Shown here: positions 1 through 64,000 of the stretch, one piece after another
Layout: every line of letters begins with the position of its first letter
How positions within the stretch are numbered: position 1 is the stretch's first letter
Assembly (NCBI RefSeq): GCF_008727875.1
Contig: NZ_VTWS01000001.1
Location: forward strand, 930,001 to 994,000
Direction of reading: 5' to 3'
Length of the DNA: 64,000 nt
Origin: Larkinella humicola
Lineage (GTDB): Bacteria; Bacteroidota; Bacteroidia; Cytophagales; Spirosomataceae
Program-made: the position numbers and the translations under genes
The notes under the pieces: model-generated
Databases searched by the model: none
What the model saw: only the letters and a program-made list of their open reading frames with translations
Told to the model about the DNA's origin: nothing

Positions 1-745
1 GCACCACCGTCGCTCCCCGCCCATAAACCGTATTGACCACTCCCTTCGGAAACGACGTCCGGAACGCGTCCAGCAGCGGATGATGCAGCAGCGTACCGTG
101 TTTCGGGGGTTTAAACAACACCGTATTGCCCATCAATATGGCCGGGATCAGCGTCGTATAGGTTTCGTTGAGCGGGTAATTGAACGGCCCCATGCACAAA
201 ACGACGCCCAGGGGCGAGCGACGAATCTGGCCGATGATGCCTTCTTCGATCCGGAAACGCGAACCGGCCCGATCAACGTCTTTGAAGGCGTCGATGGTGT
301 CGTAAATATATTGCACGGTTCGGTCGAACTCCTTGATCGAGTCGGCCAGGGTTTTCCCGATTTCCCACATCAGCAGGTTAACGACAGCATTTTTCTGCTC
401 CATCATCTTCCCGACAAAGCGCTCCATGCACTCGATCCGATCCGTTACCGACATCGTCGGCCAGGCACCCCGACCGCTGTCGAAAGCCCGAACGGCGGCA
501 TCCAGCGCATCCAGGGCTTCGTTGTCATCCACCGGCAAGGGGTAACTGCCGATCACTTTCCGAACCAGTCCGGCAGGCGTCTGAACAAAAATGGGCGACA
601 CCACTTCCTGCGTCGGACCGTCCCACTGCCGGATTTCACCATCCACGAGGTAGTCCCGCTGATGCAATTCTTCGATCCGAAATTCTTCCGGAATCTGGTC
701 TTCTGCCGGAAACAGAATCTCCAGTTGCTGTGCTAAATGAGTCAT
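1..745 (-). CDS. gapN: NADP-dependent glyceraldehyde-3-phosphate dehydrogenase, GapN-type (partial, N-terminal 248 aa)
   Basis: The frame is open from an ATG at 745 to the window edge, so the C-terminal half with the catalytic Cys lies outside. The protein starts [20 protein letters not shown] and carries the aldehyde dehydrogenase cofactor/substrate region: [13 protein letters not shown] followed by an [16 protein letters not shown] block, about residues 187-217. This wording is typical of non-phosphorylating GAPDH, which oxidises glyceraldehyde 3-phosphate to 3-phosphoglycerate with NADP+ in the cytoplasm. It is transcribed away from the T9SS protein at 1044-3419. The family call (aldehyde dehydrogenase) is firm; the GapN subtype rests on the N-terminal half only, and a related phospho-aldehyde dehydrogenase is possible. 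Confidence 0.85.
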
Positions 746-990
746 ACTATCAAATAAGAAATGGTAATTGCAACGTAAAAAGGCACAAAAAAACCGTCCT
801 CAAGTCAGGCAGGCCGGTCGATCAATCAGAAGTCGATGAAGAATGAACAGTGGCTGATCTCGCGAATCAGCCCTGCAAAAGTACAGAATGTGTGACGAAA
901 CGTGGCTACAGAATCACCAGAAATATTGGGAATGTCGGATAACTACTACTCTATTTTACCTTTTTTTTAATAAATACGGTTTTATCAGGC

Positions 991-1029
991 AAAAAAACAG
1001 CCCAAATAACGCATTTGGGCTGTTTTTTT
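991..1029 (-). terminator. Intrinsic terminator, bidirectional sequence
   Basis: A perfect 17-bp inverted repeat (991-1007 with 1013-1029, loop of 5) contains the GC core CAGCCC/GGGCTG and has A/T runs at both ends. It lies 14 bp beyond the stop of the minus-strand gene at 1044-3419, so it most likely ends that transcript. The rest of 746-1043 holds no gene that I can support. Confidence 0.85.
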
Positions 1030-1043
1030 AGAAATAGGCGCCT

Positions 1044-3419
1044 TTAGGGTTTCAGTAATTTTATGGTTACCGCCTGCTGACCCGATACCACCCGTAAGAG
1101 GAACAGACCCGTCAGTTCGCGGTCCAGATTGAATTGCTGTTTTTCAACGACACCGGCGGTTTCTACCGCCCGCTCGCTGATGATTCGCCCGCGGACGTCA
1201 GTGAATTGAAACCGTACCGGTTTCCCTTCCACACCCCGAACTTCCACGCTCGTTTGCTCACCAACGGGATTTCCCAACACCGTCACTGACAAACCCCGTT
1301 CTGCAGACTCCACCGAGGCTCTCGCCGGCGACGGACAAGTCAATGATTTTGGCGCATACTTCAAGGTATAGGTGCTGTTCCGCACTTTGGCACTGATCTG
1401 GTGGGCTTTCCCATCTTTCAGACTTACCGGCGTCGGAAAGCTATAGGCATGACTGCCATTTCCCTTCCCGGCTTCGTCCAGATCCGTTCTGTAAATATCC
1501 GCTTCCGCGGTTCCGATCACCTTACCGTCGGCCGAAAACTCGATCGTTACGGGCGAGTCGGGTTTGTTCCGGTCCCACGCCCACCCGCGCATCGTACCAC
1601 ATTCTACTTTATCCAGATAGCCATCAAAACTACCGGTTACGGGCCCTTCCGGTTCCGGCTCTGGAGCCGGAGCGGGTTCCGTGGCCGATTTTACCCGAAT
1701 CAGAAAAGCATCCGTGCCGGTTGCGCCGTCGTTGTCGGTTGCTTTCACCGTAACGCTCAGTGTTGCCACCGACGTTGGCGTACCGGCAATGAGGTTCGTA
1801 GACGCATTGTAACTCAGACCAGCCGACAAACCGTTCACCTCGACTTTGGCGATGGTTCCATCCGAATCGCTGAAATGGCTTTCCGAAACAGCCAGGCTAA
1901 ACGGTTTGCCAACGGTGGCATCGCGGTCTGCATACGCCGTAATAATCTGCGGTGCCTTGTTCACGTCGGGTTGGGCTGGTTCGTCCATCTCATTCAGTAA
2001 ATCTTCGATCAGTGTAACCTGGACCGGTTTTTTTCCGGATTTATTGTATTGATCCGTCCAGCGATTGGTGATGGGCGTGTAGGTGTCCCGAAGAATTTCC
2101 GACAGTTTGTAACTGATGCTGCTGCCGGTTTGCACCTGCGTCACGGGTTGATTTAGCAAACCGGCATCCACCACCTGGTTGACCAGCTCGGTGAGGGTGG
2201 CGCGGGCGTCTTTTCCTCCAAAATTGGCCAGCGTCAGCATGGACGCCCCGTGGTCAAAACATTCCTTCACCTGGTTGTAGTAGGTATCGATTGAAACCGT
2301 TTGCCAGAACATTCCGTCGACGGCATTGATCATGAACGCACCCGGTTTTAAGTTGCCACGCACGAGGTCCATCGAAAACCGGTGGTTGTAGGTGGGGCCG
2401 TCGTTAAATTTCAGCCCGTCCGAGTTCTGGTTCAGGCTCTTGAAAGCATACGTGCCCCGCAGACCACTCAGCCGGTCCCAGACGGCTCCGTGCTGATTGA
2501 CCACCCGGATCGACCCATCGACGCTCTTGATCGTGTTGGTAATGTCGTTCAAAAACCGTTCGAGCAGGCGGTGCCGGAAGACGTACCAATCCAGCCCCCG
2601 GCGATTGGCGCTAAAGATGCCCCGTGGATCGCTGGTCGTGTTGCCCGGTGGCACGACGGCATTCCAGTCGCCAAAACCGGTGTTCCAGCGCTTGTTGAGA
2701 TCCGAAAGCGCGAATTTCTGCTGCAACCACTGCCGGAAGGCAGTTTTCATGGGATCGCTGTAATCGAAGGCAATGACCACCTTGTCGCCATCGGCCTTGT
2801 CGAGTACCGGCGAATATTCGGATTCCAGAGCAGGCGAGGCCACCACGGAGAAAAACAGCAGCTTGTTTTGCTGTTGTAAATAGAGATACCGCCGGGTGGT
2901 TTCCTTCACGAAATTCTTCGCCAGTTCGATCGTCGGCTGGTGGGCGTAGCTGAACTGCGTGATGCCACTGCCCGTACTCCTTGACCCATCAGCCGCCTGC
3001 ATGGTCTCGTTGGTCTCCCAAAAATCGCCCAGCAGCTTGATTTCACGACCGACATGAATTCGCAGGGCAATCTTCAAGCCCAGCCGCAAGGCGGTTTGGA
3101 CGTGTGAATCAACCACTTTCCAGTTGGGCACACTCTGGCGGGTGGGATAAACCCGGTCCCAGTTGATGGTAATTTCAACGGCATTGCAGCCCGCTGCGGC
3201 CGAATGTTCGATGCGCTCATCGTCGACCCGGGGATCATTTTCAAAATTAAAGATGGTGACGCCCATATACCGCTGCCGGTTGACGGGGGCGGGTTCGTTG
3301 GACAGGGTATTTAACGGCATTGTGACGGGGTGGATGACTCCCCCACTGCCCCAGGCCGTACTAAAACTCAATCCCAAAAGGAGGACAAGGCAAGCCAGTA
3401 GATCGTTACGGTTTTTCAT
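1044..3419 (-). CDS. Secreted glycoside hydrolase-like protein (GH-A/GH42-like) with Ig-like domain and T9SS sorting domain
   Basis: 791 aa. An N-terminal signal peptide (hydrophobic 8-24, ending near AWGSGG) is followed by a TIM-barrel-like region (about 50-430) with GRI-type patterns such as GCNAVEITINWDRVYPTR and a beta-galactosidase/GH42-like layout. After this come a putative-Ig/cadherin-like module (about 490-580, PQIITAYADRDATVG), a Pro/Glu linker (PAPEPEPEGP), a beta-sandwich module with a paired-Cys frame (CGTMRGWAWDRN...LTC, about 605-695) and a C-terminal T9SS type A sorting domain (about 710-791, with LTGLFLLRVVSGQ and the final VTIKLLKP). The protein is therefore predicted to be exported through the Sec system and then secreted or surface-attached by T9SS. 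Catalytic residues and substrate were not identified. It appears monocistronic, with a strong terminator at its end. Confidence 0.75.
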   Translation of the reverse strand: MKNRNDLLACLVLLLGLSFSTAWGSGGVIHPVTMPLNTLSNEPAPVNRQRYMGVTIFNFENDPRVDDERIEHSAAAGCNAVEITINWDRVYPTRQSVPNWKVVDSHVQTALRLGLKIALRIHVGREIKLLGDFWETNETMQAADGSRSTGSGITQFSYAHQPTIELAKNFVKETTRRYLYLQQQNKLLFFSVVASPALESEYSPVLDKADGDKVVIAFDYSDPMKTAFRQWLQQKFALSDLNKRWNTGFGDWNAVVPPGNTTSDPRGIFSANRRGLDWYVFRHRLLERFLNDITNTIKSVDGSIRVVNQHGAVWDRLSGLRGTYAFKSLNQNSDGLKFNDGPTYNHRFSMDLVRGNLKPGAFMINAVDGMFWQTVSIDTYYNQVKECFDHGASMLTLANFGGKDARATLTELVNQVVDAGLLNQPVTQVQTGSSISYKLSEILRDTYTPITNRWTDQYNKSGKKPVQVTLIEDLLNEMDEPAQPDVNKAPQIITAYADRDATVGKPFSLAVSESHFSDSDGTIAKVEVNGLSAGLSYNASTNLIAGTPTSVATLSVTVKATDNDGATGTDAFLIRVKSATEPAPAPEPEPEGPVTGSFDGYLDKVECGTMRGWAWDRNKPDSPVTIEFSADGKVIGTAEADIYRTDLDEAGKGNGSHAYSFPTPVSLKDGKAHQISAKVRNSTYTLKYAPKSLTCPSPARASVESAERGLSVTVLGNPVGEQTSVEVRGVEGKPVRFQFTDVRGRIISERAVETAGVVEKQQFNLDRELTGLFLLRVVSGQQAVTIKLLKP

Positions 3420-3982
3420 ACGTTGCGTTAATAAATAAAAAAATGTTACTATATTGATTTATATAAATCCATAGATATCCGATCGGGATAAATCCCGTTT
3501 AAAAAGTAAAGGGCAAAAAGGGTTCGATCCGACAGTCTGCGACTGTTGGGGGCTACAGGTAAATCGAAATGGTAGGGTGACTAACTACTCCCAGGACGCC
3601 ACGTTCTACTTCACAGTAACAGCAGGATGTTGGCTCGAAAGCGTGGGAAGCTGCCTGCTTCAGCGCCCGGATTTGATTTCGAATCGTGCAAATTTAGTAC
3701 GGCAAGGGTTCGCCGGAAAGAAAAATTTTACTTTTTTTGAGCATACATCAGCATATGATTGCGGAGTGCCGATGAAAGTTAACAGACGTATTTTTCATAT
3801 GAAAATAAGCTGAACACCCAAAGAAGCGTTGGAAAAACTGTCTCTTATCGAAGGTTTAAAATTCTGATAATAAGATTAATTTGTTCACAGAAGGGATTAA
3901 GACAATAAATGTGCCAGATCCCGGGTGCACCGGCAAAAGGGCTAATTATCAGACAATTATTTTATATAAACTGCTTAGGCGC
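3420..3982. other. 563-bp intergenic region without a supported gene
   Basis: AT-richer than its surroundings. It must contain the promoter of the minus-strand gene ending at 1044 and the 3' end of the kinase gene starting at 5611. A 78-codon plus-strand frame (GTG at 3577) has no recognisable domain and atypical composition. A small dyad CGGGATaaATCCCG lies near 3485. I see no RNA gene. Confidence 0.6.
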
Positions 3983-5611
3983 TCAGCAGGGCAACACAAT
4001 CGTGCATAGCGTATACTGATTGAGTTTGCTCTCGACGTCGAGTCGTCCTCCGTGTTGCTTGATAAACTGGCGGGATAACGAAAGTCCCAGCCCGATGCCC
4101 GAGATGAAGGAGGTGTTCGACGCCCGGAAGAACGTCTTGCCAACATGTTCCAGTTCTTCGCCCGGAATGCCAATCCCGAAATCCCGGACCGATATCCGAA
4201 TTTCATGGTCTACCGTATCGATCCCCACTTCTACCGGTTTTTCGGAACCGATGGAATACTTTAACGCATTGCTCATCAGGTTTTCCAGCACCTGCTCCAG
4301 AATGACCAAATCGCCTTTTGCCCAGATTGTCTCCTGATCGCTTTGAAACTGAATCCGCTGGTAATCCGGATGCTGTTCGAGTTGTTGCGCAATCAAATTC
4401 TTGCAAAAAGCCACCAGTTCTACATCCTCGATCCGGAGCGCGATCTGCAGCAACTGCATGCGATCCTGAAATAACACTTTCGTCAGCAGTTTGTCGAGCC
4501 GCTGGATCTCCTGGCGGGTCTGGTGGGCATAATGCGCCACTTTCTCGGCCAATACCGTGCCCATCGACCGTTCGCTGAATTTGGCCAGCGCTTCGGCAGC
4601 CAGCAGAATACCCGTCATCGGATTGCGGAACTGGTGTGAAACAAAGGTGATAAACTGCGACTGGTGCGTGTTTATTTCCCGTTCATGCCGCAGCACCCGG
4701 TTAACCTCCTCCTCGGCGATCTGCAAGCGAATCAAATCCATATCGGCCTGATTTTTAGCCTCCTGAAGATTTTGCATCGTCACTGCCAACTGCCTTTCTG
4801 CTTCTTTGCGGTCGTTAATATCCAGGTATGAAGCCACCACGCCGTCGTCGTTTTTGATAATCGCTATGTCGAACCAGCCGCGTAATGGCTCACCCGCATA
4901 ATACCGCTCGGTGCGTCGGGGTTCGCCGTTTTCAATGGCCTGGGCATAATCAGCAAAAATTAACTCGCGGGCTTCCGGAAATAACCCTAAAAACCGCTTT
5001 CCAACCAGGTCACTCACCGAGCGTTTGAGCAGCAAAGCGTATTTTTCGTTGGCCCCTTCGTAGACGAAATCGATGAGATTCCCCTTCCGATCGCGGACGG
5101 CTTTCAGTTGCGAAATCGCAATCGGTGAGCCATCCAGCATCGTTTGCATGGTTTCTGTCACCTTTTGCAGCCTGACCTGCACTTCTTTGAGAGCGGTGAT
5201 ATCAATTGTCGTTACAATAATCCGGTGGTCATACCGGGATATACTGATTTTATACCAGCCGACAAGACCGTTGCGGTGGTGGAATTCGGTTTCGAACTGG
5301 TGGGTTTGATGGGTTTGAAAGACCTGGATAGCTAACGCGCACAAATCAACGGTTATCAGACTTGGCAAAAGGAGCTTCATCGACTCACCGATCAGGGCAT
5401 CCGACGGTCGATCAACCAGTTGAGCCGCCAGCGGGTTCAGCAACACCAGCCGAAAATCCGTCGGCTGGCCATCGTCGCCGAAGACCGGATCGTAGACGTA
5501 TAAACCCGTTGGAATATTGATCAGGATACCCTGCAATAAATCAGACTGGTCCTTCGGCTGCTCTTCCGGCGGGAGGGATTTTTTCGGTTTATCATTCAGG
5601 GAATCCGCCAT
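3983..5611 (-). CDS. PAS-domain sensor histidine kinase
   Basis: 542 aa from an ATG at 5611. There are no membrane segments, so it is a cytoplasmic sensor. Two PAS-like regions (about 23-145 and 150-275; the second ends with the PAC-like SYLDINDRKEAERQ) lead through a coiled coil (275-320) to a HisKA domain with the phospho-acceptor His326 in FVSHQFRNPMTGI. The ATPase domain has N-box N448 (LENLMSNALKYS), G1 DFGIGI (477-482), F-box FFRA and G2 GIGLGL (505-510). It would autophosphorylate and pass the phosphate to a receiver; the single-domain regulator at 6010-6438 is the obvious partner, although a 398-bp gap suggests separate transcription. The signal sensed is not visible. Confidence 0.9.
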   Translation of the reverse strand: MADSLNDKPKKSLPPEEQPKDQSDLLQGILINIPTGLYVYDPVFGDDGQPTDFRLVLLNPLAAQLVDRPSDALIGESMKLLLPSLITVDLCALAIQVFQTHQTHQFETEFHHRNGLVGWYKISISRYDHRIIVTTIDITALKEVQVRLQKVTETMQTMLDGSPIAISQLKAVRDRKGNLIDFVYEGANEKYALLLKRSVSDLVGKRFLGLFPEARELIFADYAQAIENGEPRRTERYYAGEPLRGWFDIAIIKNDDGVVASYLDINDRKEAERQLAVTMQNLQEAKNQADMDLIRLQIAEEEVNRVLRHEREINTHQSQFITFVSHQFRNPMTGILLAAEALAKFSERSMGTVLAEKVAHYAHQTRQEIQRLDKLLTKVLFQDRMQLLQIALRIEDVELVAFCKNLIAQQLEQHPDYQRIQFQSDQETIWAKGDLVILEQVLENLMSNALKYSIGSEKPVEVGIDTVDHEIRISVRDFGIGIPGEELEHVGKTFFRASNTSFISGIGLGLSLSRQFIKQHGGRLDVESKLNQYTLCTIVLPC

Positions 5612-6009
5612 GTGCCGTTCTCAGGAAGCCAGACCATGTGAATAAGTAGTCAGCCGCGCAGTTTATAAAAATACCTACGATTATTTTATCGGTGCCAGCA
5701 CTCCTCTACCTTCCGGACATTTCCGGGATGAGCCTGTATCAGTGACAACCCATTTACTTGATGAATGTTCTGTAAATTTAAGCTAATTGCTTAAATTTCA
5801 ATAAAATACTGTCGTTATCTATGGCATTAACGCAGTACATTTCAGATCGCAGACAGGGGTATTTTTCGGAACAATTTTACCTAAAATCGGCCTTAGAATT
5901 GCGATAACGCTAATCCCTACACGTAGCGTCAGTCCAGCCGGGTAGATGTTCTATCCCAAAAAGGCCGAAAAAGCTATGAAAATAGTTTACCTGCTACGGA
6001 TGAACCGAA
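5612..6009. other. 398-bp intergenic region between kinase and response regulator
   Basis: No credible reading frame in this AT-rich spacer. It presumably holds the kinase promoter (minus strand). The only notable structure is the 10-bp inverted repeat at 5774-5798, listed separately. Confidence 0.6.
5774..5798. promoter_or_regulatory. Perfect 10-bp inverted repeat, possible operator
   Basis: AAATTTAAGC (5774-5783) is repeated as GCTTAAATTT (5789-5798) around a 5-nt spacer. It lies about 160 bp upstream of the kinase start. It is too AT-rich for a terminator and has no T-run, so a protein-binding dyad is more likely. Nothing shows which regulator would bind. Confidence 0.3.
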
Positions 6010-6438
6010 TTAGGTTCGGGTAAGCTGATCGGACATTTCAAGCCAGTAGCGGCAGATCGAGTTGACAAAGTAGGCCAGATCATCAAACCGGTTGGGCTTC
6101 ACCACATAGGCATTAACACCTAGCTGGTAACAAAGGCTGATGGTAGCGGGTGAAGCAGAGTTACTTACCATTAGCACCGGAATGTATTTCCCCCGCGGGT
6201 TGTTCCTGATCGCCGACAGGGTGTCGATCCCGTCCTGTTTTGGCAATTCCAAATCCAGTAAAATCAAATCAGGAAGCTCCCCATCGGCATTGTCCAGTCT
6301 TTCCATCACCAACTGACCGCTGAGGAAGAAATCCAGTCGGCTTTCAAGCTTTTTCTCAAAAAAAGCCTTTTGGAGCAGAAGGCCATACTCCGCATCGTCA
6401 TCGACGATCCAGGTTAAATACGCTTGCTTGCCGGTCAT
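6010..6438 (-). CDS. Single-domain response regulator (Rcp1-like REC)
   Basis: 142 aa, ATG at 6438. A stand-alone receiver domain with the acidic pocket VDDD (13-15), phospho-acceptor Asp62 in LILLDLELP, a conserved Ser/Thr equivalent at VSNS (about 91-94) and Lys114 in VVKPN. There is no output domain, so it works through protein contacts or as a phosphorelay intermediate. The ELP...GIDTL loop and length resemble the Rcp1 type found with phytochrome or PAS kinases. It lies upstream of, and on the same strand as, the PAS kinase at 3983-5611. Confidence 0.9.
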   Translation of the reverse strand: MTGKQAYLTWIVDDDAEYGLLLQKAFFEKKLESRLDFFLSGQLVMERLDNADGELPDLILLDLELPKQDGIDTLSAIRNNPRGKYIPVLMVSNSASPATISLCYQLGVNAYVVKPNRFDDLAYFVNSICRYWLEMSDQLTRT

Positions 6439-6522
6439 GATGAGCAGGGGTTCAGGACGTGTTTATAAAGATAACAACTATCCCGCCGTATTCATGATTA
6501 CCAGGCAGTCATTTCAATAAAC

Positions 6523-7872
6523 TTATTTTAGTGATGGCACGCCAGCCTGCTCGGCTAAACGGTTGATTTCCTGATTAATCAGAACCGGAACGGTGGAATC
6601 CCAAAGACCCGGCAAACCATAAACCATCTGTGATGAAGCTCCTTCGTATCCGCCTTCTTTCAACACCGTGGCGGATGGAATGTAGCCCATCACATCGTTG
6701 GAATACCCCAGCACGAAAAGGTCGGGACCAAACCGTTTTTTACACGCAATGGCGTATTCGATGACGAGCTCACCCCCAAACGCCAGCAGAGGCTGGTCGC
6801 CCAACTGCCACACCTGCAAGGGGTACGGATAGTGGGTCAATACCGGCTTGCCCTGCTTTCTTTCGGCCAGCATCCGGGTTGCCCAGCGTTTCATGTAACT
6901 CTCCCCTTCCTGGCTGGTTTTCGTCAATTCCGCTTCCGAAGGCGGAGCGGCCAGTGGAAGGTCAATTTCGGAATAGGCGGTTCTGACCTGGGCCGTCAAT
7001 TTCCGCATGGGTTCTTCGAGCACGCGATCCACGGCCACGGCCAGTTCCCGACCGTGTTGCCGGGCCAGCGGCACGGTTCGGCGGGGCATCGGGTTCTGAT
7101 CCCCGGCGGCTCCTTGAAAAAACAGCGCCATCGCACCTGGATGCGCTTTTTCCAGCTCCAGTTGGGCAAACCCGACGTAATCGCCCGACCATTGGTATTG
7201 ATCCAGCACGGTGGGGTGACAGGCGTATCCGAAGGCAATGGCTTTGAGCTTCCCGGCCTTGTCGAGCACCTTGATCACCGGAACCGCGTGGTCATTCGGG
7301 CCTTTCAATTCCGTCTGCTCCCGCAGCGAGCCTTCCTTGTTGTTGCGCCGGTTGACCTGAAACCGCGTTACACCATTCTGGGCAAATAGTTCCGCCGGTT
7401 CAAGGTCTTTCAGAGCTTGCCCAACCAGCATCACCATCAGGTCTTCCAGTTGGCGGGTATACCGGTTGATCTTCGCCAATTCGCTGGCATCGAGCGGGTA
7501 AATATCGTACAGGGCGTGGGCCAGAACCGGCCCGGAATGGGTGTGCGAACTGTTCAGAAGGATCTGTGCTTTCGACAGCCCGAACTGGCGGTTTAGCCGC
7601 TCCCGGATTTGGTCCGAGAGTTTTTTTGGGAAACCCAGCAGATCGGTGGTCACCAGCACCACCCGGTTTCCTTTTTCGTCCTCCAGCGCCAGCGCTTTGG
7701 CCCACAGATCGTGAAGTTTTCCCTCGGCGGGACGGGTACGGGCGGCATACCCCGCCATCCACTGCGGTTCATTCGGTGTAATTACCGTTCGGGCCACCCC
7801 GGCTTTCCAGCCCTGCGCCCAAACCGTCTGGACCGCCAGCAGCAAAACGATCACCCAGCGTATGCGTTTCAT
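6523..7872 (-). CDS. Neutral/alkaline non-lysosomal ceramidase-like hydrolase
   Basis: 449 aa with a signal peptide (MKRIRWVIVLLLAVQTVWAQ). The N-terminal domain fits the neutral/alkaline ceramidase family: GVARTVITP near residue 25, DLLGFPKKL, NSSHTHSGP (His-rich metal site, about 107-115), the ACHPT block (about 217-221) and FFQGAAGDQNP (about 248-258). It is shorter than two-domain ceramidases and lacks their C-terminal Ig-like part, as do many Bacteroidota members annotated this way. Substrate specificity (ceramide or another amide/ester) cannot be read from the sequence. Its ATG lies 3 bp after the stop of the 97-aa gene, so it ends the four-gene operon beginning at 10031. Confidence 0.8.
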   Translation of the reverse strand: MKRIRWVIVLLLAVQTVWAQGWKAGVARTVITPNEPQWMAGYAARTRPAEGKLHDLWAKALALEDEKGNRVVLVTTDLLGFPKKLSDQIRERLNRQFGLSKAQILLNSSHTHSGPVLAHALYDIYPLDASELAKINRYTRQLEDLMVMLVGQALKDLEPAELFAQNGVTRFQVNRRNNKEGSLREQTELKGPNDHAVPVIKVLDKAGKLKAIAFGYACHPTVLDQYQWSGDYVGFAQLELEKAHPGAMALFFQGAAGDQNPMPRRTVPLARQHGRELAVAVDRVLEEPMRKLTAQVRTAYSEIDLPLAAPPSEAELTKTSQEGESYMKRWATRMLAERKQGKPVLTHYPYPLQVWQLGDQPLLAFGGELVIEYAIACKKRFGPDLFVLGYSNDVMGYIPSATVLKEGGYEGASSQMVYGLPGLWDSTVPVLINQEINRLAEQAGVPSLK

Positions 7873-7875
7873 CGC

Positions 7876-8169
7876 TTATTTCGCCAGAAAAGTTTGAATC
7901 AACGCATTCCACTCGTCGTCCAGCGAGCCGGAAAAAACCGCTGCACCCGCCCGGCGATACCAGTACCCGGCGTTCCACTCGTCGCCTTCCTTGCGGTGCA
8001 GATAGGCGTGCAAACGGTCGTAGTCGCGGGTTCCTTCCTTACTCTGGGCAATGGTATGGGCCTGTTCCCAATTGCCTTTGGCGTCATACCAGAGGGCTTC
8101 GGCAACCGGGTGCAGACCAAACGGCGGTTGGGCGTTCGTCAGGGTGTTGGTAAATTCAGTCAGGTTCAT
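7876..8169 (-). CDS. Small conserved hypothetical protein (97 aa)
   Basis: I chose the ATG at 8169 (MNLTEFTNTL); a TTG five codons upstream (8184) is possible. The start overlaps the end of the helicase gene by 14 bp, which indicates translational coupling. The protein is acidic, cytoplasmic and rich in Trp/Tyr (ALWYDAKGNWEQAH, DEWNAGYWYRRAG). No known domain is recognised. The pattern suggests a compact helical, TPR-like fold. Confidence 0.75.
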   Translation of the reverse strand: MNLTEFTNTLTNAQPPFGLHPVAEALWYDAKGNWEQAHTIAQSKEGTRDYDRLHAYLHRKEGDEWNAGYWYRRAGAAVFSGSLDDEWNALIQTFLAK

Positions 8170-9598
8170 GGGGGGAGTTTCCAAAAAATTGCGGCATAAA
8201 ATTCATCAGAAACGCTTCGTCGGTGGCCCGGGTAATGGCCGTGTAGAGCCACCGCACAAAATCCTGGTTCACCTGTCCGTCAGGCAAATAGCCCTGATCG
8301 ACAAAAACCGCCGGCCATTGCCCGCCCTGCGCCTTGTGACAGGTCAGGGCGTAGGCAAACTTTACCTGCAACGCACTCAGATACGGGTCGCGCCGGATGG
8401 CTTCGGAACGTTCCTTTTTCGATTTGATATAAAAATAATCCTGCTGGACGCTCTCATACAACTGCTTGTTTTCATCCCGCCCCAGCGAGGGCTGCGGGGA
8501 ATACAGCGTATCGAGAATAATCTTGGTTTCAAACTCGGGTTGCTCCTCCAGATCGACCAGCCGCAGGGTGACGGTGGCAAATTTAAGACCGTGTTGTTCT
8601 TCCCGTTTGCGGATTTTCATCACCTCCACAAAATCGCCGTTGGCCAGAAAACCCGCCGGTGAATCGTCTTCTAAAACCGTATAATTGTTCTTGACAATCA
8701 TCAGCATGTCACCCGCGTCAAGTTCTTCTTCACACTGGTTGATGGCCCGGCGAATGTACTGGTTGTACTGCACGGCCATCTTGTTGGAACGCGTGATGAT
8801 GATGGTATTTTCGCGCCCGTACTTGTCGTAGCAATACCGGATTCCGTCTTCCAGCTTTTCGCCGGTCATTTTATAGATGTCCCGGAATTTCCGAACGTTC
8901 AGGTGGATCTTTGGATTCGGTTCGTTCAGCACATCCCGCAGGTTGGTGGCATTCAACAGAATACCCGAATGCTCGTCCTGCCGCATAACCTCCACCAACT
9001 CCTGTTCCACCACCACCATGTCGAAATGCCGCTCCAGGTACCCTTTGTCGAGCGCCGGGCTGAGTTCCTTGCCCACGGGCGGAAGCTGCGCCACATCCCC
9101 CACCAGCATCAGGCGGTTTCCGGGGTTTTCAAACACAAAATCGACCAGGTCGGCCAGCAAACCGTTCATGCCGATCTCTGAATCATCACTGATCATCGAG
9201 GCTTCATCGACGATAAAAACCGTGTCTTCGTGGTAATTTTTCTGCCGCTGAAACACCAGATTTCCCGAACTGGAGTCGGCCACCTGGCGGTAAATTTTCC
9301 GGTGAATTGTCTGGGCCATGCGCTTCGAGTAATTCGCCATGACCTTGGCCGCCCGGCCCGTGGGCGCCAGCAGAACGGATTTAAACCCAAACTTAGGCAA
9401 CACTTTGATCAGCGTACTGATGAGGGTGGTTTTTCCGGTACCGGCATAGCCTTTGAGCAAAAAGCAATCCCGGTAATTTTCATGCTCTGACCGAATCATG
9501 AACGGATTCATCTGTTCAAAGAAGTGCTGCTGCCCGGGAGTAGGCTTGAAAGGGAAGCGTTTCGCCAGCAATTCTGCGGGCGTGAGAGTATCATTCAT
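8156..9598 (-). CDS. RecD-like ATP-dependent DNA helicase (AAA/UvrD C-terminal)
   Basis: 480 aa from the ATG at 9598 (MNDTLTPAELLAKRF). An upstream in-frame extension to 9685 would run into the neighbouring gene and has no support. Walker A is GYAGTGKTT (50-58), Walker B is FIVDEASMIS, and the C-terminal UvrD_C_2-like part contains FAYALTCHKAQGGQW and LYTAITRA, the motifs expected of superfamily 1B helicases such as RecD2/Dda. It probably unwinds DNA 5'-3' in repair or replication. No RecB or RecC partner is nearby. It lies in an operon between a small lipoprotein gene and the overlapping 97-aa gene. Confidence 0.88.
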   Translation of the reverse strand: MNDTLTPAELLAKRFPFKPTPGQQHFFEQMNPFMIRSEHENYRDCFLLKGYAGTGKTTLISTLIKVLPKFGFKSVLLAPTGRAAKVMANYSKRMAQTIHRKIYRQVADSSSGNLVFQRQKNYHEDTVFIVDEASMISDDSEIGMNGLLADLVDFVFENPGNRLMLVGDVAQLPPVGKELSPALDKGYLERHFDMVVVEQELVEVMRQDEHSGILLNATNLRDVLNEPNPKIHLNVRKFRDIYKMTGEKLEDGIRYCYDKYGRENTIIITRSNKMAVQYNQYIRRAINQCEEELDAGDMLMIVKNNYTVLEDDSPAGFLANGDFVEVMKIRKREEQHGLKFATVTLRLVDLEEQPEFETKIILDTLYSPQPSLGRDENKQLYESVQQDYFYIKSKKERSEAIRRDPYLSALQVKFAYALTCHKAQGGQWPAVFVDQGYLPDGQVNQDFVRWLYTAITRATDEAFLMNFMPQFFGNSPHEPD

Positions 9599-9641
9599 TG
9601 TACGAATATACGGAATAACAGCCGGTTTTTTCAACCGATTT

Positions 9642-10031
9642 TTACAAACGCCGGTAGGGAAACCGGCATCCCTGCTCATCCTCAAACGTAACGATTTCGT
9701 TCTTTATTACAAACCGGTAGGGCTTCGAAACTTCCAGGGCATTGGCAATCTTTACTATTTGCCGGTCCACGGCATACGTCCCGGCATCCCAGGCCATCGC
9801 CACGGACGTTACTTCCGACTGCGTTTGGTATACTCCGTTCGCGCTGAACTCGATCACATCCGGATACATCTGACTGCACTTCGAGGGGTTCACTTTTTCC
9901 CAGGAACCCACCAGCGGATTGACGTCTTCCTGCTCGGCTTTGACCGGAGGCCGCTGGCACGACAGACTCAGGCATGCGAGGAACAACAACCCGCTGAGCA
10001 GTCTGCGCACACGCGATGGAAAGGAAAGCAT
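9642..10031 (-). CDS. Small lipoprotein, lipocalin-like or DUF-type
   Basis: 129 aa from the ATG at 10031. The longer frame up to 10247 was rejected because its first 72 residues look non-coding and precede a clear lipoprotein signal. The signal is basic MLSFPSRVRRLL, a hydrophobic stretch, then lipobox LSLSC. The mature part (NPLVGSWEKVNPSKCSQM...IEFSANGVYQT) has the VGSWE / FSANGVY pattern of lipocalin-like small Bacteroidota lipoproteins. It is first in the minus-strand operon and diverges from the CBS gene at 10224. Function unknown. Confidence 0.7.
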   Translation of the reverse strand: MLSFPSRVRRLLSGLLFLACLSLSCQRPPVKAEQEDVNPLVGSWEKVNPSKCSQMYPDVIEFSANGVYQTQSEVTSVAMAWDAGTYAVDRQIVKIANALEVSKPYRFVIKNEIVTFEDEQGCRFPYRRL

Positions 10032-10223
10032 AGGCGGTTTTTTTTCAAACTTAGGCGTACTTCTTTTTAAAAACAAATCGACTGCCACCCTTGAATCACC
10101 AAGCAAGTTTTGATAATTCCAAGAATTATGAGGCATATAGCCCCCAAAATACAACACCGCATTGCTTTTATCATACCTTTTTTTTATTTTGATCCCAACC
10201 CATTTACCAAACTTCCTTAAATC

Positions 10224-10661
10224 ATGAAAATCCGTCAGGTTTTGCAAGGCAAAACGATCAACACCATCTATTCCGTCACGTCCGACACGACGGTTTATGA
10301 AGCTTTGGAAGCTATGGCTACCAAAAATATCGGGGCTGTTCTGGTGATCGACGCAGGAAATTTGTCGGGAATCTTTTCAGAACGCGACTATGCCCGAAAA
10401 GGGATTTTGAAAGGCCGGGCGTCGAAAGACACCCTGATCAAAGAGGTCATGACCGCCAACCTGATCACCATCAGCTCCGATCAACGCCTGGAAGACGCCA
10501 TGCTGATCATGTCTGACAAACACATTCGCCACCTGCCCGTCGTCGATGAAGGCAGCCTCATCGGCATTATTTCCATCAATGACGTCGTTTCAGCCATCAT
10601 TCACGATCAGAAAGCCCGCATCCACTCCCTGGAAAGCTACATTTCGGGAAGCCCCTATTGA
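10224..10661 (+). CDS. CBS-pair domain protein
   Basis: 145 aa, ATG at 10224. It consists almost wholly of two CBS motifs (about 8-60 and 72-128; NIGAVLVIDAGNLSGIFSERD and HIRHLPVVDEGSLIGIISIND), a Bateman module that binds adenosyl nucleotides and usually senses energy state. There is no attached enzyme or channel domain, so it would act by binding a partner protein. It is followed by a palindromic repeat and transcribed divergently from the lipoprotein gene across a 192-bp gap. Confidence 0.9.
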   Translation: MKIRQVLQGKTINTIYSVTSDTTVYEALEAMATKNIGAVLVIDAGNLSGIFSERDYARKGILKGRASKDTLIKEVMTANLITISSDQRLEDAMLIMSDKHIRHLPVVDEGSLIGIISINDVVSAIIHDQKARIHSLESYISGSPY

Positions 10662-10681
10662 GTTGAAAGCATACTTTTTTG

Positions 10682-10756
10682 CCCCTAAATCCCCTAAAGG
10701 GGACTTTCAGCATCCGGTTTAAGCGGTGTCCAAGTCCCCTTTAGGGGATTTAGGGG
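10682..10756. repeat. Palindromic intergenic repeat, CCCCTAAATCC family (short-stem form)
   Basis: 25-bp perfect arms (10682-10706 and 10732-10756) enclose a 25-nt loop. Each arm is itself nearly self-complementary (CCCCTAAAGGGG), giving a nested structure. Five related copies lie at 21843, 33194, 39827, 51477 and 52745. The loop (CAGCATCCGGTTTAAGCGGTGTCC) resembles that of the 39827 copy, which shows common descent and not just chance palindromes. It may also end transcription of the CBS gene. Confidence 0.8.
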
Positions 10757-10763
10757 TAAAAAG

Positions 10764-10788
10764 CATAACTCATAACTCTTAACTCCTG
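10764..10788. repeat. Short heptanucleotide array (CATAACT)2-CTTAACT
   Basis: Three in-register 7-mers followed by CCTG. On the other strand this reads CAGG-AGTTAAG-AGTTATG-AGTTATG, the same word family as the arrays at 12826 and 50101. It sits directly after the palindromic repeat and before the promoter of the Nudix gene. Confidence 0.6.
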
Positions 10789-10789
10789 T

Positions 10790-10797
10790 TATATTTG
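10790..10797 (+). promoter_or_regulatory. Bacteroidota promoter -7 element for Nudix gene
   Basis: TATATTTG matches TAnnTTTG exactly and lies 25 bp before the TTG start at 10823. No convincing -33 TTTG is seen upstream, where the sequence is the heptad array. Confidence 0.5.
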
Positions 10798-10822
10798 CGG
10801 GCTGAAACCACCAGAGATCAAC

Positions 10823-11311
10823 TTGGATATTGCACGCGAAGAAGTAAAGCGGCTCTACGGCAATCGCCTGCGGCTGCGGGTATGCGGTTTGTGCCTCATG
10901 GACGGAAAACTATTGATGGTCCGTCACCGGGGCATTGGCCCCACGGATACCTTCTGGTGTCCGCCGGGCGGTGGCCCCCAATATGGCGAAACCGCCTACG
11001 AAGCCCTCGTCCGGGAATTTCACGAAGAAACCGGACTGGATATTGAAGTGGGCGAACTCCAGTTTGTTAACGAATTTATGCAGACGCCCCTGCACGCGAT
11101 GGAGTTGTTTTTCGAGGTCCGCATTGTGGGCGGCCACCTTCGCCAGGGGTTCGACCCGGAAATGGACGCCGAAAACCAGATCATCACCGAAGTGCGGCTG
11201 ATGACGTTCGAGGAAATCAAAACGTACCCCGAAAACGAAGTACACCGCATGTTCCGCCTGTGCCAGTCTATGGAGGAGGTCTTCCACTTAAAAGGTTATT
11301 TGAAACAATAG
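10823..11311 (+). CDS. Nudix hydrolase
   Basis: 162 aa. The start is TTG at 10823, because no ATG precedes the conserved region (the first internal Met comes after strand RVCGLCLM). The Nudix box is complete: GGPQYGETAYEALVREFHEE with a following TGL (about residues 51-73), the Mg-binding signature GX5EX7REUXEEXGU. It hydrolyses a nucleoside-diphosphate-linked substrate that cannot be named from the sequence. The predicted transcription start just downstream of the -7 element at 10790 leaves a very short leader. Confidence 0.88.
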   Translation: MDIAREEVKRLYGNRLRLRVCGLCLMDGKLLMVRHRGIGPTDTFWCPPGGGPQYGETAYEALVREFHEETGLDIEVGELQFVNEFMQTPLHAMELFFEVRIVGGHLRQGFDPEMDAENQIITEVRLMTFEEIKTYPENEVHRMFRLCQSMEEVFHLKGYLKQ

Positions 11312-11326
11312 CGGTGGTCTGTCGGG

Positions 11327-11334
11327 TATTTTTG
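11327..11334 (+). promoter_or_regulatory. Bacteroidota promoter -7 element for DUF3822/coaD
   Basis: TATTTTTG fits TAnnTTTG. A TTTG at 11299-11302 could be the -33 element, although the 24-nt spacing is longer than the usual 19-21. The start codon of the DUF3822 gene is 80 bp downstream. Confidence 0.45.
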
Positions 11335-11413
11335 TACATTTAGCTCACCATATGTTCCCAAAACTGGAAAACATATAACTTCCCACTGTACCTGTTAACC
11401 CATTCACTTTTTT

Positions 11414-12310
11414 GTGCGTATCGAGACCATTGCTACTGTGACCCCAACCGTCGTCATTCGGGAAGATTCTTTTGATGTGTCAACGACCGACTCGTATCAG
11501 CTTTGCCTGGAAATGGGCAAGGAACGGTTCCGGTTTTGTGTGGTCGAACCCCATCCGCGCCGGTGTGTCTGGCTGGAAGACTACACCTTTCCGACCCTGT
11601 TGACTGAAAACCCGCTACTGCCCTCCTTACGAACCATTTACCAAAACCATCCAATCCTTCAGTCGTCCTACTGGAAAAGCATTCAGGTATCGGTCAATTC
11701 CCCTTCGTTTACACTGGTTCCGTCCGGTCTGTTCCGGAAAGAATACGCAGGGCAGTATCTCCAGTTGATGCGCGGCAATCCGCTCTCCAGCTCGGAACAC
11801 GCGCTGGCCTATGCTCATAAAAAAGAGGATTTTCAGGCGGTTTTCAGCGTCGACAATGCCCTGACCGATTGGCTGTCGGCCACCTATCCCCTGCAACAGA
11901 TTACGCTCGTTCACCAGTCGAGCACGCTGATTCAGGCAACGTCGCTGACGGATTCGGTGCTGAATTCGGACCAAAAACTATCGTTAAATTTTGAAGATGA
12001 ATCGGTTACGGTTATTTATCGCAAAGGTGGAGAGTTCAGGTTCTGCAACCGGTTTGCCTACAAAAATGCCACCGATCTGGTCTATTACATCCTGTATGTC
12101 ATCAATGAATTGAAAACCGAACCGAAGGAATTGCAGGTGGTTTTGTTCGGAGAAATTACGCCTTTTGCCGAAATCTATACGGCCCTCGAACAATTTCTGC
12201 CCACCATTCGCTTTGGTTCAACACCGCCCGGCTTGCAGTTGACACCGGCTTTCGATGAGTTACCGGAACACCGGTATTTCAGTTTGTACGGAAACACCCT
12301 GATCGAGTGA
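11414..12310 (+). CDS. DUF3822 family protein
   Basis: 298 aa with a GTG start (GTG CGT ATC GAG). It matches the DUF3822 family of Bacteroidota: YQLCLEMGKERFRFCVVE early, a central LVHQSSTLIQA, and FCNRFAYKNATDLVYYILYV followed by ELKTEPKELQVVLFGEI. The fold is thought to be ASKHA-like (actin/hexokinase type), but no activity is known. It precedes coaD by 61 bp on the same strand, an arrangement common in Cytophagales, so the two are probably co-transcribed. Confidence 0.85.
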   Translation: MRIETIATVTPTVVIREDSFDVSTTDSYQLCLEMGKERFRFCVVEPHPRRCVWLEDYTFPTLLTENPLLPSLRTIYQNHPILQSSYWKSIQVSVNSPSFTLVPSGLFRKEYAGQYLQLMRGNPLSSSEHALAYAHKKEDFQAVFSVDNALTDWLSATYPLQQITLVHQSSTLIQATSLTDSVLNSDQKLSLNFEDESVTVIYRKGGEFRFCNRFAYKNATDLVYYILYVINELKTEPKELQVVLFGEITPFAEIYTALEQFLPTIRFGSTPPGLQLTPAFDELPEHRYFSLYGNTLIE

Positions 12311-12371
12311 GAACGGGCAACCAACTGACCTTCATTCACCAGCCAGCCACCACCCGGTTTTTTAAACCTGT

Positions 12372-12827
12372 ATGAAACGAATCGCGCTCTTTCCCGGCTC
12401 CTTCGACCCGTTTACGAAGGGACATGAAGACATAGTGTTACGGGGACTCAAACTTTTTGATGAAATCTTCATCGGCATTGGCCGGAACGCCAGCAAACAG
12501 CGGTATTTTCCGCTGGACGTGATGGTCGGCCTGATTGAGCAAACTTTTGCGGCCTATCCGGCGGTGAAAGTCGTATCGTATGACGACCTGACCGCCAACG
12601 TCGCCCGCGACCTGGGAGCCCGGTTTTTGCTGCGGGGCTTGCGCAACACGACGGATTTTGAATACGAAAACAGCATTTCGCAGGTCAACCGGTACGTGTA
12701 CGAAGACGTCGAAACCGTCTTTCTGATCACCTCTCCGTCTCTCGCCCCCATCAGTTCAAGCATCATCCGGGAATTGCACCGCTATTCCAAAAACATCGAC
12801 GAGTTTCTGCCGTACAAACTGAAGTAG
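12372..12827 (+). CDS. coaD: Pantetheine-phosphate adenylyltransferase
   Basis: 151 aa, close to the usual 155-165. It has the nucleotidyltransferase motif PGSFDPFTKGHEDI (8-21; T/HxGH-type, here TKGH), the substrate loop RGLRNTTDFEYE (about 90-101) and ISSSIIRE (about 129-136). It transfers AMP from ATP to 4'-phosphopantetheine, giving dephospho-CoA, the penultimate step of CoA synthesis in the cytoplasm. Its stop codon merges with the first unit of a heptad hairpin that separates it from the convergent Nudix gene. Confidence 0.95.
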   Translation: MKRIALFPGSFDPFTKGHEDIVLRGLKLFDEIFIGIGRNASKQRYFPLDVMVGLIEQTFAAYPAVKVVSYDDLTANVARDLGARFLLRGLRNTTDFEYENSISQVNRYVYEDVETVFLITSPSLAPISSSIIRELHRYSKNIDEFLPYKLK

Positions 12828-12907
12828 TTAAGAGTGATGAGTTAAGAGTTGGCTGACGCAAGCTGAAACAAGTGCGACAGCCAACTCTTAACTCTTAATT
12901 ATTAACT
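12826..12907. repeat. Heptanucleotide-array hairpin between convergent genes
   Basis: The left arm reads AGTTAAG-AGTGATG-AGTTAAG-AGTTGGC in register (12826-12853). The right arm (12878-12907) is its imperfect complement; the inner 17 bp (GAGTTAAGAGTTGGCTG) pair perfectly. It overlaps the coaD stop and reaches the stop of the minus-strand Nudix gene, so it could serve both genes as a terminator. Confidence 0.75.
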
Positions 12908-13604
12908 ATTTCAAAACCTTCCCATTCACCTCATCGATCACATACCGGATGGAGCTGAAGGAGTTGGTGAGGGCCAGGGCCGTTTGTTTGGCATCCATCC
13001 ATTCGAGTCGTTCGATGTCCTCGTCGGTTTGGGGCGTCATCCGGGCATCGTCGACGCAGGTCATGTGGTACCATTTGGTCTTTTTCAGGATTCGGTTTCC
13101 GTTCAGCGTGTAGGTGTGCCAGGTCGTACAGATGCGGTTTTCGAGGGTAGCCACCACCCCGGTTTCTTCTTCCACTTCCCGCAGGGCCGCCACCCGCGAC
13201 TGCTCATCCCCGTCGAGTTTCCCTTTGGGCAGATCCCACTTGCCCCGACGGAAAATCAGCAGCATTTTATCCTCCTTAAACACCACTCCTCCGGCGGCCC
13301 GGACAATCTTGAACATACTTTTAAACTTCTCCTCAACGGCCTTTTTTTCAGCGGCTACCAGCGTAATAGAGCTCAGGTCGCCCATTTCGTAGTTGTTGAG
13401 CAAATTGACCAGTTTCTCGATGGTAACGGGCGTCGCATTGAGCACCAGGAGATGCCCTTTCAACATAGCCAGCTTCAGGCCGTCGAGACGGGCGTCGATG
13501 ATCCGGTCGTACTCCACGTGGTTATCCAGCGCAGCGTCCTGCAATTTGGCTGCCTTCTTCGAACCCTTTAAATGAATGGGTCGGTCGTCAATAAAAATGG
13601 TCAT
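12906..13604 (-). CDS. Nudix hydrolase with N-terminal extension
   Basis: 232 aa, ATG at 13604. An N-terminal region of about 95 aa (IFIDDRPIHLKG..., no assigned family) precedes a Nudix domain whose box is GKLDGDEQSRVAALREVEEE plus TGV (about 127-150), preceded by LLIFRRGKWDLPKG. The WDLPKGK phrasing is typical of the MutT/diadenosine-polyphosphate-like subgroup, but the substrate is undetermined. It diverges from the CNNM transporter gene across about 145 bp that hold that gene's promoter. Confidence 0.88.
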   Translation of the reverse strand: MTIFIDDRPIHLKGSKKAAKLQDAALDNHVEYDRIIDARLDGLKLAMLKGHLLVLNATPVTIEKLVNLLNNYEMGDLSSITLVAAEKKAVEEKFKSMFKIVRAAGGVVFKEDKMLLIFRRGKWDLPKGKLDGDEQSRVAALREVEEETGVVATLENRICTTWHTYTLNGNRILKKTKWYHMTCVDDARMTPQTDEDIERLEWMDAKQTALALTNSFSSIRYVIDEVNGKVLK

Positions 13605-13697
13605 GAGGTAGTTGAACTGCTGGGTGAATGAGCCCGTCGAACCGTCGACGTACCGAATAGCGTGAATTACAAAACAAATTTAGATAAACCATTCATC

Positions 13698-13727
13698 TTT
13701 GAAGAGAAACTAAATCCACTATTTTTG
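13698..13727 (+). promoter_or_regulatory. Bacteroidota sigma-A promoter for CNNM gene
   Basis: A -33 TTTG (13698-13701) and -7 TATTTTTG (13720-13727), 18 nt apart, agree well with TTTG-N19-21-TAnnTTTG. Transcription would begin near 13734, only about 16 nt before the GTG at 13750. This supports that start codon. Confidence 0.65.
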
Positions 13728-13749
13728 CAGAACGCCAACTTTCCCCCTT

Positions 13750-15033
13750 GTGGAACTTGCAATCATTCTTTTTTTAGTCATTCTGAACGGTGTTTTTTCC
13801 TTATCGGAGATTGCACTGGTTTCCTCCCGCAAAGCCCGACTCGAAACCGACGCCCGAAACGGCGACCGCCGGGCCGAAGAAGCTCTGAAACTCGCCGAAT
13901 CGCCCAACCGGTTTCTGGCTACCGTTCAAATCGGGATTACCCTCATCGGAATCCTGACCGGTATTTTTAGTGGAGACAGCCTGACCGACCAGATTTCGGG
14001 CTTCGTGTCCCAGTTTCCACTCCTTCAACCCTACGCCAACAGCATTGCGGTTACGCTGACGGTTATTCTCATTACGTATCTGTCGCTGGTGCTGGGCGAA
14101 CTGGTACCCAAACGAATCGGGCTGTCAAATCCGGAAGGCATTGCGAAGGTAATGGCCGGGCCGATGAATATGCTGTCCCGGGTGACCTCACCCTTCATCA
14201 GTCTGCTCGGCTTTTCCAGCGACCTCATTATTAAAATTCTGAATATCAAGCCCAACGCCAGTGCCGTAACGGAAGAAGAAATCAAAAGTCTGATTCAGGA
14301 AGGTACCTCGGGCGGGGTCATCGAGGAGATCGAGCAGGAAATTGTACAGAACGTTTTTCAACTCGGCGACCGCCGGATCACCTCCCTGATGACCAACCGG
14401 CAGGAAATGGTGTTCCTGGATCTGGAAGCGACTGTTGAAGAGAACCGCCAGTACATCATCGAACACCGCCATTCGCATTACCCGCTTTGCCAGGGGGGCG
14501 TCGATGAAATGATCGGACTCATTCACAGCAAGGATTTTTTGGGCAAAGACCTCGATGATCAGCTCACCCGGCTCGAAGAACTCAAACGCGATATTCTGTA
14601 TATTCCCGAAAGCAACATGGCTTACCAGGTGCTGGAGCGGTTTCGGGAACGCCGGCAGTACGTCGGCATCATCGTCGATGAGTACGGGGGTGTTCTGGGC
14701 ATGGTGACGCTCAACGACATCGTGGACGCGCTCGTGGGCGACATTTCGGACACCAACGAATTTGAATTCGAAATTGTGGAACGGGGCGACGGCAGTTACC
14801 TTGTGGATGCCCAGATTCCGTTTGACGATTTCCTGGATTACTTCAACATCATTATCCAGAACCGGCGCGAAATGACTGGATTCGATACCCTGGGCGGTTT
14901 TGCGTTACAGATTATCAAGGACATTCCGAAAACCGGTGAAACGTTTTCCTGGCAGGAATACCAGTTTGAAATCATCGACATGGACAAAAGCCGGATCGAT
15001 AAGATTCTGGTGACGAAGCGAATTGAAGAGTAA
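13750..15033 (+). CDS. CNNM/CorC (hemolysin-family) membrane transporter
   Basis: 427 aa, GTG start supported by the promoter just upstream. The N-terminal CNNM/DUF21 domain (1-about 195) has the first membrane span immediately at the start (ELAIILFLVILNGVFSLSEI), conserved SLSEIALVSSRKARLE, and further spans at about 58-75, 95-115 and 135-155. A CBS pair (about 205-325, with DEYGGVLGMVTLNDIVDALV) and a CorC_HlyC transporter-associated domain (about 345-420) follow. Proteins of this type export or modulate Mg2+/Co2+; 'hemolysin' is a historical label. It is followed by pyrE after 112 bp containing heptad repeats. Confidence 0.92.
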   Translation: MELAIILFLVILNGVFSLSEIALVSSRKARLETDARNGDRRAEEALKLAESPNRFLATVQIGITLIGILTGIFSGDSLTDQISGFVSQFPLLQPYANSIAVTLTVILITYLSLVLGELVPKRIGLSNPEGIAKVMAGPMNMLSRVTSPFISLLGFSSDLIIKILNIKPNASAVTEEEIKSLIQEGTSGGVIEEIEQEIVQNVFQLGDRRITSLMTNRQEMVFLDLEATVEENRQYIIEHRHSHYPLCQGGVDEMIGLIHSKDFLGKDLDDQLTRLEELKRDILYIPESNMAYQVLERFRERRQYVGIIVDEYGGVLGMVTLNDIVDALVGDISDTNEFEFEIVERGDGSYLVDAQIPFDDFLDYFNIIIQNRREMTGFDTLGGFALQIIKDIPKTGETFSWQEYQFEIIDMDKSRIDKILVTKRIEE

Positions 15034-15040
15034 TTTTCTT

Positions 15041-15136
15041 AATGATGAACGATGAATGGGCCGCTACCTATTATTTTACGGGTACAATACCATTCTTGTC
15101 TTGCATTCATCGTCCATCATTCATCATTCATCATTC
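15041..15136. repeat. Heptanucleotide arms (AATGATG / CATTCAT) flanking a 40-nt loop
   Basis: The left arm is AATGATG-AACGATG-AATGGGC (15041-15061). The right arm is CATTCAT-CGTCCAT-CATTCAT-CATTCAT-CATTC (15104-15136), complementary over about 18 bp. It lies between the CNNM gene and pyrE, both on the plus strand, and ends 9 bp before the pyrE ATG. It would form a hairpin in the pyrE leader. Confidence 0.65.
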
Positions 15137-15145
15137 AAAGCATAC

Positions 15146-15772
15146 ATGATTGCAGCAAAAGTTGCCCGATTGCTACTGGAAGTGAAGGCGGTTCGGCTCC
15201 GGCCGGAGGAACCCTTTACGTGGAGTTCTGGCTGGAAATCACCGATTTATTGTGACAACCGGATCACGCTTTCGTACCCGGAAGCCCGGACGTATATTCG
15301 TACGGCGTTAGCCGATACAATTTTAAAAGAATTCCCTGATGTTCAAGCCATTGCGGGCGTTGCTACGGCCGGTATTGCGCAGGGAGCGCTGGTTGCCGAT
15401 GCGCTGAACCTGCCCTTTCTATACGTTCGGCCGGAACCCAAAAAACACGGCATGGGCAACCAGATCGAGGGACGGCTGGAAGACGGACAGCGCGTTGTGG
15501 TGATTGAAGACCTGATTTCGACCGGAGGCAGTTCGCTCAAAGTGGTGGATGTGTTGCGGCAAGCCGGCGCCGGGGTGCTGGGCATGGCGGCCATTTTTAC
15601 CTACGGTTTTCCGGTAGCCAGTCAAAATTTTGCAGACAAAGACGTCAAACTGGTTTGCCTGAGCGACTACGAAACGCTGGTGGGCGAAGCCCGGGATCTG
15701 AACTACATTTCGGCCGATGCCATGGACTCCCTTGCAGCCTGGCGGCAAAATCCGGCAGAATGGAACCGTTAG
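15146..15772 (+). CDS. pyrE: Orotate phosphoribosyltransferase
   Basis: 208 aa from the ATG at 15146 (MIAAKVARLLLEV). The longer frame back to 15056 merely translates the repeat. The PRPP-binding loop VVVIEDLISTGGSS (about 116-129) and the substrate region FTWSSGWKSPIYCDNR (about 23-38) are diagnostic. It joins orotate and PRPP to give OMP in UMP synthesis. The Wzi gene starts 12 bp after its stop, so the two may share a transcript. Confidence 0.95.
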   Translation: MIAAKVARLLLEVKAVRLRPEEPFTWSSGWKSPIYCDNRITLSYPEARTYIRTALADTILKEFPDVQAIAGVATAGIAQGALVADALNLPFLYVRPEPKKHGMGNQIEGRLEDGQRVVVIEDLISTGGSSLKVVDVLRQAGAGVLGMAAIFTYGFPVASQNFADKDVKLVCLSDYETLVGEARDLNYISADAMDSLAAWRQNPAEWNR

Positions 15773-15784
15773 CCTGATCCGCCG

Positions 15785-17257
15785 ATGAAACGGCTCGCTT
15801 GTTTGGCATTCGGCTGGCTACTAACCACGTCGGCTCTGGCGCAGGAATCCGGGCTTCCCAACCCGATTCAGGCCGACCTCGAACTCGGTGGCATGGGCGC
15901 AGCGACCCGCCAAACCCCGTTCTGGCTCCGCACCAACCAATACGGCATCGTGCCGCTGCAAGGCCCGTTTGCGACCTTACGGGGGCAAATGAGTCGCGAC
16001 TACCGCACCGATACGGTTTATACGAACCACCACCGGTTCGATTGGGGCGTTGGTGGCTACGCGGCTGTGAATGTGGGCAAAAGCAGTCAGTTTCTCCTCC
16101 CTGAATTATACGCCAAAGTTCGGCTGGGAAAATTTGAACTCTGGGCGGGCCGTCGGCGCGAGCAATACGGCCTCGGTGACACCACGCTGACGTCCGGTTT
16201 TGTGGCCTGGTCGGCCAATGCGCTCCCCATTCCGAAGGTTCAGTTCCACACGCCCGGCTTCGTACCGATCGGTTTTCTGAAAAAGCTGGTGGCTTTCCGG
16301 CTGGGATATGCCCACGGCTGGTTCAATGCACCCTACATCAAAGGCGCGTATCTGCACCAGAAATACCTCTACGGTCGCTTCGGAAAACCGCACTGGAAAG
16401 TAAAATTTTACGTGGGAATGAATCACCAGGTGCAGTGGGGAGGCCACGCTGATTACCTGAAAGGCACTTCGTTCGCGGTCAATGGCAAGTTGCCTTCCTC
16501 GTTCCGGGATTATACGGGACTCGTTTTTGGTCTCTATCCAAAAGAAATCACCACCAGTCAGCAAACCGCCTTCGACGGCGAAAACCGGGTCGGCAACCAC
16601 CTGGGTTCCATCGACTACGCGCTGGAATGGACGACCTCCCGGTTAAGTACCTTGCTTTACTACCAGCATTTTTACGAAGACGTCAGTGGAATCGTTTACC
16701 TCAACTTTCCCGATGGGTTGTGGGGACTGCGTTTTCGGAATAAAAGCGCCACGCCACCCCCCCGGTTCCGGTGGAATGCCGCCGTGGTGGAGTGGCTCCC
16801 GATGACCAGTCAGAGTGGACCGGTTTTCGACCAGACGGCCCAGTATCAGGGAGCTGACAATTATTTTAACCATGGCCAGTACCGGGAAGGCTGGTCGTAT
16901 TTTGGGCGAACCATCGGCACGCCCTTCATTGCCCCGCGAGCCGACTACACCGCCCGCGTGCAACAATACACCGGGGGCGGCTTCTTCCCCAATAACCGGG
17001 TCAATGTCTGGTATCTCGGTCTGGAAGGAATTCTATACCGGGTTCAACTCAATGCGCGGGCGTCGTTCAGCCGCAACTACGGTACCTACAACCAGCCGTA
17101 TTCTCCCCGTTTCGAGCAGTTTTCAGCCCTGTTGGCGGCTCGGATTCCCCTTCCCCGGTTTTCCAATACCTTCCTGTCAGCCTCTTTCGCCCTGGATCAG
17201 GGCGCGTTATACCCGACTCAAACGGGCCTGTACCTGTCTGTTAAAAAGAGCTGGTAA
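15785..17257 (+). CDS. Capsule assembly Wzi family outer-membrane protein (copy 1)
   Basis: 490 aa with a signal peptide ending ALAQ (about residue 19). The family is recognised from ELGGMGAATRQTPFWLRTNQ near the N-terminus and repeated amphipathic strands with aromatic girdles up to the C-terminal LYLSVKKSW, typical of an outer-membrane beta-barrel. In E. coli Wzi is a surface lectin for group 1 capsule; Bacteroidota members are assigned by homology only. A clear paralogue lies at 24554-26062. Both share the QTPFWLR-NQYG block, the ELWAGRRRE / ELVAGRRRE block and GRENYFNH-like DNYFNH...GWSYFG. Confidence 0.85.
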   Translation: MKRLACLAFGWLLTTSALAQESGLPNPIQADLELGGMGAATRQTPFWLRTNQYGIVPLQGPFATLRGQMSRDYRTDTVYTNHHRFDWGVGGYAAVNVGKSSQFLLPELYAKVRLGKFELWAGRRREQYGLGDTTLTSGFVAWSANALPIPKVQFHTPGFVPIGFLKKLVAFRLGYAHGWFNAPYIKGAYLHQKYLYGRFGKPHWKVKFYVGMNHQVQWGGHADYLKGTSFAVNGKLPSSFRDYTGLVFGLYPKEITTSQQTAFDGENRVGNHLGSIDYALEWTTSRLSTLLYYQHFYEDVSGIVYLNFPDGLWGLRFRNKSATPPPRFRWNAAVVEWLPMTSQSGPVFDQTAQYQGADNYFNHGQYREGWSYFGRTIGTPFIAPRADYTARVQQYTGGGFFPNNRVNVWYLGLEGILYRVQLNARASFSRNYGTYNQPYSPRFEQFSALLAARIPLPRFSNTFLSASFALDQGALYPTQTGLYLSVKKSW

Positions 17258-17455
17258 TCTCCGGTTTCAACTTTACCGTAGTATTATCTTTCTCCATCGC
17301 TGGCCTGGCAACTTACTCATTATCAGCGACTCACTTTCTCCCACTGCGGCCATATCCTAACATTCTGGTGGGTTGGAAATCTAAATACCCGTCTTCATTC
17401 GTATGACTGTCAATATCCTATCATTCCATTCAACCTTTCTAAAACGATTTGAAAC

Positions 17456-19039
17456 ATGAGTACGACTAAAAAAGGAGGATTTCGCCTACCGGCAGGCGCG
17501 TGGGTACTGGGCCTGATGGTGGGTCTGAACGCCTGTACGTCACCCGAGAGCGCCCTGAGCCCCGATGCGACGAAACACAACAGTGCCCGTGAAAGCGCGA
17601 CGGAGCTTTCGTTTTTTGTTTTAACGGACAACAACCGGTTGAACAAGAAGACCGTTTCGAACCCGATGGCGAACCTGTCGGATACCGAGATTACAGGTTT
17701 GAAAGAAAACGAAAAAATCCTGGCCATCGACTTCCGCCCGGCAACGGGGCAACTCTATGGACTGGGCAGCACCTCCCGGGTTTACGTCATCAACCAGGAA
17801 ACCGGGGTAGCGCGGTCGGTGAGTATGGATCCTTTCTCTCCCGCCATCACCGACGGGGCTTCGGTCGCTTTTGATTTCAATCCGACGGTCGACCTGATCC
17901 GGTTGGTGACCAGTACCGGCCAAAACCTCCGGCTCAATCCCAACACCGGCATGCTCCAGACCGGCGGGCAGGATGGAAATATCAACGGTGGAATGAGCCC
18001 GGCGATTTCGGCAGTGGCCTACACCAACAGCAAGGGCGTTTCGAGCAGTACGGTTTTGTATGACATCGATCCGGTTTCGGATCGTCTTTACTCCCAGATT
18101 CCGCCCAACAACGGAACACTCGTCAACGTCGGCCCCCTGGGAAAAGACATTACGGGAAGTGCCGGTTTCGACATTTCGTCCGACAACAGCCATGCCCTGC
18201 TGGCCTACTGGGTGGGCAACAAAGCAGAATTGGGTAACGTGAATCTTACCACGGGTTCCATTCAGAAGCTGGGCGATCTGGGTTCCAGAAACTTCATCGG
18301 GCTGGCCATTCCGACGGATGCCGTCGCCTACGCCGTCAGTGGCAACGACCTCCTGATTTTCGATCCCTTCGACATCCGGCCGGTTCAGCGTACCATTACC
18401 GGCCTGCAACCGGGCGAAACGATTCGCGGTATCGACATGCGTCCGGCAACGGGGCAACTCTACGCCCTGGGAAATTCCAGCCGCATTTATACCATTTCGT
18501 ATCCGGCCGGCACCAACAACGCCCAGCTCACGGTGGTGGGTACGGGAGCCTTCACGCCAACCCTGACGGGCAGTGACTACGGTTTTGATTTCAACCCGAC
18601 CGTCGACCGGATTCGGGTCATCAGCAACTCGGGTCAGAACTTGCGGATTGATCCGACAAATGGGAACGTTAGTGTCGACAAACCACTCAATTATGGCCCC
18701 ACGGCGGTTGACAAGCCTTCGGTGCGGGCGGCTGCCTATTCGAACAACGTTCAGGGCGCAACGACAACGGTGTTGTATGACCTCGACGACTTCTCCAACC
18801 GCCTGTACCGTCAGATTCCGCCGAACGACGGCACGCTGGTGGGTGGAAGTCCACTGGGCATCGACATCACGGCAACCAACGGATTCGACATCGGCGGACG
18901 GAGCGACAAGGCCTATGCGCTGTTGACGGCGGGCAGTTCGACCAACCTGTACACCATTAACCTGAACAACGGCGCGCTCACCAACCTGGGAACATTCCCG
19001 ACCACGGTACGCGGTTTTGCCATTGGATTAGGGTTTTAA
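17456..19039 (+). CDS. DUF4394 lipoprotein with two tandem DUF4394 domains
   Basis: 527 aa. A basic, hydrophobic leader ends in lipobox GLNAC (Cys27), so it is a lipoprotein. Two homologous halves follow. RPATGQLYGLGSTSRVYVI (near 95) recurs as RPATGQLYALGNSSRIYTI (near 330), and DFNPTVDLIRLVTSTGQNLR recurs as DFNPTVDRIRVISNSGQNLR, about 235 aa apart. Each half looks like a beta-propeller-type DUF4394 domain. The duplication is visible in the DNA (CCGGCAACGGGGCAACTCTA at both places). Function unknown; likely an outer-membrane or surface protein. It is followed by a 40-bp perfect hairpin. Confidence 0.85.
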   Translation: MSTTKKGGFRLPAGAWVLGLMVGLNACTSPESALSPDATKHNSARESATELSFFVLTDNNRLNKKTVSNPMANLSDTEITGLKENEKILAIDFRPATGQLYGLGSTSRVYVINQETGVARSVSMDPFSPAITDGASVAFDFNPTVDLIRLVTSTGQNLRLNPNTGMLQTGGQDGNINGGMSPAISAVAYTNSKGVSSSTVLYDIDPVSDRLYSQIPPNNGTLVNVGPLGKDITGSAGFDISSDNSHALLAYWVGNKAELGNVNLTTGSIQKLGDLGSRNFIGLAIPTDAVAYAVSGNDLLIFDPFDIRPVQRTITGLQPGETIRGIDMRPATGQLYALGNSSRIYTISYPAGTNNAQLTVVGTGAFTPTLTGSDYGFDFNPTVDRIRVISNSGQNLRIDPTNGNVSVDKPLNYGPTAVDKPSVRAAAYSNNVQGATTTVLYDLDDFSNRLYRQIPPNDGTLVGGSPLGIDITATNGFDIGGRSDKAYALLTAGSSTNLYTINLNNGALTNLGTFPTTVRGFAIGLGF

Positions 19040-19042
19040 GTT

Positions 19043-19139
19043 GGAATGAAAAATGTAAAATGATGAATGTTGAATGTAAAAGTTTCGGATTGGAAACCCC
19101 TTTTACATTCAACATTCATCATTTTACATTTTTCATTCC
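19043..19139. repeat. Perfect 40-bp inverted repeat built of AATGNNN heptads
   Basis: The arms 19043-19082 and 19100-19139 are exact complements with a 17-nt loop. The left arm is AATGAAA-AATGTAA-AATGATG-AATGTTG-AATGTAA in strict 7-bp register. It occupies nearly all the space between the convergent DUF4394 gene and dprA, and is a likely bidirectional terminator. Confidence 0.85.
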
Positions 19140-19147
19140 TTAATTCT

Positions 19148-20281
19148 TTAATTCAATTGGTACTTCTTCCCCGGCAGCGTCCTGACCATCCCCCTGAACT
19201 CCAGGTTCAGGAGCAGTGACGCCAGTTTGCCGAGGTGAATCTGCGTTCGCCAACTCAGCTCGTCGATGTGCCAGTCGGGCTTTTGACGAAAGAGCGCCAG
19301 AATCTGACTTTCTTCTTCCGTAAATTCCAGGGCCAGGGCGGTTTTGTCGGTTGGAGCGGTTTTGCTCACCGGCTGATCCCAGTTCAGGGCTTCAATCACA
19401 TCCTCCGGTTTGGTATAAATCTGCGCTTTGTTTTCCCGAATCAGCTTGTTGCAGCCTTGCGAAAACGTCTGATTCAGATGGCCGGGAACGGCAAACACTT
19501 CCCGGTGGTAGTTGTTGGCGTATTCCGCCGTGATCAAAGCCCCGCCTTTGGTGGCCGCTTCCACAATGACGATGGCGTCGCTCAAGCCCGCGATGATGCG
19601 GTTTCGGGCCGGAAACAAGCGGGCATCAGGCTTGACGCCGGGACGGTTTTCGGTGAGCAAACCGCCGAGCAGCACCATCTCCTGCGCGGTTTTCTTGTGC
19701 ACATACGGATAGACAATATCGACCCCACTGGCCATCACACCCACCGTTGACAGGCTGTTGATCAAACTGGCCCGGTGGGCGGCAATGTCAATGCCGTAGG
19801 CCAGACCACTGATCACCAGCGGCTGGTAGGGTTGCACCGCCTGAATCAGTTCCTCCGTGATCCGCCGTCCGTAGTCGGTGGCCTGCCGCGTTCCGACAAT
19901 GCCGAGGGTGCGGGCAGCGTTCAAGTCGGCGGTACCCTGAAAATACAGCATCGCCGGAGCATCGTAGAGGGCTTTCAGGCGGACCGGATAGGCCTTCTCG
20001 GTATAAAATACCTGCTGAATCCCCAGCTTTTCGCACCGCAGTTGCGTCTGTTCCGCTTCCCGTAACACGTCCGGGTGCAAAATAGCGCGGGCAATCACCT
20101 CGCCCACGCCGGGGGTTTTCCTCAATTTCGACAAGGGCGACCGAAAAACCTCGGAAGCCGAGCCGCAATAACTCATCAGTTGACGAATCAATACATCGCC
20201 CACACCGGGTACGGACGTCAGTGCCGATTGGTAAAATAATTCAGGTTGATTCACGGGCTGGTCATTCAGGGTTTTTATCAA
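19148..20281 (-). CDS. dprA: DNA-processing protein DprA
   Basis: 377 aa. The start is TTG at 20281 (TTG ATA AAA ACC); no upstream ATG is in frame and the next Met would remove the N-terminal helix-hairpin-helix region. The DprA/Smf Rossmann-like fold is clear: GLAYGIDIAAHRASL (about 159-173), GVMASGVDIVYPYVH, LTENRPGVKPDARLFPARNRIIAGL and VVEAATKGGALITAEYA. A C-terminal winged-helix module (about 320-377) follows. DprA loads RecA onto incoming single strands during natural transformation. It is convergent with the DUF4394 gene and divergent from the DUF839 gene. Confidence 0.93.
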   Translation of the reverse strand: MIKTLNDQPVNQPELFYQSALTSVPGVGDVLIRQLMSYCGSASEVFRSPLSKLRKTPGVGEVIARAILHPDVLREAEQTQLRCEKLGIQQVFYTEKAYPVRLKALYDAPAMLYFQGTADLNAARTLGIVGTRQATDYGRRITEELIQAVQPYQPLVISGLAYGIDIAAHRASLINSLSTVGVMASGVDIVYPYVHKKTAQEMVLLGGLLTENRPGVKPDARLFPARNRIIAGLSDAIVIVEAATKGGALITAEYANNYHREVFAVPGHLNQTFSQGCNKLIRENKAQIYTKPEDVIEALNWDQPVSKTAPTDKTALALEFTEEESQILALFRQKPDWHIDELSWRTQIHLGKLASLLLNLEFRGMVRTLPGKKYQLN

Positions 20282-20331
20282 GACGGAATCGGAAGCCCGG
20301 AGTAACGGTGCGGGTCAAAATAAAAATTGAG

Positions 20332-20339
20332 TATATTTG
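20332..20339 (+). promoter_or_regulatory. Bacteroidota promoter -7 element for DUF839 gene
   Basis: TATATTTG, an exact TAnnTTTG, 17 bp before the ATG at 20357. A start here would place the transcript 5' end near 20346, so the TTG at 20327 cannot be the translation start. No good -33 element is seen. Confidence 0.5.
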
Positions 20340-20356
20340 CTAAACAGCCCCATTCC

Positions 20357-21844
20357 ATGTCAACGTTCTCCCTGTTTCGCTCATCCATCCCGATCGCCCT
20401 CCTCCTTTCAGCGCCTGGATGGATGGGTTGTCAAAAAGAAGGAAAAACCGGAACCAACCCGGCCATCAACTCCGAAGTGGTATTGAAAGCCCATTCGACC
20501 ACGCCCCCGCTGTTAAAGGCCCTGCCCGGTTTTGAAAGCCTGGAAATTCTGCCGCTCATCAGCAGTTATGATAAGCTGGAACAATCACCGGATTTTGTTT
20601 TTGCCGGCGAACCCGATGGGGCCGGTTTGGTGAAAAATCCGGCGGGCGACGGTTATGTGCTGATCACCAACCACGAAATCATCCGCTCTGTATCCCGGGT
20701 CTATCTGGATAAAACCTTCAAACCGGTGAAAGGCGAATACATTGTCGATGCCGAGGGCGGAATCTGGCGCCTGTGTTCGGCCACGATGGCTAGCCCGGCC
20801 GAACACGGTTTTGGTCCGCTCTACCTGACCGCAGGCGAGGGCGACACAGAAGGGCGGGTTCACGCCATCGATCCCCTGGGTGCGGCCGATAAAAAGAACG
20901 GCAACCGGACGCTTCCGGCGCTGGGAAAAGCTTCGTTTGAAAATGCGCTTCCTTTGCCGAAAGGCTCGTATCCCAACAAAACCGTCGTGTTAATGACGGA
21001 AGATGAAGGCAATGGGCAAGTGACGATGTACGTTTCTACGACGCCCGGCGACCTCCAAAACGGAAAACTCTACACCCTCCGCCGGACCAACCAGGACCCG
21101 ATCGAAAAAAACATGCAGGCCGACCAGCGGTATGAGGTCGAATTTGTGGAAATCGACAACGCAAAAACCGCCACGGGAGTGCAGATTGCCGCGCAGCAAC
21201 TGGAAAAAAATGCCATTCAGTTTGCGCGGGTCGAAGACATTGACTACCGGAAAGGCAGCGCGGCCAATGGCCGTGAACTGTATTTTGCCGTTACCGGTTC
21301 GTTCGCCAGCGACCGGGTGCAGTGGGGCCGCATTTACCGCCTGGAACTGGATGCCAGCAACCCGCTGAAAGGCCAGTTGTCGTTTGTGGCCGAAGGATAT
21401 TCCAATCCGGGCAAAAGCCTGATCAATCCGGACAACATCTGCGTCACTGAGAATTTTGTGTACATCGGGGAAGATGGCGACGCGCCGATTTCGACACCCG
21501 ACCACGACGGTCGCATCTGGCAATACGGCATCACCACCAAACAGCTCAAGCCGTTCCTGGAAATGAACCACCGCCGGGACGATGGCGACTTCCAGCGCAA
21601 ATACAACATCATTGGCCACCAGGGCATCAGTACCTGGGAATACGGCGCGATGACTGATATTTCGGACGTGGTTGGCGTGCCGAACACGTTCCTGATCAAC
21701 CTGCAACCGCACACCTGGCGCGATACCAAATTCATCAACGCGGATGGCAGCGCGATCACCAAAAACGTCAATATTTACGACAATGCGATTGGGAATATGG
21801 GCGAAGGTGGTCAAATTGTCATTGTGCGCGGTGTTCCGAAATAA
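20357..21844 (+). CDS. DUF839/PhoX-like lipoprotein
   Basis: 495 aa from the ATG at 20357 (MSTFSLFRSSIPIALLL), chosen over a TTG at 20327 because of the promoter position. A lipoprotein signal with GWMGC (Cys25) is followed by a DUF839 beta-propeller: DGYVLITNHE (about 99-108), ADKKNGNRTL, VVLMTEDEGNGQVTMYVS (metal-site-like EDE), GSAANGRELYFA and LINPDNICVTENFVYIGEDG. PhoX alkaline phosphatases belong to this family and use Ca/Fe, but specificity is not certain here. It lies directly upstream of the di-haem peroxidase gene, with a palindrome spanning the junction. Confidence 0.8.
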   Translation: MSTFSLFRSSIPIALLLSAPGWMGCQKEGKTGTNPAINSEVVLKAHSTTPPLLKALPGFESLEILPLISSYDKLEQSPDFVFAGEPDGAGLVKNPAGDGYVLITNHEIIRSVSRVYLDKTFKPVKGEYIVDAEGGIWRLCSATMASPAEHGFGPLYLTAGEGDTEGRVHAIDPLGAADKKNGNRTLPALGKASFENALPLPKGSYPNKTVVLMTEDEGNGQVTMYVSTTPGDLQNGKLYTLRRTNQDPIEKNMQADQRYEVEFVEIDNAKTATGVQIAAQQLEKNAIQFARVEDIDYRKGSAANGRELYFAVTGSFASDRVQWGRIYRLELDASNPLKGQLSFVAEGYSNPGKSLINPDNICVTENFVYIGEDGDAPISTPDHDGRIWQYGITTKQLKPFLEMNHRRDDGDFQRKYNIIGHQGISTWEYGAMTDISDVVGVPNTFLINLQPHTWRDTKFINADGSAITKNVNIYDNAIGNMGEGGQIVIVRGVPK

Positions 21845-21914
21845 GGCCCCCCACCCCCCTAAAGGGAACTTGAACTTACCTAGTTTCAAGCCCCCTTTAG
21901 GGGGGTGGGGCCTT
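21843..21914. repeat. Palindromic repeat (CCCCCTAAAGGG variant) overlapping two genes
   Basis: The left arm 21843-21874 pairs with the right arm 21885-21914 apart from a 2-nt CC insertion and a GA/GG mismatch. It has the same architecture as the CCCCTAAATCC family but a different core (CCCACCCCCCTAAAGGG) and loop. It starts on the stop codon of the DUF839 gene and runs into the coding frame of the peroxidase gene. Confidence 0.75.
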
Positions 21915-23735
21915 TTCCTGCTCGCAACATTCACAGGTGTCTTTCTCCTCAATTACCTGGACTCACCAACTGAAAAACCAGTTGCGGCTACGGAACGCGT
22001 TAAACAGCAGTTTTCCCACGATCTGGCGAAATTCCGTGACCTGATTGAAACCCGGTTTTTGCCGCTGGCCGAACACAGTACCTCATCCGATTCGTTGAAA
22101 ACCGCCTTTCTGGCCTGCCGCCGGGCCTACAAGAAGCTGGAGCCGTTTGCGGAGTATTATTTTCCGGCTACCACCCGGCTGGTCAACGGTCCGCCCCTGC
22201 CCGAAATTGAAGCCGAAGACAACCGGATTTCGGAACCCGGCGGCTTGCAGGTCATCGAAGAATTGCTTTTCCCGACCTTTGATCCCAACCGGCGGTCGGA
22301 CCTGATTCGGGAAATAAAAAAACTCCGGCGCGAACTGCTGCGGTATGCGGATTTCGGGAACGATACGGCACTGACGGACGCCCACGTTTTCGATGCCCTG
22401 CGACTTCAGATCTTTCGGATCATCACGCTCGGAATCAGCGGCTTCGACACTCCACGCTGCCAGACGGCCCTGCCCGAAGCCGCTGCGTCGCTCGGGGGGT
22501 TGAGTACCTATGTATCCTTCTATAGCACGAATACCCCCGGTTTTCGTCGCCTTATTCAGCTTCTGGAAAACTCCGAAACGCACCTGAACCGCGCTTCAGA
22601 CTTCAACACGTTCGACCGGTTTCAGTTCATCACTACGGTTGCCAATCCGCTTACCACGCACATGCTGGCGTTTCAGCAACAGCGCAACATCCAACCGTTT
22701 AACGAGCTTCGGGCGTTGCGGACGGATGCCAAAACGCTGTTCGACACCAACGCTTTCAATCCGGATTTCTACGCACCGACGGTCGCGATGCGCACCAATC
22801 CGGCCAAGGTGCTGCTGGGCAAAAAGCTGTTTTCTGACCCGATTTTATCCGTCGGCAACAATTCGGCGTCGGGCGGAAAACGGTCGTGCGCCAGTTGCCA
22901 CCAGCCCGCGAATGCCTTCACCGACGGATTGCCCAAAAATGCCACCCTGTCGGGTCGTGGGTTCGTCCGGCGAAACACGCCCACCTTGCTGAATGCGGCT
23001 TTACAAAACGCCCAGTTCTACGATCTACGCGCTCAGACGCTCGAAAATCAGGCGTCGGAAGTCATTCAGAATGTGGACGAAATGCACGGATCTCTGGAAT
23101 ATGCGGCCCGGACCTTGCAGCAAAACAGTCGGTACCGGGCGTGGTTTAAAAAGGCTTTCCCGATCCTGCGGGATTCGATCGAACCATTTCACATCCAGAA
23201 TGCCCTGGCAGCCTACGAACGGTCCCTCGTTCGTCTCAATTCCCGGTTCGACCGAGCCATGCGGGAGCAATTCCACGGAACCGGAAAACCGCTTTTGTCG
23301 GCCGAAGAACGGCTCGGTTTTAATCTTTTTATGGGCAAAGCCAAATGCGGAACCTGCCACTTTCTGCCGCTCTTCAACGGAACGGTGCCGCCGGTTTTCA
23401 CCCAGACCGAGTCGGAGGTCATTGGGGTTCCGGTGAGGCCCAACCGCCGTCAAATCGATCCGGATCCCGGTCGTTATGCCCTTTTCCGGCTCGACCCGCT
23501 GAAGTATTCCTTTAAAACGCCAACGGTGCGAAATGCAGCCCAAACCAGCCCGTATATGCACAACGGTGCGTACCAAACGTTGGAGGAAGTACTGGAATTC
23601 TACAACCAGGGTGGGGGCCGCGGACTTGGTATTGTGCTCGAAAATCAAACCCTTCCGGCTGAAAAACTTGATCTGACGACCTCCGAAAAATCCGCACTGC
23701 TTGCCTTTCTGAAGACCCTGTCGGACGCAAAGTAG
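21870..23735 (+). CDS. Di-haem cytochrome-c peroxidase (MauG/CcpA family) with imelysin-like N-terminal domain
   Basis: About 621 aa. The best start is TTG at 21870, inside the palindrome; in-frame ATGs at 21744 and 21783 lie within the preceding gene. The N-terminus then reads as a signal/anchor (GWGLFLLATFTGVFLLNYL). Residues about 45-240 form a helical region with ISEPGGLQVIEELLF, resembling imelysin-type domains. The C-terminal half has two haem c sites, CASCH (340-344) and CGTCH (493-497). Such enzymes reduce H2O2 or oxidise other substrates in the periplasm. The fused imelysin-like part suggests a link to metal or haem uptake (inference). The exact start is uncertain. Confidence 0.82.
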   Translation: MNLPSFKPPLGGWGLFLLATFTGVFLLNYLDSPTEKPVAATERVKQQFSHDLAKFRDLIETRFLPLAEHSTSSDSLKTAFLACRRAYKKLEPFAEYYFPATTRLVNGPPLPEIEAEDNRISEPGGLQVIEELLFPTFDPNRRSDLIREIKKLRRELLRYADFGNDTALTDAHVFDALRLQIFRIITLGISGFDTPRCQTALPEAAASLGGLSTYVSFYSTNTPGFRRLIQLLENSETHLNRASDFNTFDRFQFITTVANPLTTHMLAFQQQRNIQPFNELRALRTDAKTLFDTNAFNPDFYAPTVAMRTNPAKVLLGKKLFSDPILSVGNNSASGGKRSCASCHQPANAFTDGLPKNATLSGRGFVRRNTPTLLNAALQNAQFYDLRAQTLENQASEVIQNVDEMHGSLEYAARTLQQNSRYRAWFKKAFPILRDSIEPFHIQNALAAYERSLVRLNSRFDRAMREQFHGTGKPLLSAEERLGFNLFMGKAKCGTCHFLPLFNGTVPPVFTQTESEVIGVPVRPNRRQIDPDPGRYALFRLDPLKYSFKTPTVRNAAQTSPYMHNGAYQTLEEVLEFYNQGGGRGLGIVLENQTLPAEKLDLTTSEKSALLAFLKTLSDAK

Positions 23736-24344
23736 GATATTTACGAGAACCGGCCTTCCGAACGTATAGACCCAAACTTTATTTTTTTGGAAACGTATAG
23801 TTTCTGGCGTGTGACACCACTCAGTTATTAGTACTCATGTCTGCGAATTAAACCAACTCCAAATCATCGTCCCCCATCCAGGTAAGCACCTTGAAATCAA
23901 GAGAATACCGCACTAAAGCGGTTGTTTCCTGATTTTTTATAAGACAAAAACCGGGACCGGCAAAAATAATTTCACAATACTTTACAACTAGATTGATTTT
24001 AAATTACTCAAAATGGTAAAATTCTTAAAACCTTTAATGTTACCAAAAGTTTAAGAATGAAAACTTACCCAATTGCATGAAATTAGTATTTGCCATTCTG
24101 TTTGCTGAAGGTCACGTTGCAAACCGCCTGTTCGCCCGCTTCGGCAGAAGCAGTTTTCTGGATTACCCACCGCTCCATTAGCGTATTATCTATTTTTCGT
24201 CTCTCGTTGCCCCACCGTACTTTTTTCCTGACCGTCCCGAATACCATCTGGATCGATGTTTTTCAGCGATTTCGATCCCGATTAAAACCGTACAATCAGA
24301 GTTCAATTCATAGCACAATACACACTTACATTTCTTGACCGCAC
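23736..24344. other. 609-bp intergenic region
   Basis: AT-rich spacer without a convincing gene. An 82-codon frame opening with TTG at 24090 has no domain and an unusual Arg/Ser/Phe-rich composition. A terminator-like hairpin lies at 23894-23938. The promoter for the 24345 gene must be in the last 200 bp. Confidence 0.6.
23894..23938 (+). terminator. Putative intrinsic terminator downstream of peroxidase gene
   Basis: AAATCA...CCGC-ACTAAA-GCGG...TGATTT forms an interrupted stem followed by TTTT. It lies about 160 bp after the stop at 23735. The stem has several internal mismatches, so confidence is modest. Confidence 0.4.
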
Positions 24345-24557
24345 ATGACACCCAAAATGAATATTGAAAAACGCTCCTTCCTTTCCTGGTGTTTGCACAT
24401 TCTGCTGATTCTGATCAGCGGATCTTTGGCCCTCGGAAGCGCTTATATGGCTTATAAACTAACCAGCGAAAGCTCGATTACCGTTGGATTTGCCGGGATA
24501 GGTTTTTACGTAATGTATTACTTAGGCGGCACCTTCTTACCGGTCAGGGCAAAATGA
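24345..24557 (+). CDS. Small membrane protein (70 aa), coupled to Wzi copy 2
   Basis: ATG at 24345 (a second ATG four codons on is possible). Two hydrophobic segments are visible, about 15-35 (CLHILLILISGSLALGSAYMAY) split by few polar residues, and about 45-63 (VGFAGIGFYVMYYLGGTFL). It ends in an ATGA overlap with the Wzi gene, a classical sign of translational coupling. No family is recognised; a role in envelope or exopolysaccharide assembly with the Wzi protein is inferred only from coupling. Confidence 0.7.
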   Translation: MTPKMNIEKRSFLSWCLHILLILISGSLALGSAYMAYKLTSESSITVGFAGIGFYVMYYLGGTFLPVRAK

Positions 24558-26062
24558 GACTACTTTTACTGCTTCTCTGCCCGATTCTGGGACTTTGTCA
24601 GACCCGGATCGAACGGAAGCCCATTCAGCTTTTTGCAGAAGTGGGCGGTTTTTACGGAAATTCCAAACAGACGCCCTTCTGGCTTCGCTCGAACCAATAC
24701 GGAACCGTACCGACAGATTTGCCGTATGCCAGCGTACGAACCGGCCTTCGCTGGGATTCCCGCTATGACGCAGTTGATGACAATACGCCCGTAAAAAAGC
24801 GTGATTTTTTTGGCTTCGGATACGGGGTCGAACTGGTCGGAAATACGGGCATGGGATCAAAATCTACCCTGATTATTCCGGAACTCTACGGCAAAATTCG
24901 CGCCGGAGCCTTCGAACTGGTGGCCGGTCGGCGTCGCGAGGTCATCGGTCTCGTGGATTCAACCCTGAGTTCGGGTTCCTACAGTTGGTCGGGCAATGCA
25001 CTTCCGTTGCCTAAAGTTCAGATCGGTCTCTCCCAATACACTCCTGTTCCGTTTACGGGTGGCATCCTATCGATCCGAGGTTTTTTTGCGCACGGCTGGT
25101 TTGAACGAAATAATTTTGTTAGCCGGGCCTATCTGCACCAGAAAGCCCTGTATGCCCGCATCGGCAAAGCGCGCTGGCCCATCAAACTCTACGCCGGTTT
25201 CAATCACCAGGTCGAGTGGGGCGGAACGACCAGCGAGCTTTCCGACGGACTCGTGAAAGAAGGCCGTTTTCCGTCTAACTTTCAGGCGTATTCGTATATG
25301 GTGACGGGGAGTAGCCTGGGCTACAATCCCGGTGTCGACACGACGTATTACAGCCGTTTTGACCGGGAAAACCGGATCGGCAACCACCTGGGGAGCATCG
25401 ACGTTGGCCTGGAGTTCAGCACGAAAAAACTTTCGATTCTGGTGTATCGCCAGAGTGTGTACGAAGACGGCTCGCTGTTTTACCGCACGAACCTGGAAGA
25501 TGGACTCAACGGCATTCGCTTCCGGAGTTTGAAACCGGCGACCTCGGGCTTCCGCATCACCGGTGCCGTTGTGGAACTGTTGTATACCAAAAGCCAGGGA
25601 GGTGGGGTTTTTGAAGCCACCGACAAATTGCGGGGGCGGGATAACTACTTCAACCACAGCCAGTACCGCAGCGGCTGGTCGTATTTTGGACAGGGAATCG
25701 GAACGCCCTTCATCACACCGATGACCACGGCCCGCCCGGATCTGCCGCAGTACGGTTTTTTCAGCAACAACCGGGTTCGGGCATTCCACACCGGTTTGCA
25801 GGGTGGGTTTGGGCGCAACTGTACGTTTCAGATGAAGCTGTCGTACAGCGAAAATTTTGGCACCTACGACGTTCCCTTTGCCAACACCGTCGAACAGTTT
25901 TCATCCCTCCTGCAGGTGGGCGTTCCGCTGAACCAGAATGGTCTGCTTGTGACCGTTTCAGCGGCTTCCGATCAGGGTGGTTTATTCCCCCGCAGCAACG
26001 GCGTCTACGCCGGCATCCGAAAAACCTGGGATTATTACCAATACCGTTCGAGGAGGATGTAA
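24554..26062 (+). CDS. Capsule assembly Wzi family outer-membrane protein (copy 2)
   Basis: 502 aa with a short signal peptide (MRLLLLLLCPILGLCQ). The mature N-terminus contains FAEVGGFYGNSKQTPFWLR and SNQYGTVP. ELVAGRRREVIGLVDSTLS, RAYLHQKALYARIGKARWP and DNYFNHSQYRSGWSYFGQGIG match copy 1 at 15785-17257 in the same order, so the two are diverged paralogues. It is predicted to be an outer-membrane beta-barrel. It is translationally coupled to the 70-aa membrane protein and convergent with the merR-type gene. Confidence 0.85.
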   Translation: MRLLLLLLCPILGLCQTRIERKPIQLFAEVGGFYGNSKQTPFWLRSNQYGTVPTDLPYASVRTGLRWDSRYDAVDDNTPVKKRDFFGFGYGVELVGNTGMGSKSTLIIPELYGKIRAGAFELVAGRRREVIGLVDSTLSSGSYSWSGNALPLPKVQIGLSQYTPVPFTGGILSIRGFFAHGWFERNNFVSRAYLHQKALYARIGKARWPIKLYAGFNHQVEWGGTTSELSDGLVKEGRFPSNFQAYSYMVTGSSLGYNPGVDTTYYSRFDRENRIGNHLGSIDVGLEFSTKKLSILVYRQSVYEDGSLFYRTNLEDGLNGIRFRSLKPATSGFRITGAVVELLYTKSQGGGVFEATDKLRGRDNYFNHSQYRSGWSYFGQGIGTPFITPMTTARPDLPQYGFFSNNRVRAFHTGLQGGFGRNCTFQMKLSYSENFGTYDVPFANTVEQFSSLLQVGVPLNQNGLLVTVSAASDQGGLFPRSNGVYAGIRKTWDYYQYRSRRM

Positions 26063-26063
26063 A

Positions 26064-26160
26064 GAACCGTAAACTGAATACAGTTTACGGTTTACGGTGG
26101 TTGACGCACGCTGACTGCCGCGTTCTTAAGCAGGCGGTAGCCACCGTAAACTGAATACCG
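26064..26160. repeat. Compound hairpin with GTTTACG heptads between convergent genes
   Basis: A perfect 10-bp stem CCGTAAACTG/CAGTTTACGG with a 4-nt loop (26067-26090) is followed by GTTTACG-GTTTACG-GTGGTTG. A further copy CCACCGTAAACTGAATACCG (26141-26160) can pair with the first. It fills the gap between Wzi copy 2 and the MerR-type gene. Confidence 0.65.
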
Positions 26161-26164
26161 AAAA

Positions 26165-26494
26165 TTATCCCTCCAGTTGACTCTGGGTTTCGACCAGAAA
26201 TTTGCGGATTTCCTGCAAACGGCCGATCATCTGTTTAATTTCATTCTGACGCGAGGAGCGGGCTTTGAGGTGTTGCCTCGCCCCTTCCAGCGTCAGTTTT
26301 TTTTCTTCCACCAATTCCAGTATTTCCCGAAGATGTATGATGTCATCTTTGGTATAAATCCGGTCACCGGCGCGGTTTTTACGGGGCTTGAGCGTAGGAA
26401 ACTCTTTTTCGTAAAACCGTAATTTCGATATGTTCACCCCCAGCATGTCGGCCACCTCGCGAATGCCGTAATACCGTTTTGTTAACTCCTCCAT
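26165..26494 (-). CDS. MerR family transcriptional regulator
   Basis: 109 aa, ATG at 26494. The N-terminal winged helix is typical (YYGIREVADMLGVNISKLRF, then YEKEFPTLKPRKNRAGDRIY, residues 8-47), followed by a coiled-coil dimerisation helix (about 55-105, EILELVEEKKLTLEGARQHL). There is no effector domain with Cys ligands, as in the short MerR proteins common next to alaS-type genes in Bacteroidota. It is divergent from alaS over 105 bp; an interrupted dyad TTCCG-N7-CGGAA at 26504-26520 in that gap is a possible binding site. Confidence 0.88.
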   Translation of the reverse strand: MEELTKRYYGIREVADMLGVNISKLRFYEKEFPTLKPRKNRAGDRIYTKDDIIHLREILELVEEKKLTLEGARQHLKARSSRQNEIKQMIGRLQEIRKFLVETQSQLEG

Positions 26495-26537
26495 AGAACA
26501 AACTTCCGTTCAAACCGGAAGAAACACAAGTTTTCCG

Positions 26538-26545
26538 TAAATTTG
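26538..26545 (+). promoter_or_regulatory. Bacteroidota promoter -7 element for alaS
   Basis: TAAATTTG fits TAnnTTTG and lies 54 bp upstream of the alaS ATG. A -33 TTTG at the right distance is not evident. Confidence 0.45.
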
Positions 26546-26599
26546 CAAAACATTTCAATCCGTAGCCATCACAGGCGTGATGACTGACCACCAAGTACC

Positions 26600-29254
26600 A
26601 TGACTTCTTCCGAAATTCGCCAGCATTTTTTAGACTTTTTTCAAAGTAAAAACCACCTGATTGTTCAGTCGGCGCCCCTGGTGGCCAAAAACGACCCGAC
26701 GCTGATGTTCAACAACTCGGGCATGGCTCAATTTAAGGATTTTTTTCTGGGCAACGGAACACCGCCCGCCAAACGGGTCGCTGATACGCAGAAATGTCTG
26801 CGGGTTTCGGGGAAACACAATGACCTCGAAGATGTCGGTTTTGACACCTACCACCACACCATGTTCGAGATGCTGGGCAACTGGTCGTTTGGTGATTATT
26901 TCAAGAAAGAAGCCATTACCTGGGCGTGGGAACTACTGACGGAGGTCTACCAACTGCCGAAGGACCGGCTCTATGTTTCGGTTTTTGAAGGCGATACCAA
27001 AGACAACGTTCCGTTTGATCAGGAAGCCTGGGATTTGTGGAAACCGATTGTGGGTAAGGACCGGATTATTCTCGGAAACAAAAAAGATAATTTCTGGGAA
27101 ATGGGCGATACGGGGCCGTGTGGTCCGTGCTCCGAAATCCACGTCGATCTGCGGCCCCAGTCGGAGGTGGATCAGAAACCCGGTAAGGAACTGGTGAACG
27201 CCGATCACCCGCAGGTGGTGGAAATCTGGAACCTCGTTTTCATGCAGTTCAACCGCAAAGCCGACGGTTCGCTCGACCCGCTGCCCGCGCGGCATGTCGA
27301 CACCGGCATGGGTTTTGAGCGGCTTTGCATGGCGATTCAGGGCAAGTTGTCCAACTACGACACCGATGTGTTTACGCACACCATCAAGGTCATCGAAGAA
27401 CTGTCGGGCATTTCCTACAAAGGTTCGCAGCGCGATTATCCGGACGTAGCCATGCGTGTCATTGCCGACCACATCCGGGCGGTTTCGTTCGCCATTGCCG
27501 ACGGTCTGGTGCCGTCGAACGCGCGGGCGGGCTACGTCATCCGCCGGATTTTGCGCCGGGCCGTTCGCTACGGCTACTCGTACCTTGGTTTCACCGAACC
27601 GTTTATGACCAAACTCGTGCCGACACTGGCGATGCAGTTTGCCGACGTTTTCCCCGAATTGAATGCCCAGCGTGATTTTGTGGCAACCGTGATTCGGGAA
27701 GAAGAAGCCTCGTTTCTGCGAACCTTGGAAAATGGTTTGAAATTACTCGATAAAATCACCTCCGATCTGGCACAGTCGGGCGGGAAAGAAATCGACGGCG
27801 AGACGGTTTTTGAACTCAACGATACGTTCGGTTTCCCCTCCGATCTAACCGCTCTGATTGCTCGCGAGAAAGGGCTTTCCATCGACGAAGCCGGTTTTCA
27901 GAAAGCCCTTCAACAGCAGAAAGAACGCTCGCGCAAAGATGCGACTTCGGCAACCGGCGACTGGACGGAACTCACCGACATCGACGGCGTCGCGTTTGTC
28001 GGCTACGACCAGACCGAAGCCGAAGCCCGAATTGCCAAATACCGGAAAGTACAGAACAAACAAGGCACACAATACCAGATCGTGCTGGACCGGACGCCGT
28101 TCTACGCCGAATCCGGTGGTCAGATTGGCGATACCGGCAGCCTGGAACTGCGGGTGGGCGACGAAACCGTGTTGGTGCGCATCGCCGATACGAAAAAAGA
28201 AAACGACCTGATCATCCATATTTCCAACGACAAAAATCTGGAGGACATCCTGGATAATCATACGGCGGTTTTCGCCAAAATTGATACCCACCGTCGCGTC
28301 GCCATTGAAGACAACCACTCGGCTACGCACTTGCTTCATGCCGCCCTGCGTCAGGTGCTGGGCAAACACGTCGGGCAGAAAGGTTCGTACGTCGGGCCGG
28401 ATGCCTTGCGGTTTGACTTCTCCCACTTCGCCAAAGTGACGGATGCCGAACTGGGGGAAGTGGAGCGAATTGTGAATGAAAAAATCCGGGAGAATATTCC
28501 GTTGAACGAACGGCGCAATGTGCCCATCGACGAAGCCCGCAACCTCGGCGCGATGGCCTTGTTCGGTGAAAAATACGGCGACTTCGTGCGCGTCATTACC
28601 TTTGACCCGAACTATTCGGTCGAACTTTGTGGCGGAACCCACGTACCGGCAACGGGGCAAATCGGCCTCTTCAAGTTCACGTCCGAAGGTTCCGTTTCGA
28701 CCGGTATCCGACGCATCGAAGCCGTTACCGCCGAAAAGGCCCTAGCCCTTCTGAACGAGCAGCAAGCAACACTGGACCAGTTGAAAGAACTCCTGAAAGC
28801 GCCGAAAGATGTGCTGAAAGCCGTTCAAAACCTGATGGACGAACGCCATCAGCTACAGAAAAAAATTGAGGTGCTGGAAGCCGAGAAGCTCCAGAAAGTG
28901 AAAGCGGATCTGTTGACGAAAGTCTATTCGGCCAACGGGCATTTTGTCATTGTTGAACGCATTGAGGTTCCATCGGCGGATGCGCTGAAACAACTGGCCT
29001 ACGACCTGAAAGCGAAGCTGGACAACCTGGCGCTGGTGCTGGGTTCGGATATCAATGGAAAACCGCAACTGGCGGTGATGCTGCCCGATGACCTGATCAA
29101 AACCAAAAACCTCCACGCCGGGACGCTGGTGAAAGAACTGGCGAAGGAAATCCGCGGGGGTGGCGGTGGTCAGCCGTTCTTTGCCACCGCTGGCGGCACC
29201 GATGCCACCGGCCTCGACCGGGCACTGGCGAAGGGGCGGGAGCTTTTGCAATAG
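26600..29254 (+). CDS. alaS: Alanine-tRNA ligase
   Basis: 884 aa, full length. The class II catalytic core starts at once (MTSSEIRQHFLDFFQSKNH, with APLVAKNDPTLMFNNSGM about 25-42). The editing domain has the zinc ligands HSATH (573-577) and Cys677 in ELCGGTHV. A C-terminal DHHA1/C-Ala part ends with the glycine-rich RGGGGGQPFFATAGG. It charges tRNA-Ala and hydrolyses mischarged Ser/Gly-tRNA-Ala. It is divergent from the MerR-type gene. Confidence 0.97.
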   Translation: MTSSEIRQHFLDFFQSKNHLIVQSAPLVAKNDPTLMFNNSGMAQFKDFFLGNGTPPAKRVADTQKCLRVSGKHNDLEDVGFDTYHHTMFEMLGNWSFGDYFKKEAITWAWELLTEVYQLPKDRLYVSVFEGDTKDNVPFDQEAWDLWKPIVGKDRIILGNKKDNFWEMGDTGPCGPCSEIHVDLRPQSEVDQKPGKELVNADHPQVVEIWNLVFMQFNRKADGSLDPLPARHVDTGMGFERLCMAIQGKLSNYDTDVFTHTIKVIEELSGISYKGSQRDYPDVAMRVIADHIRAVSFAIADGLVPSNARAGYVIRRILRRAVRYGYSYLGFTEPFMTKLVPTLAMQFADVFPELNAQRDFVATVIREEEASFLRTLENGLKLLDKITSDLAQSGGKEIDGETVFELNDTFGFPSDLTALIAREKGLSIDEAGFQKALQQQKERSRKDATSATGDWTELTDIDGVAFVGYDQTEAEARIAKYRKVQNKQGTQYQIVLDRTPFYAESGGQIGDTGSLELRVGDETVLVRIADTKKENDLIIHISNDKNLEDILDNHTAVFAKIDTHRRVAIEDNHSATHLLHAALRQVLGKHVGQKGSYVGPDALRFDFSHFAKVTDAELGEVERIVNEKIRENIPLNERRNVPIDEARNLGAMALFGEKYGDFVRVITFDPNYSVELCGGTHVPATGQIGLFKFTSEGSVSTGIRRIEAVTAEKALALLNEQQATLDQLKELLKAPKDVLKAVQNLMDERHQLQKKIEVLEAEKLQKVKADLLTKVYSANGHFVIVERIEVPSADALKQLAYDLKAKLDNLALVLGSDINGKPQLAVMLPDDLIKTKNLHAGTLVKELAKEIRGGGGGQPFFATAGGTDATGLDRALAKGRELLQ

Positions 29255-29263
29255 AAGTTAAAA

Positions 29264-29364
29264 AAGGAATTTCAAATAATAAATGATGAATGTTAAATGT
29301 AGAAGTGCTGAATTGCCAACTCCTTTTACATTTAACGTTCATCATTTTACATTTAAAATTCCCT
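29264..29364. repeat. AATGNNN heptad hairpin after alaS
   Basis: The left arm contains AATAATA-AATGATG-AATGTTA-AATGTAG (29275-29302). The right arm (29320-29364) is its complement with about six mismatches over 44 bp. It separates the convergent alaS and 91-aa gene and resembles the repeat at 19043 in wording (AATGTAAAATGATGAA). Confidence 0.75.
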
Positions 29365-29366
29365 TA

Positions 29367-29642
29367 TTACCCCTCCTTCGTTTCCTTCTCTTCCTCCAAC
29401 GGAGTATGTTCTGACCCCAGCACCGGCCCCAGATACGAATGCTGCCAATCTTCGACCTGCTCCGGGGTTTTTAATTCATCCATTTCAACAACCCGGTGTT
29501 TCAGGTGCGGGTATTGGGCATCCAAATCCTGTTCAATGAGCGCGACGTCGGGTGACGCATCAAATTTCATCGGTACTGTGGTGGGCGTTTCAACGCCCCG
29601 CTCATCGACGGCGATGACGCGAACTACAAACATCTTTTCCAT
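29367..29642 (-). CDS. Conserved hypothetical protein (91 aa)
   Basis: ATG at 29642 (MEKMFVVRVIAVDERGVETP). Small, acidic, no signal or membrane segment. The C-terminal third is charged and Glu-rich (GSEHTPLEEEKETKEG). No known domain. It faces alaS across a hairpin and diverges from the TPR gene. Its extent is supported by the hairpin abutting its stop and by ordinary codon use. Confidence 0.6.
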   Translation of the reverse strand: MEKMFVVRVIAVDERGVETPTTVPMKFDASPDVALIEQDLDAQYPHLKHRVVEMDELKTPEQVEDWQHSYLGPVLGSEHTPLEEEKETKEG

Positions 29643-29820
29643 AGGGTTGAATCTGGTTTTCTATTAAACTATTCCCGTGCGCAAAAGTTAGCCGCTCCGG
29701 CTTGCCTTTTCGTAAACGGTTGACATCCCAATTAATAAATTGCTATTTTTACGTACACCCCGGACGGGTATCCGCATTTTACCTATCAACGGGACGCCCA
29801 TACGATCTGCCAACACGATC

Positions 29821-31515
29821 ATGAAACGACTCTATACCTACACCTTCCTCCCGCTCCTGCTGATCGCGTTGCTGGTGGGTGAATACTCCCAAACCCAAAA
29901 GTCGTCCGTACCGACACAAACGCTGACGGTTCGCGAAGTCCCCTACGCCCCCATTTGCGGGATGGCGAACATCGGCGGGATCCCCAATTCGTTGCTGCAA
30001 CAATCCGTGGCTTTACGGCCGAATGTCGGTCAATTCGCGACGCCGACGTCGACCAAAATCCCGAAGGCACAGGCGTATTTTGAGCAGGGCATGGCGTACC
30101 TGCACGGGTATGCGCTGGTCGAAGCCGCCCGGTCGTTTCACGAAGCATTGAAATTCGATTCGACATTCGTGATGGCGCACGTGGGTCTGAGCCGTCTCTA
30201 TATCCAACTGGAAGACAACAAAGCCGCTTTAAAAGCCGCCGAAACCGCCAAATCGTTCTCGAAATTTGCTTCGGAACGCGAAAAAGCCCACATCGATCTG
30301 CGGTTTGCGCAGTTGAAAGCCGTCGATTCCCTGAGCAATCAAAAGCTGCTGAACGAGTATCGAACGAAAGTCAACGGAGCCGTCAAGCGCTACCCGACCG
30401 ATCCAGAACTGTGGTTGCTGTCCGGCAACTCCTACGAAAAATTTGCCACCGGCCGGGGTCAGGGTTCCTCGACGGGCAGTATCGCTATCTATGAGAAAAT
30501 CCTCCAGTTTGCGCCCGAACATCCGGCGGCTCACCACTATCTGATTCACGCCTACGAAGGCATGGGCGACTATACCGAGGCCCTGAAACACGGCAAAGCC
30601 TACGCGCGGCTGGCGCCAAATCTGGCCCATGCCCTCCACATGTACGCCCACGACCTGATGAAAACCGGAGATGTGGATAGTGCCATCGCGGAAATGAAAC
30701 AGACGGATGCCATCGAACGCGGCCTGTATACCAGCGAAAAATACGACCCGATGTACGACTGGCACCACATTCACAACATCTCGCTGCTGGCACTTTGTTA
30801 CCAGTACCAGGGCCGGATTCAGGAAGCGGAACAATTGGTGAAGGAGCGGTTTGAGATCAAACGACCGATCAATCTGGAGCGGACCTTTTACAACAAAATG
30901 GGTTACCCAACCCTGCTGATTACGCAAAACCGGGATGAGGAAGCCCGGCCCATCGCCGAGGAAATGACGAAAGGCAAAACCCCGGGCGAACGCGTAATCG
31001 GACACTATTTACTGGGCATGATCGCCCTGAAAAAGAACCAGATCGAATCGGCGCGGGCGTCGCTGAAACAGTCGCAAACCGAGTTGGTAGAAGCCAAAAA
31101 CATTGCCCACACCGACTGGCTGAATGCCTGGCTCGATCCCCATCCCAAGTTCCTGGCGTCCCTGATTGCTTTGCATGACCCCGCAGCCCGGGAGAAAGGA
31201 CTGGCCGACATCCGCAAGTTTCAGGCCAGCGCCCGCGACCAAACCGGCCCCGATCCGTGGATTGAAGCCCTTTTCCAACTGGAAATGATCGCCCAGGTGG
31301 CCGCCCAACTGAAACTAACTGATTTCGCTGAAGAAGCCACGAAGGTGCTGGCCGAACATGATCCGTATTATCCGGGCACCCATTTTGCCCTCGCCCGGGT
31401 GGCCGAACTGAAAGGCGACAAAGCCACCGCCGAACGCGAACGCCAACTGGCCCGGCAAGGCTGGTCGAAAGCGGATGCAGTATTTTTAGCGCAAAATTTT
31501 CCGAAAAAGAAATAA
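29821..31515 (+). CDS. TPR-repeat protein, exported
   Basis: 564 aa from the ATG at 29821 (MKRLYTYTFLPLLLIALLVG). The upstream frame to 29740 has no support. An N-terminal hydrophobic signal or anchor (8-22) is followed by tetratricopeptide repeats: PKAQAYFEQGMAYLHGYALVE with AARSFHEALKFDSTFVMAHV (about 80-125), then several degenerate units over the remaining length (e.g. AYEGMGDYTEALKHGKAYA, about 240-258). It is probably a periplasmic scaffold. speD starts 21 bp after its stop, so it may head the polyamine-like operon, but such linkage is only positional. Confidence 0.8.
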   Translation: MKRLYTYTFLPLLLIALLVGEYSQTQKSSVPTQTLTVREVPYAPICGMANIGGIPNSLLQQSVALRPNVGQFATPTSTKIPKAQAYFEQGMAYLHGYALVEAARSFHEALKFDSTFVMAHVGLSRLYIQLEDNKAALKAAETAKSFSKFASEREKAHIDLRFAQLKAVDSLSNQKLLNEYRTKVNGAVKRYPTDPELWLLSGNSYEKFATGRGQGSSTGSIAIYEKILQFAPEHPAAHHYLIHAYEGMGDYTEALKHGKAYARLAPNLAHALHMYAHDLMKTGDVDSAIAEMKQTDAIERGLYTSEKYDPMYDWHHIHNISLLALCYQYQGRIQEAEQLVKERFEIKRPINLERTFYNKMGYPTLLITQNRDEEARPIAEEMTKGKTPGERVIGHYLLGMIALKKNQIESARASLKQSQTELVEAKNIAHTDWLNAWLDPHPKFLASLIALHDPAAREKGLADIRKFQASARDQTGPDPWIEALFQLEMIAQVAAQLKLTDFAEEATKVLAEHDPYYPGTHFALARVAELKGDKATAERERQLARQGWSKADAVFLAQNFPKKK

Positions 31516-31536
31516 CAAAATTTTATCTTGCGGGCC

Positions 31537-31893
31537 ATGAATGCCTATCGCCCCGGCCTGCACATCCTGTCGACCTTTGAAGCTCCGTTGTCTGCTCTCA
31601 CGGACGTTGGGCGGTGTCGCACGGGCTTCGACCAGCTGATTCAGGAACTGGAACTGGCCAAGGTCGGCGAGGTGTACTATTCGTTTCCCAATGGCGGTTT
31701 TACGGCGGTTCTCTGCCTGACCGAATCGCACGTGTCGATTCATACCTGGCCCGAAAACGGGCTGGCGACGTTCGACGTTTTCCTGTCCAATTTTCAACGC
31801 GATAACAGCCCGAAAGTCCGACGGTTTTATGAAGAATCCCTGCGTCTGTTCGGGGCTACGGCGGTTTTAAACGAACAGGAAATCATCCGCTGA
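31537..31893 (+). CDS. speD: S-adenosylmethionine decarboxylase proenzyme (short prokaryotic type)
   Basis: 118 aa from the ATG at 31537. The key motif is ESHVSIHTWPE, whose Ser is the self-cleavage site that becomes the pyruvoyl cofactor; upstream GGFTAVLCLTESH fits the class 1B enzyme. It makes decarboxylated SAM, the aminopropyl donor for spermidine synthesis. The C-terminus (SLRLFGATAVLNEQEIIR) is normal. DUF4178 starts 14 bp downstream, and a spermidine-synthase-like gene follows in the same run, so donor and transferase are supplied together. Confidence 0.92.
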   Translation: MNAYRPGLHILSTFEAPLSALTDVGRCRTGFDQLIQELELAKVGEVYYSFPNGGFTAVLCLTESHVSIHTWPENGLATFDVFLSNFQRDNSPKVRRFYEESLRLFGATAVLNEQEIIR

Positions 31894-31907
31894 CGCTGTC
31901 CGAAACC

Positions 31908-33182
31908 ATGCCCACCGACCCATCCTTTTCTCCCACCGCGTTCAACTGTCCCCACTGCCAGGCCCCGGTTCCGGGCTATGACCTCTCCGAGAGTTCGTAT
32001 TTCTGCTGCGGCCAGTGCTACACCTATTTTCTGTATGGCGATACCGGCCCGCAACGCATCATCATGGCCTTTCCGCCCATGCCCACCCCGCCCGCCCTGC
32101 CGCTCGGGGCCGAAGGGTACATCGACAGCAAATGGGTTCGGGTGACGGGCTACCTACGCAAGCGGGAAATCCAGTACGAAGAAAGCTGGATGGAATACGT
32201 CCTGATGACCAAAGAAGGTCCGCACCAGATGCTGGCCGAATTCAGGGGTCACTGGATGCTGGTTCGGTCGGTGGACGAAACCTATACCGAAAAGCAAAAC
32301 GCTAAAGTCTCGGATCAGGACCGCGAATACGCCCTGTACAACCGCTACAACTGCCTCATTCTGAACGCTGTTGGTGAGTTTTACTGGAACATTGTTGATG
32401 ATACGGAACTGACCATTTCGGAGTATATTCACCCGCCCTATCTGGTCAGCCGGGAAGCCAGCAGCCAGAAAACCGAGTGCTACAAGGCTGAATACAAAAC
32501 GCCACAGGACATTTCGAAAGCCTTCGGACTGGCCGATGCGGCTTTACCGAATCCCGTTGGCGTTGGGGCTATCCAGCCCAATCCGGCGGTCGAAAAACGG
32601 GAACCAGCGATCTGGTTGACGACCCGGCTGGCGTTGCTGATCGTAGCTGTTCAGGTGCTTTTTTACTTCCTGAAACCGCAGAAAACCCTTCTCAATCAGG
32701 AGTTTACCTGGAACTCGGATTCGACGGTGCAAAGCCGTGCCCAACCCATCGTATCGCCCTCGTTCGACATCGACGGCCCGGCGGCTGTGGCGATTCAGTT
32801 AAAGGTGAATGTCGACAACAACTGGCTTGAATTACCGGTCAGTCTGATTAACGAAAGCACCAACCAATCCTACGAGTTTACGCGCATTGTTGAATATTAC
32901 CACGGTGTTGAATACGGCGAAAGCTGGCAGGAAGGGGCGCAGGACGACGAAGCCATTTTGTCACGCATTCCGTCCGGGCGCTATCACCTCAACCTATATC
33001 CGTCGTCCGAAGGGAAAAACCGGGTTGTTTTCCAGCTTAAAGTGATTCAAAATCCGATTCTGTATTCCAACCTGTTTATCATGCTGGCCCTGCTGGCGAT
33101 TTACCCGATCATCCTGTTTTTTCAGCGCAATCTGTTCGAACAGAAACGCTGGGCCGAGAGTGATTTTGGACCGACGGGTTAG
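31908..33182 (+). CDS. DUF4178 membrane protein with N-terminal zinc ribbon
   Basis: 424 aa. A zinc-ribbon-like element (Cys14, Cys17, Cys33/34, Cys37) opens the protein. A DUF4178 domain (about 65-195) follows with GYIDSKWVRVTGYLRKREIQ, SWMEYVLM and NAVGEFYWNIVDD. Two membrane spans (about 237-256 and 388-405) enclose a roughly 130-aa loop, probably periplasmic, with a DIDGPAAVAIQLKVNVDNNW beta-rich start. DUF4178 has no known biochemical activity. It recurs with DUF350 and SAM-decarboxylase/spermidine-synthase genes in many bacteria (from memory). Confidence 0.85.
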   Translation: MPTDPSFSPTAFNCPHCQAPVPGYDLSESSYFCCGQCYTYFLYGDTGPQRIIMAFPPMPTPPALPLGAEGYIDSKWVRVTGYLRKREIQYEESWMEYVLMTKEGPHQMLAEFRGHWMLVRSVDETYTEKQNAKVSDQDREYALYNRYNCLILNAVGEFYWNIVDDTELTISEYIHPPYLVSREASSQKTECYKAEYKTPQDISKAFGLADAALPNPVGVGAIQPNPAVEKREPAIWLTTRLALLIVAVQVLFYFLKPQKTLLNQEFTWNSDSTVQSRAQPIVSPSFDIDGPAAVAIQLKVNVDNNWLELPVSLINESTNQSYEFTRIVEYYHGVEYGESWQEGAQDDEAILSRIPSGRYHLNLYPSSEGKNRVVFQLKVIQNPILYSNLFIMLALLAIYPIILFFQRNLFEQKRWAESDFGPTG

Positions 33183-33193
33183 TTTCAATCCGG

Positions 33194-33302
33194 TTTTGCC
33201 CCTAAATCCCGAAGCGTCGGCCCGGCTTGAAGGGGACTTTTGCACCTAGATTATTTAAGTCCCCTTTAGGCCGGGCTGACGCTTCGGGATTTAAGGGCAA
33301 AA
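33194..33302. repeat. Palindromic repeat, CCCCTAAATCC family (long-stem form)
   Basis: 46-nt arms (33194-33239 and 33257-33302) with 4 mismatches and a 17-nt loop. The arms contain the extra GAAGCGTCGGCCCGGC block not present in the short-stem copies. It sits inside the polyamine-like run, between the DUF4178 gene and the 63-aa peptide gene, where it could reduce transcription of the distal genes or stabilise the upstream mRNA. Confidence 0.85.
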
Positions 33303-33361
33303 CACGAGAACCACAACATACTATCCGAACATAAAAAAACCTTTTTGTCAATGTAACCATC

Positions 33362-33553
33362 ATGAAAAACCTCGCTAAAATCAAATTCCTGGTACTGGCG
33401 GGTGGTTTGCTCCTGGCCGGCTTCACCTGGGCCGGGATGTCGGGCAGCCGGTTGCTGGGCGACGATCTGGAAAGTGTCGACAAACTCGACAACTACAAAA
33501 ACGGATCGGGAGGGCGGCATTCGGGCCGACGCAGTTATTTTTACCACAAATAA
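33362..33553 (+). CDS. Small exported or membrane-anchored peptide (63 aa)
   Basis: ATG at 33362. A basic start (MKNLAKIK), a hydrophobic segment about 8-24 (FLVLAGGLLLAGFTWAG), then a 38-residue polar tail with an acidic middle (LGDDLESVDKLDNYK) and a Gly/Arg/His/Tyr-rich end (GSGGRHSGRRSYFYHK). No homologous family recognised. It lies 12 bp before the DUF350 gene inside the operon, so it is very probably a real gene. Whether it is a partner, chaperone or substrate of the system is unknown. Confidence 0.65.
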   Translation: MKNLAKIKFLVLAGGLLLAGFTWAGMSGSRLLGDDLESVDKLDNYKNGSGGRHSGRRSYFYHK

Positions 33554-33565
33554 ACCCTGTTTCTC

Positions 33566-33781
33566 ATGGACTTGTCTACGCTGAAGTACATCATTCCCTC
33601 CGTCGTTTATTCGTTTGTCGGTATCCTGATTCTGGTCATCAGTTTCGTCATTATCGAGAAAATTGCCCCCGAAAACCTCTGGAAAAAGATTGTCGATGAA
33701 GAAAACGTCGCGCTTTCCATTCTGGCAGCCGCTTTCATGATTGCGGTGGCGATTATCATCAGTTCCGCCATCCATGAGTAA
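33566..33781 (+). CDS. DUF350 family membrane protein
   Basis: 71 aa with two spans: about 9-27 (IPSVVYSFVGILILVISFV) and about 48-66 (LSILAAAFMIAVAIIISSA), separated by a charged loop KIAPENLWKKIVDEENV. This is a single DUF350 unit (YjfL type, where two units are often fused). It overlaps the next gene by 8 bp. DUF350 proteins often accompany PspA, DUF4178 or polyamine-modifying enzymes; their molecular role is unknown. Confidence 0.85.
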   Translation: MDLSTLKYIIPSVVYSFVGILILVISFVIIEKIAPENLWKKIVDEENVALSILAAAFMIAVAIIISSAIHE

Positions 33782-35297
33782 CCCGGATAACCGACACCGG
33801 CACCTGTTGTTGTTGCTGTCGGTTTTTGTGATTGCGACCTGCGGACTTATCTACGAATTGGTGGCCGGAACGCTGGCGAGCTACCTCCTGGGCGATTCGG
33901 TAACACAGTTTTCGACCATCATCGGCGTTTATCTGTTTTCGATGGGCATCGGTTCGTGGCTGTCCAAATACCTCGACGGTAATCTATTGAAGTGGTTCAT
34001 CCGCATCGAAATTCTGGTCGGCATTGTGGGCGGTGGCAGTGCTCCCCTGCTCTTTGTGTTGTTCGAATACGCGGCTTCGTTCCGGTTGGTTCTGTATTCG
34101 CTGGTGAGTTTGACCGGGATTCTGGTGGGGCTGGAAATTCCGCTGCTGATGCGGATTCTGGAGAACCAGCTCGCCTTCAAAGACCTGGTTTCCAGAGTTT
34201 TTACCTTTGATTACATTGGGGCCTTGCTCGCTTCGCTGATCTTCCCGCTTGTTCTCGTTCCCTACCTCGGCCTCATCCGGACGTCCCTGTTTTTTGGATT
34301 GATGAACGTCGCCGTCGCCTGGTTTCTGCTGCACCAGTTTCCCGAAACCAAACCGTATCGCCGGTCGCTGGTCACGGCCATTCTCCTCTCCTCATTTCTG
34401 CTGATCGGCGGTTTTGTTTACGCCGAACAGATCATGACCTACACCGAAAATCTGACGTTTCAGGACAAGGTAATTTACAGCAAAAGCACGTCGTACCAGC
34501 GCATCGTGCTGACGGCCAACAACCGCGAGTTACGGCTTTTCCTCAACGGCAACCTCCAGTTCAGTTCGGCGGATGAATACCGCTACCACGAAGCGCTCGT
34601 TCACCCGGCTTTGCAGGCCCTTCCGAAAGCCAGCCGGGTGCTGGTGTTGGGCGGAGGAGATGGTCTGGCGGTTCGGGAAATCCTGAAATACCCGCACATC
34701 CAATCTATTACACTCGTCGACCTTGATCCGGGCATGACGGATCTTTTTCGCCGGAATGAGGTACTCCTTAAACTGAATAACCGTTCCTTACTTTCGCCCA
34801 AAGTACAGATTATCAATACCGATGCTTACAATTTCGTCCGGCAGGACACCGCCCGTTACGACCTGATTGTCATTGATTTTCCCGATCCATCGAATTACTC
34901 AATTGGTAAACTCTACAGCACGTCCTTCTACCAGGAACTCAACCGCCTGATTCAACCGGGTGGTCTGGCTGTGGTGCAATCGACCTCTCCCTACATTGCC
35001 CGGCAGTCGTTCTGGTGCATTCGAAACACGATTGCTGCCACCGGTTTTCAGACCATTCCCTACCACGCTTATGTGCCCTCGTTTGGCGAATGGGGTTTTA
35101 TTCTGCTGTTGCGAAACCACCACTGGCGGGGTGAAGGGCCGTTGCCGAAGGGACTCCGGTTTGTCAATGCGCGAACCATCCACGACATGCTGAATTTTCC
35201 GCCCGACATGGCCGAGGTTCCGACCGAAATCAACAAGCTCAACAACCAGGTGCTGGTGCATTATTTCGAAGATGACTGGACGCCCTACGCCCACTGA
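33774..35297 (+). CDS. speE: Membrane-anchored polyamine aminopropyltransferase (spermidine-synthase-like)
   Basis: 507 aa from the ATG at 33774; the start overlaps the DUF350 stop. The N-terminal half (about 8-215) holds seven hydrophobic segments. The C-terminal half is a class I SAM-type transferase with GGGDG (293-297), TLVDLDPGMTDLF, and the catalytic IDFPDPSNYSIGKLYS (Asp368/Asp371) typical of spermidine synthases. It should move the aminopropyl group of decarboxylated SAM to an amine acceptor at the membrane. The acceptor may not be putrescine (inference). Confidence 0.87.
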   Translation: MSNPDNRHRHLLLLLSVFVIATCGLIYELVAGTLASYLLGDSVTQFSTIIGVYLFSMGIGSWLSKYLDGNLLKWFIRIEILVGIVGGGSAPLLFVLFEYAASFRLVLYSLVSLTGILVGLEIPLLMRILENQLAFKDLVSRVFTFDYIGALLASLIFPLVLVPYLGLIRTSLFFGLMNVAVAWFLLHQFPETKPYRRSLVTAILLSSFLLIGGFVYAEQIMTYTENLTFQDKVIYSKSTSYQRIVLTANNRELRLFLNGNLQFSSADEYRYHEALVHPALQALPKASRVLVLGGGDGLAVREILKYPHIQSITLVDLDPGMTDLFRRNEVLLKLNNRSLLSPKVQIINTDAYNFVRQDTARYDLIVIDFPDPSNYSIGKLYSTSFYQELNRLIQPGGLAVVQSTSPYIARQSFWCIRNTIAATGFQTIPYHAYVPSFGEWGFILLLRNHHWRGEGPLPKGLRFVNARTIHDMLNFPPDMAEVPTEINKLNNQVLVHYFEDDWTPYAH

Positions 35298-36924
35298 CCC
35301 GCCCGAATCGCCGGGCCGCCGACAGTTTCTGGAGCAAGCAGCCGGACTCGGTTTAACTGCTATGCTGGCCGGATCGGCGGGTTTGAGTGCCTGCCAGCCG
35401 TCATCTCTCCAACACATCAAGGGCGGCATGATCGGAGCAAATCATGCGGTCGGCCATTTGCTGCGGAATCCGGAAAAACTGCCCCCGCCGACGCAGACAC
35501 TGAAAACGGAAGTCCTGATTGTGGGCGGTGGCGTTGCGGGTTTGTCGGCCCGGCGCTGGCTCTGGCAGCAGGGCATGCGGGACGTGTTGCTGGTGGAATT
35601 GGCGGATCGGCCGGGCGGGAATGCCGTCAGTGGTCAGAATGCCGTATCGGCCTATCCGTGGGGGGCGCATTATCTACCGATTCCTGATCTCCGCAATCGC
35701 GAACTGCTTGATTTCCTGACCGAAAGCCAGGTCATTACCGGTTTTGATGCAGGCGGTTTACCGGTTTACAATGACTACTACCTGTGCCACGATCCCGAAG
35801 AACGGCTGTTCATCAACGGACACTGGCAGGAAGGGCTGGTGCCGGAAGTAGGGATTTCGGCCGACGACAAACAGCAGATCGTCCGGTTTTTTAAACTCGT
35901 AGACGAACTGAAACAAGCCAAAGGAAGGGATGGCCGGGATGCCTTTGCGATTCCGCTCGAGGGGTCTTCGACGGATGACCGCTTCCGGCAGTGGGATGCA
36001 GTTTCGTTCGAAACGTATTTGAACGAGCTGCAGTTTACCTCACCGTATTTGCGCTGGTTTCTGGAATACGGTTGCAAGGATGATTACGGAACGACTCTGG
36101 CCAACACCTCAGCCTGGGCCGGTTTGCATTATTTTGCCGCCCGAAAAGGCGTTGCAGCCAATGCCGAAGCCAATGCGGTGCTGACCTGGCCGGAAGGCAA
36201 TGCGTTCCTAATTAATCAACTGGAAGAGCAGGCAAAGTCGCCCATCCAATCCAACCGGCTCATTTTCAGTGTCGAAGAAACCGATCTGGGCGTTCGCATT
36301 CTCAGTTACGATGTGGCTCAGAAAACGACCATTGCGATTCAGGCCCGGAAGGTGTTGCTGGCGACGCCCCAGTTCATTACGAAGAATCTAATCAAAAACC
36401 GGGTAATCGCCGGATTTGAATACGCTCCCTGGCTGGTAGCGAATCTAACCGTCAATGGATTGCCGCAGAGCCGGGGCATGCCACTCTGCTGGGATAACGT
36501 GATCTACGGAAGCCCCTCCGTCGGCTACGTCACGGCTACGCACCAGCACTTGAAAGCGACGGACCGGAAAGTGATTACCGTGTATTGGCCGCTGGTTCAG
36601 GAACCGCCCGATGTAGCCCGGCGCAAAGCGTACCAAACGCCGTATGAAGACTGGGTATCGGTGCTGGTGGCCGATCTGGAAAGGGCGCATCCCGGTGTTA
36701 GTGACTACATTACGACCATCGATTGCTGGGTTTGGGGGCACGGGATGATAGCGCCCACGCCCGGGTTTATCTGGGGTGAAGCCCGCCAAAAAGCCGCCAC
36801 TGCCATCCATAACAAACTCTATTTTGCCCACTCGGACCTGAGCGGTATTTCGATTTTTGAGGAGGCCTTTTACCAGGGCATTCGGGCTGCCAAAGAAATT
36901 TTGGGGCAAAAATCCTCCGCCTGA
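35272..36924 (+). CDS. FAD-dependent oxidoreductase, Tat/lipobox leader
   Basis: 550 aa; the ATG at 35272 overlaps the previous gene by 26 bp. The leader has a twin-arginine-like GRRQFLEQAA (16-25), a hydrophobic stretch and LSAC (Cys41). The dinucleotide fold is LIVGGGVAGLSARRWL (GxGxxG, 85-90), with ADRPGGNA completing the FAD site and a C-terminal YFAHSDLSGISIFEEAFYQG closing the FAD fold, as in amine oxidase/phytoene desaturase relatives. With SAM decarboxylase and aminopropyltransferase upstream, oxidation of a polyamine product on the periplasmic face is an attractive guess. The reaction is not established. Confidence 0.82.
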   Translation: MTGRPTPTDPPESPGRRQFLEQAAGLGLTAMLAGSAGLSACQPSSLQHIKGGMIGANHAVGHLLRNPEKLPPPTQTLKTEVLIVGGGVAGLSARRWLWQQGMRDVLLVELADRPGGNAVSGQNAVSAYPWGAHYLPIPDLRNRELLDFLTESQVITGFDAGGLPVYNDYYLCHDPEERLFINGHWQEGLVPEVGISADDKQQIVRFFKLVDELKQAKGRDGRDAFAIPLEGSSTDDRFRQWDAVSFETYLNELQFTSPYLRWFLEYGCKDDYGTTLANTSAWAGLHYFAARKGVAANAEANAVLTWPEGNAFLINQLEEQAKSPIQSNRLIFSVEETDLGVRILSYDVAQKTTIAIQARKVLLATPQFITKNLIKNRVIAGFEYAPWLVANLTVNGLPQSRGMPLCWDNVIYGSPSVGYVTATHQHLKATDRKVITVYWPLVQEPPDVARRKAYQTPYEDWVSVLVADLERAHPGVSDYITTIDCWVWGHGMIAPTPGFIWGEARQKAATAIHNKLYFAHSDLSGISIFEEAFYQGIRAAKEILGQKSSA

Positions 36925-36982
36925 CAATCTATCGGAACGACTGATCGTTGCTCCAACAGGAAGCACCCACCGCCCCCATTTC

Positions 36983-37450
36983 ATGAAGCGAACCTTACTT
37001 TTCTGCTTTTTCTTATTCGGATTATTCGTTGAATCTCAAGCCCAGTTGGGCAACCGGAAACCCATCAACCGGGCCGAATTCATTCGGCTCATGCAAACCG
37101 TGGCCGCTGGTCTCAACGAGAACAATGGTCGAAAAGCAGCCGACTGTTTCACGCTCGATGCCATTTATTCCGAACCGCCCAACAAACAGATTTACCGGGG
37201 TCGTGACCGGATTTTTGAGTTTTTTGGCGGCTGGAAAGGACGACCGAAAGTGGTGCAAATGGTGTGGCACCACCTGACATTCGATGAACAAACCCAGGTT
37301 GGCTCGGGCGAGTTTACGCTCACCAACGGTTCCAGTGCGCACGGCATGGTCAGTGTCAAAATCCGCGAAGGCTTGATCGGCAACTGGCGGGAATATTTCT
37401 ACCAGTCCGCGCTGGACTGGAACGGTTTTATCTTGCAAAATCCGTTTTGA
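36983..37450 (+). CDS. NTF2/SnoaL-like exported protein
   Basis: 155 aa from the ATG at 36983 (MKRTLLFCFFLFGLFVESQAQ, a clean signal peptide). The mature part has the NTF2-like cone pattern: LNENNGRKAADCFTLDAIYS, GRDRIFEFFGGW, a central WHHLTFDE and GEFTLTN. Members bind small ligands or act as enzymes; nothing here fixes one. It follows the FAD oxidoreductase by 58 bp on the same strand and may be part of the same transcript. Confidence 0.75.
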   Translation: MKRTLLFCFFLFGLFVESQAQLGNRKPINRAEFIRLMQTVAAGLNENNGRKAADCFTLDAIYSEPPNKQIYRGRDRIFEFFGGWKGRPKVVQMVWHHLTFDEQTQVGSGEFTLTNGSSAHGMVSVKIREGLIGNWREYFYQSALDWNGFILQNPF

Positions 37451-37752
37451 GTTCTGGTTTTAACGATCGTTAAATGGTTTTAGGACTTTCGCTTTCTGAT
37501 TCGTTCTCCTAAAGGCCGGGTGGGTCAAGCGAAAAAATAACTCCATGTTAACCGAACCGTTTCAACAGCCAGAAAACCGTTAAAACGGTTCCTTTATGAT
37601 TCGGTCTCACTTCAATTTACCCACAGCTAAAGCAGTGGGCTGATAAACAGTTACTCCGGCAAACACCCAACTTCTTTACCTGGATTATCCCTTCTGTTAA
37701 ACTTTTTGGCAGGCTTCCGGTTACTATTCTGTATAGACCACAAATTGCAATT
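37451..37752. other. 302-bp intergenic region
   Basis: No reading frame or strong structure. It contains a weak AACCGTTT.../AAAACGGTT dyad around 37554-37592 that may act as terminator or leader structure, and presumably the promoter of the 103-aa gene. Confidence 0.5.
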
Positions 37753-38064
37753 ATGGATAAGCTACAGAAGTTTGAATTGATGAATAAGATTGTTCGTGAA
37801 TTCGAGGATCTTCAAAATAGTCAGACGGCCCTCATTCAGAAAATCGGAAAGATCGAAGTCGACAACATGAATGGGTTGAATGACGCGAATCTGGAAAAAA
37901 CGCTGGGAACCATGCACGGAAAAATCGCCGAAAACCTGGATTCCATCACGGAGATTTTCTCCTACTTCGAGAGCAAACGTGATGAGTATGCCGAGAAGAA
38001 CGGGGCGGCCATTGCGGCACTTGAAGCGGCTGCAGCCATTGAAGCGGCCAAAGCGGCTAATTAA
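37753..38064 (+). CDS. Small helical hypothetical protein (103 aa)
   Basis: ATG at 37753. Almost entirely predicted helix, with heptad spacing in FELMNKIVREFEDLQNSQTA and a C-terminal Ala/Glu-rich tail (AALEAAAAIEAAKAAN). No family recognised. Normal codon use and its spacing to the next gene (95 bp) suggest a genuine gene. Confidence 0.65.
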   Translation: MDKLQKFELMNKIVREFEDLQNSQTALIQKIGKIEVDNMNGLNDANLEKTLGTMHGKIAENLDSITEIFSYFESKRDEYAEKNGAAIAALEAAAAIEAAKAAN

Positions 38065-38159
38065 ACACTAGCCCACTGATCCAGCCTATCCGCCGTTCCG
38101 GTGGAGACTCCTGGTTGAGTGGGCAACTTTTTTTCCATTCCTACCTAACTCCAGCAGGC

Positions 38160-38369
38160 ATGTTACATTTTCAACTGGTCGAAAAAGACGATATCTCGCA
38201 GCACAATGAATATTTTGAAGTGCATACGACCCAGGATGACGCGCATCACAAGAGTCTCTTTTTTACTACCAATGAAGAAAATCTGGAAGAGGTAGCGGCT
38301 GTCATTGTTGCCGAGCACATGCCGAACGCCAAACACTGGACGATCATTCCGCACCGGAAAGATAGTTAA
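38160..38369 (+). CDS. Small hypothetical protein (69 aa)
   Basis: The ATG at 38160 (MLHFQLVEKDD) was preferred to a TTG at 38115. Acidic and soluble, with alternating strand and helix character (YFEVHTTQDDAHHKSLFFTT, then ENLEEVAAVIVAEHM). No domain known. It is convergent with the sulfatase gene with only 12 bp between stops and no hairpin. Confidence 0.6.
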   Translation: MLHFQLVEKDDISQHNEYFEVHTTQDDAHHKSLFFTTNEENLEEVAAVIVAEHMPNAKHWTIIPHRKDS

Positions 38370-38381
38370 CCGTACACCGCT

Positions 38382-39962
38382 CTATTTGTCGACCCGGCCC
38401 GCCGGACGCACGTTTTTCCCTTCCCGTTTCTGCAAATCATCCCCCAAATCGGCGCGGGCTTCGTCGGCTAGTTTTTCCAGAACCGCCACAATTTCAGGGT
38501 TTTGCTCACGGACATCATACCGCTCACTGGGGTCGCGCCGGAGGTCATATAGGGCGACCGGAAACGCATGGTCTTCGGTATTTGGACCCGGCTGTCCGCC
38601 TTTGCCCGGTGGAAACCCTTCATAGGTACGACCCGGATGGGCAAAAACCAGTTTCCAATCCCCTTTCCGAACGGCTTCCAGGCTGTTTTTCCGGTAATAA
38701 TAGAAGAAATGATCGCGGGGCGTAACGGTTTCGTCTCCTTTCAGCAACGCCACCATGTCGACGCCATCAATGGCTTTCTTCGGCAGCCGGGAACCGCACA
38801 ACCTGACAACCGTCGGCAGAATCTCCATCGTTGTCAACAACTTGTTGCAAACCCGCCCCGCCGGAACCACGCCCGGCCAGCGAATGATACAGGGTACACG
38901 GTGACCGCCCTCGAACGACGTTCCTTTGCCCTCCCGAAAACCGCCCGCCGAACCCGCATGGTCGCCATAATTCAGCCAGGGGCCGTTGTCGCTGGTGAAA
39001 ATGACGAGGGTATTTTTGTCCAGTCCCTGGTGTTTCAGTTCCTGCATAATCTGCCCCACCGACCAATCCAGTTCCATCATCACATCGCCCAGCAACCCGA
39101 TGGCACTTTTGCCCCGAAACCGGCTGGAAGCTGCCAGCGGTACGTGCGGCAACGGGTGCGGTACATACAGAAAAAACGGTACTTTTTTGTGTTTCCGAAT
39201 AAAACCGATGGCCCGCTCCGTGATCGAAGGCGTCAGGTGGCTCGCATCGTCCAGCGTCCGGATTTCCTTACCGGGTGAACTGCCTTCGATCAGATGCAAA
39301 GCCGGGTAGTTAGCCATCGCTTGATTGGGATGGAGCGGCCACATGTCGTGCGAATACGGCACGCCATAAAATTCATCAAAACCCTGTTGTTGTGGCAGAA
39401 ACTTCGTCTGACTCCCCAAATGCCACTTCCCGAAAATACCGGTTGCGTAGCCTTTTTCTTTCAGCAACTCCGCAATCGTCTCTTCCTCAGGGTTGAGTCC
39501 AACCGGAGAATTAGGTCCGAAAGCCCCGGAAATACCGAGCCGGTTGGGATAACAGCCCGTCAGCAAAGCCGCCCGCGAAGCACTGCAAACTGCCTGAGCC
39601 GCCAGAAAACTCGTAAACCGGGTTCCCTCTGCCGCCATCCGATCGAGATTGGGCGTCGTGTAACCCAGCGCACCGTAGCACGACAAATCGCCGTAACCCA
39701 GATCGTCGATAAAAAACAGAACCACATTGGGCTTTGTCGGCGCCGGTGGACTGACCCAGCCGCTGAGCGTGGGTAACAGTCCGGCGAAAAGAAGCAATGA
39801 AAAGATGGTCAACAAGGTTTTGGGCTGTTTGCCCCTAAATCCCGAACGTCGGCCCGGTCTGAAGGGGACTTTCAGATCCGGATTAAGCAGTGTCCAAGTC
39901 CCCTTCAGGCCGGGCCGACGTTCGGGATTTAGGGGCAAACGTTTAAGTTTTTGGCGAGTCAT
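38382..39962 (-). CDS. Sulfatase (arylsulfatase family), N-terminus interrupted by a palindromic repeat
   Basis: 526 aa from the ATG at 39962, 6 bp after the MFS stop. The active-site motif CSASR (Cys126, CxAxR form of the sulfatase signature) would be matured to formylglycine. Metal ligands appear in VVLFFIDDLGYGDLSCYG (about 80-97) and FTSDNGPW. Residues about 9-45 are translation of a repeat (LPLNPERRPGLKG...GFRGK). The hydrophobic part of the signal peptide (TLLTIFSLLLFAGLLPTLSG) follows. A TTG at 39815 is the alternative start if the repeat is not translated. It is last in the operon from 52647; periplasmic removal of sulfate from a glycan is likely. Confidence 0.85.
   Translation of the reverse strand: MTRQKLKRLPLNPERRPGLKGTWTLLNPDLKVPFRPGRRSGFRGKQPKTLLTIFSLLLFAGLLPTLSGWVSPPAPTKPNVVLFFIDDLGYGDLSCYGALGYTTPNLDRMAAEGTRFTSFLAAQAVCSASRAALLTGCYPNRLGISGAFGPNSPVGLNPEEETIAELLKEKGYATGIFGKWHLGSQTKFLPQQQGFDEFYGVPYSHDMWPLHPNQAMANYPALHLIEGSSPGKEIRTLDDASHLTPSITERAIGFIRKHKKVPFFLYVPHPLPHVPLAASSRFRGKSAIGLLGDVMMELDWSVGQIMQELKHQGLDKNTLVIFTSDNGPWLNYGDHAGSAGGFREGKGTSFEGGHRVPCIIRWPGVVPAGRVCNKLLTTMEILPTVVRLCGSRLPKKAIDGVDMVALLKGDETVTPRDHFFYYYRKNSLEAVRKGDWKLVFAHPGRTYEGFPPGKGGQPGPNTEDHAFPVALYDLRRDPSERYDVREQNPEIVAVLEKLADEARADLGDDLQKREGKNVRPAGRVDK
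39827..39940. repeat. Palindromic repeat, CCCCTAAATCC family (long-stem form), inside sulfatase ORF
   Basis: 45-nt arms (39827-39871 and 39896-39940) differ at one position; the loop of 24 nt reads TCAGATCCGGATTAAGCAGTGTCC. The arms carry the GAACGTCGGCCCGG block. Both arms and loop are open in the sulfatase reading frame, so the element occupies part of the signal-peptide region. Confidence 0.88.
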
Positions 39963-39968
39963 TCGGAA

Positions 39969-41273
39969 TCAGGTCAATTGATTTAGCTCGACCAATTTAG
40001 ACTTTCTGGTTAAGAAATGGATAATCGTCCAGACAATTAAATAGGTAAATCCGCAAATCGTGAATAGAACATTATACCCCGCCGACAAATTACCGGCTTC
40101 TTTGTAGCGATCCAGTAAATCCCCCACTAGCATCGGGAAAAAGATCCCACCCACGGCTCCGGCCATTCCGCCAATGCCGACCACCGAGCTAACGGCCTGT
40201 TTGGGAAAAAGATCGGAAGCCATCGTGAAGATGTTGGTAGCCCAGGCCTGATGCACGGCAACGGCCAGACTAATCAGCGCGACGACCATCCAGACGTTGG
40301 TAGCAAATTGCGCCAGAATGATCGAGATTTCCAGAATGGCAAAAATTAACAGGGCGGTTTTGCGGGCTTTCAAAGTCGGCCAGCCAGCTTTAATGAGCCA
40401 CGACGAGAAATAGCCTCCGCCGATGCTGCCCACGGTTGTGGCGGTATAAATAATCATTAACTCCGGGCTTATTTTTTTTAAATCCAGATTATAAGTACTT
40501 GAAAAATAGGACGGTAACCAGAACAAAAAGAACCAGAAAATCGGATCGATCAGGGCTTTTCCGGTGATGAACGCCCAGGTTTGCGGCAGCGTAAACAGCT
40601 TGAACCACTGGATCGAAACCTGGTTGTCGGCTTCGTTTTCGTCCTTTTCCTGCCCATTTGTGATCAGGAAAAACTCTTCTGGAGTCAGGCGTTTTTGCCG
40701 GGAAGGAATGTCGTAAAAAATCAACCAGAAAATCAGCCAGACAAAGCCCAGACCGCCGGTGATCCAGAACACCTCCTGCCAGCCGTAGGCACTTAATATC
40801 CAGGGAACCAGCACCAACGCCAGCACGACGCCAACGCTGGTTCCCGAATTGAAAATACCGGTTGCCAGTCCGCGTTCTTTTTTGGGAAACCACTCGGCCA
40901 CGGTTTTGACAGCCGCCGGAAAATTGCCAGCCTCCCCGAGCCCGAGCCCAATCCGCGCCAAACCGAACCCCACGGCTCCGCGGGCCACGGCGTGGAGCAT
41001 CCCGGCCACGCTCCAGAAAACAATGGTGATCGTGTAGCCGAGTTTGGTGCCGGTTTTGTCGATCAGCCAGCCCGAAAGCCCCAGGCCAATGGCATAGGCG
41101 GCCGTAAACGCCATCACAATCCGGGCATAATCCGTTTCCGTCCAGTTGAATTCCGTTTCGAGAATGGGTTTCAACAAGCCAATAATCTGGCGATCAAGGT
41201 AATTGATGGTCGTCGCTAAAAACACCAGCGCGACAACAATCCAGCGGTAATTTTTAATTTGAACGGTCGACAC
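39969..41273 (-). CDS. MFS transporter, ACS family (hexuronate/sugar-acid type)
   Basis: 434 aa with a GTG start at 41273 (GTG TCG ACC). Twelve hydrophobic segments. The N-terminal signature TTINYLDRQIIGLLKPIL is typical of ExuT/DgoT-like anion:cation symporters, and ARIGLGLGEAGNFPAAVKTV followed by EWFPKKERGLATGIFNSG is the ACS-family hallmark. It imports a monocarboxylic sugar acid with protons. In this operon the cargo may be galactonate or its dehydrated keto acid. The next gene starts 6 bp after its stop. Confidence 0.9.
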   Translation of the reverse strand: MSTVQIKNYRWIVVALVFLATTINYLDRQIIGLLKPILETEFNWTETDYARIVMAFTAAYAIGLGLSGWLIDKTGTKLGYTITIVFWSVAGMLHAVARGAVGFGLARIGLGLGEAGNFPAAVKTVAEWFPKKERGLATGIFNSGTSVGVVLALVLVPWILSAYGWQEVFWITGGLGFVWLIFWLIFYDIPSRQKRLTPEEFFLITNGQEKDENEADNQVSIQWFKLFTLPQTWAFITGKALIDPIFWFFLFWLPSYFSSTYNLDLKKISPELMIIYTATTVGSIGGGYFSSWLIKAGWPTLKARKTALLIFAILEISIILAQFATNVWMVVALISLAVAVHQAWATNIFTMASDLFPKQAVSSVVGIGGMAGAVGGIFFPMLVGDLLDRYKEAGNLSAGYNVLFTICGFTYLIVWTIIHFLTRKSKLVELNQLT

Positions 41274-41311
41274 GCGGGTTAGGGTCTTGGGTGAATAGTC
41301 AGTAGGAAACG

Positions 41312-41959
41312 TCAGGTGGAACGGGTTGTGAGCTGGTTGACAAACTGCCGGAAATGCTGTTGTAAACCGTCCCAGTTTTTTTGCTGAATCAGTTTAGAAT
41401 CAAAGAGTTGTCCACCAATACCCAGTCCGTCGGCTCCGGCTTTCAGGAAGTCAGTCATGTTGGCGAGACTCACCCCGCCGGTCGGCACCAGCTTGATCTG
41501 ATTCAACGGACCTTTGACCTCTTTCAGGTACGAGGGCCCGAGCGAGGCCGCGGGGAAAACCTTGACCATACTGGCCCCCAGCGACCAGGCTTTGTAAATT
41601 TCGGAAGGCGTAAAAGCACCCGGAAAGATGGGAATATCACGCGCCACGCACGTCCGGATCACGTTTTCGTTGAGAATGGGCGTTACGATAAACTGCGCGC
41701 CAGCCGCCAGCGCCCGCTCCAGTTCCGGCTCCGTACAAACCGTTCCGGCACCAATGTTCAGCCCGGTTTGTTCCTGCGCAACGGCATACCGAATCAGGTC
41801 TTCGGCACCAGCGGTATTCATCGTTATTTCAATGGTGGTGAGACCAGCGTTCCGGTAAATCGGCAGGATTTGAATCACGTCCTCCACCGCCAGATTTCTG
41901 ACAATTCCGATGATGGGGGCTTTTTTGAATAAATCCCACGAGAAAAGAGTCTGACTCAT
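41312..41959 (-). CDS. dgoA: KDPG/KDPGal aldolase family protein
   Basis: 215 aa, ATG at 41959. The Schiff-base Lys is in GASMVKVFPAASLGP; the catalytic Glu region is AGLTTIEITMN and the phosphate site is LVPTGGVSL. The family cleaves 2-keto-3-deoxy-6-phospho-sugar acids to pyruvate and glyceraldehyde 3-phosphate. Its position 11 bp after the deoxygalactonokinase gene points to the galactonate (DgoA) substrate and not gluconate. Confidence 0.88.
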   Translation of the reverse strand: MSQTLFSWDLFKKAPIIGIVRNLAVEDVIQILPIYRNAGLTTIEITMNTAGAEDLIRYAVAQEQTGLNIGAGTVCTEPELERALAAGAQFIVTPILNENVIRTCVARDIPIFPGAFTPSEIYKAWSLGASMVKVFPAASLGPSYLKEVKGPLNQIKLVPTGGVSLANMTDFLKAGADGLGIGGQLFDSKLIQQKNWDGLQQHFRQFVNQLTTRST

Positions 41960-41970
41960 TCGAAGACGGC

Positions 41971-42969
41971 TTAGACGTTTAGGTTCTGATTTTGGAACAG
42001 AATAACCTGCCCAATGATGGCGGCTTTGTCAATCCGTTCGGCAGCTATGGTGGTCGTTCGTCCGGCTAAGTTCAGGTCTTCAATCGCCTGTTTATAAAAC
42101 GGAAACAGGTTGGTTCCACTGCATAAAACCAGTTGCCAGTTCTCCTTTTCCTGAAGCGGTTTTAGTTCAGCACCAATCAACAATCCACTCAGGTAGAACG
42201 CATTTTGCTGCTTCGTTAAATTTCCAAACAATTGATTGGTCCTAACGGTAAACAATCGGTTCAAAAGTGGCGAACCGGCCTCCGAAAGACCCGCTTTAAA
42301 AGCCGCCAGATGAGTCTCCGAAAAGTCGTTAAAACCACTGACATCCACGGAATCTTTTAAAATACTGGTGGAAGCCATCAGGTTGAAAACCTCGCCGGTC
42401 ATGTACGTTTCAAAATTCAGCAGTTGCCCCCCCTGCACATACATGTGCTTGGAATGGGTGCCCGGAAAGATGAAAATGGCTTCGTTAGGGCGGTTTCCTT
42501 CCCGGTCGAGGAGGGCGGTTAAGCCAATCAACTGCGTTTCTTCCCCCCGCATCACGTCTTCCTGACTCTTCACGCCGGAAATCAAAATCAGCTCGTGCGG
42601 AAACGTTTCGGTCGCATCGAAGTGGCGAAAACTGGCCTGACTGCCATCCATCGCGAAAGGCAAAGACGCATACGGGATTTCGTCCATGCCTATGGAGGAA
42701 GAAGCCATACCCGAAACCGCCACCGGAACCTGATCCAGTTTAATCCCGGCATTGCTGGCCAGTAAGTCGATCTGTTTCACCAGCGCATCCCGAAAGAACT
42801 GTTCCTTTCCAATACCGGATCGTTCCCCAATCGCTTTCCAGCTCGTGTAAATACTGGCGATACCCTGCTGCGAAGTAACTTCTTCAATCAACCGATAATC
42901 AGACCGGTTAATGAGTCGCAATCGAAAAAAAGAAGTCCCCCAGTCACAACATAATAAATAAGTACTCAT
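41971..42969 (-). CDS. dgoK: 2-dehydro-3-deoxygalactonokinase
   Basis: 332 aa, ATG at 42969. DgoK family motifs are clear: LLCCDWGTSFFRLRL (5-19), VAVSGMASSSIGMDEIPYA, ISGVKSQEDVMRGEETQLIG and FPGTHSKHM. It phosphorylates 2-keto-3-deoxygalactonate at the 6-position with ATP in the cytoplasm. It precedes the aldolase gene with an 11-bp gap. Confidence 0.92.
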   Translation of the reverse strand: MSTYLLCCDWGTSFFRLRLINRSDYRLIEEVTSQQGIASIYTSWKAIGERSGIGKEQFFRDALVKQIDLLASNAGIKLDQVPVAVSGMASSSIGMDEIPYASLPFAMDGSQASFRHFDATETFPHELILISGVKSQEDVMRGEETQLIGLTALLDREGNRPNEAIFIFPGTHSKHMYVQGGQLLNFETYMTGEVFNLMASTSILKDSVDVSGFNDFSETHLAAFKAGLSEAGSPLLNRLFTVRTNQLFGNLTKQQNAFYLSGLLIGAELKPLQEKENWQLVLCSGTNLFPFYKQAIEDLNLAGRTTTIAAERIDKAAIIGQVILFQNQNLNV

Positions 42970-43050
42970 TCAATAATCGGATGGTTAAGATGAAGTATTT
43001 TTTGTCATGGTTCTCATTAAAACCGCCTGGCAAATTGAAGTCGGATCGCA

Positions 43051-43917
43051 TTATTCCACCAGTTTACGGACATACGAAACCAGGTCCTGACTTCCAAGGT
43101 CTGGTTTAATCCCGTCTGGCAACCTCCTGAGAAACCAGCTCACTTCCCAGGTTAGCGATGCCCCAGGTTGCAATTCCTGCCAGCGTCCCTGCTGTTCAAT
43201 TTCGACATACGTTCCCGCCTGGTTGGTATATATTTCGATTTCAGCTTCGGAGGGAGCCGCTTCGTTGGCGGTGATTTCCGGAAATTTCTTCACAAATAGA
43301 ATTCCGTCCTTCACCTGTGCCAGCCACCCTTCAGAACCGTCGGCAAAAAATTTGTTGTGCAGGGACGGATAAGCGGTTTTCTGGTGCTGAAACCAGGTGA
43401 TTCCCTCCAGGTCTTCGGCCAGACCGGCGATGTTGCCCCAGCGGTTGTCACTTCCTGAGGGATAAAAAGTCAACCCGCCCGGATGCACGCGGGTTACTTC
43501 CCAGGGCGCGACCCGGCGCGGCTGGTCCGATCCGTTCGTGATCGTATACCGGATTGTAAAAGAGCGGTTGGGTTCATTTCCGGAAATTTCCTTCGTAACC
43601 ACATCCCCCAGCGTTGCCGCTTTCTGACTGACCAGCGTGACCCGGTTATTGTCGACAGAAACCGCATACGGTTGATGATCCAGCTCTGGCGGAGGGGTGT
43701 TGCCCCAGTCGCTCTGGGGACTCGGCCAGAACGTCGACCCCCAAAAATCCGGGTGTACGTCTTTTCCCGTCAGGAAATTCGCACCGTCGATCGTCAAAGC
43801 CGTGATCAGACCGCCAGTTTCCGGGTTTATTTCCAACGCCAGATTGGCCAGTTGAATGCGGTATAAACCGTTTTTTTGTTCCGGAGTTACCCGGTCATCC
43901 GTGTTTTGATTCGGCAT
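43051..43917 (-). CDS. DUF4380/aldose-epimerase-like protein
   Basis: 288 aa, no signal peptide, so cytoplasmic. It opens with LYRIQLANLALEINPETGGL, a galactose-mutarotase-like supersandwich start, and carries WPSPQSDWGNTPPPELDHQP and PRRVAPWEVTRVHPGG, matching DUF4380. Such proteins may epimerise or bind sugars. In this operon a mutarotase-like step on the imported sugar or lactone is plausible. Confidence 0.75.
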   Translation of the reverse strand: MPNQNTDDRVTPEQKNGLYRIQLANLALEINPETGGLITALTIDGANFLTGKDVHPDFWGSTFWPSPQSDWGNTPPPELDHQPYAVSVDNNRVTLVSQKAATLGDVVTKEISGNEPNRSFTIRYTITNGSDQPRRVAPWEVTRVHPGGLTFYPSGSDNRWGNIAGLAEDLEGITWFQHQKTAYPSLHNKFFADGSEGWLAQVKDGILFVKKFPEITANEAAPSEAEIEIYTNQAGTYVEIEQQGRWQELQPGASLTWEVSWFLRRLPDGIKPDLGSQDLVSYVRKLVE

Positions 43918-43980
43918 GAAAGAATTTGACTAAAAAGTGATTCGGACCTTTTTTCAGGAAGTCCGAATGGATTCGCTGGC

Positions 43981-45216
43981 CTACCAATCGACGACGGAGC
44001 CATCCAGCGCATTGTACGTTTCCGGATTTTTCCAGTCGTGGCCGATTTTGTCTTTGAGCTGAGTCTCATCGAGTTCGACACCCAGGCCCGGCCCCGACGG
44101 AATCAAAACCGTTCCGTCTTTTTCCAGTTTAAACGGTTTTTTCAGGTAGCCCTCGCCCAGCGAAACCTGCTCCTGCACCAGAAAATTGGGTACGCTCGCA
44201 GCCAAATGCAAGCCGACCGCCAGCGAAATGGGCCCCATCGGGTTGTGCGGGGCAATCGGCACGTAATAGGCTTCGGCCATACCGGCAATGATCCGCCCTT
44301 CCGTAATTCCGCCCGCGTGGCAAAGGTCCGGCTGGATGATGCTGGCGGCTCCTTTTTCCAGAATCTCGCGGAAGCCCCATTTCGTAAAAATCCGCTCGCC
44401 GGTGGCAATCGGCAAATGGGTTCCGCGCGCGATGTCCACCATCGTATCCACATTCTGCGCCTGACACGGTTCTTCGATGAACATCGGTTGATACGGTTCC
44501 AGTCCCTTGATCAGCACCTTGGCCAGTTGGGGCGAAATGGCGCCGTGAAAATCGATGGCAATGTCCATTTCCGGCCCACCGGCTTCCCGAAGCGAGGCAA
44601 AATTATCGATTGCATACTTCACAAACTGGGGATTCTCCACAATATTGGCCGGATTTTTCTTGGCAATCCCGGTTTTGATCACCGTGTAGCCTTCCGCCTT
44701 CCGTTTTTTCATGTCCTCGGCATTGCTCGCCCGGCCATAAATTCGCACGCGGTCGCGGGTGGGACCGCCGAACAGTTCGTAAACCGGTACGTTCAGCAGC
44801 TTGCCTTTGATGTCCCATAACGCGTGATCGATCCCGCTCAGGGCGCTCGTCAAAATGGGACCACCCCGGTAAAACGCGTGCCGGTAAATGGCCTGCCAGT
44901 GGTGAATAATGTGCCGGGGGTCTTTGCCAATCAGGTACGGCTCAACTTCCTTGATGGCGGTTTGGATCGTCAACGCCCGGCCTTCCAGCAGCGGTTCGCC
45001 CAGCCCCACCACGCCCACGTCGGTGTGTATTTTCAGGAAAATCCAGCGGGGTTTCACCAGGAACGTTTCCAGTTTGGTGATTTTCACCTTGCCATACTCC
45101 CGGAACTGGCCGGGGCTGGAGGCATAGGATGACTGGGGTAAAGCCGTGATCGCGGTGCCCGCTACGCCCAGAACCGACTGGATGGCGGTGCGTCGGGAAA
45201 TACTCGATTTCTTCAT
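43981..45216 (-). CDS. dgoD: D-galactonate dehydratase-like enzyme of the enolase superfamily, Tat-exported
   Basis: 411 aa. The N-terminus KKSSISRRTAIQSVLGVAG is a twin-arginine signal, unlike cytoplasmic E. coli DgoD. The enolase-superfamily barrel has metal ligands in DIAIDFHGAIS (Asp), MFIEEPC (Glu) and TGERIF (Glu). PDLCHAGGITEGRIIAGMAE and APHNPMGPI, with the catalytic His, match galactonate dehydratases. It should convert D-galactonate to 2-keto-3-deoxygalactonate, here in the periplasm. Closest family assignment is strong; the exact epimer accepted is inferred from dgoK and dgoA downstream. Confidence 0.85.
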   Translation of the reverse strand: MKKSSISRRTAIQSVLGVAGTAITALPQSSYASSPGQFREYGKVKITKLETFLVKPRWIFLKIHTDVGVVGLGEPLLEGRALTIQTAIKEVEPYLIGKDPRHIIHHWQAIYRHAFYRGGPILTSALSGIDHALWDIKGKLLNVPVYELFGGPTRDRVRIYGRASNAEDMKKRKAEGYTVIKTGIAKKNPANIVENPQFVKYAIDNFASLREAGGPEMDIAIDFHGAISPQLAKVLIKGLEPYQPMFIEEPCQAQNVDTMVDIARGTHLPIATGERIFTKWGFREILEKGAASIIQPDLCHAGGITEGRIIAGMAEAYYVPIAPHNPMGPISLAVGLHLAASVPNFLVQEQVSLGEGYLKKPFKLEKDGTVLIPSGPGLGVELDETQLKDKIGHDWKNPETYNALDGSVVDW

Positions 45217-45240
45217 TTTCAGGAAAAGGGTTTAAAAGGA

Positions 45241-45347
45241 TTGTTTCGCGGAGTTGAGCGGAGCAAAGGAGAGTTTAGCGGAGTTTGTTAGAGAAAAAAA
45301 AATAACTCCGCTAAACTCCTTTTACTCTGCTCAACTCTGCGAAACAA
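45241..45347. repeat. Long imperfect inverted repeat between susD and dgoD
   Basis: The left arm 45241-45285 (TTGTTTCGCGGAGTTGAGCG...) and right arm 45304-45347 are complementary over about 44 bp with four or five mismatches. The repeated word GCGGAGTT recurs within the arms. It lies inside the operon and may attenuate expression or stabilise the upstream susCD mRNA. Confidence 0.75.
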
Positions 45348-45360
45348 CATAGCATACTTC

Positions 45361-46908
45361 TCATTTCTTATCCCACCAAACCCGCGTACTCAAGGTGTTT
45401 GGCCCCTGCCGGGCGATGGCGGCATTGACATTTTGCTGATTGACAATGGTTTCACTGTCGGGGTACGGCATCCGGCGAATGAAGTCCTCGGTTATTTCAG
45501 AAGCCGGATAGGGGTTTTTGGATAAAGTCGGAAAGCCGCTTCGGCGGAAATTGGCGAACAATTCGGGGCCATTCAGGAAGGATGACACCCAGTATTGCGT
45601 ATTGATTAGCTCCAGTGCCTTGGCCGTGTCGAAGGGATGAGCCGCCAGATACGCCTGAATGGCATCTTCCTTGATGGCGGCTGTGGCGTCGTACGCAGCC
45701 ATCTGCTCCATGTTCGCCCGAATGCCTTTGGCGTAATAATCAGCGGCATTGCCCGTCACCCAGCCCCGCACGGCAGCCTCCGCCAGCAGCAGTTGGGTTT
45801 GCGAGTGTGTGACGTGAAACTCCGGCGCATCCAGTTTCAACACCGTGTTCAGGTTGACCTGCGTAAAATCCCAAAGGCTGGCAACGCCGAATTGGGTGAG
45901 AACCGCCGGGGTCGAAACCGTCACGTTGTCGTAGCCCATCGGCATCCCGATCTGCACTTTCGGATCGGTCGACGCCCGGGAAGCTACCTGCTCCGGGCCA
46001 CCTTTCGCGCCTACATACCGGACCGCAATCGAACCCAGACGCGGGTCATTGTTGGTCTTGAGGTAGTTCACAAACGGCGCAGTCAGGTAAAAATTAGTTT
46101 TCTCGCGGGCCTGTAAGTGGTTGGCAATCCAGTTGTTATACAAAGCTGTATGCCGCATCACCGAGTTGTCATCGTTGGACTGCATGACCCCACCGGTCAC
46201 GGCTTTGGTTACGTAGGTCCTGGCGGTGGTCGGGTCTACTTTGGTCAGGCGCATGGCGGCCCGCAACATCAGCGAATACCCGAGTTTTTTCCATTTAGCC
46301 ACGTTGCCTCCGTATAAAATGTCGGTGGTTTCAATGGCTTTCGTCGCATCCAAAGCCGCCGAGGCTTCATCCAGTTCCTTCAGGATGTCCTTGTAAATCG
46401 CTTCCTGCGCATCGTATTTGGGCGACGTGATTTCGCTGATGTACCCCTTGGCCGCTTCGGTATACGGAATGTCGCCATAAGTATCGGTTAAAATCATGAA
46501 CGAGTACGCCTTCCAGATCCGGGCCGAGTGGTACAGATTGGTCCGGTTGGCATCTTCTTTCGTTTTCTCCACCACATCGACAATCTGTTTCAACACGTTC
46601 CGGTAAAAATTCTGCCAGACCAGGGGCGTGTTGCTCACGTTGTTCTGGTTGTAGTTGGCCCCGGCCAGCGAGCTGCCGTAGGGCGTGATGATCTGCTGCA
46701 CAATGCCGAATTCATAACACAGCATTTGCAGCGTGCCGAAACCGTCGAGGTAGGTCGCGTCGATGATGGCTTTGTTCATCACAAACGACGGCGCCAGCGT
46801 CGTAGGATCGACTTTGTTGGTGTTGATTTCGTCGAATTGATCGTCGCAACCGGTGAGCAGACTGAACGTCGTCAGCAAGCCCAGGATGAGTTTTAGTTTC
46901 GTTTTCAT
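45361..46908 (-). CDS. susD: SusD/RagB-family outer-membrane lipoprotein
   Basis: 515 aa. Lipoprotein signal with LLTGC (Cys21), then SusD-like features: DDQFDEINTNKVDPTTLAPS, a helical TPR-like region (YHSARIWKAYSFMILTDTYG with DIPYTEAA) and a C-terminal SKNPYPASEITEDFIRRMPY segment. It resembles the SusD-like_2 subgroup. It caps the SusC channel and binds the glycan or glycoside. It starts 27 bp after the susC stop. Confidence 0.92.
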   Translation of the reverse strand: MKTKLKLILGLLTTFSLLTGCDDQFDEINTNKVDPTTLAPSFVMNKAIIDATYLDGFGTLQMLCYEFGIVQQIITPYGSSLAGANYNQNNVSNTPLVWQNFYRNVLKQIVDVVEKTKEDANRTNLYHSARIWKAYSFMILTDTYGDIPYTEAAKGYISEITSPKYDAQEAIYKDILKELDEASAALDATKAIETTDILYGGNVAKWKKLGYSLMLRAAMRLTKVDPTTARTYVTKAVTGGVMQSNDDNSVMRHTALYNNWIANHLQAREKTNFYLTAPFVNYLKTNNDPRLGSIAVRYVGAKGGPEQVASRASTDPKVQIGMPMGYDNVTVSTPAVLTQFGVASLWDFTQVNLNTVLKLDAPEFHVTHSQTQLLLAEAAVRGWVTGNAADYYAKGIRANMEQMAAYDATAAIKEDAIQAYLAAHPFDTAKALELINTQYWVSSFLNGPELFANFRRSGFPTLSKNPYPASEITEDFIRRMPYPDSETIVNQQNVNAAIARQGPNTLSTRVWWDKK

Positions 46909-46935
46909 GGTATGTTTTCAGAATCGGTGGACGGA

Positions 46936-49900
46936 TTAAAACTTGATGTTCAGGTTGAAACCCATGCTGCGGGTTGGGGGCAAGCTTGGCCAGAAATCCA
47001 GACCGGTCGCATTATCCGAAGCGTTGTTTACCATTTCCGGGTCCATGTTTTCGGTCCATTTTTTCAAAACCGCCACGTTGTTGGCCACCGCACTAAGGCG
47101 AATGCCCTTGATGAAAAATTTCTGCGGCAGCAGCTTCGTAAAATCATAGCCCAGCGTAAGCTGACGGAGTTTCCAGAACCCGGCGTTGTAGATAAAATCC
47201 TCGTAAATCCCGAGCACGTTCGGTGTTTCGTAGAACGGCTGAACGGCGGAGCGAGTCGTGTTGACTTCGCCGTCCGGGTTCACGCCTTTGCCAATCACGT
47301 AGCCTTCGGCCCGTCCATCGAGCGTCTTTTTGTGCAGACCGTGGCGCAAGTAATTCATGTTCTGACCACCGATCATCTTAAAGCCCAGTTTGAAATCGAT
47401 CAGGGCCGAAAGGGTTATGCCTTTGTAATTGAAGGTATTGGTAAAACCGCCAAAATACTTCGGTAACGCATTTCCGACGTTCACCGGCGTGTTGTTGCGC
47501 AACGGCCGACCGCTTCCTTTGTCGAACACCTGCCTTCCCTGTGCATCGCGGAGGTAATTGAAGGTGAACAACTGCCCGATGGGTTTGCCCACCACCTGCC
47601 GGAGCGTGCTGCCCCCCGATCCGCCGACGGTGATCATGGTATCGGCTACGCCCAACCCCAGCGTCAGTACCTCGGACGTGTTGTAGGCAAAGTTGGCGCT
47701 GACATCCCAGCGAAACGCCGAGGTATTGATGGGCGTGCCGGTCAGCAATACCTCGATCCCTTTGTTCATGCTTTTGCCGACGTTGATCAGTTTGTTGGTA
47801 TACGACGACGCATCCGAAACCTGCGTCGCCAGAATCTGATCTTCCGTTATTTTCCGGTAATACGTAAAGTCGAGGCCCAATCGGTTGTTGAAGAATTTCA
47901 GCTCAATACCGCCTTCGGCTTCCGAAACCCGCAACGGCCGCAGGTTGCGGTTCGGCACCGACGACGCGTTGATCCCCCCCACCGGAACCAGTTGGCCGGA
48001 AGGCGTCGGGAAGTTGTTGTTGTTGACGGCATAAAACAACGCGTTGGAATACGGGCTTACGTTATCGTCACCGACCTGCGCATACGCGGCACGGATCTTC
48101 CCAAACGTCAGCCAGGTGGGCAGGTTGGTAAATGCCTGCGAAAACACGAAACTACCGGTCACCGAGGGATACAGGATGCTGCGATTTTCGGGCGAAAGAG
48201 TTGAAAACCAGTCATTTCTCGCAGTGGCATTCAGGAACAGATATTCCTTGTAGGAGATGGTCGCAGCCGCATACAGCGAATTGATTTTCCGTTCCGACAA
48301 ACTGTACAGGGGGTTTTTAACCCGCCCATTCATCACCGTATACAAACCGGGCTGCACAAAATCCTGCACCGCCACGCTGTTGTAGTCCATCCGCACAAAC
48401 CGCTGGTTTCCACCGAGGGTAACATCGACGCCAATGTTCCCGAACGTGTGGTTTCCGCCCAGAATGAAGTCATAATTCCGTTCCACAAACTTGCGCACAT
48501 CCTGCGTATACGACCCGTTGACGTACCCCGCCGGGGCTTTGGCAATGGGCGCGTAGCCGTTCGGAATGTTGTAATCCTGGTTCCGGGTGTACAAATCCTG
48601 CGCCAGCCGTCCCTGCAAATACAGCCATTTCGTAAACTGGTATTTCAGCGCGACGTTGCCAAAAAGCCGGTCGCGCTTGATGTTTTCGAAGTGGTAGTTC
48701 ACCGAATAATAGGGATTGTTCCGTACCAGAAACCGCGAAAACACGAACTCATCGCCATTGGGCAGCACCTGATTGTTTTTGAGGGCTTCAAACGGCATCG
48801 AGTTCGCCAGGGTCATGACCACCGTGGGCGTAGCAAAGTCCTGGGTGTTGAGCTGCGTCGGGTTGCGGTTGTATTCGTTGGAATAGTTGATGTTTCCGCT
48901 GGCAACCAGGTTTTTGTTGATGTTCTGCGAGAAGCCCAGGTTGATGGTTTTCCGGTTGAAATCCGAGTTGGGCGTAATGGCCTTGTTGTCTGTGTTGGCA
49001 AACGAAAGGCTGAAACCGCCATTTTCGGTGTTGTTGGAAACCGTCAGGGTGTTCGTAAAATTGGTTCCGATGTTGTAGAATTGCCGGACACGGTTGCGCA
49101 CCGGTTCGTAGGGATAGACTTCGCCGTCGAACAGCACTTGCGTCATGCCGGGCTGGAATTTTTCGCCGAAACTCCAGACGCCCGAAGTCGGGTTGGGCGT
49201 TGTGGGCCGAATACCGCCTTCACCCTGGCCGTATTCATACTGGAAATCCGTGAAATCCAGGGGTGTGTCGGTCGTAAAATTGGTGTTGTATTCCACCCCG
49301 AAGCCTTTGCCGGCCCCCCGGCTTTTGGTTGTGATCATCACCACACCATCTTTCGCCCGCGACCCGTACAGGGCGGCTGCCGTGGCACCCTTCAAAACCG
49401 TCATCGTTTCGATGTCGTCGGGGTTGATGCTCGAAAGACCGTCGCCCCCGTCTGAGCTGTTGGCCGAGCGGTTTCCGAAGTTACCGCCGAGAGCATAGTT
49501 GGAATTATCGACCGGAACGCCGTTGATCACAATCAGCGGGTTGTTTTGTCCGCTGAACGATGACTGGCCCCGAATCCGGATTTTGGAACTGCCGCCCGGC
49601 CCGGTCGACATGGTCGAGATGTTGACCCCCGCCATTTTTCCCTGCAAACCGGTCATCAGGTTCGGACTGCGGTTGGTCGAAATCTGGTCGGCGTTGACCG
49701 TGGCCGTGGCATAGCCCAGCGTTTTCGCTTCCCGTTTGATCCCGAGGGCCGTTACGACCACTTCGTTCAGATTTTTGGTATCCTCTACCAGTTGCACGTT
49801 GATCACCGAACGGCCGTTGACCGCAACGGTTTGGGTGATGTAGCTGATGTACGAAAAAACCAGCGAAGCATCGGAGGGCGCATTGATGGCGTAGTTGCCG

Positions 49901-50070
49901 TCGGCGTCGGCAACCGTACCTACGGTGGTTCCGCTCACCAGCACATTCACGCCGGGAAGCGCCTTGTTGTCGGCACCGGTGACTTTGCCGGTCACGCGGT
50001 TGTTCTGGGCAAAGGCCAGGGTTTGGCCCAGAACCAGCAGAAATACCAGGATTTTTACAGGTTTTTTCAT
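46936..50070 (-). CDS. susC: SusC/RagA-family TonB-dependent transporter
   Basis: 1044 aa. Signal peptide to about residue 21, carboxypeptidase-D regulatory-like domain (24-105, VTGKVTGADNKALPGVNVLV), TonB box/plug entry LNEVVVTALGIKREAKTLGY and a plug domain with SGQNNPLIVINGVPVDNSN and TVLKGATAAALYGSRAKDGV. A large beta-barrel ends in FNLNIKF, an outer-membrane C-terminal signature. With susD it imports an oligosaccharide or sugar acid through the outer membrane. Confidence 0.95.
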   Translation of the reverse strand: MKKPVKILVFLLVLGQTLAFAQNNRVTGKVTGADNKALPGVNVLVSGTTVGTVADADGNYAINAPSDASLVFSYISYITQTVAVNGRSVINVQLVEDTKNLNEVVVTALGIKREAKTLGYATATVNADQISTNRSPNLMTGLQGKMAGVNISTMSTGPGGSSKIRIRGQSSFSGQNNPLIVINGVPVDNSNYALGGNFGNRSANSSDGGDGLSSINPDDIETMTVLKGATAAALYGSRAKDGVVMITTKSRGAGKGFGVEYNTNFTTDTPLDFTDFQYEYGQGEGGIRPTTPNPTSGVWSFGEKFQPGMTQVLFDGEVYPYEPVRNRVRQFYNIGTNFTNTLTVSNNTENGGFSLSFANTDNKAITPNSDFNRKTINLGFSQNINKNLVASGNINYSNEYNRNPTQLNTQDFATPTVVMTLANSMPFEALKNNQVLPNGDEFVFSRFLVRNNPYYSVNYHFENIKRDRLFGNVALKYQFTKWLYLQGRLAQDLYTRNQDYNIPNGYAPIAKAPAGYVNGSYTQDVRKFVERNYDFILGGNHTFGNIGVDVTLGGNQRFVRMDYNSVAVQDFVQPGLYTVMNGRVKNPLYSLSERKINSLYAAATISYKEYLFLNATARNDWFSTLSPENRSILYPSVTGSFVFSQAFTNLPTWLTFGKIRAAYAQVGDDNVSPYSNALFYAVNNNNFPTPSGQLVPVGGINASSVPNRNLRPLRVSEAEGGIELKFFNNRLGLDFTYYRKITEDQILATQVSDASSYTNKLINVGKSMNKGIEVLLTGTPINTSAFRWDVSANFAYNTSEVLTLGLGVADTMITVGGSGGSTLRQVVGKPIGQLFTFNYLRDAQGRQVFDKGSGRPLRNNTPVNVGNALPKYFGGFTNTFNYKGITLSALIDFKLGFKMIGGQNMNYLRHGLHKKTLDGRAEGYVIGKGVNPDGEVNTTRSAVQPFYETPNVLGIYEDFIYNAGFWKLRQLTLGYDFTKLLPQKFFIKGIRLSAVANNVAVLKKWTENMDPEMVNNASDNATGLDFWPSLPPTRSMGFNLNIKF

Positions 50071-50100
50071 GTTCAGGAAGAGATAAGGGTGTAGGAAATG

Positions 50101-50191
50101 AGTGATGAAGCAGGAGTTAAGAGTGATGAGTTAAGAGTTAAGCTGACGCGTTCTTTTTAACTCATCACTCATCACTCTTAACTCTTGCTTC
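50101..50191. repeat. AGTTAAG/AGTGATG heptad hairpin upstream of susC
   Basis: The left arm is AGTGATG-AAGCAGG-AGTTAAG-AGTGATG-AGTTAAG-AGTTAAG in strict register (50101-50142). The right arm 50157-50191 complements 35 nt of it with four mismatches. It lies in the 120-bp gap between the first dehydratase gene and susC, so it may tune the step in expression between them. Confidence 0.8.
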
Positions 50192-51432
50192 TACCAGTTA
50201 TGGATGGAGCCATCCGGGGCTTTCAGGATCGGGTGCGGGAACTTCGTGTTGGCGGTAACTTCCAGGACAAACGTCGCTTTTTTCGGGTCAAATTTGACGC
50301 CCAGCCCCGGTTCAGGATTGAGGTATAATTTGCCGTTTTTAAAATTCACGTAGTCTTCGTTAAAGTAGGGCGGCCGTTCGGGTTCGCCCCCACCCAGTTC
50401 CATCAGGCAGCGCGTCGGACTGCTCGAACCCAGCACATGAACCAGGGTGGCCGTGGATAACGGCCCGGTAAAATGCGGAATCATGCCCACGTAATGGGTT
50501 TCACACATCGACGCCAGTTTTTTGAATTCGGAAATACCGCCGGTATTCGGAACCGTAAACCGGGTGTAGTCGATCAGGTGTTGCTCGATGAAGGTATTGC
50601 TGTCCCAGCGATCGCCAAACTGTTCGCCCACGGCAATGGGCACGTTGGTCATCGCCCGCACGGTTTTGTAGACGTCCGGGTTTTCCGACCGGACGATATC
50701 CTCCACAAAATACGGTTCAAGCGATTCCAGCGCCTTGCAGATTTTGATGCCTTCGGTGGTGTCGAATCGGGTGTGCAGATCGACAGCCCATTTGCCACCC
50801 CCGCCAACGGCCGCGTCGATGCGTTTGCAGAAGTCGATGGTTTTCTTCGCGTTATCGTAAAAATCGAACGGTTCGGTGCCGTTTCCGCCCGTCGGGCCGA
50901 TCCGGTAGGCCCGCAATCCGGCCTTGATGCAGTCCTGCGCGCGACCTTCTTCTGATGTGGCTTTGGACGCCCGGAAACCGGTGGCGTAGCATTCGACGTA
51001 ATCGCGGGTCGCACCGCCGAGCAGTTCATACACCGGCACACCGAGCGCCTTGCCTTTGAGATCCCAAAGCGCCATGTCGAGCGCCCCCTGGGCGTGCAGT
51101 TTTTCGCGGCCCGGCGGGTAAAACATGCCCCGGTACAGGTTCTGCCAGATGTGTTCGATGCGGAACGGATTTTCGCCAATCATCATCTGCGCACACTGCT
51201 CGATCATGTCTTTCGAACCGCCTTCACCGATGCCAACAATACCGCCGTCGGTTTCGATCTCGACAATGCCCCGCGCCTGATTAAACAGCGGTTTGTTGTA
51301 GCCGGGGGCCGCATAATACCGGATTTTGGTAATTTTCAGTTTGGGAATGGCCGCTTCACTCAACAGGGGAATTCCGGTCAGAATGGCTCCGGAACCCAGC
51401 ACCGCAGATTTCAGAAAATGTCTTCGTTGCAT
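50191..51432 (-). CDS. Enolase-superfamily sugar-acid dehydratase (MR/MLE), Tat-exported
   Basis: 413 aa with a twin-arginine leader (QRRHFLKSAVLGSGAILTGI). The barrel metal ligands appear in WAVDLHTRFDTTEG (Asp), YFVEDIVRSE (Glu) and VGEQFGDRW (Glu), and the acid/base His in GMIPHFTGPLST. The loop GLRAYRIGPTGGNG replaces the usual KxK, as in mannonate/gluconate-type dehydratases (inference). It differs from the dgoD product at 43981. It is the first structural gene after lacI and lies behind a LacI-type operator. Confidence 0.82.
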   Translation of the reverse strand: MQRRHFLKSAVLGSGAILTGIPLLSEAAIPKLKITKIRYYAAPGYNKPLFNQARGIVEIETDGGIVGIGEGGSKDMIEQCAQMMIGENPFRIEHIWQNLYRGMFYPPGREKLHAQGALDMALWDLKGKALGVPVYELLGGATRDYVECYATGFRASKATSEEGRAQDCIKAGLRAYRIGPTGGNGTEPFDFYDNAKKTIDFCKRIDAAVGGGGKWAVDLHTRFDTTEGIKICKALESLEPYFVEDIVRSENPDVYKTVRAMTNVPIAVGEQFGDRWDSNTFIEQHLIDYTRFTVPNTGGISEFKKLASMCETHYVGMIPHFTGPLSTATLVHVLGSSSPTRCLMELGGGEPERPPYFNEDYVNFKNGKLYLNPEPGLGVKFDPKKATFVLEVTANTKFPHPILKAPDGSIHNW

Positions 51433-51476
51433 ACAAAAACGGAAAAAATTAAGGGTAAGGAATAGTGTACTATTGG

Positions 51477-51567
51477 CCCCTAAATCCCGAAGCGTCGGCC
51501 CGGCCTAAAGGGGACTTTATGCACTCGGATTATTTATCGTCCAAGTCCCCTTCAGGGGATTTAGGGG
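51477..51567. repeat. Palindromic repeat, CCCCTAAATCC family (asymmetric hybrid)
   Basis: The left arm (51477-51517, 41 nt) carries the GAAGCGTCGGCCCGGCC block; the right arm (51543-51567, 25 nt) lacks it. The loop TTATGCACTCGGATTATTTATCGTCC resembles that of other copies. It occupies the leader between the LacI operator at 51571 and the dehydratase start at 51432. Confidence 0.85.
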
Positions 51568-51570
51568 TAT

Positions 51571-51588
51571 TGTTTAAACGATTAAGCA
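51571..51588 (-). promoter_or_regulatory. LacI-family operator upstream of the sugar-acid operon
   Basis: TGTTTAAACGATTAAGCA matches the lacI-promoter palindrome (52675-52692) at 16 of 18 positions. It lies between the lacI stop and the dehydratase gene, 138 bp before its start, and touches the boundary of the palindromic repeat. It is probably the main control site of the operon. Confidence 0.65.
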
Positions 51589-51609
51589 AATCACCAAAAT
51601 GATGAATTT

Positions 51610-52647
51610 TCAGGAAATGGCTGCTTTGGGTCGGGACGAATCCCGCGCCATCAGTTGGGCCTCCATCAGAGTCTGTCTTTTTTCATCATGAGGTTCTTTC
51701 AATTGATGAATCAAAATTTCAACGGCGGTTTTTCCCAACTCCTCCATCGGTTGCTGGACGTAGGTAATCGGGCAATAGTAAAGATCAAACACTTCGGCCT
51801 GACCAAAACTGACAATGGCCAGATCATCCGGGACCTTCAATCCCAGCGCATTAATGTATTTCAAACCGGTGATGGCCAGCCGGTAGGTCGCAAAAATCAG
51901 GGCATCCACCGGAAACTCCGACGCCAGCATTTCGTCGATACCGACTTTGATTTCCTCGTCGATCGTATCGAATCCCACCTCTTTCAGCCATGCCGGATGA
52001 AACACAATTCCACTTTCCGCCAGCGACTCCCGGTAGCCCCGGATTCGCTCCTGCATGTGAAAGAGTTGTGATTTATAGGCAATGAGCCCAATGTTTTTAT
52101 ACCCGCCCTGAATCAAATGAACGCCCGCATCGAAGGCGGCTTTGTAACTGTTCAGCGAAACAAAATGGGTAGGAATGTCGGGGAAGTGCCGGTCCAACAA
52201 GACGAAAGCAACATTCTTTTCAATCAGGTACTCAATCTGCTCTTCCGAATTTTCCGACGAGACGATGATAAAACCGTCCACCTGCCGGTTCAGAAAAACC
52301 GTGATCAGAGCCCAGGACTTCTCCGCTTTTTCATCCGAACTGCCGATGATAACCGTATACCCATTTTTTTTTGCTTCATCTTCCACAATGCGGGCGATGT
52401 TGGCAAAAAACGGGTTCGATATATCGGCAATAATCAACCCGATGGTCTGGGTTTTTCCGCTCCGTAAACTTTTTGCCAGGTAATTTGGCTGGTAATTCAG
52501 CTCTTTGGCAATCTGTTTGATTTTAACGGCGATCTCGTGCCCGACCCGGCTTTCTTTTTCTTTTCCATTCAGAACATACGAAACCAGTGCGGTTGAAACC
52601 TGCGCTTTCTCAGCAATGTCTTTCAGGGAAACTTTCTTCTTGTTCAT
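51610..52647 (-). CDS. LacI-family transcriptional regulator
   Basis: 345 aa, ATG at 52647. N-terminal LacI helix-turn-helix KKVSLKDIAEKAQVSTALVS with YVLNGKEKESRVG (4-36) and hinge helix NYQPNYLAKSLRSGKTQTIG, then a periplasmic-binding-protein-like sensor (about 60-340, LIIADISNPFFANIARIVED). It most likely responds to a sugar acid or its breakdown product. Operators of matching sequence sit in its own promoter and before the next gene. Confidence 0.92.
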   Translation of the reverse strand: MNKKKVSLKDIAEKAQVSTALVSYVLNGKEKESRVGHEIAVKIKQIAKELNYQPNYLAKSLRSGKTQTIGLIIADISNPFFANIARIVEDEAKKNGYTVIIGSSDEKAEKSWALITVFLNRQVDGFIIVSSENSEEQIEYLIEKNVAFVLLDRHFPDIPTHFVSLNSYKAAFDAGVHLIQGGYKNIGLIAYKSQLFHMQERIRGYRESLAESGIVFHPAWLKEVGFDTIDEEIKVGIDEMLASEFPVDALIFATYRLAITGLKYINALGLKVPDDLAIVSFGQAEVFDLYYCPITYVQQPMEELGKTAVEILIHQLKEPHDEKRQTLMEAQLMARDSSRPKAAIS

Positions 52648-52666
52648 GAGGAGCAGTCAGGCGCTT

Positions 52667-52674
52667 CAAATGTA
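52667..52674 (-). promoter_or_regulatory. lacI promoter -7 element
   Basis: On the minus strand this reads TACATTTG, an exact TAnnTTTG. A TTTG upstream (minus strand, at 52691-52694) lies 16 nt away, and the operator fills that interval. Transcription would begin near 52660, about 13 nt before the ATG. Confidence 0.55.
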
Positions 52675-52692
52675 TGTTTAATCGATTAAACA
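52675..52692 (-). promoter_or_regulatory. LacI-family operator within the lacI promoter
   Basis: TGTTTAATCGATTAAACA is a perfect 18-bp palindrome with a central CG, the usual shape of LacI-family sites. It sits between the promoter elements, so binding would block RNA polymerase: autoregulation. Confidence 0.75.
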
Positions 52693-52744
52693 AAAAACAA
52701 AATGGTATATTTTTTTTATTTAGTTTTGTTATTTGAATTTACAA

Positions 52745-52844
52745 CTTTCGCTTACCGCCCCTAAATCCCCTGAAGGGGACTTGGACACAGCTTAATCCGA
52801 ATTCAAAAGTCCCCTTCAGGGGATTTAGGGGCGGTAAGCGAAAG
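52745..52844. repeat. Palindromic repeat, CCCCTAAATCC family (short core, extended flanks)
   Basis: Perfect 38-bp arms (52745-52782 and 52807-52844). The conserved core is extended by 13 bp of flanking inverted sequence (CTTTCGCTTACCG / CGGTAAGCGAAAG). The loop GGACACAGCTTAATCCGAATTCAA is the reverse complement of the loop type seen at 39872, so this copy is inverted. It lies between the divergent lacI and paoA-like genes. Confidence 0.88.
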
Positions 52845-52933
52845 ACTTAGAAAATATGTCAGCCGTCTCAGAAAATACAAATCTGACCACTATAAACTAA
52901 CTTTACTCTGACGACCCTTAACCTTAGTTTTTG

Positions 52934-53584
52934 ATGACGGACGATAAACCGGACGACCCGACCCCACCGGACGATGGTACCTTTTTTGAGCAGAGTGACC
53001 GTCGGTTGTTTTTGAAACAGTCGCTGGCGGTGGCTAGCCTGACCCTTTCCCCCTTCCCGTTCCTGAAAACCGCCGAACCGGATTCGGATGAAGCTCCCGT
53101 AGGAAATGCCGAAAAAGTGAGCTTCACCCTCTCGGTCAACGGCAAAAAACTGCGGCTTTCCACCGATCCGCGAACCACTCTGCTCGACTTATTGCGCGAA
53201 CAACTGGGATTGACCGGCACCAAGAAAGGGTGCGATTTCGGCCAGTGCGGAGCCTGTACCGTTCATGTCGACGGACAGCGGGTGCTGGCCTGCCTGAGCT
53301 TTGCAGTCATGCAGAACGGGCGGAAAATAACCACCATTGAAGGGCTGGCAAAAGGCGACCGTTTGCATCCGATGCAGGAAGCGTTCATCAAACACGACGG
53401 TTTTCAATGTGGCTATTGCACCCCCGGCCAACTGATGTCGGCGGTGAGTTGCCTTCGCGAGGGGCGCGCCAATTCCGAAGCCGACATTCAGGAATACATG
53501 AGCGGCAACCTCTGCCGGTGCGGAGCCTATCCCAACATTGTGAAAGCCATTCTGGACGTTAAAACCGGTGGGCAGAACGCATGA
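52934..53584 (+). CDS. paoA: Aldehyde oxidase [2Fe-2S] subunit (PaoA-like)
   Basis: 216 aa from the ATG at 52934; a TTG just before it is not needed. A Tat-like leader (SDRRLFLKQSLAVASL) precedes a plant-type 2Fe-2S domain (GCDFGQCGACTVHVDG, about residues 97-112, and a following Cys in RVLACLSF) and a second cluster domain (GFQCGYCTPGQL, then SGNLCRCGAYPNI). It is the electron-transfer subunit of a xanthine-oxidase-family enzyme. ATGA overlap with the next gene indicates coupling. Confidence 0.9.
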   Translation: MTDDKPDDPTPPDDGTFFEQSDRRLFLKQSLAVASLTLSPFPFLKTAEPDSDEAPVGNAEKVSFTLSVNGKKLRLSTDPRTTLLDLLREQLGLTGTKKGCDFGQCGACTVHVDGQRVLACLSFAVMQNGRKITTIEGLAKGDRLHPMQEAFIKHDGFQCGYCTPGQLMSAVSCLREGRANSEADIQEYMSGNLCRCGAYPNIVKAILDVKTGGQNA

Positions 53585-54579
53585 AACCTTTTGAATACGT
53601 CCGCCCTTCAACCCTTCAGGAAGCCATCGAACTGGTCGCTACTAATCCGAAAGCGCAGTTTATTGCCGGGGGTACCAACCTCATCGACCTGATGAAACAC
53701 AACATTGCGGCTCCGGGAAAACTCGTCGATATCAACCACTTACCGCTGAAAAAGATCGAAAAGCGGGACGGTTTTCTCCGAATCGGAGCACTGGTACTGA
53801 ACAGCGAGGTAGCCAGCCACAAGCGGGTTCTGGCCAGCCATCCGCTGCTGGTGCAGGCCCTCAATGCCGGGGCTTCGGGTCAGTTGCGCAACATGGCGAC
53901 GGTGGGCGGCAATCTGCTCCAGCGAACCCGTTGCCCCTATTTTTACGACCGGGCCTTCCCCTGCAACAAACGGATTCCCGGTTCGGGCTGTGGCGCTTTG
54001 GGAGGCATCAACCGGATGCACGCCATCTTTGGGGTTCCCGAAAAACCCGATCCCAGGAGTTGCATCGCCGTTCACCCCAGCGATTTGAGTGTGGCATTGT
54101 CGGCACTGGAAGCAACGGTTTGGGTGCAGGGTCCCCATGGAGAACGGCAAATTCCGATGAACGATTTTCACCGATTACCAAACAACCGACCCGAGCAGGA
54201 TACTACCCTGGCAAACGGTGAACTCATCACGGCGGTGGAGATTCCCGATGCGGTTTTTCCGAAACACGTCCATTATCTCAAGGTGCGCGACCGGGCCTCC
54301 TACGCCTTCGCGCTGGTCTCGGTGGCAGCCGCGCTCGACATCGACCAAAACCGGATCAAAACCGTCCGACTGGCGATGGGGGGCGTAGCGCACAAACCTT
54401 GGCGGTTGTTCGAAGCCGAAAAGCTGCTGACCGGGCAAACGGTTTCTGAAACGATTTTTCGCCAGGCTGCTGAAGTCGCCATGCAGGGCGCGCGGGCGTT
54501 TGAACACAATGCCTACAAACTGAAAGTCGCACCGAACGCCATTGTTCAGGCGTTAAAACTAGCCGCCAGTCTTTCCTGA
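53581..54579 (+). CDS. paoB: Aldehyde oxidase FAD subunit (PaoB-like)
   Basis: 332 aa, ATG overlapping the previous stop. FAD-binding CO-dehydrogenase-type domain: FIAGGTNLIDLMKHN (about 31-45) and ATVGGNLLQRTRCPYFYD (about 105-122). The Cys-rich insertion (RCPYFYD...PCNKRIPGSGCGAL) matches the extra [4Fe-4S] site of E. coli PaoB, so the PaoABC subtype is preferred over generic xanthine dehydrogenase. It transfers electrons between the Mo/Fe-S centres and an acceptor. Confidence 0.88.
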   Translation: MKPFEYVRPSTLQEAIELVATNPKAQFIAGGTNLIDLMKHNIAAPGKLVDINHLPLKKIEKRDGFLRIGALVLNSEVASHKRVLASHPLLVQALNAGASGQLRNMATVGGNLLQRTRCPYFYDRAFPCNKRIPGSGCGALGGINRMHAIFGVPEKPDPRSCIAVHPSDLSVALSALEATVWVQGPHGERQIPMNDFHRLPNNRPEQDTTLANGELITAVEIPDAVFPKHVHYLKVRDRASYAFALVSVAAALDIDQNRIKTVRLAMGGVAHKPWRLFEAEKLLTGQTVSETIFRQAAEVAMQGARAFEHNAYKLKVAPNAIVQALKLAASLS

Positions 54580-54587
54580 TCCATTCT

Positions 54588-56837
54588 ATGGCAAATGCCC
54601 ACCTACCTCCTGCCGAACCGGAACCTTCGCTCAACCGCGTCGATGGCCGATTGAAAGTAACGGGAGCGGCTACCTATTCAGCCGAATACCCGTTCGACAA
54701 CCTGGCACACGCGGTGCTGATTACCAGCACCATCGCCAAAGGCCGCATTACAAACATCAACGCCAAACCGGCGGAAGCAGCACCGGGCGTTCTGGCCGTC
54801 ATCAGCCACCGGAACACCCCCGGTGTACCTGCTTACCCACCTCTCAAACAACCCGCCGAAAGGGCTCCGATTGGTACGGCATTTCGGGTGTTTTACGATG
54901 AATTAATCTATTTCAGCGGACAGCCCGTCGCGGTGGTGGTGGCCCAAACGCTGGAGCAGGCCCAACAGGCGGCTTCGCTCGTAGAGATTGATTACCAGAC
55001 TGAAACCCACCAGACCGACTTTGTCGCCAACCGGTCCAAAGCCGCCATCGCGATGAATGTGCAACGGAACAAAACATCCCCGTTTCAGGATTACGACCGG
55101 GGTGATCCCGACGCCATGCCATCGGCAGAAGTCAAACTGGAAGCCACCTACACCATTCCCACCCAGCACCACCAGCCGCTGGAACCCCATGCCATTATTG
55201 CGGTTTGGGAAGCCGACGACAAACTGACGGTTTACGATAAAAATCAGGGGGTTAAATCGGCGCAGGGCAATCTGGCGCAGGCGTTTAAATTGCCTCGTGA
55301 CAATGTAAAAGTGAACGCCCAATTTATCGGCGGGGCTTTTGGCTCGGGCATCCGGGTCTGGCCCCACACGGTTGCGGCTGTGCTGGCAGCCAAACAGGTC
55401 AAACGGCCGGTCAAACTGGTTCTGGGCCGCGAATTGATGTTTACCTCGGTGGGATACCGCCCTTTTACCGAACAAAAACTCGCCATCGGTGCCACCAAAA
55501 CCGGCATTCTAACGGCGATTATGCACGAAGGCATCGGGCAGACTTCGGCCTACGAAGAACACCTGGAACGAACAATCCTGGCCACGCGGGCGATGTATGC
55601 CTGCCTCAACGTGTCTACGCGCTATCGGCTGCTCAACCTGGATGTGAACACGCCCACCTGGATGCGAGGCCCCGGCGACGCGACGGGGATGTTTGCCCTG
55701 GAATCGGCGCTCGATGAGCTGGCATTTGCCCTGCAACTCGACCCGCTGGAATTGCGGTTGCGCAACCACGCCGATGCCGACCCCGAACGAAACCTGCCGT
55801 GGTCCGCCAAATCGCTGAAGGAATGTTACCGCATGGGATCGGAGCAGTTTGGCTGGAAAAACCGGAAGCCGGAACCCCAGTCGATGCAAACCGATGGGAT
55901 GCTGGTCGGCTACGGCATGGCGTCCAGCCTCTACGGTTTTCACCGCCATCCTTCCAAAGCCAAAGCGATGATGCAAGCCGACGGTTCGGTGGTGGTCCAG
56001 AGCGCGACGATGGACATTGGCCCCGGAACCGGCACAGCCATGACGCAGATTGCGGCCCGGATGCTGGGCGTCAGTCCCAAAAAAATCCGCTTCGATCTGG
56101 GCGATTCCAGTTTGCCCGACGCTCCCGGCCAGAACGGTTCTGCTACTATTCCCAGCGTAGGATCAGCCGTTCACGATGCCTGCAAAGCCCTGAAAAACAA
56201 GCTCCTGATTCTGGGAGCGTCCATGCCCGGTTCCATCCTGAGCAGTGCCTGGCCCGACGAAATCGAGATTAAGAATGGCCGGATTTATCCGAATGCCGAG
56301 TCCCGTTCAAGCGTTTCGTACGCGGATATTCTAAAGTATCACAAGCTGCCCCAAGTGGAAATGACGGAAGAATCAAAATCGGGGCCGGAGCGGGATCAGT
56401 ATTCTATGTATTCGTTTGGCTGCCATTTTGTGGAGGTTCACGTGAGTCCGGTCACCGGCGAGGTGCGTGTCAAACGGGTGGTGACCTGCGCCGATGTTGG
56501 TAAAATCATCAACGACAAAACCGCCCGCAGCCAGTCGATCGGGGGCGTTGTGGGCGGGATCGGTATGGCGTTGATGGAAGAATCCGTGATGGATCACCGG
56601 TATGGCCGCTATGTAACCAGCGATTTTGCCAGCTACCACATCCCGGTTCACGCTGATATTCCGCAAATTGAGGTCTTTTTCGTGGATCAGCCGGATGTTC
56701 ACGTCAACCCGATCGGCGCGAAAGGCCTGGGCGAAATCGCCATCGTTGGTGTAGCGGCTGCGGTGGCCAATGCGGTTTTCCATGCCACTGGAAAACGGGT
56801 TCGGGAACTGCCGATTACCGTGGACAAGCTGGTCTGA
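54588..56837 (+). CDS. paoC: Aldehyde oxidase molybdenum-binding subunit (PaoC-like)
   Basis: 749 aa, ATG at 54588, 8 bp after the paoB-like stop. Domain order is that of the molybdopterin subunit: RLKVTGAATYSAEYPFDNLA (about 21-40), AQFIGGAFGSGIRVWPHTVA, QSATMDIGPGTGTAMTQIAA and catalytic-Glu region GAKGLGEIAIVG. With the two preceding genes it should oxidise aldehydes to acids, probably in the periplasm given the Tat leader of subunit A. It is convergent with the GntP gene after 13 bp, without a hairpin. Confidence 0.92.
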   Translation: MANAHLPPAEPEPSLNRVDGRLKVTGAATYSAEYPFDNLAHAVLITSTIAKGRITNINAKPAEAAPGVLAVISHRNTPGVPAYPPLKQPAERAPIGTAFRVFYDELIYFSGQPVAVVVAQTLEQAQQAASLVEIDYQTETHQTDFVANRSKAAIAMNVQRNKTSPFQDYDRGDPDAMPSAEVKLEATYTIPTQHHQPLEPHAIIAVWEADDKLTVYDKNQGVKSAQGNLAQAFKLPRDNVKVNAQFIGGAFGSGIRVWPHTVAAVLAAKQVKRPVKLVLGRELMFTSVGYRPFTEQKLAIGATKTGILTAIMHEGIGQTSAYEEHLERTILATRAMYACLNVSTRYRLLNLDVNTPTWMRGPGDATGMFALESALDELAFALQLDPLELRLRNHADADPERNLPWSAKSLKECYRMGSEQFGWKNRKPEPQSMQTDGMLVGYGMASSLYGFHRHPSKAKAMMQADGSVVVQSATMDIGPGTGTAMTQIAARMLGVSPKKIRFDLGDSSLPDAPGQNGSATIPSVGSAVHDACKALKNKLLILGASMPGSILSSAWPDEIEIKNGRIYPNAESRSSVSYADILKYHKLPQVEMTEESKSGPERDQYSMYSFGCHFVEVHVSPVTGEVRVKRVVTCADVGKIINDKTARSQSIGGVVGGIGMALMEESVMDHRYGRYVTSDFASYHIPVHADIPQIEVFFVDQPDVHVNPIGAKGLGEIAIVGVAAAVANAVFHATGKRVRELPITVDKLV

Positions 56838-56850
56838 ACGGCAAAAGTTT

Positions 56851-58167
56851 CTAGCCAAGAATCAGATTCAGAGCCATCACCCCCGTCAAACCGGTAATCG
56901 ACACCAGCGTTTCCATCACCGACCAGGTTTTGAGCGTATCGGCCATCGATAATTGGAAATATTCGCGAAACAGCCAGAAACCGGTGTCGTTGACGTGTGA
57001 AAACATCATGCTACCAGCCCCGATGCTCAGCACCATCAGGTTCGGCTCCACGCCCGTAGCCGCCAGCATGGGTGCGACAAAACCGGCGGTCGTAATGCCC
57101 GAAACCGTTGACGAGCCGGTGCAAACCCGGATCAGGGCGGCCATTCCCCAGGCCAGCACGAACGGATGCAGGGTCGAATTTTCCATCATTTCGGCAATGG
57201 ACTGGCTTACCCCGCCGTCGGTCAACACCTGTTTCAAGGCCCCGGCACCGCCGAAAATCAGGAAAAGCATGGCCACATCTTTGACCGCTTCGCCAAACAG
57301 TCCGGTCACTTCCGGCATGGTTTTTCCCCGCCGAAGCCCCAGCGTATAAGTCGCCACCAGCACCGACAGGAACATGCTCACCACCGGTTCGCCCACAAAA
57401 CCAATCACTTGCTGAACCAGCGAGCCTTCCGGCAACAACGGATTCAGAAAGGTGCTGAGACCAATCAGTAAAATTGGCAGCAAAACCGTCAGGAAACTGG
57501 TGGTGGCCGAGGGCATTTCGTCTTCGCTCAGGTCGGGCGCAATAAAGGCCGGATTGGCCGGGGTCGTGTAGCGTTTGAGGGTTGAGCCAAACAAGGCACC
57601 GGAAATCAAAATGGCTGGAATCGAGACGATGATGCCGTAAAAAAGCGTCAGCCCCATGTCGGCGTTGAACTGTTTCAGAATCGCCAGTGGCGCCGGGTGG
57701 GGCGGCAGATACCCCTGCGTGACCGACAACGACGCCAGCATGGGCAGGCCGATGTAGAGCGCAGGGAGTTTATACCGGTACGAAACCGTAATGACCAGCG
57801 GAGCCAGCAGCAGAAATCCAACGGAATAAAACAACGGCAGCCCGACAATGAAACCGGTTACCAGAAAAGCCCAGCGGGCGTGGCCGGTGCCCACCAGATC
57901 CATGAGTTTGACGGCAATGCGCTGGGCGGCCCCGCTTTGGGCCACCAGCTTGCCGAGCATCGCCCCCAGGGCAATGATGGCGGTAATGGAACCGAGCGTA
58001 CCACCGATGCCTTTCTGAATCGAATCCAGAATTTCCAGCGGTTTTTGGCCCAGGGCCAGGCCAACGCCCAATGAAACCGCCAGAAAGGCCAGGAAGGTGT
58101 GCAGGCGGACAAACGAGATAAGCGCAATGAGGGCAAGAATGCCGAGGATGGTTATGGTCAGGAGCAT
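56851..58167 (-). CDS. GntP-family gluconate/sugar-acid permease
   Basis: 438 aa from the ATG at 58167 (the TTG at 58173 adds two residues). About 12-14 hydrophobic segments. GntP hallmarks are GGTLGSITAIIALGAMLGKL, LPPHPAPLAILK and GSMMFSHVNDTGFWLF. It imports gluconate or a similar aldonic acid with protons. It lies beside the aldehyde oxidase, whose product could be an aldonic acid. No SD-like RBS is evident. Confidence 0.9.
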   Translation of the reverse strand: MLLTITILGILALIALISFVRLHTFLAFLAVSLGVGLALGQKPLEILDSIQKGIGGTLGSITAIIALGAMLGKLVAQSGAAQRIAVKLMDLVGTGHARWAFLVTGFIVGLPLFYSVGFLLLAPLVITVSYRYKLPALYIGLPMLASLSVTQGYLPPHPAPLAILKQFNADMGLTLFYGIIVSIPAILISGALFGSTLKRYTTPANPAFIAPDLSEDEMPSATTSFLTVLLPILLIGLSTFLNPLLPEGSLVQQVIGFVGEPVVSMFLSVLVATYTLGLRRGKTMPEVTGLFGEAVKDVAMLFLIFGGAGALKQVLTDGGVSQSIAEMMENSTLHPFVLAWGMAALIRVCTGSSTVSGITTAGFVAPMLAATGVEPNLMVLSIGAGSMMFSHVNDTGFWLFREYFQLSMADTLKTWSVMETLVSITGLTGVMALNLILG

Positions 58168-58185
58168 GACCAAACTTAGGAAATA

Positions 58186-58788
58186 TTACGATTCTACCGA
58201 AACGTTCGGACGAAGAATCAGCCCGGAGGCCACGCGACAGGCCTGTAACACATGCCGTTGCTCGTGCGCAATCAGAAACCGGAAGGTGTCGCCCACCGAA
58301 AGCCGGATGAATCGGGCAATGGAAATGGGGATGTAGAGTTTTTGAATGTTCACCAGTTTGGCGCGTTCCAGCAGTTCCAGCAGGGCGTGTTGCTGTTCCA
58401 GAAAAACCGCTAAAACCGCCGACGCATTCAGGTTCGAAACGGGCGTGTGTCCCTTGACGGCTTTCATTTTTAACCCAATCGAACCGTCGGCCCTGGGCTG
58501 CATCGAATTGGCGAAGTAGTTACCCAGCCAGCCGCTGCGAAACGTCGAAGCGGCCCGAATCGACTCGGTTTCGCCTTTCAAAACGGCGGCTTCGAGCTGC
58601 GGCAGGTAGTAATGCCCGTAGCTGTTCAGGTGCTCCAGGCACTGCGCAATGCTCCACCGATCCGGGGCGGGCTGGCGGTTTAACTCACAAACTGACAGCG
58701 GACTAAATTCCGCCAGGACCAGCTCAACGAGCGTTTGCGTTTCACGGGCTAACTGATCGAGCAAGTCGTTAGGTCGACATTCGGACAT
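58186..58788 (-). CDS. DinB-family protein
   Basis: 200 aa, ATG at 58788. Four-helix DinB_2 fold with the usual metal-binding histidines: SIAQCLEHLNSYGHYYLPQL and FLIAHEQRHVLQACRVASG. The function of DinB proteins is mostly unknown; several are thiol- or metal-dependent transferases. It lies between the GntP and Crp/Fnr genes, all minus strand. Confidence 0.85.
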   Translation of the reverse strand: MSECRPNDLLDQLARETQTLVELVLAEFSPLSVCELNRQPAPDRWSIAQCLEHLNSYGHYYLPQLEAAVLKGETESIRAASTFRSGWLGNYFANSMQPRADGSIGLKMKAVKGHTPVSNLNASAVLAVFLEQQHALLELLERAKLVNIQKLYIPISIARFIRLSVGDTFRFLIAHEQRHVLQACRVASGLILRPNVSVES

Positions 58789-58867
58789 GGCTATGGGCGT
58801 TTATGCAGACAAACCTACGACGGTTTCAACCGAAAAATATTGGTGCAGACCAAGATTTTCAACCCGG

Positions 58868-59461
58868 CTACAATTTGACGGAAGCCAGTAATTTGCTGAA
58901 GGTGGTGGGGTCCAGACCGAGGTATGACGCCAGGTACTTGTGCGGAATCAGTTGCAGGACGTGCGGACTGCGGGTCAACAACACCCGAAATTTCTCTTCG
59001 GCACTGAACGTCATCAGCTCGATATACCGCTCCATCAGGCCCGACATCGCAGCCGCTGTACCGATGCGTCCCCAGCGTTCCAGTGCCGGATACGTGCCAA
59101 GAACCCGGTTGAAATCCGCGTATGAAATCCGCAGCAACCGGCTGGCGGTCAGCGTTTCGAGGTAATACAGCGACGGTTTTTGCAATTGAAACGAGTCGAT
59201 AATGCCCGACATCGAGCCGGTATACGAAAAAATCAGCGTGGCATCCCGTTTCCCCTCCCCCACGTAATACGCCCGCTGAACACCCTCGACCACATAATAC
59301 AGGTAGCGTTCGATTTCACCGGCGGTGGTCAGCGTGGTTTTCCGTCGGTAATCGACTGGATGCCAGCAGGCCGCAAAAGCCTCCCACTCCACCTCACTCA
59401 GTTCGCCGGCCTGGAAAGCCATCTTTTTCAGACTTTCCAATGATTTCTCCCGTTCATTCAT
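58868..59461 (-). CDS. Crp/Fnr-family transcriptional regulator
   Basis: 197 aa from the ATG at 59461 (MNEREKSLESLKKMAFQAGE); a GTG four codons upstream is possible. Cyclic-nucleotide-binding-like jelly roll (ERYLYYVVEGVQRAYYVGEG, about 45-64) and C-terminal winged helix (LIPHKYLASYLGLDPTTFSK). No Cys cluster for Fe-S and no clear cAMP-site Arg/Glu set, so the ligand is unknown. It overlaps the kinase gene by 8 bp, so the two are coupled. Confidence 0.85.
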   Translation of the reverse strand: MNEREKSLESLKKMAFQAGELSEVEWEAFAACWHPVDYRRKTTLTTAGEIERYLYYVVEGVQRAYYVGEGKRDATLIFSYTGSMSGIIDSFQLQKPSLYYLETLTASRLLRISYADFNRVLGTYPALERWGRIGTAAAMSGLMERYIELMTFSAEEKFRVLLTRSPHVLQLIPHKYLASYLGLDPTTFSKLLASVKL

Positions 59462-60812
59462 GCCTGTGACCAACCGGTTTTACCACTTGCGATTCGGGTA
59501 GTTTCAACAACGTCAGGATGACCTGAAACCAACCGTCCGCTTCGCCAACGAGGGGGGCGGGCTGGTTCAGCAAGCGATATTTGGTGTCGATGTTGGACAA
59601 CCCGACGCCGTTCGACTCGATGCGCAGGTTTTTGCGTTGCAGGTTATTTTCGACAATCAGCAGATCCTGGCTGGTGGTGCGAATCCGGATCTGGAGCGGT
59701 TGATCGGGCAAAATGATGTTGTGCTTCACGGCATTCTCAACCAGCAATTGCAGCGTCAACGGGGGCAGCAGAGCGGTCTGATTGGCATCCGAAACCGTTT
59801 CCTGCAACGAGACACTGTGCCCGAAACGGGTTTGCAGCAGATGAAAATACGAGCGAATAAACCGGAGTTCGTCGCTGAGGGTCACAAGTTCGTTCTCGTT
59901 GCTGCGCAGCAGATACCGGTACACATTGGAGAGTTCATCGACAAATTCGCTGGCCTGCCGGGGGTCTTCGTCGATCAGAGACGAAAGCGTGTTGAGTCCG
60001 TTGAACAGAAAATGCGGATTAACCTGGCTTTGCAACGCCCGCATCTGCACTTCGGTTTTTTCCTGTTGCATCCGCTGGAGTACCAGGTCATTTTCCAGAT
60101 TTTCACGGTGCCGCTGTTCGCGTTCGCGTTCCAGGTCCTTTTCCACCACGGCTTTGCGAATGGCTTCGCGCCGGTGGCGGTAGGAAATGCCGAGTGAGAA
60201 GAAAATCAGGTCCAGTACTACACCCGTCTGCACGAACAAATCGGGGTGCTGCCAGAACGGCAGGCTCTGGCTGAAGGTCGGCGAACGGATGAGCAGAATG
60301 GTGGTGATGGAATGGTTGATCAGCAGGGACGCAGTGCCGGCGACGAAAAACCGGGCCACCATGTCTTTCGACCGCCAGAACGAATACACGACGTAGGCCC
60401 CGACCGATAAAAGGGCAATCCGAACCGGCTGAAGCAAGATGTTATGCAGCCTGGTTTGCCAGAAATCGGTGAACAGGTAGATGTAGGTCTTGGCAAGGCA
60501 GTAGAAAACCAGCATCCACTGCACAATGACGACCCAGCGCGTAAACCGGGGCCGGTCTTTTAGATTCAGGAACAGTTTGGCCAGTTCCAGGTACAGAATA
60601 TAGCCTGTATACGACAGAACCAGTTTGTAAAAATTACCAATATTGTAAGGCAGTGCGAAATGGTTGACGACGAAGTAAAAGGCCCAGGTGAGGGTATAGA
60701 AGGTATAAAGGCCATAAATCCGTTCCCGGTACATCAGCCACTGCACGGAATTTGCCAGAAAAATGGACAGCACCATTCCCAGAAAAAGCGGAGACCAGGC
60801 TTCGTAGGTCAT
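59454..60812 (-). CDS. LytS/YehU-type sensor histidine kinase with 7TM receptor region
   Basis: 452 aa from the ATG at 60812 (MTYEAWSPLFLG); the TTG at 60851 was not chosen. Seven membrane segments resembling the 7TMR-DISM module (about 8-215), a coiled coil (215-255), then the His_kinase domain with phospho-acceptor in VNPHFLFNGLNTLSSLI and a HATPase with LLVENAVKHNI and GVGLSNI. Such kinases normally act with a LytTR regulator, which is not found here; the overlapping gene encodes a Crp/Fnr protein instead. Confidence 0.88.
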   Translation of the reverse strand: MTYEAWSPLFLGMVLSIFLANSVQWLMYRERIYGLYTFYTLTWAFYFVVNHFALPYNIGNFYKLVLSYTGYILYLELAKLFLNLKDRPRFTRWVVIVQWMLVFYCLAKTYIYLFTDFWQTRLHNILLQPVRIALLSVGAYVVYSFWRSKDMVARFFVAGTASLLINHSITTILLIRSPTFSQSLPFWQHPDLFVQTGVVLDLIFFSLGISYRHRREAIRKAVVEKDLEREREQRHRENLENDLVLQRMQQEKTEVQMRALQSQVNPHFLFNGLNTLSSLIDEDPRQASEFVDELSNVYRYLLRSNENELVTLSDELRFIRSYFHLLQTRFGHSVSLQETVSDANQTALLPPLTLQLLVENAVKHNIILPDQPLQIRIRTTSQDLLIVENNLQRKNLRIESNGVGLSNIDTKYRLLNQPAPLVGEADGWFQVILTLLKLPESQVVKPVGHRHE

Positions 60813-60887
60813 TTTTGTGAACACATCAGCGGAATGGTCGTAAATGTACAAAAAAGGTTGTAGTATCTAAACCAACAACCCCAACGG

Positions 60888-60926
60888 GGTACTCCATAGA
60901 CATCTTCGGATGCCATCCGGAGATGG
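60888..60926. repeat. Compound small palindromes upstream of the kinase gene
   Basis: CCCCAACGGGG (60889-60899) is followed by a 25-nt near-perfect palindrome CATCTTCGGATG-c-CATCCGGAGATG (60901-60925, one mismatch). It lies about 80 bp upstream of the kinase start and may be another dispersed element or an operator. No second copy was seen here. Confidence 0.5.
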
Positions 60927-61074
60927 GAGCTGGAACTGGCAACTATACATGACAACCACCTGAACCAAATTTCATCCCAAATCCTTATTGATGTAACAAC
61001 ATCTAATGATTGGCGGGAGTCATTCGATTCCCTGGAAGGTGAGACCAACTCGTTTTATATAACTACCCAAGAAC

Positions 61075-61782
61075 ATGAAAGTTGAAATCTGGTCGGACGT
61101 GATGTGTCCGTTTTGCTACATCGGAAAGCGGAAGTTTGAAGCTGCTCTGGAGCAGTTTGATCAAAAGGAGTCGATTGAGATTGTCTGGAAAAGCTTTCAG
61201 CTCAATCCGGCTCAGGAAACGAATCCGGATAAAAGCATTACCGAATACCTGGCTGAAGCCAAAGGCTGGACGCTCGGCTATGCCAAACAAATGAATGATT
61301 ATGTGACCAACATGGCCGCCGAAGTGGGGCTGCACTATGACTTCGACAAAGCCGTGGTGGCCAATTCCTTCGACGCCCACCGCGTGGTGCAACTCGCCAA
61401 AACCCGGGGCAAAGGCGACGACATGGAAGAACGCCTGTTCAAAGCGTATTTTACCGAAGGACTCAATACCGCCGATCACGACACCCTGCTGCAACTCGGC
61501 ACGGACATCGGACTGGCGGCTCCGGACGTCGAACAGGTGCTGGAATCCGATCAGTTTGCGGCCGAGGTGAAAGCGGACATTCGGGAAGCCCGTCAGGTTG
61601 GCGTCACCGGCGTTCCTTTTTTTGTCTTTAACCAGAAATACGCCGTTTCCGGGGCGCAGGCACCCGAAACCTTTCTGGGTGCGCTCATCAAGTCATACGG
61701 TGAATGGAAAGTCGTTAACCCATTGACCGATGCGGAAACCATTGCCGGCCCGGTTTGCACACCGGATGGGAATTGTGACTAA
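61075..61782 (+). CDS. DsbA-family oxidoreductase (FrnE-like)
   Basis: 235 aa, ATG at 61075, no signal peptide, so cytoplasmic. Thioredoxin-like fold with CPFC (11-14) in IWSDVMCPFCYIGKRKFE, a helical insertion (about 60-160) and the cis-Pro region GVTGVPFFVF (about 180-189). This is the FrnE/2-hydroxychromene-2-carboxylate-isomerase-like group, linked to polyketide and oxidative-stress functions. A second Cys pair in CTPDGNC at the very end is a notable C-terminal feature seen in FrnE-type proteins. Confidence 0.9.
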   Translation: MKVEIWSDVMCPFCYIGKRKFEAALEQFDQKESIEIVWKSFQLNPAQETNPDKSITEYLAEAKGWTLGYAKQMNDYVTNMAAEVGLHYDFDKAVVANSFDAHRVVQLAKTRGKGDDMEERLFKAYFTEGLNTADHDTLLQLGTDIGLAAPDVEQVLESDQFAAEVKADIREARQVGVTGVPFFVFNQKYAVSGAQAPETFLGALIKSYGEWKVVNPLTDAETIAGPVCTPDGNCD

Positions 61783-61807
61783 TTTCGCAAAAAAAATAGC
61801 CACCGTG

Positions 61808-62179
61808 ATGCCACAACCGCCCGATAGATCATACACCAACGAACCGTTTTTCAACACACGGCTCATCATCAACACCCTGTTGATTCTGTCCAACAGTGCG
61901 CTGCTACTCTTTGTGATTAAATGGGCGGATGTGGTACACTGGCCGTATTTTCTGGCGGCAGTCAGCGCTGCGATCATCGGTTTCCTGGAACCCCGCAAAG
62001 GCTGGATTCTGGCAGTTTTGCAAGCGGCTTTCCTCTGGATCGGCTACACGTTTTTTACGGCTTCTCCCGAAAACGGCGGTAAACAGGAACTGGAGCTTTT
62101 CTGCCTCTACGGTTCCATTTTCCTCACGTTTCTGGGAAGTTTCGTCGGCGGTATTTTGAAACGGGCAGTCGGTAACTGA
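61808..62179 (+). CDS. Small integral membrane protein (123 aa)
   Basis: ATG at 61808 (MPQPPDRSYTNEPFF). Four hydrophobic segments, at about 22-41, 46-62, 65-85 and 94-113 (LIINTLLILSNSALLLFVIK, HWPYFLAAVSAAIIGFL, ILAVLQAAFLWIGYTFF and FCLYGSIFLTFLGSFVGGIL). It starts 25 bp after the DsbA-like gene, so probably co-transcribed. No known family. Confidence 0.7.
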   Translation: MPQPPDRSYTNEPFFNTRLIINTLLILSNSALLLFVIKWADVVHWPYFLAAVSAAIIGFLEPRKGWILAVLQAAFLWIGYTFFTASPENGGKQELELFCLYGSIFLTFLGSFVGGILKRAVGN

Positions 62180-62189
62180 TCGGGGGCTT

Positions 62190-62209
62190 GGTGTTCATTA
62201 TTCGATATT
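62190..62209. repeat. Left heptad arm of the nested terminator region
   Basis: On the minus strand it reads [G]AATATC-GAATAAT-GAACACC, the same words as the first units of the array at 62448-62510. The two can pair around the inserted palindrome. Confidence 0.55.
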
Positions 62210-62257
62210 TTCTAGTTTTAACGCAAACTGTGAGATTATTGACCCCTCCGGGGTCCG

Positions 62258-62376
62258 ATGTTAATAGCAAATCGGTATTTCAAGAGCTCCAGGCGTGCCG
62301 GAGGTACGCGATATAAGCTGAGTTGCGTACCTCCGGCACGCCTGGAGCTCTTGAAATACCGATTTGCTATTAACAT
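62258..62376. repeat. 52-bp perfect inverted repeat with 15-nt loop
   Basis: The arms 62258-62309 and 62325-62376 are exact complements; loop GATATAAGCTGAGTT. The terminal bases are ATGTTAATAGC and the inner part is rich in GC (GGCGTGCCGGAGGTACGC). No coding capacity. Perfect pairing suggests recent origin or active maintenance, as in a non-autonomous mobile element. Confidence 0.88.
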
Positions 62377-62447
62377 TACGTGCCTCTGGCACTCAAACAA
62401 CTGTTAGGCAAGGGCATCATCTCATAGCTGGCGTTATTATTAAACTT

Positions 62448-62510
62448 GAATATCGAACACCGAATGTTGAATAACGAATACTGAACAAAGAATCATGAAC
62501 ACTGAACGCT
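62448..62510. repeat. Nine tandem GAAYNNN heptanucleotides
   Basis: GAATATC-GAACACC-GAATGTT-GAATAAC-GAATACT-GAACAAA-GAATCAT-GAACACT-GAACGCT: nine units in exact 7-bp register, constant at GAAY and free at the last three positions. The array ends 1 bp before the stop of the minus-strand GH43 gene. Confidence 0.85.
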
Positions 62511-62511
62511 G

Positions 62512-63519
62512 CTACTTCAACGGCTGCGGCTTCACGCCTTCCACCGTAATCTTCACCGGCTTAATCAATCCCTTCGCGTCAAATTCCATGACGTCGATGC
62601 AGGTTTCGCGATGGTTACCATCGGTTTCCGTTAGCGGCCGACGGTGATACACGATGTACCATTGATCTTTGCCCGGCACCTGAATCACGGAATGATGACC
62701 CGCGCCGGTTGCCACTGCGGGATCCTGCTTGAGAATTTTATCAACCCGCTCGAAGGGGCCAAACGGCGAATCCGCCATGGCGTAAGCGACGGAATAGTTT
62801 GGGCCAGTCCAGCCACCTTCCGACCACATGAAATAATATTTGCCGTTGCGAATGAACATGAACGGCCCTTCAACGTAGCCTTTGGGCGTAATTTCCTTAA
62901 ACGTCGTGCCATCGGCAAACGGCACAAAACCGGTGAAATCGTCTTTCAGTTTAGCGATGTTGCAGTGCCGCCAGCCGCCGTAAATCATGTAATACTGACC
63001 GTCTTTGTCCTTGAAAACAAACTGGTCGATGGGCTGTGCCCCGTTGATGATCTTGTCGATCAGCGGTTTACCCAGAAGATCCCTGAATGGTCCCGCCGGA
63101 TTGTCGGCCACGGCCACGCCAATCCCGCCCACGTCTTTCTGATCATTCTGAATGTCATTCGCTCCGAAAAACAGGTAATACTTGCCGCCTTTTTCAACGA
63201 TGGCCGGTGCCCACATGGCCCGCCAGGCCCATTTGATGGCCGTGGTGTCGATAATCCGGCTGTGTTTCGTCCAGGTCACCAGGTCGGGTGACGAAAACGC
63301 ATCCATGAAAACCTGCTGGTTGTAGGGTGCCGAGTAGGTTGGATAAATCCAGTATTTGTTCCCCAGAATAACACCTTCGGGATCGGCATACCAGCCCGGA
63401 AACACCGGGTTGCCAGACACTGACTTTTTCCCCGCCTTGGGTTGAGGAGTCATTGAGCCTTGTGAAAAAACCGGGAGGAATGAAAAAAGGAAAGCAACAA
63501 GCAGAAAATAGCGTTTCAT
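62512..63519 (-). CDS. Glycoside hydrolase family 43-like protein
   Basis: 335 aa with signal peptide (MKRYFLLVAFLFSFLPVFSQ). Five-bladed-propeller glycosidase features: catalytic Asp46 in FPGWYADPEG, pKa-modulating Asp in QPIDQFVFKDKDG and general acid Glu in GYVEGPFMF. It probably cleaves arabinosides or xylosides in the periplasm. The neighbouring upstream gene encodes a related propeller protein. Confidence 0.9.
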   Translation of the reverse strand: MKRYFLLVAFLFSFLPVFSQGSMTPQPKAGKKSVSGNPVFPGWYADPEGVILGNKYWIYPTYSAPYNQQVFMDAFSSPDLVTWTKHSRIIDTTAIKWAWRAMWAPAIVEKGGKYYLFFGANDIQNDQKDVGGIGVAVADNPAGPFRDLLGKPLIDKIINGAQPIDQFVFKDKDGQYYMIYGGWRHCNIAKLKDDFTGFVPFADGTTFKEITPKGYVEGPFMFIRNGKYYFMWSEGGWTGPNYSVAYAMADSPFGPFERVDKILKQDPAVATGAGHHSVIQVPGKDQWYIVYHRRPLTETDGNHRETCIDVMEFDAKGLIKPVKITVEGVKPQPLK

Positions 63520-63545
63520 CAGGATGGAATAGTTAAATCAATTCG

Positions 63546-64000
63546 TTAGGGTTGGGAAGTGGGCAGAAAAACCCGGACATCCGGGTGCATCGTATAAAGG
63601 CGGTATTTCGTACCGTCATGAACCAGAAATCCGCTCGACGTATTGTTTTCCATAATGGGATTTTTGGCGTATTTCTTCCAGTGAATCAGGTCTTTCGAAA
63701 CCGCTACGTTGTTGGTCCACTCCCGCCAGTCTTTAAAAGCCGACGCGTGGTAGTACATATAATACAGCCCTTTATGTTTGATAATCTGGTTGGTTGCCAC
63801 CGCAAACTGGTCGTATTTCTCCGGTCCGCATTTCAAAACCGGCTCATCCTGCACGTTCTTCCAGCTTTTAAGGTCTTTGGAGGTGGCCAGCCAAACCGCG
63901 GCATCGTTCCGTTCATAAAATAAATACCAGACACCACCTTCCTTCCAGATGGCCGGGGTGCCATACGGACCGGCACTGAGCGGTTTTCCGTCGACACCGC
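63546..64000 (-). CDS. GH43/GH117-like five-bladed propeller protein (partial, C-terminal part)
   Basis: The frame is open to the window edge, so the N-terminus is missing; about 150 aa are visible. The GTG at 63854 is not the start because the protein continues upstream (AGPYGTPAIWKEGGVWYLFY). Propeller phrasing includes YYMYYHASAFKDWREWTNNV, AVSKDLIHWKKYAKNP and SGFLVHDGTKYRLYTMHP. It lies 26 bp before the GH43 gene on the same strand, forming a pair likely co-transcribed and used on the same polysaccharide. Catalytic residues are mostly outside the window. Confidence 0.8.
   Translation of the reverse strand, partial: GVDGKPLSAGPYGTPAIWKEGGVWYLFYERNDAAVWLATSKDLKSWKNVQDEPVLKCGPEKYDQFAVATNQIIKHKGLYYMYYHASAFKDWREWTNNVAVSKDLIHWKKYAKNPIMENNTSSGFLVHDGTKYRLYTMHPDVRVFLPTSQP

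Follow-up and report, generated by a model that had tools for sequence, protein, structure and literature searches.

Which molecule receives the aminopropyl group is the question raised by a cluster of six genes in the 64-kb stretch of the Larkinella humicola genome (7.86 Mb) that we analyzed, here called the window. In this cluster AdoMet decarboxylase (AdoMetDC), DUF350 and DUF4178 proteins are encoded together with a seven-span aminopropyltransferase (7TM-SpeE). The original prediction was that a non-standard acceptor is aminopropylated at the membrane and then oxidized outside, giving a lipid-, peptide- or cell-wall-linked polyamine whose acceptor amine is not supplied by the locus. The course of this scheme fits our evidence, but an acceptor within the locus was missed: a 63-aa peptide, noted at that time only in passing, has a conserved lysine end and may itself be the acceptor. 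A peptide-linked polyamine was among the three options of the prediction.

Gene content of the locus

We confirmed on the sequence and its open reading frames that the six genes occupy positions 31537..36924 on the + strand, with gaps of 12-14 bp or overlaps of 8 and 26 bp except where a repeat is inserted, and scans with Pfam and NCBIfam profiles bore out the families to which they had been assigned. The first gene (31537..31893) encodes SpeD, a homologue of class 1b AdoMet decarboxylases, which scored 66.9 bits with PF02675 and 60.2 bits with TIGR03330, where the cut-off of 75.65 was not reached. It is followed by the gene of a DUF4178 protein (31908..33182; PF13785, 30.5 bits, residues 66-197), the sole PF13785 match in the genome, composed of an N-terminal zinc-ribbon-like domain, the DUF4178 domain and two spans with an inter-span segment (spans and zinc ribbon were called by eye from the sequence). 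The gap behind this gene holds an inserted inverted repeat (33190..33312, without strand), further cores of which are present within the window. Next comes the gene of the 63-aa tail protein (33362..33553), which has one N-terminal span and then a Gly/Ser/Arg-rich tail of about 35 residues ending in FYHK; the codons of this Phe-Tyr-His-Lys end, whose Lys is the proposed acceptor, lie at 33539..33550. The DUF350 gene (33566..33781) encodes 71 aa with a single two-span repeat (PF03994, 48.2 bits, profile positions 7-66 of 133). DUF350 is thus of half length, with one of two repeats present, a detail absent from the earlier description. The genes of the aminopropyltransferase (33774..35297) and of a Tat-exported FAD oxidoreductase (35272..36924) complete the cluster. 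Among the six cluster proteins and two flanking proteins the profile scan gave no PspA match and no GSP_synth ATP-grasp gene; the host genome has one GSP_synth match, on another contig.

The SpeD protein is the only SpeD match in the genome. The accessible part of PMC10407285 gives Ser63, His68 and Cys83 (T. maritima numbering) as catalytic residues of class 1b AdoMet decarboxylases; the equivalents of Ser63 and His68 are kept in the window, and that of Cys83 is Ser. We observed Ser in place of the catalytic Cys in 80 of 90 homologues, which we count against the reading of tail-lysine aminopropylation developed below. SpeD is therefore a SAM decarboxylase by homology, and not by its catalytic Cys. 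An identity of SpeD as ornithine or arginine decarboxylase was considered as well.

Conservation of the gene set

In an even draw of the phylum, 7TM-SpeE was found over the cut-off in 15 of 218 genomes, and in a larger draw in 29 of 395. DUF4178 occurred in 9 of the 218 genomes, all of them within the 15 carrying 7TM-SpeE. A scan of named genomes revealed at least 535 stretches encoding SpeE relatives; the 80 loci kept from it come from Spirosoma, Hymenobacter, Pedobacter, Mucilaginibacter, Chitinophaga, Niastella and others, and include metagenome-assembled genomes labelled Oligoflexia and Sericytochromatia. Among the matches listed, the best named relative of the window SpeE is that of Larkinella sp. 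C7 (98% identical). Applying local HMMs to 88 loci of what we call the HK subtype, we detected DUF4178 in all 88, the FAD protein in 87, SpeD in 86 (in 84 upstream and on the same strand) and DUF350 in 76. A Novosphingobium plasmid, where the genes are annotated individually, carries the same set with SpeD behind FAD, and in Gemmatirosa, Burkholderia and Tritonibacter the gene set has an altered order or content. The original prediction would have been weakened by an order conserved in close relatives only; the gene set reaches far beyond these.

Fold, donor site and predicted topology of SpeE

The only SpeE match in the genome scored 675 bits with NF002956 (cut-off 472), and its AlphaFold2 model consists of seven helices and a SpeE fold. 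Profile and model together describe a 7TM/MFS-SpeE fusion, in which several spans at the N-terminus precede the SpeE domain; the soluble SpeE of Thermus (1uir) and Thermotoga (1inl) differs from the window protein in this seven-span part. Positions Q242, Q262, D267, E268, Y271, H272, G293-G297, D316, D350, D368 and D371, which belong to the donor and catalytic site by the motifs of aminopropyltransferases, are 97-100% conserved in 115 sequences, with one Gly at 89%. A transferase without aminopropyl-donor residues, which would have spoken against the original prediction, is thus not what we found. The acceptor loop DFPDPSNYSIGKLY differs from the form usual in the soluble enzymes.

We calculated mean numbers of Lys+Arg for the same 115 sequences and obtained 2.0-3.9 each for the N-terminus and loops 2, 4 and 6, and 0.05-1.1 for loops 1, 3 and 5. 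This charge pattern had first been noticed in 42 sequences. Together with the seven spans, the bias would place the catalytic domain of SpeE outside the cytoplasm. Four acidic residues within the spans (E28, E79, E121 and D146) are 99-100% conserved in the 115 sequences and could act as carriers of the cationic donor.

A C-terminal lysine on the co-encoded tail protein

The tail protein has a single span and a tail rich in Gly, Ser, Arg and His, and in the HK subtype it ends in His-Lys in 88 of 88 loci. These comprise 85 distinct tails, all with Lys at position -1 and His at -2, and 77 with Tyr or Phe at -3. An open frame ending in HK was present within 1.4 kb before speE in every one of the 88 loci, compared with none in the control interval after speE and one on the opposite strand; as a background value, 14.4% of 867 other ORFs end in Lys. 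A strict motif of an aromatic residue followed by HK matched in 73 of the 88 loci and once, spuriously, elsewhere. The relaxed HK motif matched all subtype loci but L045, where the tail is fused onto the C-terminal end of DUF4178; L157 has a DUF4178-tail fusion as well. Two loci carry a duplicated DUF4178-DUF350 cassette, and in one of them (L081) two tails are readable, both ending in YHK. The N flank of the span is more positive than the C flank in 68 of 87 tail proteins (equal in 15, reverse in 4), which makes an outside location probable for the tail as well.

Beyond the HK subtype, Lys alone is constant at the tail C-terminus. We observed a C-terminal Lys in 113 of 115 7TM-SpeE loci from at least three phyla, one genome being counted twice (L042 = L102), and here the tail gene outside the HK subtype was picked while seeking Lys ends, so that its choice owed something to the hypothesis. 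Judged by eye, five of the non-subtype tails belong to lipoproteins, and the lipoproteins adjoining divergent SpeE (L049, L052-L055) end in ...GFGK, ...SFGK or ...GGK; PspA is present in L052-L054. In plasmid loci (n = 6) the tails end in PSHK (Novosphingobium), RHGK (Gemmatirosa), NRVK (Tritonibacter), ESGK (Ensifer), SSGK (Alteromonas) and GSHK (Burkholderia stagnalis). All 14 loci drawn afterwards (L144-L157) are Lys-ended, nine of them with HK. The only two non-Lys SpeE loci, L050 and L051, end in SYGG and have a glutathionylspermidine-synthetase-like (YgiC-like) ATP-grasp gene beside SpeE. A tail of this kind is missing from one distantly related SpeE fusion of haloarchaea, which counts against a general role of the tail lysine. 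His was rejected as acceptor: it is constant in the HK subtype, yet Gly or Val takes its place in many other tails, where Lys stays. As nearly every relative examined encodes an exported small protein with a Lys end, this Lys is the best acceptor candidate.

Tails beside ATP-grasp ligases

A comparison is offered by the E. coli proteins YgiB and YjfM, which end in SMGG and HWGG and adjoin YgiC and YjfC. RefSeq names the latter two peptide-spermidine ligases (compare Pederick et al. 2023). We analyzed 19 ligase loci in the phylum and found that 16 of them encode, close to the ligase, an exported protein with a Gly/Ser-rich tail. The last residue is G, S or A in all 16 tails (18 of 18 with the two E. 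coli tails), and Lys in none of the 18. The ends are GG in L168, L170-L173, L050 and L051, SS in L158-L162, GS in L164 and L166, and HA in L163 and L165. A strict GG rule was rejected for this reason, and the rule is 'small residue'; this, and the lack of a tail nearby in 3 of the 19 loci, weakens the comparison. Six ligase loci encode, one gene further, another small protein, in most cases a lipoprotein; it has no Gly-rich tail and ends in Lys (L158, L159, L163) or Gln (L160-L162). Lys ends near a ligase thus do occur, again to the disadvantage of our reading. The tail of the window locus has the Lys end and not the small C-terminal residue of YgiC-type systems. Such a contrast would be expected if the ligase uses the C-terminal carboxylate and the aminopropyltransferase a lysine amine.

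The flavoenzyme and a downstream membrane protein

The FAD oxidoreductase matches PF13450 and PF01593, and the window protein carries a twin-arginine-like signal and a lipobox. Across the subtype, a twin-arginine-like signal was found in 85 of 88 FAD ORFs (77 RR, 8 RK), and a loose lipobox pattern fits 50. As for the three without a signal, the gene is in pieces in L060, the ORF of L107 is the second piece of another gene and that of L069 is an overlong frame. The model, an FAD-binding two-domain fold, is nearest to putrescine and monoamine oxidases; the bacterial enzymes of these types differ from the window protein in its export signal, and the identity is 17%. Flavoenzymes of the monoamine oxidase and polyamine oxidase (MAO/PAO) type have an active-site Lys near flavin N5. 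At the level of sequence, the invariant and 90% columns of an alignment of 35 FAD sequences include no Lys, which we count against the amine-oxidation step, since Lys is expected of an enzyme of this type.

Local HMMs also detected, downstream, a gene for a membrane protein with five conserved His in 73 of the 88 subtype loci. Neither a Pfam match over the cut-off (two members) nor an NCBIfam match (three members) was obtained, and we set aside a fixed role for it in view of this and of its count. The genome of the window gave no match to it, an empty answer of little weight.

Candidate acceptor and competing explanations

We put at about even the chance that the acceptor is the terminal lysine of the tail, aminopropylated by SpeE on its epsilon-amine. 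SpeD would, by homology, provide decarboxylated SAM (dcSAM) in the cytoplasm, and the membrane domain of SpeE might perhaps pass it across the membrane by means of its four nearly invariant intramembrane acids. The tail protein would be held by its one-span anchor with the Gly/Ser/Arg/His-rich tail outside, as the charge rule predicts. SpeE, with its catalytic domain predicted on the same side, would then transfer the aminopropyl group from dcSAM to the C-terminal Lys and yield a C-terminal N-epsilon-(3-aminopropyl)lysine. We point to Lys because it is conserved with SpeE and gives way to a small residue in tails partnered by an ATP-grasp ligase. DUF350 and DUF4178 may hold the complex together and present the tail, as the DUF4178-tail fusions in two loci suggest. 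The Tat-exported flavoenzyme could oxidize the new secondary amine and thereby remove the mark or leave an aldehyde for cross-linking. By sequence rules of topology, SpeE, the tail and the oxidase are all predicted to be extracytoplasmic. This is also a difficulty, because dcSAM made in the cytoplasm would have to pass through the membrane before an external active site could use it. Furthermore, the ATP-grasp analogue needs ATP and should be cytoplasmic, so that its tail would be modified before export, a poor match with an outside SpeE. A wider proposal, which we hold tentatively and with more doubt than belief, is a new post-translational modification of the envelope, made outside the cytoplasm. 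Seven-span SpeE would both export dcSAM and write the aminopropyl-lysine on membrane-held tails, an exported flavin amine oxidase would erase it or make the cross-linking aldehyde, and together with the YgiC-type ligases these systems would form one class that caps envelope tails with polyamine.

Braun lipoprotein (Lpp) is marked by just such a C-terminal Lys on a tail that is exported and held at the membrane, so the Lys could serve another end. In an anchor of this kind, an L,D-transpeptidase from another locus would link the Lys epsilon-amine of the tail to peptidoglycan, and the substrate of the aminopropyltransferase would be a different molecule, a small amine or a lipid. The position of the Lys and the five lipoprotein tails outside the subtype suit such an anchor, which would, however, not predict that Lys goes with the aminopropyltransferase and G, S or A with the ligases; we consider it quite unlikely. 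Known aminopropyltransferases act on free amines, and the tail might accordingly gate SpeE as a tethered pseudo-substrate or docking element, with a small polyamine or a membrane lipid head group as the true acceptor. The DUF4178-tail fusions, the duplicated cassettes and the two tails of L081 suggest a fixed part of a complex. Gating does not require a free C-terminal Lys in every lineage, though, and the analogous tails beside ligases end differently; we regard this explanation as unlikely while giving it some weight.

An ordinary free polyamine route, with SpeD and SpeE making spermidine or aminopropylcadaverine and the flavoenzyme degrading the surplus, would account for the intact donor residues, the SpeE fold and the amine-oxidase fold. 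It leaves the seven spans, the tail, DUF350 and DUF4178 without explanation, and a carboxy(nor)spermidine decarboxylase (NspC) was found over its family cut-off elsewhere in the genome, so free triamine is probably made by a dcSAM-free route without this locus. Plain spermidine synthesis was set aside on these grounds. Fusions of this type reportedly fail to complement a speE mutant, from which Li et al. (2019) are said to have inferred an acceptor other than putrescine, and spermidine is reportedly absent where such proteins occur. The free route is in our judgment very unlikely, and soluble spermidine as sole product, an outcome adverse to the original prediction, is unlikely. If aminopropylation of the tail lysine is true, the bacterial envelope would contain a hypusine-like lysine modification, DUF350 and DUF4178 would gain a context, and these operons would be linked to YgiBC and YjfMC of E. 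coli. The C-terminal Lys of a co-encoded tail narrows the acceptor question of the membrane aminopropyltransferase to one mass-spectrometry experiment.

Comparison with known systems

The operon of 7TM/MFS-SpeE, DUF350, DUF4178 and AdoMetDC is already in print and is not new as such. Clusters of AdoMetDC, an MFS-SpdSyn fusion and DUF350 were reportedly described by Li et al. in Biochem J (2019), with no acceptor named. In its 7TM-SpeE, AdoMetDC, DUF350 and DUF4178 the window locus resembles both the clusters reported there and a PspA-linked operon. The latter consists of 7TM-SpeE, DUF350, DUF4178 and Ctha_1186; the accessible part of its report cites Li et al. 2019, names no acceptor and makes no mention of a lysine end of a tail (Ravi et al. 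2024, PMC11237479). Compared with the published clusters, as far as the accessible text describes them, the window cluster has no PspA gene, a halved DUF350, a two-span DUF4178 and an added Tat flavoenzyme. Neither the PspA/CesT pair nor the Ctha_1186 lipoprotein was found, and the position of the lipoprotein is taken by the 63-aa peptide, between DUF4178 and DUF350. The YgiB-YgiC and YjfM-YjfC pairs likewise combine an exported Gly/Ser-rich tail protein with an adjacent amine-linking enzyme, and the yjf operon contains DUF350; they differ in pairing an ATP-grasp ligase with GG ends, whereas the window pairs an aminopropyltransferase with a Lys end. What is new here is the 63-aa peptide as the informative part of the locus, a membrane-anchored tail that follows a C-terminal lysine rule, together with the controls for this rule.

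Variation in gene content and residues of the operon

In the SpeD encoded in the window (31537-31893) the catalytic Cys of class 1b enzymes is replaced by Ser, with the sequence FLSN at this site, and the same replacement was observed in 80 of 90 homologues. Ser63 and His68 of class 1b SpeD are retained despite this exchange. At the other end of the operon, 73 loci of the subtype whose tail peptide ends in His-Lys (L059, at 12130-13176, and 72 others) encode a membrane protein 3' of the FAD oxidoreductase gene. This protein is approximately 340-390 aa long and has five conserved His residues. None of the scanned members matched a family above the cut-off, and a search of the genome containing the window gave no match to this protein.

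Between the DUF4178 and tail genes of the window we found an inverted repeat (33190-33312) with the core TCCCGAAGCG, of which further cores occur at 44585 and 51485. This repeat may be a recent mobile insertion, because DUF4178 and SpeE lie 134 bp further apart in the window than they do in Larkinella sp. C7 (L056). In another locus (L055), an ion channel gene (PF00520; 6008-6802) separates SpeD from DUF4178. The DUF4178 protein of locus L085 itself ends in ...DFYFHK, resembling the adjoining tail peptide.

A glutathionylspermidine-synthetase-like ligase is also encoded in the window's genome (G000:C1:201612-202742), where no recognisable tail protein was found beside the gene. One gene past the tail, the ATP-grasp loci L158-L163 encode a second small protein, usually lipoprotein-like, which ends in ...ITVK, ...ITVQ, ...VTVQ or ...SEVK.
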